DNA from: Candidatus Latescibacterota bacterium
GTDB lineage: Bacteria > Latescibacterota > UBA2968
Reading direction: 5' to 3'
NCBI GenBank assembly: GCA_022821275.1
Contig: JAJEDY010000017.1
Location: forward strand, 1 to 35,261
Length of the DNA: 35,261 nt
Positions 1 through 35,261 of the stretch are shown here, piece after piece. The position numbers and the translations under genes were made by a program. Every line of letters starts with the position of its first letter. The first letter of the stretch is position 1. The notes beneath the pieces were generated by a model. The model did no database searches and was not told the origin of the DNA. It saw nothing but the letters and a program-made list of their open reading frames with translations.

Positions 1-132
1 TCCTTGTTTCAGTGGATTGATGATAAAACTGGCATACAAAAAGCCTGTAAGGTGCGATCCTATAACGGGTTACTCGTCCATATCTTTGGACGAATAGCCG
101 CTGCTTGCTTCTTAATCGCTTTTTACTCTTGA
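1..132 (+). CDS. C-terminal tail of an unidentified protein (possibly a transposase)
   Basis: Reading frame 1 is open from the first base to a TGA at 130-132 and gives 43 residues ending VHIFGRIAAACFLIAFYS. No start lies in the window, so it is the 3' end of a longer gene. The composition (basic, then a hydrophobic C-terminal helix) loosely resembles the ends of DDE transposases, but I see no catalytic residue and cannot assign a family. The 124 bases between it and the next gene hold nothing I recognise. Confidence 0.35.
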   Translation, partial: SLFQWIDDKTGIQKACKVRSYNGLLVHIFGRIAAACFLIAFYS

Positions 133-256
133 TTCGCGTTCCTATCTAAGAGTAGAACTCGCTACATATATCTTAAAGGAGCAGGGAGCGAATGCAACTG
201 TAGGGCAAGTGGACATGTTAGGCGACTTTCGTAGTAACCCATTTCTCAGCAGCAAC

Positions 257-1063
257 TTATTCGAGATTCGGTGCTGCATCGCTCTGGCTGATTCCCTTCG
301 CCGTCATGAATCGCGGTCGATTGAGGACGTTGAAGCTCCTCGAGTGCAGGGCCGACATGTTCGTGACATACGCCTCGCCCGGATCTCCTGTCAGTTCTAC
401 GACACGCAGAGGATGACCGAAAACGTCGGTGGATTTCTCCATGAATCGTTGCCTGCGATCCTCGGAGTCCCTTTTATGAGTTAGATTTCGCAGCCAGGTG
501 TGAGAGGCAAAGAACCTTTGCTTTATGTGCTTGACCTTCAGGTCAAGCTGCTGCGGGGTGAGTTCGCTGTAGAACTTGCACACAACGTGGTGTGAACCCT
601 CAACCAGAACCGTGCCTCCTCCTTCCGGATCGACCTTACTCAGAAAGCAGAAAATGAAGATGTCGCGGAGCTGGTCAACATTGCGAAGCGGGTTTCCGTG
701 CCAGTGCCAGTCGGTTGCGATGTCCCAACTTTCTCGCTGCTGGGGGAAGGTGTACAGCACAATGCCGCGATCTTTCGGGGGATGCCACCGTCCCTGACCG
801 AGCAACTGATCTACCACTGCTGCAAATTCTGCGGTCATGGCTTCTCGAAAGATGCGAGAGTTTCTCACGGATCGGCTGACTCCTCCCGGGTATTTTCGCC
901 AGGTCGCAGGATCATCCCGCAATACGCCCTCTCTCTCCAGCCGACGCCAGATCGTTGATTCCATCTCTGCGGCGTCTTCGGCCGAAAAGGCGCGCACTTT
1001 GACGTAGCCTCGGGTGCGGAGTTGCTCAAGGTCTTGTTTGTTCAGTAGTCTGTCAGTCAGCAT
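257..1063 (-). CDS. Phytanoyl-CoA dioxygenase-like (PhyH) protein
   Basis: This 268-residue protein has the length and layout of the PhyH family of Fe(II)/2-oxoglutarate oxygenases, cytoplasmic enzymes that hydroxylate small organic substrates. The double-stranded beta-helix core is visible as the metal-site region DWHWHG (118-123), the central GGGTVLVEGSHH strand-turn (148-159), and the distal His240 with Arg251 for 2-oxoglutarate. The usual HxD triad motif reads H120-W-H122, so the canonical Asp is absent. That leaves iron binding uncertain. The start ATG follows AAAGG at a good distance. The gene stands alone at the left end, and the last bases of repeat copy 1 supply its likely promoter. 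The substrate cannot be inferred. Confidence 0.8.
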   Translation of the reverse strand: MLTDRLLNKQDLEQLRTRGYVKVRAFSAEDAAEMESTIWRRLEREGVLRDDPATWRKYPGGVSRSVRNSRIFREAMTAEFAAVVDQLLGQGRWHPPKDRGIVLYTFPQQRESWDIATDWHWHGNPLRNVDQLRDIFIFCFLSKVDPEGGGTVLVEGSHHVVCKFYSELTPQQLDLKVKHIKQRFFASHTWLRNLTHKRDSEDRRQRFMEKSTDVFGHPLRVVELTGDPGEAYVTNMSALHSRSFNVLNRPRFMTAKGISQSDAAPNLE

Positions 1064-1084
1064 GGAATTGCCTTTCTACATCGG

Positions 1085-1114
1085 TGAATAAAATGAATTC
1101 GCCACGGATGTCAA
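1085..1114 (-). promoter_or_regulatory. Putative sigma70 promoter for the PhyH gene
   Basis: On the minus strand TTGACA (1114-1109) is followed by TTATTC or TATTCA at a 17 or 18 bp spacing (down to 1085). The PhyH start is about 20 bp further on. The -35 hexamer lies inside the repeated element, which therefore may have brought the promoter with it. Confidence 0.45.
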
Positions 1115-1127
1115 TCAGACACGAAGT

Positions 1128-1259
1128 TGGCAGAGGGTGTGGGGATGGTGTACAACTTCGACAGAAGTTCATCGAACCCATATACGAGATATCCTGCAGG
1201 ATACCCGTAGCCCTCGGTTTGGAAGCCCTCGGGGCCAGTACCACTGGCTCTCACCCCCT
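1128..1259 (-). pseudogene. tRNA-Sec-like element, copy 1, disrupted by a 26-bp insert
   Basis: Same sequence as the intact element at 3111-3216, but a 26-bp palindrome is inserted inside the T loop (1147-1172). That destroys the T arm as a continuous structure. The variable-arm stem is kept (its loop is TGCA here, CGCA in copy 2), as are the acceptor strands and the D arm. It is unlikely to give a functional tRNA. Confidence 0.45.
1147..1172. repeat. 26-bp palindromic insertion, copy A
   Basis: Comparison with repeat copy 2 shows exactly 26 extra bases here, flanked by AT on both sides. The insert forms a hairpin with stem AACTTC/GAAGTT and loop GACA. It matches 22 of 26 bases of the second copy at 1634-1659. 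Confidence 0.7.
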
Positions 1260-1320
1260 GCTCAATAATACGACGATACCATAAAATGGAATGTTTCGGA
1301 TGGGATAGGGGAGACGACAC

Positions 1321-1512
1321 CTTTGACGTAGCCGCCATTTGCCTACCGGAATTCGGACGCTCCCACCTCGCTCGCCAAGGGCGTCAATCGCCTCCTGAAT
1401 CCCCGAGGTAGCCGAATCCCTGATCGAGAAATATTTCAAGGGATGGCCAGCCTCCCAGAATCTCATCTTTGACCGAGCCAAACAGATCGCGTTCGTCGTA
1501 TCGCTGTTGCAT
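1321..1512 (-). pseudogene. N-terminal fragment of a beta-helix (pectate-lyase-like) protein
   Basis: An ATG at 1512 preceded by AAGGA opens a frame beginning MQQRYDERDLFGSVKDEILG. After a frameshift near 1420 the neighbouring frame reads GIQEAIDALGERGGSVRIP followed by VGKWRLR. That is the typical first turn of right-handed beta-helix proteins of the pectate lyase 3 kind, in which a line of alternating hydrophobic residues precedes 'P.G.Y.L'. The fragment stops where the ~200-bp repeat begins, so it is both frameshifted and truncated. Such proteins usually act on polysaccharides, but nothing can be said about this relic's former substrate. Confidence 0.45.
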
Positions 1513-1544
1513 TGCGTTGTCCTTGAAAAGGTGGTCAGTCGGGT

Positions 1545-1764
1545 CCTTCTTTTCGCCATTTGCGTTTGGGCGGCAAGGGGAGAAGCTGTTGCCATTGCGC
1601 TTCGGTGACATTTATTGGATATTGCCGGTGCGTATGAACTGCTGGCGCAGTTGTACCCCGCTCCATCTTTGTCCTTTCCTTTCAGGGTTATATAACCTGA
1701 ATTTGGACAGATGAATATGCTTTTTCAACGCTTTTTTGACTCCCAATACTTTTAAAACAGCTTC
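1545..1764 (-). mobile_element. Remnant of an IS5-family element (5' end only)
   Basis: This stretch aligns with the left part of the complete element at 29004-29931. The terminal inverted repeat (1748-1764, ending CAGCTTC), the leader, and the first ~30 transposase codons (NVTEAQWQQLLPLPPKRKWR, against NVTEAQWQLLIPRLPKRKWR in the intact copy) are recognisable. It then reaches a stop and loses similarity near 1545. A 26-bp palindrome lies in frame just after the start codon. The copy is diverged, so this insertion predates the intact one. Confidence 0.8.
1634..1659 (-). repeat. 26-bp palindromic insertion, copy B
   Basis: On the minus strand the hairpin is AACTGC-GCCA-GCAGTT. Relative to copy A the stem has T-A replaced by G-C at matching positions, a compensatory pair, while the outer bases are conserved. 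It sits inside the first codons of the IS transposase relic and keeps the frame, adding about nine codons. Confidence 0.65.
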
Positions 1765-1779
1765 TAAGGATGTTTTCAC

Positions 1780-2616
1780 ATGCCCAATATAGACTTTCCA
1801 ATCCATAATCAGACACTGGTGCAGAAACTCTATCTGGCACACGCTGACTATTTGCAGGAGTACTGTAGATATGATATAGAAATTACTGGAAGAGCTTTCA
1901 ACCAGAGAGGCAACAATCGCGCATTCTTTGTTCATAAACTCAGTATGAAGAATAGGATCATCCTGATGGGAGATGAAACGCCTGAGCTAATCAGCGAACT
2001 GATTGAATGGTACGATAAATATGATGCAGAAGCTTGCAATATAGAGATCAATCCTTCAAATCTCTATGTATCCGCCCAACAAGAATATCCTCCGAAGTTG
2101 ACTGATTTTCTCATCCAAAGAGGTTTCTTTGCTAGCTCCTTTAGAACGGTATGGGTTTGCGCACCGGAAGTCTCAAAAATGGAAACTCCTCCTGACATCA
2201 CGATTAAGCGATTCGAATCAGACGAAATAGACGCATTTATCGAAGACTTGAATGTCGCTGAAAAAATAGAAGATAAAGAACGTGCAAAGGCCAGAGAAGA
2301 TGAAATACGAAGGGATGAGGGGAGCAACGATTGGATTCACTACATCGCTTATGTAGACAAAATTCCCAGTGCTACAGCCACCCTCTTTATAACTGAAGAT
2401 GTCGGTTATCTTGCTTGGGGATATACGCGACCAGAGGCTCGTAATCAGGGTCTTCACGGGTATCTTATCAATGAAAGAGTAAATGACTCTGCACTACGAG
2501 GATGTTCTTTATCATTTTCCGTCACCAATTTCAATGACCAAAGTTCAATGAATTTACAGAGACTTGGATTTCGGTTAGCATACAACTACATTAGATTTGT
2601 GAAGAAACTTAATTAA
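1780..2616 (+). CDS. GNAT-family N-acetyltransferase
   Basis: This 278-residue protein carries a GNAT acetyl-CoA-binding fold in its C-terminal half. The beta4 strand YLAWGYTRPEARNQGLHGYL (about 208-227) contains the motif A pattern R-N-Q-G-L-H-G, followed by SFSVTNFNDQSSMNLQRLGF, the usual asparagine/'LGF' region. The N-terminal half has no motif I recognise and may be a degenerate second GNAT domain, as in two-domain GNATs. The acceptor is unknown. An AAGGA precedes the ATG and immediately abuts the end of the IS remnant, so the gene may use a promoter within that relic. It converges with the VOC gene, overlapping by four bases. Confidence 0.8.
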   Translation: MPNIDFPIHNQTLVQKLYLAHADYLQEYCRYDIEITGRAFNQRGNNRAFFVHKLSMKNRIILMGDETPELISELIEWYDKYDAEACNIEINPSNLYVSAQQEYPPKLTDFLIQRGFFASSFRTVWVCAPEVSKMETPPDITIKRFESDEIDAFIEDLNVAEKIEDKERAKAREDEIRRDEGSNDWIHYIAYVDKIPSATATLFITEDVGYLAWGYTRPEARNQGLHGYLINERVNDSALRGCSLSFSVTNFNDQSSMNLQRLGFRLAYNYIRFVKKLN

Positions 2617-2984
2617 ATCTTCACATTGGCATAAAAATTGACGATGTTCCCATCCGGGTCACGAAACCAAACGGATCGGCGCCCCCACGGTTGGGTTGTA
2701 GGCGGTTTAACAATCTCAACATTCAGGGCCTTTAAACGCTCAAATTCATGGTCAACGTCTTCTACTTCAAACTCGATCGTATAGCTACCATATCCAGTCC
2801 CCTTCAAGTATCCAGGAGCCATCTTCTCCATGCGTTCTGAGGAGAAGATGGACAAAACGGCACCCTCTGTTGGAATGATTTCAAATACATTCCCATCTTC
2901 AGGTTCAAGTTTTAGGATTTCTCTGTAGAAAGCGCATAATCTGTCCACATTCTGTGTTATAATACAAATACCATTGAACCGCAT
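2613..2984 (-). CDS. VOC (glyoxalase/bleomycin-resistance) family protein
   Basis: This 123-residue single-module vicinal oxygen chelate protein follows the beta-alpha-beta-beta-beta plan twice. It starts ICIITQNVDRLCAFYREIL, the first strand and helix, and ends WGRRSVWFRDPDGNIVNFYA, the hallmark C-terminal strand with D-P-D-G-N. Members bind a metal and either isomerise or cleave small molecules or sequester drugs. The exact role is not predictable. The ATG at 2984 follows GGAG at eight bases. It is cytoplasmic with no signal peptide. Its stop overlaps the stop of the convergent GNAT gene. Repeat copy 2 lies about 90 bp upstream. Confidence 0.85.
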   Translation of the reverse strand: MRFNGICIITQNVDRLCAFYREILKLEPEDGNVFEIIPTEGAVLSIFSSERMEKMAPGYLKGTGYGSYTIEFEVEDVDHEFERLKALNVEIVKPPTTQPWGRRSVWFRDPDGNIVNFYANVKI

Positions 2985-3076
2985 GATGAATCTCCAGAAG
3001 TCTCAGAGTGAAATTCTTTTGGACTACGCAGGACGCGTCTAGCTGCCAGCTCTTTTTGCCCCTGTCATATATCGTC

Positions 3077-3277
3077 TGAATTCGCCACTGATGTCAAGCA
3101 GACACGAAGTTGGCAGAGGGTGTGGGGATCGAACCCATATACGAGATATCCCGCAGGATACCCGTAGCCCTCGGTTTGGAAGCCCTCGGGGCCAGTACCA
3201 CTGGCTCTCACCCCCTGCTCAATAATACGACGCTATCATAAAATGGAATGTTTCGGATGGGATAGGGAAGACGATAC
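3077..3277 (-). repeat. ~200-bp direct repeat, copy 2 (carries intact tRNA-like element)
   Basis: Second copy of the element at 1094-1320, without the 26-bp insert. It begins three bases after the stop of the GNAT::MFS gene. The high identity, with the tRNA-like core differing by one loop base, points to a recent duplication or to conversion between copies. The ~1.75 kb between the copies holds only accessory and broken genes. Confidence 0.85.
3111..3216 (-). tRNA. tRNA-like element resembling tRNA-Sec (anticodon arm abnormal)
   Basis: Read on the minus strand, AGGGGGTG pairs with CACCCTCT as an 8-bp acceptor stem, followed by G and CCA. A 4-bp T stem TGGG/CCCA with loop TTCGATC stacks directly on it. 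A D arm GCCAG-TGGTA-CTGGC and a long variable arm GGTATCC-TGCG-GGATATC (3162-3145) are clear. An 8+4 bp branch and a long variable arm are features of bacterial tRNA-Sec and of the tRNA-Sec-like allo-tRNAs. The anticodon region GGGCTTCCAAACC resembles the selC loop but has an extra C, and its 3' strand does not pair: CCGAGGG occurs on both sides. It could be a relic or a divergent tRNA. A TATTAT box (3227-3222) lies five bases upstream. Confidence 0.4.
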
Positions 3278-3279
3278 AG

Positions 3280-4704
3280 TCACGGTTCTTTGTCTTCGAT
3301 ACGAACAACAGACGGAATCATCCGAGCAGATGTTCCGAGAACGAGGGTCAGCACTCCTGCTGCTAAAAACCACGGCTGTGGTCCAAATACATCCGTTACA
3401 GGACCTATTACGATGAGACCGAGCATTGTTGTAGATTGGACAGAACTATGAAGCGCGCCAAATACGCGGCCTTGTAGATGGGGATCGACATTGGCCTGAA
3501 GGAGCGCCCGGAGAGGCGCGTTAATTAGCGAGCTACCGACGCCGCTTACAGCTATGCCTGTGATGGCTAAAGCAAGGCGGGTATGAGGGGCTATACCTAC
3601 GAGTATTGTTCCAATGCCATACACGATCCAGCCGAAGATCGTCGTCATGATTCGGCGTCGGAAGCCTCCCCATGCCCCGACCAGAAGACCTCCCAGGACA
3701 ATGCCCATTCCCCAGGCAGAATTAAACCAGCCGAGTTCGGTTGCACCTCCATTGAAGTGATTTGTTATCAAGAGGGGAGAGATGGTCATCTTCGTGTTCC
3801 CAAATATGTTTAATACGGCAGCAATCAAGAGTACATTCCGAAGACCATGCCATCTCCACAAATAACGAAATCCTTCCTGCATATCAGCCCAGATCCCGTC
3901 CGCCTGGCTTCGCTTCTCCTCCATCCTTTTGGGCTGTGGAATCATAATGAAGATGAGGGGGACAATAGCAAGCATCGCCGTCAAAACATCGATGGCCAAT
4001 ATGAGATGCATTTCGAACACGGCCAATGCCAGTGCTCCAAGGGGAGGCCCTCCCATGCTGAGTGCTCCATGCAGGGTTTGGTTCGTCCCCTGAATCCTGG
4101 CCAGATGTTTTTCGGGCACCATCAGAGGCGTGGAAGTTATCATTGCCAGGCCCTGGAATGCACGGCCAATACTCGCCAGGAAGTTTACTGCGTAGATATG
4201 CCAGATCTCGATAATGTCCATCCAGAAAAGACCAGCAAGACCGGCCATGGCTATCGCAACAAGTGCAAATCCGAGTTTATCGAGGACCCGGATGGCACCC
4301 GTATTATTGGAGGCTGTCACAGCCGAAATCCTGTACAGGTCCAAATGCTCAAATCCAAATCGAAGGATTACCAGTGCGGCATCTGTGCAGTACCCCTTAC
4401 GTCTGTCCCTCCTGCGGGCAATGCCAGCACCGAGGCTGGCGGTGCGATTTCTCAAGTCGATTTCCGACAACTGAATATCGCCAAGGAGATTTCCATCTGG
4501 ACTGAAGATGCCCAGGTAAATTTGAGTCTTTCCTTGTTGCTCCTGGATTTCCTCGAACCATTTGTCCGAACCCTCGATTGAATGACCAGGTCTGACTGGT
4601 TCCGTCGGAATTGGCTCCTCGAGTTCATAATGTTCCCAAAGGGTGCGGCAATGCTCGCGTTCCATAGTTCTTAAAACCACTTTTTCACCACGTAATTCGA
4701 TCAT
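3280..4704 (-). CDS. Chimeric protein: truncated GNAT domain fused to a truncated MFS transporter
   Basis: Residues 1-146 are a RimJ/RimL-type GNAT domain (LRGEKVVLRTMEREHC start, motif A region RRRDRRKGYCTDAA at about 97-110, then SNNTGAIRVLDKLGF at 132-146). The last GNAT strand and helix are missing. Without a stop the frame continues as a major facilitator protein that lacks its first two membrane helices. FALVAIAMAGLAGLFW looks like TM3, and about ten helices follow to the C-terminus, with the LVPxxxLxR-like loop MVPEKHLARIQ between TM4 and TM5, as in macrolide-type drug exporters. This is best explained by a deletion joining two tandem genes near 4266. Transport activity is doubtful. 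GAGG lies nine bases before the ATG. Confidence 0.8.
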   Translation of the reverse strand: MIELRGEKVVLRTMEREHCRTLWEHYELEEPIPTEPVRPGHSIEGSDKWFEEIQEQQGKTQIYLGIFSPDGNLLGDIQLSEIDLRNRTASLGAGIARRRDRRKGYCTDAALVILRFGFEHLDLYRISAVTASNNTGAIRVLDKLGFALVAIAMAGLAGLFWMDIIEIWHIYAVNFLASIGRAFQGLAMITSTPLMVPEKHLARIQGTNQTLHGALSMGGPPLGALALAVFEMHLILAIDVLTAMLAIVPLIFIMIPQPKRMEEKRSQADGIWADMQEGFRYLWRWHGLRNVLLIAAVLNIFGNTKMTISPLLITNHFNGGATELGWFNSAWGMGIVLGGLLVGAWGGFRRRIMTTIFGWIVYGIGTILVGIAPHTRLALAITGIAVSGVGSSLINAPLRALLQANVDPHLQGRVFGALHSSVQSTTMLGLIVIGPVTDVFGPQPWFLAAGVLTLVLGTSARMIPSVVRIEDKEP

Positions 4705-4706
4705 AA

Positions 4707-4735
4707 GAGGTAACCTCGTGATTTATCAGATAAAT
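4707..4735. promoter_or_regulatory. Two adjacent palindromes upstream of the GNAT::MFS gene
   Basis: GAGGTAACCTC (4707-4717) and ATTTATCAGATAAAT (4721-4735) are perfect inverted repeats placed directly before the start codon. The first contains the Shine-Dalgarno sequence on the minus strand and could also fold in the mRNA. The second has the size of a dimeric repressor site. Confidence 0.4.
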
Positions 4736-4744
4736 TGGAGTCGC

Positions 4745-4970
4745 TCACAGTCTCTTTTCAAAAAAAATCACATTAAATCCAGATAGCCTTTGTCGTTCAA
4801 TTTCACAATATCCGTTTTTTTCATATAAATAGATATGTCTCTTCAATCGTATGAAGGTCATTGTCTTGTGCGCCGCTACCAACATTTGCGCCAACCTGAT
4901 CCAGTGCTAAGTTGTGTAGATTCCAAACTTCATTGTGGTCAGAAGCCCGATAACGACGAATTTTCAACAT
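4745..4970 (-). pseudogene. GNAT acetyltransferase relic with an internal deletion
   Basis: From an ATG at 4970 with AAGGAG upstream the frame reads MLKIRRYRASDHNEVWNLHN and on to HTIEETYL, a normal GNAT N-terminus of about 47 residues, then meets TGA. A base or so out of frame the sequence resumes as LYEKNGYCEIERQRLSGFNV and IFFEKRL, the standard GNAT C-terminus, ending at a TGA (4745-4747). The whole acetyl-CoA-binding centre, about 80-90 residues, is missing and the junction is out of frame. It lies between the sulfatase and the GNAT::MFS chimera, so two neighbouring genes both show internal deletions. Confidence 0.75.
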
Positions 4971-5004
4971 AAATATCTCCTTGAGTGTGTGCTATCGTTG
5001 CGTT

Positions 5005-6207
5005 TCAGGCTTTTGATGTTTGTTGGGCTTCGCACGCTTGTTTCCAGACATGATGTTCTGCCATCATCTTCTCAACTTTTTCAGGGGCGGTGGCGCGCAG
5101 ATCGCGTTGTTCTTCGGGATCGGTGCTCAGGTCGAACAGGCCGTCTGGTTTGCCGTTTGTGGCGTGGAGTTTCAGATTGCCCTCACGGATCGCGGCCTCT
5201 GTCCTGTACGTCCAGTGCAGCGTGCGGTCCAGGGGCTGCTCTTTGCCTTCGAAAAGAGGCCATGCATTTTGGGCATCGATGACGCGGTCGTCGGGCACAG
5301 GTGCACCGGCGAGAGCGGCGAATGTCGCGTAGAGATCATAGTGTACCCAGGGGGTGTTGGTTTTTGTATTTGGAGCGATTTTTCCGGGCCAGACCGCGTT
5401 GCAGATTACTCTTAGCGAACGCTCCCAAAGGGTTCGACCATAGCCATTGGTCCGGCTGCCTCCCTGATCGCTCAGGAATACGATGAGCGTATTCTCCGCA
5501 ATACCGGCATGGTGTACCGCATCCAGCACGCGCCCCACGCACAGGTCCAGGTATTCGACCATATACTGGTAGTTTATCAATGGATCATCGCTGTGATAGT
5601 ATCCGGGTGGGGCCTGGTAGGGACCGTGTGGGGCATAAAAGGCGAGATTCAGGTAGAAGGGGTCTGGCTCTTGGGATTGGCGGTTGATAAATTTGATTGC
5701 TTCATCCGTAAACAGGGTATCGAAGTAACCCTCATCCGCTATGGGTTCCAGACCGCGAAAAAAGTGGCTTTTCATGTCGCGGTTGTAAAGGTGGGTGTAG
5801 TAGTCGGCATGGCCGGCGTTGCTGCCGTAAAATTCATGAAAGCCGTGGTGTAGGGGGTTGAATGTCGCAGCGTATCCCAGATTCCATTTTCCAAACAGCC
5901 CTGTTGTGTATCCGGCATTGTGCAAAAGCCTGGCTATAGAGACTTCCTGGAGCGAGAGTCCGGATTCCGGATCATCTGGACGTGTCTGTGAGTTGATGCC
6001 AACCCGATACGGATGCCTGCCCGTGTTCCAGGCGCAACGCGCTGGTGAACACAGTGGGGTTGCGATCAGGCAGTTGTTGAATACAACACCCTCGCTCGCC
6101 ATTGTGTTCAATCTGGGCGTTTCGAATATTCCTTCGCCATAATAATCGACGGCTTCGCGACCGAGGTTGTCGGCGACCATGAAGATGATATTGGGATGAT
6201 TTTTCAT
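5005..6207 (-). CDS. Sulfatase with altered catalytic residues
   Basis: This 400-residue protein of the formylglycine sulfatase family has the signature CSPARCAWNTGR, with Cys53 as the residue converted to formylglycine. His194 (YAPHGPY) is kept. Several usual catalytic positions differ: the N-terminal metal pair is D13-N14, the GKWHxG motif reads GKWNLG (Asn109 instead of His), the C-terminal metal pair is D247-Q248, and the Lys before WEGG is replaced (GRTLWERSL). It may have a modified mechanism or be inactive. No signal peptide is seen, so it is probably cytoplasmic. AAGGA precedes the ATG. It lies downstream of the PLP decarboxylase in the long minus-strand run. Its substrate is unknown. 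Confidence 0.88.
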   Translation of the reverse strand: MKNHPNIIFMVADNLGREAVDYYGEGIFETPRLNTMASEGVVFNNCLIATPLCSPARCAWNTGRHPYRVGINSQTRPDDPESGLSLQEVSIARLLHNAGYTTGLFGKWNLGYAATFNPLHHGFHEFYGSNAGHADYYTHLYNRDMKSHFFRGLEPIADEGYFDTLFTDEAIKFINRQSQEPDPFYLNLAFYAPHGPYQAPPGYYHSDDPLINYQYMVEYLDLCVGRVLDAVHHAGIAENTLIVFLSDQGGSRTNGYGRTLWERSLRVICNAVWPGKIAPNTKTNTPWVHYDLYATFAALAGAPVPDDRVIDAQNAWPLFEGKEQPLDRTLHWTYRTEAAIREGNLKLHATNGKPDGLFDLSTDPEEQRDLRATAPEKVEKMMAEHHVWKQACEAQQTSKA

Positions 6208-6270
6208 TGGTGTTTCCTTAACAGATTGAAAAGTATAAACTTATGGTTGGGCAGGAATCCAGGGACAATA

Positions 6271-7692
6271 TCAGTTCTGAGGATCAGGATGGCTCGCCTG
6301 GGCCAGTTCGCGCAGTACATCGACCGCGAAGAGGACGTCCTCTCTCCGACAGTCGAACTGCCCGACCTGGAAGCGAATGACGAACTGTCCTTCATGGATC
6401 GTCTGCGTCAGGTAGATTCGGCCGTCATCGTTGACCGCGCGGAGCAGGCGTTCGGTGGCGTCGTCGGCGTTTTCACCGTCGGGGGCGTACTGGAACGTGA
6501 AGAGCGAAAGGTGGCAGTCCGTTGTCAGGCGAAAGCCGTCCAGCGATGCGATCGCGGCGGCGGCCTCCTCAGCCCAGGCAATATGGTTCCGGATGCGTTG
6601 TCGGAGGTCTTCGAGACCGTGGGCACGGAGCAGGAACCAGAGCTTGAGGGCGCGGAATCGGCGCCCCAGGGGGATCGTCCATTCGCTGTAATTGGTGATT
6701 TCGGTTTGGCCGAGGGTCTGGAGGTAATCCGGACGGATACCGAGGGTGCGAACCTGTGGTTCCGGGTCCGCGAGAAACTGGATCGAACAGTCGAATTGTG
6801 CACCGAGCCACTTGTGGGGATTGAAGGCGATGCTGTCGGCTTCCTCGACCCCCGCCCACAACTCGCGTAGCTCGGGACAAATCATCGCAGAACCGGCCCA
6901 CGCGGCGTCGATGTGGACGTAGAGATCGTGCTCGCGTGCCACTTCAATGGTCTGGTGTACATGGTCGGATGCGCCAATCGACGTACCTCCAACACAGAGG
7001 ACGATACCGGCCGGGAGGAAACCCGCGGCACGATCTGCGTCAATTGCCCGGCGGAGCGCTTCCGGGTCGAGCGCCCAGGAATCATTGGTCGGGACTTTGA
7101 CCAGATTTCGTTGGCCGATACCGGCGATGTGAATCGCCTTGTCAACCGACGAGTGGGTCTCCGGCGAGGCGTAGATCCGGAGTTGTTTCTCTCCCGCTAT
7201 TCCAGAATCGATGCCTCGCCAGCCAAGTGCGCGCTCGCGCATCGTCAGTACGGCGCAGACATTTGCCGATGTTGCCGTATCCTGGATAACCCCCTGGAAT
7301 CCTTCTGGTAGCCCGAGTGCCTGGCGCATCCAATCGACCATCCGGGTCTCGATTTCCGTAGCTGCGGGTGAGGTCTGCCAGAGCATGCACTGGGCCGCCA
7401 TGACCGCCGTCAAATTCTCGGCGATCATCGAAACCGGCGCAGCGTTGGCGCTGAAGTACGCAAAAAAGCGCCGGTGTTGCCAATGCGTCATGCCGTCGGG
7501 CACGATGCGCTCGAAGTCGGCGAAGATCGTCTCCATGCTTACCGGCTCTTCCGGTGGCGATAGAGGCAGCATCGCTGCGATCTCGCCCGGTGCGGTCTGC
7601 GCCCGAACGGGTCGGTCTTCGAGCGTGGCCAGGTATTCGGCGCCCCACCGTGCGGCTCGTTCAGCCCATTGAAGGTAGTCTTCTCGTTTCAA
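6271..7692 (-). CDS. Group II pyridoxal-phosphate-dependent decarboxylase
   Basis: This 473-residue protein has the length and motifs of the aromatic-L-amino-acid/tyrosine/glutamate decarboxylase family. QDTATSANV (137-145) binds the cofactor phosphate, ETHSSVDKA (178-186) contains the ring-stacking His180, HIDAAWAGS (260-268) carries the Asp262 that contacts the pyridine nitrogen, and NPHKW carries Lys294, the Schiff-base lysine. It would convert an amino acid to an amine and CO2 in the cytoplasm. The N-terminal sequence is most like aromatic-acid decarboxylases, but the substrate cannot be fixed. The start is a TTG at 7692 without a strong ribosome site. It lies 33 bases after the PhyH gene and 63 before the sulfatase. 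Confidence 0.9.
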   Translation of the reverse strand: MKREDYLQWAERAARWGAEYLATLEDRPVRAQTAPGEIAAMLPLSPPEEPVSMETIFADFERIVPDGMTHWQHRRFFAYFSANAAPVSMIAENLTAVMAAQCMLWQTSPAATEIETRMVDWMRQALGLPEGFQGVIQDTATSANVCAVLTMRERALGWRGIDSGIAGEKQLRIYASPETHSSVDKAIHIAGIGQRNLVKVPTNDSWALDPEALRRAIDADRAAGFLPAGIVLCVGGTSIGASDHVHQTIEVAREHDLYVHIDAAWAGSAMICPELRELWAGVEEADSIAFNPHKWLGAQFDCSIQFLADPEPQVRTLGIRPDYLQTLGQTEITNYSEWTIPLGRRFRALKLWFLLRAHGLEDLRQRIRNHIAWAEEAAAAIASLDGFRLTTDCHLSLFTFQYAPDGENADDATERLLRAVNDDGRIYLTQTIHEGQFVIRFQVGQFDCRREDVLFAVDVLRELAQASHPDPQN

Positions 7693-7725
7693 TGCATTGT
7701 GTCCAGGTTTTAGAGATTCAGTTCT

Positions 7726-8712
7726 TCAAAGGTAGTCGCTGACGTCCATTTCTGGATACGCGTTTTTTATCAGTTCAACGGAGGTGGGGGTGTACATTGC
7801 GTCACCGGGTTTTGGCCAGCCGAAGAGACTGCGAACCCTCGATGTCGTTTTTCCCAAAAAGGGTTTCAAGCGCCGAATCGCCTCACCTTCCCTTTTTCCG
7901 GTCGATGTCCATGGCATGGTGTCTCTGCGTCCTATTGAGAAGAAAATGACCGCACGCTGTTTGTCCTTGTCTGCAAAGGGTTGTGCTGCGTGTGGCGTGT
8001 GTCCACTGTAGAAGAGAACGCTGCCAGCTTTTCCGGTGATTGAGACGGGTTCCTGCGCGTGAAGAATTTTGCGGATATCGGCAAAGCGGTAAGCGTGAGG
8101 CACCTTGCGGATGTCGCCAAAGCCCAGGCCGTCGTCCTCAATCACACGCAAGATATCGCCCATTTTGTCGTGTACTCCTGGGACCAACCGAACAGGCGCG
8201 CAATCTTTGTCAATATCGTCCAGAAAGACCCAGGCTTGAATATGGCCATACCGCTGCCAATCCGGGTGGGGGGGAATAAAGGGTTTGGCCCAATCCAGGT
8301 GAAATTCGATTTCTGGCTTCGTTGGCGCCTTTCTATCTATTCTGCCGTTTCGGATATAGACGTAACCGTGATGGTAGTGTATATCAGGCGTATCCAGAAG
8401 CTGTTCCAGAGCATCCAGAAAAGGATCGTGTTCCAGGACCTGGTCAACGATCTCTACTCCTGTTGGAATGTCACAGAATTCCGCTCGGGGGCCAGCAAAA
8501 CCGAGACCTGCTCCGGGCAGTCTCAGCTCATTCTCAAGGTCGGGATTGGCTTTCAATTCGGCAATGAACTCCGCAAAAGACTTTCCACCATAAGCATTTT
8601 GTTCCGCAGCCTCAAGTACCGCTGACAATTGGCTGGTCGAGAACAGGTCCGGGACTGTGACGTAACCCTCTTGTAAGTAAAATTCATACTGCTCTTGTGT
8701 CAGCATTTTCAT
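7726..8712 (-). CDS. Phytanoyl-CoA dioxygenase-like (PhyH) protein
   Basis: This 328-residue Fe(II)/2-oxoglutarate oxygenase has a complete metal triad: His138 and Asp140 in EFHLDWAKP, and a distal His (238 or 241) in SGHTPHAAQPF. Arg253, which would bind 2-oxoglutarate, lies 12-15 residues on (DKQRAVIFF). The family hydroxylates diverse lipids and small metabolites. Expansion of PhyH genes is known for Poribacteria-like genomes. Two close start codons exist. The one at 8706 has the better spacing from AAAGGA, and the one at 8712 lies only three bases after it. The gene sits 18 bases after the exported sulfatase and 33 before the decarboxylase, within the same likely transcript. Confidence 0.9.
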   Translation of the reverse strand: MKMLTQEQYEFYLQEGYVTVPDLFSTSQLSAVLEAAEQNAYGGKSFAEFIAELKANPDLENELRLPGAGLGFAGPRAEFCDIPTGVEIVDQVLEHDPFLDALEQLLDTPDIHYHHGYVYIRNGRIDRKAPTKPEIEFHLDWAKPFIPPHPDWQRYGHIQAWVFLDDIDKDCAPVRLVPGVHDKMGDILRVIEDDGLGFGDIRKVPHAYRFADIRKILHAQEPVSITGKAGSVLFYSGHTPHAAQPFADKDKQRAVIFFSIGRRDTMPWTSTGKREGEAIRRLKPFLGKTTSRVRSLFGWPKPGDAMYTPTSVELIKNAYPEMDVSDYL

Positions 8713-8730
8713 TTTCCTTTAATAAATCGC

Positions 8731-10338
8731 CTAAATTTCATCGTCGTCCAGAGCGCGCTGTCCTTCAAACGGTCCCCATTGAATACGCCCTCTGGTTCTT
8801 CTATCGCTCTTGTAAATCTCTGGGTCATAATTCGGGTTTTCCTTGGGGAATCGCGCCCCGACCTGTTCGAGATAGCGCATCATCTCATCGTAGAGTTTCC
8901 GATGTGTTTCCGGATTTTGCTTTGCAATATTGGTAACCTCGCCAATGTCGCCAGAAAGGTCGAACAACATCGGAATATCCGGTCGTTCGTAAAAATGGAT
9001 CACTTTGGACGAACCAGAAATAATGACCGAATGCGGCACAGAGTTCCGATAATGAGGATAATGGAAATAGAGATAGCGATTCAGAAAGGCCTCGTCTGGT
9101 TCTTTTCCTGCCATGTAATCCGCGAGGCTGACACCGTCGATATTCTGCAATTTTTCCGAGTCGCCACCAGCCCAATCGACGATGGTGGGTAAGAAATCAT
9201 AGTTGATCACATTGCCGGTAAAAGCTGAGTTAGGTTTGATCCCGGGACCTTTGACAATCATAGGCACCCGGATGCCTCCATCCCACAACCACCACTTTGT
9301 TGCGTGTAATGGTTGCTTGTAGTCGGGTATGATTTCGACTTCTTCGTGTCGGTAGCCATTGTCACCCACTACGATGACATAGGTGTTATCCGCAATTCCC
9401 AGTTCCTCTAACTTGTCGAGCACTGCGCCGATCCGACCATCCAGATCCTCACCCATGCCCAACCAGATTGCGGGGTCGTCCCCCCGGTTGACTGTGTCGG
9501 GATGTTTATTGTTTTTCTTATACCACTCCTGCACCAGGGGGTGATTCACATATTTTTCACGCGTTTTATCCAGGCATTCATAACCCGCATGCATGGCATA
9601 ATGAGAGATCTGAAGGTAAAAGGGATTGCTTTTTTCTACCTGTTCTTCCATGAAGCCAATTGCCTTTTCGGTAATGCTGAACATCAACTTGGGATCGGCC
9701 ATATCTTTGGGTAGTCGCCTGGGCGTCCGCTCGCCTCTCTCCAGTCCGTACTTCAGGGTATTGCCGGGATTATTATCGGTAGCACCATCGTGTAATACGT
9801 AGCCCGCCTTTGCAGGATCGCCCCTCATGTGCCATTTGCCAATGTGGGCGCTGACATAACCCAGTGGCTTGAGCGCCCTGGGAATGGTGACTGCGTCTTC
9901 GTCGAGTTCTCGGTCGGACACGTTCGGGACCAGTGGGAAACTCTGATATTCCCTTTTCGTGTCGTAGTAGGGCTCTCTTGACCCCAGATATACCGTGAAA
10001 CCACTGTGTGGTGCAGACTGTCCCGTCTGTACGCACACACGGGCAGGTGCACACTGCGGCGATCCGTAGGCATTGCCCAACTTCATTCCCTCATTTGCCA
10101 GTTTTTGGATGTTCGGCATTTGCAAGACCGGCATGAGGGAATTCTCCATGGTGTCATCCATGGCAACCGGTGATCCGTTCCAGGCCCAGTCGTCTATATA
10201 AAACATGACAATGTTGGGCCTGGATTGTGCCTGAGACCCCGTTTGTGTGTTGGATTTGGCCTGTGCGGCCTGACTGCGAATGGCGAAGGTCCCAATCACA
10301 ATCGCAATCCATAGGATGAGTTTGATAAAAAGGATCAT
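8731..10338 (-). CDS. Exported sulfatase
   Basis: This 535-residue sulfatase starts at an ATG six bases after AGGAGG. Residues 1-28 ([16 protein letters not shown], then an Ala-rich cleavage region) form a signal peptide, so it acts in the periplasm or outside the cell. Catalytic residues are all present: Asp49-Asp50 metal ligands, CAPAR with Cys96 as the formylglycine precursor, HIGKWHMRG with Lys and His, HYAMHAGY with His, VVGDNGY with Asp-Asn, and the Lys in [11 protein letters not shown]. The fold is that of arylsulfatase A-like enzymes, and the ester substrate (glycan or other) is not predictable. It follows the large glycoside-hydrolase-like gene by 19 bases, which suggests joint action on one polymer. 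Confidence 0.93.
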
Positions 10339-10357
10339 ATATTCCTCCTGTTGGACA

Positions 10358-13165
10358 TCAGTTGTTGCTTCTCCAAACAATTTTTCTTTTTTCTCCTTCT
10401 CGGAACACGACCAGTTTTCTGGATGCAGTGATTCCGAATTTATAAGTACCCGGGGCGGACACCTTTCTGGATTTCCAGAGTGCCACTTCCGGATGTTCGG
10501 GCGTACCGCGATAGGTCACCAATTGCCCCTTTGCGAAAGCGGCGTAATGAAGACCGCCGTCGGGGTCCTTCGACCGGGACCGCCAAATCGCGTCTCCACT
10601 TCTGCCAGGAGCACCTCGACGAAGGATCAGCTTTCCATTGTCATGCATTCTCAAATAGCATTCCAGGCGGGGGAATACGCGGACATCCCCGATCATAAAC
10701 CTTTCACCTTCATTCAGAATTACTTGATGTATCTCATCCCGCCAGTTTGTCGCGCTGTTTTTCGATACATCGCCTATGGCAATCTGAATTTCACTCCGAT
10801 TGAATATACCGGTTTTATCCTCTGCCACAGCCTCCAGATGATATATCCCAGGCTTTAGTGCTTTCAGAAGTTCATCACTTGAATCGCTCCAAACCTGCGG
10901 TTGGGTTGCAGTGAGAAGCAGGCCGTTGAGATAAAGCTTCACCTCCCGAATGCCATCTCCATCGGTCGCGTTCACCTCCACCCGGAGCGCAGTTCCCGCC
11001 GGAAAACGCGCTCCGTCCTTCAGGTTTGTAAACCGGATGTCCGGATAGTCCCCTTCACGCTGTACGGTGATGACTTCTTTTTCTACCTCCGCCAGAGTAC
11101 GATTCCAGTCCATAAAGTGGGTCCGGGCCATCAATTGCGTTTTGTATTGGGGGGTAAGAATTGAGGCATACGTCTTCCACTCATCCACTGCATCCTTAAA
11201 ATGGGACACCGCTTGATCTATATATTGCTTGTCATGGCGATCACCCTCGCGAAATACCGCCAGTTTGGTTGCTCCGCGCATTTTGTCGGCATAATAGCGG
11301 CCGAGATAGGCCATGCTTTCAATATCGTTCAGCGTTTCCCGCAATTCTATGTTGTCGCCCATCTGTGCCCGCAATGCTGGAAGCGCTTTTAGTGCAGTAG
11401 TCGCATATTCGTCCAGATTATCCGCCACCTGTAGCGGTGTGATGCCCGTCAGTTTTTTTTCGGAAAGGAAAGCCTTTGCCCACTCTATTACGGAGTGAAT
11501 GCCCGATCCACGCATCGGGTCCCTATCAAAATAGTAATCATCCACGGTCAAAAAACCCTGGCGCTGCATACACCCTTCCGGCGCGAAGTTTCCATCGGTG
11601 CCAGACCAGACGGATCTGTTAAGTTGAGGGATAATCTCGGAAGTTGACGCCCAGGTATCGTAAAGCAGCCTGGCATCGACACCGGGAAAACGATGCTGCA
11701 GGACCGCTTCCCAATAGTCTCGATCGAGTAACGGAGTATAAGATAGCTGTCCCCACAGTCGGAATCGATACCAGTGCTTATCTATCTCCAACCGCCCTGC
11801 CATCTCCGGATTCTTAGCAATAAACTCGCGCCCCCAGACATAGCCGTCCGATCCCATATAAAAGCCGGGTGAATGGTCGTGTGGCATCTCTTTAATAAAA
11901 TCGCGCACGAAATCCGGACCGCCCCAGCGATGCACAAAAATGTCGTCATTGCGCAAGTTGAGCCAGACTTTGAAATTATCCAGCCAGCCATCATTCACGA
12001 TACGTCTTTCCCACTCCTGCGGCCTTCTCATCGAATATATATGCGCGACCGCATATTTCACACTGGTTTCCAGTACGCCACCCGTATAATTTTTAAAGGC
12101 ATCTGTGACGTAGGGATGGTCTGTTACGTGTCTGCGAAAAATCAAACGAATTTTGCGATCGGGTTGCTGCGCCAACACATCCATAATGCCTCGACCGTAG
12201 GTGTTGAAGATAAAGTTTTCGATCGAATGTTTGCCTTTAATGACATTATCTGCGTTTTCGCCAGCCGTGACACCAATCCCCGCAATCTGCGGGTAGGTCA
12301 GCAATGCCTGGCGCACACTCTTTCGCATATAATCGACAGTGACGGGATTGGTCTGATCCTGCGTTATGCCGTGTTTTTCGGTTGCGCCAAAAGTGAAGAC
12401 ATTCCAGTGAAACAGATAAATTTCAATCCCGCGATCCTTCGCGTATTGGAACACCCGCTGCCAATGCGCGATTTTCTCTTCGATAGTGATCTTTTTGACC
12501 AGCTTCAGGGTGCCCGGTTTGTCAAAATCTACATCCTGCCACTTGTTTTTAGTGTTCGGATAAATATCGACGCCGATGCGATAGACATCGTCCAGCGCCA
12601 CTTCGGGATAGTCCTCCAGCTTGATAATCGAAGGAAAGGGATGGGTCGTCCACAGGCTCAGCACGTTGTAGCGATAGCGCGCGAGGTCATCGAGATAGGC
12701 TTTCCAGAATTCAAAGTCCCAGACCGTTTCAATATTGTTCTGTGCCGAATCTCCCGTGTCGTCGTAGGACGGGGTGCGCGCATCTAACGGAATATTAAAT
12801 TTAATCCCGCGTTTTTTCACGAAGGGGGCGTGGTCCTGATTCTCAATCGGAAGGCTGAGGCGCAAGAGGTCGGCTACTTCGAGACCGCCATACATCGCGC
12901 CCGTTGCATCTGTACCGGTAATCCGTATCCGGGATCCAACAGTCTGAATTTGAAATGCTTCGGGTAATGTCTCATCCGGCTTAATGGTCAACGAAACCTG
13001 AAGGTCCTCTCGCCTCACCTCTTTTAATGCATCGTTTAGTTCCTGCGCCGCGAACACCAACTGCGGGATTGTTGCATCGTATTCGACCGAAGCCGTGAGG
13101 CGACCCGGTAGGAGAATGCCAAAAACGAATAACAAATAGAGAAACGAACGGGGTGTCTTTTTCAT
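10358..13165 (-). CDS. Large exported glycoside-hydrolase-like protein with bulb-lectin-like C-terminus
   Basis: This 935-residue protein begins with a signal peptide ([20 protein letters not shown]). Residues ~25-120 resemble the alpha/beta domain that precedes the barrel in GH67/GH20-type enzymes ([20 protein letters not shown], then [10 protein letters not shown]). A TIM-barrel-like part follows ([12 protein letters not shown] to about 480), with acidic residues in GVTAGENAD. After a helical region, ~700-800 looks like an Ig-type domain ([16 protein letters not shown]). The last ~100 residues contain three repeats ending AIWRS, ALWKS and IVWRS, each after a G/R-KL-octad, as in bulb-type mannose-binding lectins. 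Catalysis and substrate are unproven. The ATG at 13165 is nine bases after GAGG, and an in-frame GTG lies at 13171. Confidence 0.75.
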
Positions 13166-13196
13166 TCTCACAATCCTCTAATTCTCAAAATAGACA

Positions 13197-14471
13197 TCAG
13201 TTTGTCTTCAATTCATCAGCATTATTCCGCAATTTTTGGAACGCTTCGAGAATGAGGTCCATGTTTTCGCGCGGTCCGAGAAGAATGCGGTGCGTGAGAT
13301 CAAGGGCTTCGGTTTCGTGAATGCGCTCGGCTTCGGGACAATAGACTCTGGTGTAGTCGATGGGATCAGCCCGGTACAATGGGCAGCGGATTGGACAGCC
13401 TGTTTCGCCCCATTTGCCGCTGGCAAACATGCTAAATTGATAGAGGGGCTTTGTCGGGCCAATGCCACAGGGTACGCCTTCGGCCTGGAGTGCTTTGCGG
13501 AATTGTTCGCGGTGGATGCCTTCAAATTCTTCGGATATAAATTTGAAGTGCCAGCGATAGGGGTTCCAGCGGGTGACGCGCTCGTCTATGTCGAGACCAG
13601 TGAGCCCGGGAATAGATTCCATTCCTTTGTGGAGATACTTGAGATTTTCCCACCGAATTTCTGCCTGTTCTTCGAGGCGTGTGAGCGCGATCAGGCCGAT
13701 GGCCGCTTCAAATTCGCCCAGTCTCAGGGTTGTGGCAGGCCAGGTGAAGTTCAGGCTTTCTTCGCCTCTGTCTCGGCCTGCGTGATGATACCGAAAGGCT
13801 TTTTCGTACAGGCTTTCGTCTCTGGTCATCACCACGCCGCCTTCGCCTATGGCGAGTACTTTGCCGGGCATGCAGGAAAAACCAGCAATGTCGGCGTGGG
13901 AACCCACGCCTTTGCCTCTCCATTGCCCGCCGTGCGCATGAGAACAGTCACTGACCAGGCCGATGTTGTGTTTGCGGCAGATGTCACCTAAAGCATCTGT
14001 ATCGCAGGGCATGCCGCCCATATCTACGGCAACCACTGCCCGGGTGCGCGGCGTGATGAGGGCTTCTACGCTTTTGGGATCGATGGTGTAGTTGCGCGGG
14101 TCGATGTCGGCAAAGATGGGGATGCCATTGCAAATCATGACGCAGGAAGCAGACGCGATATAAGTTGACGCAGGGACAATGACTTCACAGCCAGCTTCGA
14201 CGCCGAGGGTGCGCAAGCAGGTTTCGAGTGCTGTGGTGCCTGTGGAGACAGCAAGGGCGTATTTGCTGTTGTGAAATTCTGCAAATGCCTGTTCAAATGC
14301 GTAGAGTTTGCTGTCGCCATGGTTGTAATAGTCAAATCCACTGCGCCACCATTTGTGACTGCGAAGGACGCCGACAACAGCGTTCTCTTCGCGTTCATCG
14401 TGAACCGGCCAGGGTTGGCGCAGGTCTCTATTGACCGTTTTTGAACCACCGTTGATCGCGAGTTTGGGCAT
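13197..14471 (-). CDS. DegT/DnrJ/EryC1/StrS-family aminotransferase
   Basis: This 424-residue PLP enzyme of aminotransferase fold type I is the class that transfers an amino group to keto-sugars or makes 3-amino-5-hydroxybenzoate-like compounds. STGTTALE (76-83) binds the cofactor phosphate, Asp175 in SDCSHAHGG contacts the ring nitrogen, and Lys204 in GFSCMPGKVLAIGEGG is the Schiff-base lysine. The C-terminal WNPYRWHFKF and PLYRADP segments also match the family. The start at 14471 (AAGGA nine bases upstream) replaces a much longer open frame to 14741, which would overlap the preceding gene deeply and shows no family similarity. The true overlap with the ceramidase-like gene is 44 bases, implying coupled translation. 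Confidence 0.92.
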   Translation of the reverse strand: MPKLAINGGSKTVNRDLRQPWPVHDEREENAVVGVLRSHKWWRSGFDYYNHGDSKLYAFEQAFAEFHNSKYALAVSTGTTALETCLRTLGVEAGCEVIVPASTYIASASCVMICNGIPIFADIDPRNYTIDPKSVEALITPRTRAVVAVDMGGMPCDTDALGDICRKHNIGLVSDCSHAHGGQWRGKGVGSHADIAGFSCMPGKVLAIGEGGVVMTRDESLYEKAFRYHHAGRDRGEESLNFTWPATTLRLGEFEAAIGLIALTRLEEQAEIRWENLKYLHKGMESIPGLTGLDIDERVTRWNPYRWHFKFISEEFEGIHREQFRKALQAEGVPCGIGPTKPLYQFSMFASGKWGETGCPIRCPLYRADPIDYTRVYCPEAERIHETEALDLTHRILLGPRENMDLILEAFQKLRNNADELKTN

Positions 14472-15708
14472 TGAAGCGTTCCTTGTGAGATGAATTATCG
14501 TGCAGTTTTGTGAGTAAGGTTTGTGTTTCGTCAATCCAGCGTTCACCTGTGCCGGGAACAACGCAGGCGCGGTTGTATTCGGGTGGGTCGCTGGGGTAGG
14601 GGGTAACGCCGTAGCCACCGAAGTTATACGCGCGGCGATTTGGTACATAGCCACATGAACCCTGAGAATAGCCCATGACAATCGTGCGCGCAAAAGGGGA
14701 TGATGATTGGGTGGATAGGGATAGCTCGATGAAGGGTTCACCCTGCCAAAAGACGAGTGCCAGGTCGTCGCTTATGCGGATGGCGGGGATTTCGATTCGG
14801 ATGGTTTTTTCGTTTGTGTATCGGTTGGGAAGTGTGTCTTGCCAGCGCTCTCCTTTAAGTGAAAGATTTGTTTCTGGTGTTGCTTGTGTCCAGGCAACAA
14901 TAGCTTTTCTGGCGAGCGCTTTGCCCATTTCTTCGACCGTATCATAATTGTCTCTGGGTTCCTGAATCGGAAGTATGTTGCCACATGCCCCTTGTAGAAA
15001 TATTGAGAAGGGTACAGATGTGCGTGCTTCAAAGTGGCGACAGGTTGCGCCGGGATATTCGGCGGTGAAGAGACGATTGGCGGTCATCATGATGACGGGA
15101 TGAGCGGCAAAGTGGATTGCGGTCGCGATGGGTTGGCCATTGGGTGCGTCGAATCGCAGGACAGTGACTGCGGGGTCAACAGGGCCGTTGGGCAGTTTTT
15201 CAGGGTTGCGGTTAAACGATTTAAAGCTTCCGTCGGGCAATATCTCGCGTCTGTTGTAGGCGAGGTCGGTGTTGACAGAGCCAGTTGAGAGAGTGGCGGG
15301 TTTAAAATTGGTTATAGACGCGACAGCCACATCGACAACCTGCTTTCTCATGTGAACAATCGCATCATCTTCGGGGCTTCCGCCAAAGTAATAGATACAT
15401 TCTGGGCCACTGTGATTGTGGGTGCCACACAGGATCAGGTTTTCGGGTGGAAGATCGGATTGTGCGGCAAAAGCATTGCGCATGGCATCGACGTCGATCC
15501 ACTGAAAGCTCAGGAGATCTGCCGAGCAAATGACGATCGTGGTCGTATCGTCAGATAGTGCCAGCGCTTTGACGTATAATGGGTCATGGATGCCTTCTGC
15601 AATGCGAGGTTGCATGGGCGAGCGGTTTACGGGAAATGCACCCATAGCCGATCCCGTAGATGGTGTGATGTCTCGTTGTGCTGTACCAATCTTTATTATA
15701 TCTGCCAA
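14428..15708 (-). CDS. Neutral/alkaline ceramidase-like hydrolase
   Basis: This 426-residue protein matches the N-terminal catalytic domain of neutral non-lysosomal ceramidases, zinc amidohydrolases that split N-acyl bonds. It opens IKIGTAQRDITPSTGSAMG, a family hallmark, with CGTHNHSGP (His97, His99) and HFAAHPV (His203) as zinc ligands. No C-terminal immunoglobulin-like domain and no signal peptide are present, so it is a short cytoplasmic variant. Such proteins in sulfatase-rich genomes may act on other amides or lactones. The start is TTG at 15708, nine bases after AGGAG. No ATG fits better. It overlaps the DegT gene by 44 bases and follows a sulfatase by 81. Confidence 0.85.
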   Translation of the reverse strand: MADIIKIGTAQRDITPSTGSAMGAFPVNRSPMQPRIAEGIHDPLYVKALALSDDTTTIVICSADLLSFQWIDVDAMRNAFAAQSDLPPENLILCGTHNHSGPECIYYFGGSPEDDAIVHMRKQVVDVAVASITNFKPATLSTGSVNTDLAYNRREILPDGSFKSFNRNPEKLPNGPVDPAVTVLRFDAPNGQPIATAIHFAAHPVIMMTANRLFTAEYPGATCRHFEARTSVPFSIFLQGACGNILPIQEPRDNYDTVEEMGKALARKAIVAWTQATPETNLSLKGERWQDTLPNRYTNEKTIRIEIPAIRISDDLALVFWQGEPFIELSLSTQSSSPFARTIVMGYSQGSCGYVPNRRAYNFGGYGVTPYPSDPPEYNRACVVPGTGERWIDETQTLLTKLHDNSSHKERFNAQTRDQRWFKNGQ

Positions 15709-15789
15709 GGTTCAGATCTCCTGTTTTGAATGTTCAGGAAACCCACACTGTTTTGTATTCGAACCATCTTCCTTCTGTTGAAACGCTAC

Positions 15790-17193
15790 TTAAAGCGTCA
15801 TCGCATTCCACGGTTGTGTCGGATAATCCACCCACTGTTTTGATCCGCGCTCAAACGCCCACCGATACTCAGCGATTGCGCCTGCTTGTAGTTCTGCAAT
15901 TCGCGGTGAATGTGCCGGGTCATTTGCCAAATTCACAAACTCATACGGGTCTTCAGCAATGTGATAAAGCTCTGGCCCATAAGGTCCATGAATATATTTC
16001 CACTCCTGCGTGCGAATGCTCAGGCTCAAATCTCGCGGATACTGTAACTCCGTAATCGCCACCTCGCGTTCACGACCATCAGCCAGCGACTTCAAACTCA
16101 TGCCGGGTAAATGCACGGGTATATCCATCCCCGCAAAATCAAATGCTGTAGGTAGTACATCCAACAGATTCACAAGTGAATCGCTCACCAAACCCGTTTG
16201 AAATCCCTTTGGCGGTTTTACAATGAATGGAATGCGAATGGCCTGTTCGTAGAGATTGTATTTCGAAAATGCGGTCACGCCTCGCGATCCCAACAGTTCA
16301 CCGTGGTCAGAAAGAAAAATGATCAGCGTGTCATCGTACAATCCATTGCGGTCCAAAGCGTCTATCACTTGCTGATGACACCGGTCACAGGCCGTGACAA
16401 AAGCCATGTAATTTGCAATCGCATCTCGTAGTTCTTCTCGCTCTAATCCGACAAAATTGGGATAGGCATCCCGATCGGGTAAATTATCCGGCGGTTCAGG
16501 TGGTAACGCAACGTCAGCAGGGTCGTATAAATCTGCCAAATTAGCGGGCGTTACATGAGGCGCATGAGGCCCTGACAAACTGCAAATCATGAAAAACGGA
16601 TTGTCCTTGTTCTCTTCCACAAAGGCAGCAGCCTGTCCGCCAACCCACCAGTCGCGCGTTTGTTCTAACCTCAAGCTGGTCGTAAACCCCTTAAATGCCG
16701 CCGCACAATTGTCTCCACCCTGACCAATCCCACGCGCTTCCCGCTCTCCTGTCCCCGTTTCCACCCAATCTCGATGTTCCGCCACAAAATGGCTGTCCAT
16801 GCGCTCGCCCGTCTCGTGAAACGGCCCTGCCCGATGATCAAATCCGTAATAGTTGTTGCGTTCAATAGCCGCCTGATACGGGATTGTATGCATCTTGCCA
16901 AAGGCACCCGTTACAAAACCTGCCTGCCCAAACGCCTTTCCCATTGTCCACTCGGGGATTTGTGCGGGATCTAATAAATGCCGATTGGAATAAATCCCCG
17001 ACTGAAATGCATATCGCCCGTGCAACATCGAATGGCGACTCGGCAAACACGGCGATACAGCACACGTTGCCTGCGTGAACCGAATGCCGTCCTGAGCCAA
17101 ACGATCATACGCAGGTGTCTGCAACTTCGGATAACCCGCACATCCGAGAAAGGCATGCGCGTGTTGATCGTTCATTAAAACCACAACATTCAT
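15790..17193 (-). CDS. Sulfatase (choline-sulfatase/iduronate-sulfatase-like)
   Basis: This 467-residue cytoplasmic sulfatase opens VVVLMNDQHAHAFLGCAGYP, with Asp9 as metal ligand. CLPSRHSMLHGR carries Cys49 as the formylglycine precursor. AFGKMHT, SGPHAPH, FLSDHGELLG (Asp-His metal pair) and AFSKYNLYEQAIRIPFIV supply the remaining active-site residues, so the enzyme looks intact. The N-terminus and 'LYEQAIRIPF' layout are closest to choline-O-sulfatase and iduronate-2-sulfatase groups. The ATG at 17193 is six bases after AGGAGG. An overlapping upstream ATG touches that site and is not used. It lies 25 bases after another sulfatase gene, presumably in one transcript. Confidence 0.92.
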   Translation of the reverse strand: MNVVVLMNDQHAHAFLGCAGYPKLQTPAYDRLAQDGIRFTQATCAVSPCLPSRHSMLHGRYAFQSGIYSNRHLLDPAQIPEWTMGKAFGQAGFVTGAFGKMHTIPYQAAIERNNYYGFDHRAGPFHETGERMDSHFVAEHRDWVETGTGEREARGIGQGGDNCAAAFKGFTTSLRLEQTRDWWVGGQAAAFVEENKDNPFFMICSLSGPHAPHVTPANLADLYDPADVALPPEPPDNLPDRDAYPNFVGLEREELRDAIANYMAFVTACDRCHQQVIDALDRNGLYDDTLIIFLSDHGELLGSRGVTAFSKYNLYEQAIRIPFIVKPPKGFQTGLVSDSLVNLLDVLPTAFDFAGMDIPVHLPGMSLKSLADGREREVAITELQYPRDLSLSIRTQEWKYIHGPYGPELYHIAEDPYEFVNLANDPAHSPRIAELQAGAIAEYRWAFERGSKQWVDYPTQPWNAMTL

Positions 17194-17218
17194 AACCATC
17201 CTCCTGAAAGTCGAGCGA

Positions 17219-18688
17219 TCAGTAAATATATCGCACCCGCCTGAACTCACCGAGCATCGGATCCTTCACGCGTTCCATGTGGTCTTGCATACATTGCATC
17301 AGCGATTCCTGCAGTGCCTTGTGTGTCTCGAGACCGAAGAGGTTGTGCAGTTCGTGCGGATCGTTTTCGAGATCATAGAGCTCTCCAATATCCGACTGAT
17401 TAAACACAAACTTGTGCGTTTTGGTACGCACCATACGAGACTTGTGCTCCTGAATCTGACCGTTGAACTGACAATACACGCTGTCACGTCCCGTCGGTTC
17501 ATCCTCACCCTTCAACAGCGAAAGAATGCTCTGTATGTCGGGTACAATATCGGGTTGTAGCCCGGCGACTTCCAAAAAACTCGGAAACAGGTCCTGCAGA
17601 TAGACGAATTCGTCGTTCTCCCGGCCTGGTTGTCGGCATTCGGGATGCGCTGCAATTAGAGGCAGGCGAAAACTCTCCTCATCAAAAAAAGGCCCTTTTT
17701 CAAACAGCTTGTGTGCCCCCATATTGTCGCCGTGATCGGTGGAAAATACAACAAGTGTGTTTTCCGCCAGGCCGAGCGTTTCCAACTCGGAAAGCATACG
17801 CCCCACCAGGTCATCGATCATCGTCATATACCCCCAGTAGCGCGCCGTAATCTCCGCCCATTCGTCCCAGTTGTTGGGGTCAATCCCCCAATAACGAGAC
17901 ACCAGAGTCTGAACATAGGGACGATTCTCCAGCGTATCGCAGAAACTCGGGTCCTCCGGAATTGACTTCGGGTCGTACATCGAGTAATACGGTTCTGGCA
18001 CGATACACGGACTGTGCGGGCCCCAGAAATTGGTCCAGATAAAAAAGGGATCTTCTTCCTGCGCATACGCCTGCATCAACTCAACCGTTTCCGAGGCGAC
18101 CATGGCTTCGAAATTGTGCTCAATCGTTCCGGCATGGAGGCCGTGCAATTCCCGATTGCGCTGCCCTGGATTTCCCTGGGCATAGAACGCTTCTATAAGC
18201 TCTGGTGGTTCCAGATTCTTCTCGTTCAAATAGTCCAGATAATTCCTCGCAATCTGGGAATCCTGCCGCGCACCGCTCTTGATACCTGGCATATTGATAT
18301 TGGATGCGGGATAGCCATATCCGGGGAAATCTCGTTTACAGCGAAATCCCCAATCACTCGGATTCTTTTGGTGATCTACATGCCACTTTCCCGCATATCC
18401 CAGGTTGTATCCTGCCCGAGGTAGCTCTGTCGCGAAATTGGGAAGCGACTGATCCAGCTGACCACCGTTGGTTTCAACCCCGGTAATATGACCGTACCGA
18501 CCTGTAAATAGCGCGGCTCGGCCAGGCGCACATGGGATGATAAGCGGAAAAGCATTGTTGAAGCGCACACCCCGGCTTGCCAGGTTGTCAATATGTGGTG
18601 TTCTGCACTGGGAGGCACCATAACAACCCAGCAGATCCCAGCGCTGTTGATCCGTAAGAATGAGCAGAATATTCGGTTTTTCTTGCAT
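17219..18688 (-). CDS. Sulfatase
   Basis: This 489-residue sulfatase has an N-terminus (MQEKPNILLILTDQQRWDLL) carrying metal ligand Asp13. PCAPGRAALFTGR has Cys53 as the formylglycine site, with Gly in place of the commoner Ser. YAGKWHVDH, WGPHSPC, FSTDHGDNMGAH and EKGPFFDEESFRLPLI complete the active site. It resembles heparan/arylsulfatase-type cytoplasmic enzymes. The start at 18688 follows GAGGA at nine bases. A longer frame to 18742 lacks similarity and would overlap the PhyH gene. No signal peptide is present. It lies 22 bases after PhyH and 25 before the next sulfatase, so the three are probably co-transcribed. Confidence 0.93.
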   Translation of the reverse strand: MQEKPNILLILTDQQRWDLLGCYGASQCRTPHIDNLASRGVRFNNAFPLIIPCAPGRAALFTGRYGHITGVETNGGQLDQSLPNFATELPRAGYNLGYAGKWHVDHQKNPSDWGFRCKRDFPGYGYPASNINMPGIKSGARQDSQIARNYLDYLNEKNLEPPELIEAFYAQGNPGQRNRELHGLHAGTIEHNFEAMVASETVELMQAYAQEEDPFFIWTNFWGPHSPCIVPEPYYSMYDPKSIPEDPSFCDTLENRPYVQTLVSRYWGIDPNNWDEWAEITARYWGYMTMIDDLVGRMLSELETLGLAENTLVVFSTDHGDNMGAHKLFEKGPFFDEESFRLPLIAAHPECRQPGRENDEFVYLQDLFPSFLEVAGLQPDIVPDIQSILSLLKGEDEPTGRDSVYCQFNGQIQEHKSRMVRTKTHKFVFNQSDIGELYDLENDPHELHNLFGLETHKALQESLMQCMQDHMERVKDPMLGEFRRVRYIY

Positions 18689-18710
18689 ACTTGTGTCCTC
18701 ACAATTTTTT

Positions 18711-19574
18711 CTAACTCGCCATCGCCAGTACCTGGTCTTCATCTATCAGGAATTCTTTCGGTAAATCGAGGGGGTGGCCGTTTTCACACACGGGCAAATA
18801 ATCCAGATATTTATTTCCAGGACGGATCTCCCGCATCCAGGGCACATCGCGTTTGGCAATAAACGTCCCTGCCAGGCCGATGCGTTGTTTGTCTGAACGG
18901 TTTGGCCCGCTGTAGTGCAATGCATTTTGGTGCCACACGAGAATATCTCCGGGTTCCATCTCACAGGCCACCGCATCCTGTTCCGGATTATAGCCGTGAT
19001 CGCGCGGATCCACTTCCGTGAGCTTATTGCCCTGCCGCTGGTGTGCTATGCGTCCCAGCTTCTGTGAAAAAGGAATCAACTGTAAGCATCCATTCTCTTT
19101 TGTCGCCCGATCAATTGCAATCCAAAAATCAAACATCATAGGCTCGTTGGGATCATAGGGGGCCGGGGGCATGCTCCATGCCGCAGAATCCTGATGCCAG
19201 GGCGTAATAGAACCGTGTCTGGGTGGTTTTAGAAAGAAACCACCGGCGTTTACACAAAAGTCATCCCGTAAAACAGAGCGCACCAGCCCGACGGTTCGCG
19301 GATTTGAAATCATCTTTTTCCAGAGTGTCTCATTGTGATACGCCGGACTATTCAAGCGATAAAATCGGTGCAATGGATTCCCGGCATTCGGCAGGTCCTC
19401 TTTCACATGCCCGACTCCTAATTGCTCGTATATGTCGGCGTGTTCGGCTATAAACCGAACGCGCTCTTTGATCACGGGGATATCGTCCTGGTTCAACAAT
19501 CCCTGAAAGATGAAATATCCCTTGTCCAGCAATTCCCGTTTCCAATTTTTATCGCGTATATCGTCTCTTTTCAT
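18711..19574 (-). CDS. Phytanoyl-CoA dioxygenase-like (PhyH) protein
   Basis: This 287-residue protein is the most canonical PhyH of the window. His127 and Asp129 (ITPWHQDSAAW), the distal His220 (WHQNALHYSGPN) and Arg231 (DKQRIGL) complete the iron and 2-oxoglutarate sites. LLDKGYFIFQGLLN near the N-terminus is the usual opening helix and strand. It is a cytoplasmic hydroxylase of unknown substrate. AGAGGAAA lies eight bases before the ATG. It is flanked by the SGNH-like gene (23 bases) and a sulfatase (22 bases), suggesting it helps to process the same substrate after desulfation. Confidence 0.92.
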   Translation of the reverse strand: MKRDDIRDKNWKRELLDKGYFIFQGLLNQDDIPVIKERVRFIAEHADIYEQLGVGHVKEDLPNAGNPLHRFYRLNSPAYHNETLWKKMISNPRTVGLVRSVLRDDFCVNAGGFFLKPPRHGSITPWHQDSAAWSMPPAPYDPNEPMMFDFWIAIDRATKENGCLQLIPFSQKLGRIAHQRQGNKLTEVDPRDHGYNPEQDAVACEMEPGDILVWHQNALHYSGPNRSDKQRIGLAGTFIAKRDVPWMREIRPGNKYLDYLPVCENGHPLDLPKEFLIDEDQVLAMAS

Positions 19575-19597
19575 AGTAGATTTCCTCTGTTAATGGC

Positions 19598-20755
19598 CTA
19601 ATCCGCCAGCCCATCCTGGTTTTCATCGTCTATGCCGGCATAGGGGCTTTCAACGATGGCCTCCCAGGCCACCCGCCGCATGATCCTATCAACCCGTTCG
19701 GGGATCCCCTCCGGCGCGTAATCGGCGATGGTTTCCGGACTTCTCCGGTAAAGCATTCCGAAGTACACATATCCCGCCAGTTGCTCAATTCCGCTTGTTC
19801 TGGATAGGTGACCGCCGTCTCGATAGATCCCGCGTTTGCCGGCTCGCCCTCGATCTTCATCGATGCAGTCAAATTCTGGCAGTTTCCCATCATGGTACAG
19901 CCGGATCATCTTCATGACGGCTTCTCCCGCTGGGATCATGTGAACTTTTCCAGGGTATTTCTCTTTCAAACGGGTGTATAGCAGTTCAGCAATGGTTTTT
20001 TGTAGGGATCTGTGATCGGCCTCCAGGCTGGCCATTACCTCATCGGGCTGCTTTTCCTTGTAAGAGGGAAGATGTCGTGGCCATCCGTCCTGGATGTAGA
20101 ATCTCATTTCGGGATTGTTCTCAAGGCAGAAGTCGATCCACTGTGTGTAATACTCGGGCAGGTCATCGTAATAGCAACCCCAGGTCATGACGTCCCATTC
20201 GCCAGTTGCAATCGCGGGCAGCAAAATGGGCGCAGGTGGTGTGTCTTCGTTCCATTTGCCGAATTCCTTGAGCCATATTGCATTGGCGGCGCCTGTCGAT
20301 CCGCCCCCTCCGTGGACGCGCTGGCGATGGCCCGTGTATCCCGCCGCCCCGGCAATTTCGAGGAGCTTGTTTCGGCCCGGTGCGACCCAGCTATGTCCTG
20401 TCATTACGATGCGGAGTCCATTCCCTTTCTCAAAGGATAGGGGACCTCGCTGCGCCGAGCTTTTCCCCATTTCTATGAATTTGGCGAACTCGGCTTTGTC
20501 CGGTTTGTGAATCAGGGTCTTTTGAATCCGCGCGCCAGTCCGATTGGGTTGCGTGCTGTTCGGCCCAATTGTTTCGTTCTGATATGCGCGCCATTCCGCT
20601 GCTGTAAGGATGCCGTCCTTATTCTTATCCGCCTTTGGATACTGCGCCAGGAATCTCTTGAAGCGCGGATCCGTCTCCGATGTTCTCTGTTGTGCCAAAG
20701 CCAGTCCCACAAAACAGCAAAGGCAAAATAAAAAAATGAACCATTTTGTTTTCAT
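19598..20755 (-). CDS. Exported SGNH-hydrolase-like protein with EF-hand motifs
   Basis: This 385-residue protein starts with a signal peptide (KTKWFIFLFCLCCFVGLALA). An EF-hand calcium loop, DKNKDGILTAAEW, follows at about residues 42-54. A second Ca-loop-like motif, DDENQDGLAD, forms the extreme C-terminus. The central part has RIVMTGHSW, a possible block I nucleophile Ser, and DGGHLS, a possible DxxH catalytic pair near the end. This spacing fits SGNH/GDSL esterases. Such enzymes often de-acetylate polysaccharides, but this is inference. The start at 20755 follows GGAGGAG at six bases. It is 72 bases downstream of the CNNM gene and preceded by one copy of a 47-bp repeat. Confidence 0.65.
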   Translation of the reverse strand: MKTKWFIFLFCLCCFVGLALAQQRTSETDPRFKRFLAQYPKADKNKDGILTAAEWRAYQNETIGPNSTQPNRTGARIQKTLIHKPDKAEFAKFIEMGKSSAQRGPLSFEKGNGLRIVMTGHSWVAPGRNKLLEIAGAAGYTGHRQRVHGGGGSTGAANAIWLKEFGKWNEDTPPAPILLPAIATGEWDVMTWGCYYDDLPEYYTQWIDFCLENNPEMRFYIQDGWPRHLPSYKEKQPDEVMASLEADHRSLQKTIAELLYTRLKEKYPGKVHMIPAGEAVMKMIRLYHDGKLPEFDCIDEDRGRAGKRGIYRDGGHLSRTSGIEQLAGYVYFGMLYRRSPETIADYAPEGIPERVDRIMRRVAWEAIVESPYAGIDDENQDGLAD

Positions 20756-20789
20756 CGGCTGCTCCTCCATGTCAGGGGGAATAGACATG

Positions 20790-20836
20790 ACAATATAGCT
20801 TCCAATACCGGTCATTCTTTGCGTATTTACTCTATG
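20790..20836 (-). repeat. 47-bp repeat, copy A, upstream of the SGNH-like gene
   Basis: About 79% identical to 21908-21954, with a core of ACAATATAG-TTCC-ATACCGGTCATT differing at two positions. It overlaps the last codons of the CNNM gene and ends about 35 bases before the next start. On the minus strand it contains TATATT. A shared leader or operator is possible. Confidence 0.6.
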
Positions 20837-21858
20837 TTCTCCAAAGCCTGACGGCGGCGACGACGGGCAAGTTGGCGCAGATCCACAACCTCATCTGTCT
20901 CATCCACAATTTCACGTCCAATTATCTCTTCAAGCACGTCTTCCAGGGTCACAACACCCGCCAATCCACCGTATTCATCGATCACGACAAACAGATGTTG
21001 CCTGCGCTCGAGAAACATGCGCAACACCCGATCCAATGTCAGCGTTTCCACCACAAAGTGCGCGCCTCGCGAGAGACTTTGAATGGGAATATCTTCGCGA
21101 CCCTCGGCAGCCGACGACAAAATATCCCGACGGTACGCGATCCCAACAACATCTTCGGCATCTTCATCTACTATGGGAATGCGACTATACGATGGAACAC
21201 CAATTTGCAACACCTCATTTACTTTTTGCTGGGCTTGAAGCGAATAAATGACCGTGCGCGGTGTCATTATTTCCTGAACTGTTTTCTCTTTTAACAATAG
21301 AATATTCTGAATGGCACTGCCTTCTTCTGCATTAATGGTTCCCGCATGGCGCCCCATATTTACCAATGCTATGAGTTCCTCTGAAGATACGACATGTTCA
21401 ACTTTACCATGAGATATTAGCCGCGTCACAAATTGGCACAGCCAGATAATCGGTGCTTGTATCCAGATCAAGACCTGGATGGGATAGGCAATCAAGGACA
21501 CAAGGTGCCGGGCATAAACCACGCCAACCGTCTTTGGAATAATCTCAGAAAATAAAAGTATCACCAGGGTAAATACCACTGAAAAATGCGGCAACCACGG
21601 CTCACCCAGAACTTCTGCAGCTGCCGCTCCAGCAAGGGCGGCGCCACCCGTATGCGCAATTGTGTTAAGGGATAGGATACCCGCAATGGGCACATCCACA
21701 TTTTCTCTAAACTTTTTCAATAACCGGCCAGAAACACTGCCAGTTTTTGCCAGCGATTCGATATGCCCAATAGGAACTGAATACAATGCCGCTTCAAAAA
21801 GTGAACACATAAAAGAAAAGAAAACGGCAAAGCTCATAAAAAAGATCAATTCAAACAT
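20827..21858 (-). CDS. CNNM/CorC-type (hemolysin-family) membrane protein with CBS pair
   Basis: This 343-residue inner-membrane protein has an N-terminal DUF21/CNNM domain (residues ~1-145) with three to four hydrophobic segments and the motifs LFEAALYSVP and LLFSEIIPKTVG. Two CBS modules follow, beginning VQEIMTPRTVIYSL and ending AGVVTLEDVLEEIIG, then an acidic/basic tail. The usual C-terminal CorC_HlyC domain is missing. Family members take part in magnesium or cobalt efflux with nucleotide sensing by CBS. The ATG follows GAGGAG at seven bases. It is the first gene of the minus-strand run and is divergent from katG. Confidence 0.9.
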   Translation of the reverse strand: MFELIFFMSFAVFFSFMCSLFEAALYSVPIGHIESLAKTGSVSGRLLKKFRENVDVPIAGILSLNTIAHTGGAALAGAAAAEVLGEPWLPHFSVVFTLVILLFSEIIPKTVGVVYARHLVSLIAYPIQVLIWIQAPIIWLCQFVTRLISHGKVEHVVSSEELIALVNMGRHAGTINAEEGSAIQNILLLKEKTVQEIMTPRTVIYSLQAQQKVNEVLQIGVPSYSRIPIVDEDAEDVVGIAYRRDILSSAAEGREDIPIQSLSRGAHFVVETLTLDRVLRMFLERRQHLFVVIDEYGGLAGVVTLEDVLEEIIGREIVDETDEVVDLRQLARRRRRQALENIE

Positions 21859-21907
21859 TCTGTTACTCCTCTCTGTCTTCTCTGTCTAAGATTTGGCTGC
21901 TCTCGTA

Positions 21908-21954
21908 ACAATATAGTTTCCGATACCGGTCATTTCCAGCGATATTTCTCTATG
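21908..21954 (-). repeat. 47-bp repeat, copy B, upstream of the CNNM gene
   Basis: Partner of 20790-20836. It lies about 50 bases before the CNNM start in the katG intergenic region. Both copies occupy the same position relative to a minus-strand gene, which suggests a regulatory or leader function rather than chance. Confidence 0.6.
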
Positions 21955-22000
21955 CTGAGGAACATCAAAAAAAGAATGAGACCCTGCGCCGAGAAGTTAA

Positions 22001-24253
<2,253 letters not shown>

Positions 24254-24276
24254 TCTCATAGGCCATCTGGTCGTGC

Positions 24277-24309
24277 AGGGGAGGACACTGAATGCAGGTG
24301 TCCTCCCCT
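24277..24309 (+). terminator. Rho-independent terminator after katG
   Basis: AGGGGAGGACAC pairs with GTGTCCTCCCCT across a nine-base loop, a perfect 12-bp stem followed by a T-rich stretch. It separates katG from the sugar-use genes. Confidence 0.85.
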
Positions 24310-24350
24310 TATGTCTTGTTGAGAAATTGAGTCGTATCTTTTGACCAATC

Positions 24351-24368
24351 AGCCAGCAATCGCTGGCT
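24351..24368 (+). promoter_or_regulatory. Hairpin in the leader of the isomerase gene
   Basis: AGCCAGC-AATC-GCTGGCT is a perfect 7-bp stem with a tetraloop, 20 bases before the ATG and just before the ribosome site GAGGACAC. It could be an operator or an mRNA leader structure. It has no T tract, so it is not a terminator. Confidence 0.35.
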
Positions 24369-24387
24369 CATAACCTGAGGACACATT

Positions 24388-25221
24388 ATGCAAGTGGGAA
24401 TTATGTCAGGTCAAATCGCTCGACCGACCCTGGAGGAATCACTCGACGCCATACTCGGGCACGATATCAGGCATCTTCAATTCAATTTGGGATCCCTCAA
24501 TATGGAGGGTTCACTATCTGATAAACTCGCAAAGGCACCCGTGGTTCGGGCGGAGATCGAAAAGCGCGGCATGGTCATCGCTGCCCTCGCTGGCACGGTG
24601 AATATGGTTCATCCCGATGAAGAAAAACGGCAGGAAGCGATCGAGCATCTCAAATTGCTTATCCCGGCGTGTGCCCCGATGGGTACCTCGGTGATTGCCA
24701 CCTGTACCGGATCGCGCGATTCGGAGAGCATGTGGCACTGGCACCCGGATAACGATACAGAAGAAGCCTGGCAGGTGCTACGCAATACCCTGGAACAGGT
24801 ACTGCCGGTTGCCGAAGCGGCTGGCGTGATCCTTGCGTTTGAGCCAGAGATAAACAACGTCGCCAGCACAGTGCATAAGAGTCGGCAACTGATCGACGAA
24901 ATGGGTTCACCTAACCTGAAAGTCGTGATGGATGCCGCCAACATTTTTGGCAAAGATGACCTGCCTCGCATGAAAGAGGTATTAGACGAGGCTTTCGAGC
25001 TTTTGGGCGACCACATTGCCATGGCCCATGGTAAAGATCTGGATCGCGGTGGTGATGCAGGCCATCTCGCCGCTGGTACCGGCAAGCTTGATTACGCCCA
25101 TTATGTATCGTTACTCTGTAGGCTTCCCTTCGACGTGTCGGTCATTCTGCATGGCCTTTCCGAAGACCAGGTGGATGAAAGTGTTGCGATGCTCCGGCGT
25201 CACGCTGCAGCACACCAGTAA
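24388..25221 (+). CDS. Sugar phosphate isomerase/epimerase-family TIM-barrel protein
   Basis: This 277-residue protein belongs to the xylose-isomerase-like/AP endonuclease 2 superfamily, TIM barrels that bind one or two divalent metals and isomerise sugars or cyclitols. Metal-site strands are seen as LAFEPEINN (Glu152/154), LKVVMDAANIF (Asp182), and AMAHGKDLDR (His214). HLQFNLGS near the N-terminus is the usual beta2 strand. The substrate is unknown. A GAGGA ribosome site lies seven bases before the ATG. The stop is three bases before the next start, so it is clearly co-translated with the Gfo/Idh gene. A shared role in sugar catabolism with the fucosidase downstream is likely. Confidence 0.88.
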   Translation: MQVGIMSGQIARPTLEESLDAILGHDIRHLQFNLGSLNMEGSLSDKLAKAPVVRAEIEKRGMVIAALAGTVNMVHPDEEKRQEAIEHLKLLIPACAPMGTSVIATCTGSRDSESMWHWHPDNDTEEAWQVLRNTLEQVLPVAEAAGVILAFEPEINNVASTVHKSRQLIDEMGSPNLKVVMDAANIFGKDDLPRMKEVLDEAFELLGDHIAMAHGKDLDRGGDAGHLAAGTGKLDYAHYVSLLCRLPFDVSVILHGLSEDQVDESVAMLRRHAAAHQ

Positions 25222-25224
25222 GAA

Positions 25225-26436
25225 ATGAACGATATGAAAGCCAAAGTCGCTATCCTGGGGTGCGGGAATCCGTCGCAAAAATGGCATCTGCCGACAATGC
25301 ACACCCTCGCCAAACATGGCGAACTCGATTTTGTCGCGCTCTGCGACATGAATGAGCCGTTAGCAAAACAAACCGGAGAAGCCTATGGTGTTCCGTGGTA
25401 CACCAGTGTCGAGCAGATGCTGGAAAAGCATCCGGATATCATGGCCGTGGATGTCATTGTAGGCGATCCCTTTCACCATGTGCTTGGCAGGCTGATCGCA
25501 GAGCACGGCAAACACGTCATGGTGGAAAAGCCGATGGCGCTGACCTTGCCCTGTTGCGACATCATCATCGATGCTTGCCGTCGTAATGGCGTGCATTTTG
25601 AGGTGGCAGAAAATTACTTTCGCATGCCGAAGCAGCGGATGATCATCAAGCTCATCGAAGAGGGGATTCTGGGCGATATCGTTCGCGTGTATTTCGTTGA
25701 GCCTAAACGGCAGGATCCATTTGAGCCGACGGTTACGCACAGCGGTTTGGGCAGACCCATCTCTGGCTTTAGTCGCACTTCTGGCATGTGCATGGATATG
25801 GGGGCACATCGGTTGTCGCAGTTGCGGTTGTACGCGCAAAGCGAGCCTCAACAGATTACCGCAACGGTGAGAAAATACCGGTCGGATCCCAGGAGCATCC
25901 ATGAAGACTGGGCACACGCAATGATCGATTTTGAAAGCGGCGCAGTGGGTATTTACGAGACATCGCGTCTTGGTGAGGCACAGAAATACTGCCAGATTAT
26001 CGGTACTCTTGGCGGTATTCTCGATACCGACTATTTCGGCCCGGAGATCCCCCTGCGTTTGCGCATCGGCGAAGAGATGCAGGATATTCCTGTCGAGACA
26101 GTACGTCGCAAAATTGATGGCGTGGATGTGCTGCAGCGGATCGTCGTGCATACGGAACCTGAGATCGTCTATGAGAATCCGTTTCGGGACTACGCCATTG
26201 ACGATTGGTGTGTCGGTCACGCCTCCGAAATTATGAGTCTCGCCAACGCGGCGCTTAAGGACGAGCCTCCCGAATACGGTCTCGGTGGTCGCAAAGATGT
26301 GGAGATGGCCATGGCGATTTACGAATCGTCGCTCAATGGCATGACACCCATTAAGTTGCCCCTTGAGGACGTGACCGCTTACGAACAGATGGTGCATGAG
26401 GATTATCTCGAAAAGTTTGGTCGTCCCATTTTATGA
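25225..26436 (+). CDS. Gfo/Idh/MocA-family oxidoreductase
   Basis: This 403-residue NAD(P)-dependent sugar or cyclitol dehydrogenase has an N-terminal Rossmann domain beginning VAILGCGNPSQKWHLP with the dinucleotide loop. VMVEKPMAL (Glu101-Lys102-Pro103) is the family's catalytic lysine motif, and DMGAHRLSQ supplies the C-terminal domain His. The substrate may be a sugar released by neighbouring hydrolases. It is translationally linked to the isomerase, three bases upstream, and precedes the GH29 gene by 36 bases. It is cytoplasmic. Confidence 0.93.
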   Translation: MNDMKAKVAILGCGNPSQKWHLPTMHTLAKHGELDFVALCDMNEPLAKQTGEAYGVPWYTSVEQMLEKHPDIMAVDVIVGDPFHHVLGRLIAEHGKHVMVEKPMALTLPCCDIIIDACRRNGVHFEVAENYFRMPKQRMIIKLIEEGILGDIVRVYFVEPKRQDPFEPTVTHSGLGRPISGFSRTSGMCMDMGAHRLSQLRLYAQSEPQQITATVRKYRSDPRSIHEDWAHAMIDFESGAVGIYETSRLGEAQKYCQIIGTLGGILDTDYFGPEIPLRLRIGEEMQDIPVETVRRKIDGVDVLQRIVVHTEPEIVYENPFRDYAIDDWCVGHASEIMSLANAALKDEPPEYGLGGRKDVEMAMAIYESSLNGMTPIKLPLEDVTAYEQMVHEDYLEKFGRPIL

Positions 26437-26472
26437 GACAACCTTTAGAAAAACCAGGAAAGGGAAACAAAA

Positions 26473-28203
26473 ATGCAGGAAGGCAACAGCCGGGAAATGG
26501 ACGCGCTTTGGGGCGAAGATGTCATTGCGCTGCGCGCTGAAAATGCAGAACGGGGTCAGCTCTTTAATGATGGCAATTACGCCATGTTTATCCACTGGGG
26601 TCCATATGCCCAACTTGCCAACAAAGTCGATGGCAAAACGCACTACGGCATTGGCGAATGGATTATGAACCCACGCATGGCCAATATTCCGGTCGAGGAA
26701 TATATGGAAATGGCGAAAACCTTTAACCCCGTCAATTTTGATGCAACAGAAATAGCACAACTGGCCAAAGACGCGGGCATGAAATACATCATTATCACCA
26801 GCAAGCACCACGATGGGTTTGCCATGTATCGCTCAGCTTGCAACGACTTTAACATTGGTGCCGTCACCCAATTTAATCGCGACCCCATGAAAGAACTCGC
26901 CGGGGCATGTAAAAAACTCGGTCTCGGATTTGGATTCTACTACTCTCACAATCAGGACTGGACTTTTCCAGGTGGTGCAAACGGGCCAGGCACAGATGCC
27001 GATGGCAACCCGGCTACCTTTGACGATTATTTTGTCAAAAAATGCCTGCCACAGGTCGAAGAAATCACCAGCGAGTACGGGCCTATCGAACTCATCTGGT
27101 TTGACACACCCGGGCAAATGCCCAAAAAGTACATTGAGCAACTCATCGAAGTCGTGCGCAAAAATCAACCCCATGCGCTCGTTTCAGGCCGCGCCGGGCA
27201 CGGGCTGGGCGACTACAAGACGCTGGGTGATATGGATGTGCCAACCACCAATGTTGAAGGTATGTGGGAAAGTGTCGATACCACCAACGACTCCTGGGCT
27301 TTTGCCTGGTACGATGAATACTGGAAAACACCCGGAGAAATTCTTCGTCGCCTGATCTCCTGTGTTGCCAGAGGGGGCACTTATATGCTCAACATAGGCC
27401 CCCGTGGTGACGGTTCAATACCCGAAAGAGCTGCCCGCACTTTACGTGCTGCTGGCGAATGGATCAAGCGCTATCCCCAGGTCGTCTATGGCACCGATGC
27501 ATCACCCTGGCAACAGGCCCTGCCCTGGGGAGATGTGACGGTAAAAGACAACACGCTCTTTCTCAGCATTTTCAACTGGCCTGCCTCTGGCACACTTTAT
27601 CTGCCAGGCCTCAAAACAGAAATCGAATCTGCATCCCTCCTCGATGGCGATCGTTCTACACCTGTCACTTTTAGTAAAAAACACGGCTGGACCTGCTTTG
27701 AGCTATTGCCACAGGCACCCGAGAACCTGGTTTCAGTTCTTGAAGTCAAACTCAAAGGCACACCAAAAGCCGATTCGACCTGGGCAATTGATCCCGAAAT
27801 AGAGACCGAAACTTTTTCAGAAGCTGCGGCCGTTGAAAGTGCCACATTGGAAAATCAACGCTGGATGGAAAAATTTGGAGAATGGAAACACGTCAGCCGT
27901 GTCCATAAATGGACGTCTGAAGGCAAAGCGACCTGGACGGTCAATGTTCTTGCACCTGGAGACTACATCGTAGATCTCACCTATTCAGGTGAAGGGCGTC
28001 TCGTTTGGGGGGTGACTATTGAAAATGGCGAACACATTCAGAATCAGCAAAACTCGTCGCATAACTACCAGCGTTTTCCCATCGGCTGGATTAACTTTCC
28101 CGGGCCGGGTACTTACAAAATCAGCGTTTCCTGTCTCGAAGGCGATTTGAGCAAAGCCAGTCTAAAATCGATTCACTTCACTCCTGTTCACAATATTCTC
28201 TAA
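26473..28203 (+). CDS. GH29 alpha-L-fucosidase
   Basis: This 576-residue retaining glycosidase releases alpha-L-fucose. The barrel shows FIHWGPYA (His41-Trp42), SKHHDGFAMY (110-119), FGFYYSHNQDW and ELIWFDTPG, with Asp211 as the nucleophile. The C-terminal region (~370-576) contains two beta-rich modules, the second ending LKSIHFTPV, as in bacterial GH29 enzymes. No signal peptide is visible, so it may act on imported oligosaccharides. AGGAAAGGGA precedes the ATG. After the TAA the same frame stays open for a further 57 residues. Upstream genes are isomerase and Gfo/Idh, downstream a sulfatase, consistent with sulfated fucoside breakdown. Confidence 0.93.
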   Translation: MQEGNSREMDALWGEDVIALRAENAERGQLFNDGNYAMFIHWGPYAQLANKVDGKTHYGIGEWIMNPRMANIPVEEYMEMAKTFNPVNFDATEIAQLAKDAGMKYIIITSKHHDGFAMYRSACNDFNIGAVTQFNRDPMKELAGACKKLGLGFGFYYSHNQDWTFPGGANGPGTDADGNPATFDDYFVKKCLPQVEEITSEYGPIELIWFDTPGQMPKKYIEQLIEVVRKNQPHALVSGRAGHGLGDYKTLGDMDVPTTNVEGMWESVDTTNDSWAFAWYDEYWKTPGEILRRLISCVARGGTYMLNIGPRGDGSIPERAARTLRAAGEWIKRYPQVVYGTDASPWQQALPWGDVTVKDNTLFLSIFNWPASGTLYLPGLKTEIESASLLDGDRSTPVTFSKKHGWTCFELLPQAPENLVSVLEVKLKGTPKADSTWAIDPEIETETFSEAAAVESATLENQRWMEKFGEWKHVSRVHKWTSEGKATWTVNVLAPGDYIVDLTYSGEGRLVWGVTIENGEHIQNQQNSSHNYQRFPIGWINFPGPGTYKISVSCLEGDLSKASLKSIHFTPVHNIL

Positions 28204-28377
28204 ATCCATTGGACCTCTGAAGAAATAACTGTGGATAGCAAACTGAAAAAATACGAACTTGAGTACGAACATGCCGTCCAATCGGTCAGAAACGTCCGCT
28301 TCTCTTTTATCTTCAGCGACCGTCATTCAGAGATCATTCTCGACCAGATTGAACTGCGTGGCCGAAGACCTGAATAA
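28204..28377 (+). other. In-frame extension after the GH29 stop codon
   Basis: The fucosidase frame continues after its TAA for 57 sense codons to a second TAA at 28375-28377. The text includes YELEYEHAVQSVRNVRFSFI and ends ILDQIELRGRRPE, which has the alternating pattern of a terminal beta-sandwich strand. It may be the remains of a longer C-terminus, or readthrough product. A GTG at 28231 has no ribosome site, so an independent gene is unlikely. Confidence 0.4.
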
Positions 28378-29003
28378 GCAAAGGAGACGGTCTTTATGTC
28401 GGCTTTAAAAAAAACCAATATCGTTTTTATTCTCGCCGATGACATGGCTGTTTGGGCGGCGGGTTGTTATGGCAATGCAGAAATTCGAACGCCAAACCTC
28501 GACCGTATGGCGGCAACAGGCGTGCGGTTTGAGAATTTCTTTGTGACGATTCCGGTGTGTTCGGCCAGCCGGGCTTCTTTTTTTACCGGGCGGATTCCGT
28601 CTCAGCACGGCGTTCACGATTTTATTGGGGGTCAAGTCAATTTTGGGCCTGCAGGACAGAGTTTTCTCGACGACGAAGTTTGTTATACAAATGTTTTGGC
28701 TGACAATGGGTGGACATGTGGCCTGTCGGGCAAATGGCATTTGGGCAATTCGTCTCTTCCGCAATGTGGATTTTCTCACTGGTTTGCGCATCCGGGTGGG
28801 GCGGGTGATTATAATGATCAGATAATGATACGCGATGGTGTGACAGGGGTTGTGCCCGGTTATGTGACGCATGTGATTACGGATGATGCGCTTGATTATA
28901 TCGATGCTCATGCAGAAGATGAAAACCCATTTTATCTGAGTGTTCATTATACTGCGCCACACGCGCCGTGGATCGGTCATCCTCAGGATATTGTGGATTC
29001 TTA

Positions 29004-29931
29004 GAAGTTGTTTTAAAAATGCTTTGCTTAAGCGATTCTGTTGAGTAAGAGGTAAATCATAACAATGTGAATAAATGCTTCACTGTTGTCAGTCAAGTCC
29101 TCATAATCCTTTGATAGACGGCGAAAATTTAATAACCAGGCAAAGGTGCGCTCAACGACCCAACGGCGCTTGGCGACCTGGAATCCCTCACCTTTAGGCT
29201 TAACAACCTCAAGATCAATTTTATACGTGCGCTTCCTATCAGCGACCCATTCCTTGAGGTCATCGCCGCGATAGCCGCCATCAACCCACAGCTTGCGTAA
29301 GCGTGTTGTTCCTTGCTCAAAATACTGATTCAGCAGATGCTTGAGGCCGTCACGATCTTGGAGATTGGCAGGTGAGACAAAGGCGTTGATCACCAGGCCG
29401 AGGGTATCGACAAGCAGGTGGCGTTTGCGTCCATTGACATTTTTGCCCGCATCGTAACCCTTTGATTCTCCTTGTGTTGCACTCTTGACACTTTGACTAT
29501 CAATGCAGCCTGCCGATGCAGTAGCTTTGCGTCCTTGCCGTTTTCTCTCTTTTCGTGAAAGTGCCTGTTGCACACGCTCAAAGACGCCTTGTTCGCGCCA
29601 GTTGTTGAAATAGCCATACACGGTTTGCCAGCAGCCAAAGGTATGAGGCAGCATGCGCCATTGGCAGCCGGTCTTCGTCAGATACAGGATGCCATCAAAC
29701 ACGTTCCGCAAATTGACAGGGGGACGTCCACGCCTGCCTTTTCGCCATTTGCGCTTGGGCAGGCGTGGGATCAGCAGTTGCCATTGCGCTTCGGTGACAT
29801 TTGTCGGATATTGTCTTGGCGTATTCATCGCATGTCCTTTCTTTTTAAGGTTTTTGGATACCCTAAATTTGGACTGATGAATACGCTTTTTCAACTCTTT
29901 TCTCACCTCATTATATTTTTAAAACAGCTTC
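29004..29931 (-). mobile_element. Complete IS5-family insertion sequence (928 bp)
   Basis: Terminal inverted repeats of 17 bp with one mismatch are GAAGTTGTTTTAAAAAT (29004-29020) and, on the other strand, GAAGCTGTTTTAAAAAT (29931-29915). A TTA target duplication flanks it (29001-29003 and 29932-29934). A T-N-A duplication is known for the ISL2 group of IS5. It holds one transposase gene and interrupts the sulfatase. A diverged partial copy lies at 1545-1764. Confidence 0.92.
29028..29828 (-). CDS. IS5-family DDE transposase
   Basis: This 266-residue transposase has catalytic residues Asp110 (CIDSQSVK), Asp183 (WVDGGYRGD) and Glu226 (VVERTFAWL), spaced as in IS5 enzymes. GYDAGKNVNGRKRHLLVDT (125-142 region) is the family signature before the first conserved block. 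The N-terminal helix-turn-helix-like part starts NVTEAQWQLLIPRLPKRKWR. The start at 29828 follows AAGGACA at a good spacing. The frame is open further to 29906, but that part lies in the element's leader. It appears intact and potentially active. Confidence 0.95.
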   Translation of the reverse strand: MNTPRQYPTNVTEAQWQLLIPRLPKRKWRKGRRGRPPVNLRNVFDGILYLTKTGCQWRMLPHTFGCWQTVYGYFNNWREQGVFERVQQALSRKERKRQGRKATASAGCIDSQSVKSATQGESKGYDAGKNVNGRKRHLLVDTLGLVINAFVSPANLQDRDGLKHLLNQYFEQGTTRLRKLWVDGGYRGDDLKEWVADRKRTYKIDLEVVKPKGEGFQVAKRRWVVERTFAWLLNFRRLSKDYEDLTDNSEAFIHIVMIYLLLNRIA

Positions 29932-30797
29932 TTATGATGACTGTGCTTTTGAGACGTGCCCACAGGAACCCCTCCATCCGTGGGCAAAGGTGCCTGAGGA
30001 TGATGCAGACCTGCCAGCCCGGTCAATGAGAGGGCTGAGCAATAACCTGGGGCAGCGCGAAAGTTTGAAGGGATATTTTGCGGCGGTAACCGCGATGGAT
30101 CTGGATGTGGGGCGGATTTTGGACAAGCTGGAAGAAAAGGGTTTGCGCGAAAATACGCTTGTGGTGTTTACCTCTGACAATGGGTATTCGTGCGGACAAC
30201 ATGGTTTTTGGGGTAAAGGCAATGGAACTGATCCGGTGAATATGTATGAGAGTTCGATTAAGGTGCCTTTCCTGGCTACGCACCCGGGTGTGATTCCAGA
30301 AGGCACGGTGCAATCGGCGATGGCTTCGGCTTATGATGTTTTGCCTACGCTTTTGGACTATGTTGATCTTCCGCTTCCCGATGCGAATTTGCCAGGACAA
30401 TCGTTCCTTTCCGTGTTGAAAAATGAACGTGCAAAGGGTCGTGACAGTGTTGTCATTTACGATGAGTATGGTTATTGCAGGATGATTCGGACCGCCAGGT
30501 GGAAATACATCCATCGTTATCCAGATGGACCAAATGAGCTTTACGATGTTGTGAATGACCCCGATGATCGCAACAATTTAATTGATGACTCGGCACAGGC
30601 TGATCGCGTGAAAGATCTCAAAGAAGAGATGGAAACGTGGTTTAAGAAATACGTGGTTCCAGATATCGATGGCCGGATATACAATGTGACAGGTTCTGGC
30701 CAGTTGCGGCCTGTGGGTAGAAAATGGGAAGATGGGAAAGAACCTTTTGCAGGGGCTGTCAGGTAGCGACCATCAATAATCAGGATACCAGTGAGAA

Positions 30798-32018
30798 ATG
30801 AGTGAGATTGAGTTCAGGCGAGCGATGGTGGGGGATGTGGAGGCGGTCCTTCGCGTAATGGCGCAGGCGTTTGGGAGGGCGCCGGGGGCGGAGAAGTATG
30901 AGCGCGACAAGGAGAGAATTACGAGGGAGACTGACGCGCATTGGGTGCTTGTGCGAGCGGGGGAGATCGTCGGGGCGGCGCATGTTCGGCGGGAGGAGAT
31001 TCAGGTGGGGCAGGCGGTTGTGGCCAAGGCGGATGTGGGGGAGGTGTGTATTGCGCCGAGTTGTCAGGGGGAGGGGCTTGGAACGGCGTTGATGAAGATG
31101 GTGGTGGGGCAGTTGAAGGCGGACGGATATCCCCTGTCGCGATTGGGTGGGTATCGGCGGTTCTACGAGCGGTTCGGGTGGGTGCCATTTCCGCGGGGCT
31201 ACATCGACTTCGCGCTGCGGGGATTGACGTCGCGTGGTGGGTTCACCGATCCGGTGAGCTACCTGGACAGGCCGGAGGAGGATGCGCGGGGCGTACGACG
31301 GACGTCGGGATGTGGCGGCGTGCGAGGCGCTTTACGCGGCGTTTAATGCGGGGCGGACAGGGGCTGAGCCGGCGCGGTCGTTCGGGGCGGGCGCAGGGAA
31401 TCCGTGGCGAGTGGTATATGAGAAGGGCGAAGCGGTCCGGGCCTATGTTTTCGCTTCACAGAACGCGCCGCCTCATACGCGGTTTTCGTCGGCAGTGTCG
31501 ATCTCCGACGGGCGTGCGATCAGGATGATACGCAGCCGCTTGGCGCAACGCTGCGATACGTTCTGCGTCAGGCGGCGATCGCGGGGGCGGAATCGGTCAG
31601 GGCGCGGCTACCGCTGGATCCGTCGCTCTACGATCTGTATCGGGATTCGAGCTGTGGGTTCGTGCCGTCGCTTTGGCAGTCGTCGGAAGGCGGGAACATG
31701 CTGCAGGTGCTGAGTCTGAGGGGACTGCTTGAGGCGATTGCGCCGGAACTGACGGAGCGGCTGCGGACGGCGAAACAGGCGACGGGCGAGGTTGGTCTTC
31801 GCGTGCGGGGAGAGACGGTTGGATTGGCGTGGGATGGGGGGCGGTTGACGGTGGGAGAAGGGAAAAGGGATTGGGTGGAGGTCGGGCAGGATGGGGTGAT
31901 GAAGATGGTGCTGGGATTGGTGCCGGTGGAGCAGGTCGTGGCAGGAGAGAGGGTGGATGTGGCTATGCTGAGGGCGGCGTTTCCGGTGCAGGGGACTGCG
32001 ACGGGGGTTTGGGGGTGA
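30798..32018 (+). pseudogene. Eis-like GNAT/SCP2 acetyltransferase with two frameshifts
   Basis: Three overlapping pieces in frames 0, +1, 0 make one ~405-residue protein. The first piece has a GNAT core, VCIAPSCQGEGLGTALMKM, with the motif A Q-G-E-G-L-G. It then reads DRPEED before the frame changes near 31282 (GAYDGRRDVAACEALYAAFN). It changes back near 31530, giving QPLGATLRYVLRQAAIAGAE and the C-terminal sterol-carrier-like part ending ATGVWG. Length and order match Eis-type acetyltransferases (two GNAT domains, then SCP2-like). The two shifts compensate, so a sequencing error, a recoding event or a true double mutation is possible. The strand is unusually G-rich. Confidence 0.7.
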
Positions 32019-32073
32019 ATCCGATACAGGGAAAGCGCCCCAGATACACAACATCACCAAACGAGAGATCAGT

Positions 32074-32946
32074 ATGTCATCAAACATTCACTTTGCTATG
32101 GGCGGCGCCATTTTTGGAGCTTTCACGACTGAATCCGTGGAACTGATTGCTAAGCACGGTCTGCCGGGCGTCGAACCTTACCGCAGCGGACTGATCGCCT
32201 GGCTCGACGACCCGCAAGCGCTGAAGGCCCGCCTCGACGAACACGGTATTCGGCTCATTACCGCCTCAAACGGCGGCCCCGGTCAGTCTATGGAATTCAT
32301 TGATCGGTCAAAACGTCGTGAAACAATCGCCGACCACGTCGCTTTCTGCCGCGATTTCCTGAAGATCTTCGGCTGCACGCACTTCAAGATCAACATGGGT
32401 AGCCGCCCGCAGAGCGGAACAACCGCGGATGACATTAAAGCAATCGCGGAAACTGTGTCAGAACTCGGCAAGCGAACGCTTGAGATGGGGGTGACGATCG
32501 CGCCACACCCACATATCTGGGGGCCGATCGAGCGGCCGGAGGAGGTTCGCGCCCTTCTTGATCAGACCGACCCAGATGTCGTGTCCTGGATTCCCGATAC
32601 CGCACAGATCAACCTCGGCGGAGGCGATCCCGTTCAGCTCATTGACGATTATTACGACCGACTGGCTGCCGTCCATTGGAAGGATTCAAAGGCGTCGTAT
32701 CGCGGTTATACTGGCCCGACACCGACGAAGGAGATGCACGCGGAGGAGATTCTGTACAAAGATCTGGGGTCCGGTGGTGTCGCTCACCCTGCGATTTGGG
32801 CCATGCTGAATGAGCGAGGCTACGACGGATGGATCACGCTCGATCTCGATCCCCCGCGTCCCAACGAAGGCGAAGGTTCAGTCGATGACAAAATTGGGAT
32901 CAACTGCAGGTATTTGATGGAAACATTGAAAGTTTCTCACCTTTAG
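32074..32946 (+). CDS. Sugar phosphate isomerase/epimerase-family protein (IolE-like)
   Basis: This 290-residue TIM-barrel protein is of the xylose-isomerase-like superfamily. TIAPHPHIWG, SWIPDTAQINLGGGDP (metal-binding Asp/His strand), and AVHWKDSK (His-Trp-Lys-Asp) are the motifs seen in inosose dehydratases and related sugar isomerases, and ITLDLDPPRP carries the last acidic ligand position. It is cytoplasmic. The function could be dehydration or epimerisation of a cyclitol or sugar acid, with the exact substrate unknown. The ribosome site GAGAGA lies six bases upstream. It stands 55 bases after the Eis-like relic and may have its own promoter. Confidence 0.88.
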   Translation: MSSNIHFAMGGAIFGAFTTESVELIAKHGLPGVEPYRSGLIAWLDDPQALKARLDEHGIRLITASNGGPGQSMEFIDRSKRRETIADHVAFCRDFLKIFGCTHFKINMGSRPQSGTTADDIKAIAETVSELGKRTLEMGVTIAPHPHIWGPIERPEEVRALLDQTDPDVVSWIPDTAQINLGGGDPVQLIDDYYDRLAAVHWKDSKASYRGYTGPTPTKEMHAEEILYKDLGSGGVAHPAIWAMLNERGYDGWITLDLDPPRPNEGEGSVDDKIGINCRYLMETLKVSHL

Positions 32947-33238
32947 TGCGCCGACTCCGATAGGGTTGAAGAACATGGTCTGACTTTATCGAGGGAGAAA
33001 ACAGGTTTACCGTATTTAATTTGTTTTGTTATCCCTTTTTGTCTTTGTTTAGATACCTTATGGTCCTGCTGTTACAAACCCCCCAAGCATTGCAGACGCT
33101 GATCGGCGCCGAGCGGGATTGCGGCACCGGCTTCCAGCAGCTTGCCAACGCATTTGCTTTCCCGTATCCATGAAGTAGCCAAAGAAAAACGGCTTCTATT
33201 GCCAGGCTCTATTGGCGATGCCACAATAGGAGATCACC
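32947..33238. other. Intergenic stretch with no recognised gene
   Basis: 292 bases. The first half is AT-rich, with a TTTAATTTGTTTTGTTAT tract. A 37-codon open frame at 33060-33173 (MVLLLQTPQALQTLIGAERD start) lacks a ribosome site and resembles nothing I know. Near the end AGGAG (33226 on) serves the ATPase gene. No hairpin terminator is evident after the isomerase. Confidence 0.5.
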
Positions 33239-34483
33239 ATGCTCAAGAAACTGACCGTCCGAAATTTCAAGTCTCTCAACGACGTCACGGTAGAGTTACC
33301 ACGTCTATCGGTTCTGTTTGGCCCCAACGCCGTGGGTAAAAGCAATCTGCTTGATGCTATCCAGACTCTTTCAAGGATGGGTAACACACCCTCATTATCC
33401 GAAGCACTTGGGGGATCGTTCCCAGTACGTGGCTACCCCTTTGAAGCGTTCTCTTTCGCTCCAGAAGGGTTGCCTGCACTGATTCAGAAAGGATTTGCAC
33501 GGTTTACGTTAGAGGCCGATCTGACTACTGGTGGAGAGAATTATCGGTATCGTATTGAGCCGCAAATTGATCTCAAATCGGGCCAACTTAGCGTTACTGA
33601 CGAATATCTAACTCAACTTGATGTTTACGGAAGACCGAAGGGAACCGCAGCTATTGAGTGCCTGGGAGCACATCTCCATATCCGCGCCCAAGACAAAACA
33701 GATTATATACGGCAGGAACTGGTTGGCTTGAACCACTCGATTTTGTCAGACCGAAGTCTGGGACCCACGGCATACCCCTGGCTAGAGCAAGTTCGCAATG
33801 AGTTGCTGAACTGGCGCACCTACTATTTCGAGCCACGGATGAAAATGCGGGATGAGCAATCTCCTGCCGACGTGTTCGACATAGGCATTCACGGGGAGTA
33901 CATTGCATCATTTCTGTACAAGCTTCGAGCAGAATACCCCAAGTATTTTGATGCTGTCTTACGAACATTACGCTCAATCGTACCAAGTATTGAGACGCTG
34001 AACGTCGAATTGGACGAACGACGCGGTACGCTAAATCTGTCAATTCGACAGGGAGGCATAGAGTACTCTTCTCGAGTCTTATCTGAAGGAACATTGAGAG
34101 TCCTCGCACTTTGCGCCATGGCTGTTAATCCCTGGAGCGGCTCTCTCGTAGCATTGGAGGAACCAGAAAATGGTGTTCATCCGCGCCAGATCGATCTGAT
34201 TGCTCAACTTCTGTTCTCTATAACTGAACAGTATCAGTGTCAGGTTGTAGTCACGACACACTCACCGCTATTTGTTGATGCAATCCTGAAGGTAAAGCGA
34301 GAAGCAGAATCAAGCGATATTGGCCTCTTCAGTGTTCGTCTTACGGCACAGGGGACAGTAGTCAAGCCTTTTGATGTTACAGGTCAGTTGTTTCGGGATC
34401 AAGAAATCGCGGAGGCACTTGCGAAACAGACAGAAGACGGCATGTTTGAAAGTTTGATATTGCGGGGGCTTATTGATGAGTAA
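33239..34483 (+). CDS. OLD/RecF-like AAA-family ATPase
   Basis: This 414-residue ABC-type ATPase is of the AAA_21/OLD group. Walker A is GPNAVGKSN (28-36) after the opening KKLTVRNFKSLNDV. The signature motif is LSEGT (281-285), Walker B is SLVALEEPENGVHP (302-315), and the switch His341 is in TTHSP. The insert between (residues ~60-240) lacks coiled coils. There is no nuclease domain of its own, so it would need a partner. AGGAG lies seven bases before the ATG. The next ORF overlaps its end by eight bases. Such pairs (ATPase plus a small TOPRIM or nuclease protein) are common in phage defence, but this pair's function is inferred only from layout. Confidence 0.9.
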   Translation: MLKKLTVRNFKSLNDVTVELPRLSVLFGPNAVGKSNLLDAIQTLSRMGNTPSLSEALGGSFPVRGYPFEAFSFAPEGLPALIQKGFARFTLEADLTTGGENYRYRIEPQIDLKSGQLSVTDEYLTQLDVYGRPKGTAAIECLGAHLHIRAQDKTDYIRQELVGLNHSILSDRSLGPTAYPWLEQVRNELLNWRTYYFEPRMKMRDEQSPADVFDIGIHGEYIASFLYKLRAEYPKYFDAVLRTLRSIVPSIETLNVELDERRGTLNLSIRQGGIEYSSRVLSEGTLRVLALCAMAVNPWSGSLVALEEPENGVHPRQIDLIAQLLFSITEQYQCQVVVTTHSPLFVDAILKVKREAESSDIGLFSVRLTAQGTVVKPFDVTGQLFRDQEIAEALAKQTEDGMFESLILRGLIDE

Positions 34484-34658
34484 TCAGGTTATAGTTGATC
34501 TCTTCGTCGAAGACCGCGCACACGAAAGTTTTTTGGAACCACTGTTGATGCGAATTGCTCGAGAACAAGATATCGCAATAGAGATACGCGTACGTTCTGC
34601 CAGAGGGGGCCACGGCCGTGCAATTGCAGAGTTTGAGCTTTATCAAAAATTCGTCTGA
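34476..34658 (+). CDS. Short partner ORF of the ATPase (possibly truncated TOPRIM-like protein)
   Basis: This 60-residue product starts at an ATG overlapping the ATPase stop, the usual sign of translational coupling. VIVDLFVEDRAHESFLEPLL resembles the first strand and acidic residues of TOPRIM/DUF4276-type proteins found beside OLD-like ATPases. Those are normally ~150-220 residues, so this one lacks most of the fold and its catalytic DxD region. It ends QKFV seventeen bases before an inverted-repeat-bounded AT-rich segment, which suggests truncation by insertion or deletion. The family assignment is weak. Confidence 0.5.
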   Translation: MSNQVIVDLFVEDRAHESFLEPLLMRIAREQDIAIEIRVRSARGGHGRAIAEFELYQKFV

Positions 34659-34725
34659 CGGATCTGGCAATTAGGGCTCTGTTACAAAGAATCAAACCGG
34701 GTTTTGAATCAGTAAGTTTTTGGTC

Positions 34726-34754
34726 TTGATACGTGAACTAACGTGTAGTATAAT
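34726..34754 (+). promoter_or_regulatory. Consensus-like sigma70 promoter
   Basis: TTGATA and TATAAT separated by exactly 17 bases, about 45 bases before the ATG at 34800. It is the best promoter match in the window and is placed to drive the following gene. Confidence 0.75.
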
Positions 34755-34799
34755 ATATTCGTAAATTGTCGTGATCTTTAACCTTTTGATGGGTGATTT

Positions 34800-35261
34800 A
34801 TGTCTAAACAAACCGGTCTATTTTCTTCTACCAACCCACATCCTGATGGCGATACTTGGATTAAAGAAATTCTCAGGCGAACAAAGCCATTTCATTCCGA
34901 GAAAGTAGAAAAATCTTTGATAATTAAGCTATTAGACGAAATTAATCTGAGGTCCTGATAAACAAGAAAAATCCCTTCACTTGGCAGCGGCTTTTGATCT
35001 TCTCGTCGCAGCAGAATATTATGGTTCTGTTGCCCATGTGGGATGGGTTTATTGCCCAGAAGGAGACTCTCCGCTTTTACTCTATCCGTATATTAATGCC
35101 TGCTCAAGATGTTTACTCGGAGATCAGTTTGTGTACCATAAAGCCAATAAACCTCAGTCTGGGGCAATCGGTGCGGCAACTTCAAGACTTTTAGCTCTTT
35201 TTTTAGCTGAAATGTTTCATCGGAAAGGCTTATCCATTGAGATAAAAAGGGGAACAGAGCC
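34800..35261 (+). pseudogene. Unidentified gene with a +1 frameshift, running off the window (possible restriction-type protein)
   Basis: From the ATG at 34800 the frame gives 52 residues (MSKQTGLFSSTNPHPDGDTW, ending LLDEINLRS) and stops at TGA 34956-34958. The +1 frame from 34957 continues without stop to the window end: DKQEKSLHLAAAFDLLVAAE, later LLLYPYINACSRC with a CxxC pair and YHKANKPQSG. The two parts read as one protein, helix to helix, with the break at TCC-TGA-T. Conserved-looking C, CxxC and SG-IG-TSRLL segments resemble type II restriction enzymes in feel, but I cannot name a family. It could be a single-base insertion or recoding. Only ~150 residues are visible. Confidence 0.55.

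Follow-up and report, generated by a model that had tools for sequence, protein, structure and literature searches.

Small dispersed repeats (SDR4, SDR5, SDR6 and others) were reportedly described in Nostoc and its relatives by Elhai et al. in 2008. They are said to be 21–27 nt long, to share a common hairpin with compensatory changes, to lie in short tandem repeats and mini-transposons, to nest within their own copies and to be confined to one clade. To our knowledge, no enzyme is known for them. Rickettsia palindromic elements, another kind of small palindromic repeat, are roughly 100–150 bp in length. The SDRs are counted among short repeats of open origin (PMC3116915). Here, we describe an insert in a Latescibacterota genome which, judged from its sequence and that of its relatives, is probably a non-coding, ultra-short mobile hairpin (a '27-mer hairpin'), dispersed and precisely inserted within one genus.

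Filled and empty sites

The window, by which we mean the whole stretch of DNA analysed, comprises 35,261 nt of contig JAJEDY010000017.1 from a Candidatus Latescibacterota bacterium. It contains the following features.

1094–1320, unstranded: repeat copy 1 (filled), a tRNA-Sec-like sequence on the minus strand with its T-loop interrupted by the element
1144–1172, plus strand: element copy 1, net insert 26 bp, from alignment with the empty paralogue at 3077–3277
1154–1169, plus strand: hairpin of copy 1, with stem AACTTC (1154–1159), loop GACA (1160–1163) and stem GAAGTT (1164–1169), from sequence and family covariation
1549–1772, minus strand: degraded IS5-type remnant hosting copy 2, 71% identical over 228 positions to 29738–29939
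1637–1663, minus strand: element copy 2 (GAGCGGGGTACAACTGCGCCAGCAGTT), within the degraded IS5-type element, net 27 bp plus an A-to-C change relative to the empty relative
3077–3277, unstranded: repeat copy 2 (empty), with an uninterrupted tRNA-Sec-like sequence at 3114–3217 on the minus strand (Rfam RF01852, alignment)
29028–29939, minus strand: related IS5-type element with a DUF4096 and DDE_Tnp_1 transposase (Pfam PF13340, PF01609), the 5′ part of which is the empty site for copy 2

An initial annotation of this DNA held that two paralogous repeats differ by exactly one palindromic insert of 26 bp at 1147–1172. Alignment of 1094–1320 with 3077–3277 indeed yields exactly 26 extra bases, the filled copy reading GGGGAT[GGTGTACAACTTCGACAGAAGTTCAT]CGAACC and the empty copy GGGGATCGAACC. 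The size of the insert stands, and its placement can be refined, as 1144–1169 and 1145–1170 are possible besides 1147–1172. Comparison with other sites favours 1144–1169, in which case the next base (1170) would have changed to C. The minimum free energy structure of the 26-mer is the same 6-bp hairpin as that listed above, and the family covariance model (R1) matches copy 1 at C44:1142-1173 (E 1.8e-6). Empty relatives of this site are also present in genomes G001, G003, G004, G005 and G006.

The host repeat resembles a tRNA-Sec gene. Its empty copy (3114–3217, minus strand) scores 30.4 bits against RF01852, under the gathering score of 47, and an ARAGORN search of the host repeat returned no standard tRNA. 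Similar sequences, namely both window copies (3114–3217 and 1094–1320, minus strand) and those at 1500–1853 (minus strand) of locus L272, score a sub-threshold 29–35 bits and give no ARAGORN hit. The L272 region, from genome G006, holds three such genes in tandem. One tRNA-Sec-like gene folds as a complete cloverleaf whose variable arm is long; a 4-nt loop closes its anticodon arm, so this predicted RNA may not decode.

A second copy had been placed at 1634–1659, 22/26 identical to the insert, with two of the four differences forming a T-A/G-C exchange in the stem. This description holds: the copy, on the minus strand and some 490 bp from the first, is diverged, the window pair exchanges AACT[T/G]C / G[A/C]AGTT, and the other two differences lie outside the stem, one at a 5′ flank position and one in the loop. 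The model matches copy 2 at 1633–1664 (E 1.1e-6). Its host, too, has an empty relative in the same window, at 29.8 kb; the filled sequence is ...GATG[GAGCGGGGTACAACTGCGCCAGCAGTT]CATACGC vs ...GATG-AATACGC in the IS5-type relative, where the empty site is GCGATGAATACGCC. That relative apparently splits a sulfatase gene, with the N-terminal part at 28396–29001, the transposase at 29028–29906 on the opposite strand and the C-terminal part at 29990–30763.

Altogether, seven places yield empty/filled pairs, and the window holds two of these. The net gain is 27 bp throughout, save for 26 bp at the site first reported. Among the tandem tRNA-Sec-like genes of G006 (L272), one reads GGG[GAACGGTGTACAACTTCGACAGAAGTT]CATCGAACCC and two read GGG-AATCGAACCC. 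A repeat of G008 gives the pair GGC[27]CAAAAATG vs GGC-AAAAAATG (L041 vs L240 and L097). Further pairs come from L232 vs L224, from L184 and L209 vs L236, and from recombinase paralogues in L238. The loops of GTAG-type REP palindromes measure 3 nt when uninterrupted and 30 nt when interrupted, again a net 27. No target duplication is seen in the empty/filled pairs. Deletion can be rejected in favour of insertion, because independent sites differ by the same 27-mer amid unrelated flanks.

These comparisons yield an insertion rule. Directly 3′ of the stem, filled sites have a C in place of what is mostly an A in the empty site; the replaced base is G at the site first reported and C in one relative of the G008 repeat, and the L238 pair is ambiguous. 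An A precedes the element in only 4% of the 82 copies whose 5′ part is complete; after the C, position +2 is A in 99% of them and position +3 either A or T in 91%. As read from these sites, the target preference is B|AAW, yielding B[element]CAW. Either a 28-nt element ends in C and the target loses one base, or insertion changes a base of the target to C. We found no earlier description of this insertion rule.

Distribution, structure and targets of the family

Within the window, a search allowing three mismatches returns 3 matches where 1.97 are expected, although two exact matches stand out. Since loose matches are near chance, the window is by itself insufficient to establish a family, and it is the genome counts that settle the point. 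A genome-wide search with the consensus of the initial annotation gives 9 exact matches, vs 0 with a reversed control. We compared 60 genomes, 11 from the window's genus and 49 from its family, order, class and phylum. Each of the former carries 5–120 exact matches; the 49 from other genera have none. With a covariance model trained on 37 diverse copies, the count rises to 29 in the window's own genome (G000) and to 35, 35, 36, 43, 48, 59, 70, 70, 110 and at least 120 in the other ten, for a total of at least 650 over the genus. The same model finds only four marginal matches (E 0.07–0.1) in the 49 genomes of other genera. The highest counts belong to G007 (110) and G008 (at least 120), both single-contig genomes; the G008 count overstates independent insertions, as many copies there travel within a larger repeat. 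This larger repeat (CCTACTTTTTTT..AAAAAAAGTAGGC..AAAAATGCCGCTC...) is present in dozens of copies in G008 (OY282377.1; e.g. L041, L240); the hairpin occurs in some of these and is lacking in others.

In an exact scan of GTDB contigs, multi-copy records among the matches listed are mainly labelled 'uncultured Latescibacteria bacterium' (OY282377.1, OX638329.1). Single matches in unrelated phyla, again among those listed, have no flanking consensus and look like chance. One listed multi-match assembly, JAPPIE01, is labelled Gemmatimonadota. One of its contigs shares its match position with a contig of G010, and the label is probably wrong.

The family consensus is GARCGGK-GTAC-AACTGC-NNNA-GCAGTT-CA. 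An alignment of 144 copies gives GARCGGK-GTAC-AACT[G/T/A]C-NNNA-G[C/A/T]AGTT-CA[T/A]. In a longer form the ends are unchanged, the stem has 8 bp and the unit is about 8 bp longer (AACTGGCC-GCCTCTCA-GGCCAGTT); further paired variants are AACTGGTC/GACCAGTT, AACGAGCC/GGCTCGTT and AACGGG/CCCGTT. For GTAC, 152 of 199 adjoining hairpins are then followed by CA, compared with 0–7 for 12 control tetranucleotides. Of 122 left ends in the loci sampled, 119 form complete hairpins, and these loci contain no extended version that encloses a gene, as the autonomous transposon behind a MITE would.

The stem is kept paired. When copies were matched on the outer stem only (GTACAACT and AGTT required), the inner two pairs were complementary in 142/144. 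At one position the pair is G-C in 122 copies, T-A in 10 and A-T in 10. Over 37 distinct copies the covariation score is 0.198, vs 0.039 in shuffles (0/500 reaching the observed value), with 100% of cells paired, each cell being a sequence rather than an event. As for events, some ten separate loci carry the T-A type, and several further events come from the long-form variants. The A-T type is found mainly in one gene family and probably represents a single event, copied along with a recombinase gene. The suggestion that the insert is a mobile hairpin selected for structure is supported from three sides: copy number genome-wide and in relatives and retained pairing, the two checks that the initial annotation had named, and the additional filled/empty pairs.

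Certain targets recur. The element is found in the loops of GTAG-type REP palindromes of the form GGGCGGGTTT-N-AAACCCGCCC (15 cases); in tandem octamer arrays of the GAATCAACG/GAATAGACG type, at constant phase (30 cases); in terminator-like stems (L009, L047, L214); in the T-loops of tRNA-Sec-like genes; and in the loop of its own long form (L221, L234). Arrays of 8-bp units (GAATCAAC, GAATAGAC), which serve as insertion targets, are seen genus-wide at many loci (e.g. L223, L236). Strong flanking stems accompany 18 of 122 copies with unrelated flanks, vs 2.8 expected and a maximum of 7 in 200 permutations, a signal of loop preference that comes mostly from one target family, the GTAG REP loops.

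By a crude count of open reading frames, 14 of 110 copies (~13%) lie inside ORFs of at least 150 aa, vs 88% ORF coverage of the same loci, and orientation relative to genes is not consistent. The majority are probably neutral passengers between genes, with a few retained in genes. One such gene encodes a tyrosine recombinase (Pfam PF00589, 107 bits) that carries the element in frame, its 27 bp supplying nine codons after the catalytic region: filled ELSG-RAGYNYASSS-TVRHELD vs empty ELSG-E-TVRHELD. With the A-T pair of this copy, TGC (Cys) of the family consensus has become TAC (Tyr); on the partner side AGC has become AGT, a silent change by which pairing is re-established. Recombinase genes, of which some have the in-frame copy and others lack it, occur at L183 (8092–8685), L229 and L238 (minus-strand matches at 6397 and 9481). 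We considered this recombinase as the mobiliser and rejected it; the AACTAC variant is not seen in G000, and gene duplication better explains the copies.

Two other sites are common to several species: the start of an FtsE-like gene (L034, L204, L218, L217) and the leader of a CtpA-like gene (L243, L038, L180, L208), both genes being named from translated sequence. The loop of these copies mostly reads TGATG and so contains an ATG, and in L217 (FtsE-like) the stem is kept via a G-U pair. The conservation of these copies looks like host use.

Mechanism and candidate enzymes

The sequences show a dispersed family with a fixed unit, in which GARCGGK and GTAC precede a 6-bp hairpin (net 27 bp), and a sister form with an 8-bp stem. 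The stem is kept paired while its sequence drifts. Insertion favours B|AAW and leaves B[element]CAW, with strong recurrence in the loops of other hairpins and in AA-containing tandem arrays. The proposed pathway goes further. The folded single strand, either ssDNA at replication forks or RNA, would be recognised by an enzyme supplied in trans and joined to the target. Two observations suggest single-stranded substrates: hairpin loops are preferred as targets, and the stem is under selection for pairing. By inference, the joining of such a folded strand into AA-containing, often looped, targets by a trans-supplied enzyme is the most likely route. We propose more tentatively, as one possibility, that the mechanism is an undescribed one, in which a folded strand of 27/28 nt enters AA sites, preferably in loops of other folded sequences (REPs, terminators, tRNA T-loops), with one base replaced and without RAYT, reverse transcriptase or IS110 transposase.

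Searches for these enzymes cover the 11 genomes of the genus. RAYT-type Y1 transposases (PF01797) are found in 6, reverse transcriptase (PF00078) in only 4, G000 not among them, and IS110 transposase (PF01548) in only 3. All three are missing from the draft genomes G003 and G004. Since every one of these families is lacking in some genomes that carry copies, none of them provides a mobiliser common to all 11.

Among the alternatives, RNA-mediated copying fares best, though we consider it unlikely. Here, a short structured RNA would be retro-inserted by reverse transcriptase, as proposed for other micro-elements. Selection on pairing, the copy-and-paste pattern and the replacement of one target base would all be consistent with this; the scarcity of PF00078 in the genus (4/11 genomes, G000 lacking it) is not, and exceptions of the G.U type occur in both orientations, such that no RNA strand can be named.

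It is less probable still, and in our estimation quite improbable, that the element belongs to a REP/REPIN family moved by RAYT (a Y1 HUH transposase), with GTAC replacing the usual GTRG tetranucleotide. A tetranucleotide does adjoin the hairpin, copies are intergenic, 6/11 genomes have a RAYT-like gene, and the RAYT of G000 is closely followed by a long-form copy. However, PF01797 has no match in G003, G004, G007 (110 copies), G008 (at least 120) or G010, and most copies are single rather than inverted doublets. The absence of PF01797 from 5/11 genomes, G007 and G008 included, leads us to reject RAYT as the mobiliser. The reading frame of the RAYT-like Y1 transposase gene of G000 (L031, 1117–1725, plus strand) contains GTAGGCGCGGGTTTCAAACCCGCGCCTAC, a REP palindrome of the GTAG type, and the long-form GTAC hairpin just downstream is itself inside another palindrome. 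The RAYT of this genus therefore goes with a GTAG-type palindrome, different from the GTAC element, which is a guest of GTAG REPs rather than a product of them.

Very improbable, finally, is a hairpin that stays in place and acts in regulation or RNA processing (as an operator, part of a terminator or a 5′-UTR element), having arisen repeatedly or been spread by larger duplications without mobility of its own. The two sites conserved across species at FtsE-like and CtpA-like starts, mostly with ATG in the loop, and the intergenic position of the majority of copies would suit it. Against it, flanks are unrelated at most sites, empty/filled pairs differ by the 27-mer alone, orientation to genes is inconsistent, and a coding sequence as well as other mobile repeats have received copies.

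Comparison with known systems

The 27-mer hairpin is about as small as mobile DNA can be, and thus marks a lower size limit. It also makes for an unusually clean case: the gain is fixed at 27 bp, empty sites are exact, targets recur, the stem covaries and the clade offers 11 genomes. Each of the three usual candidate enzymes is missing from some of those genomes. Insertions are found at consequential places: tRNA-like T-loops, terminator loops, gene starts and the reading frame of a recombinase. Together, the clean case and the places of insertion render both mechanism and host use testable.

Several described systems bear comparison. Mitochondrial GC clusters and hairpin elements of fungi and sponges (PMC4478555, PMC2800124) are likewise very short mobile hairpins whose mobiliser is unknown. 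One of these, GC42, likewise has a short target motif, although the motif is AG and the element organellar, and the likeness is one of description (PMC4478555). The initial annotation had drawn parallels to Rickettsia palindromic elements and to REPs. The first parallel is strengthened by the copy that lies in frame inside a protein gene, that of the tyrosine recombinase; compared by description, the present element differs in being 27 bp long and mostly intergenic. The second holds for shape, in that REPs and REPINs (PMC3116915) are also short intergenic hairpins adjoining a conserved tetranucleotide, with many copies per genome. It does not extend to RAYT, which is missing from 5/11 genomes, including both single-contig genomes with the most copies. 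The tetranucleotide here is GTAC rather than GTRG, most copies are by inspection single rather than inverted doublets, and the element is abundant where RAYT is missing. With no constant RAYT, no GTRG and no doublets, the element is not a REP.

The closest known kind, likened by description, would be the SDRs of Nostoc. Shared features include a unit of ~27 nt, dispersed copies (29 to at least 120 per genome), a hairpin with compensatory changes, precise presence or absence at related sites, location in tandem repeats and mini-transposons, nesting in its own copies (L221, L234) and restriction to a clade. The Latescibacterota element differs from the SDRs in phylum and probably in sequence, in its insertion at B|AAW with one base replaced, in the 8-nt unit of its tandem arrays, and in its use of tRNA-Sec-like T-loops and GTAG-REP loops as targets. 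By this analogy, it would represent a new family of micro-elements with an insertion rule of its own.
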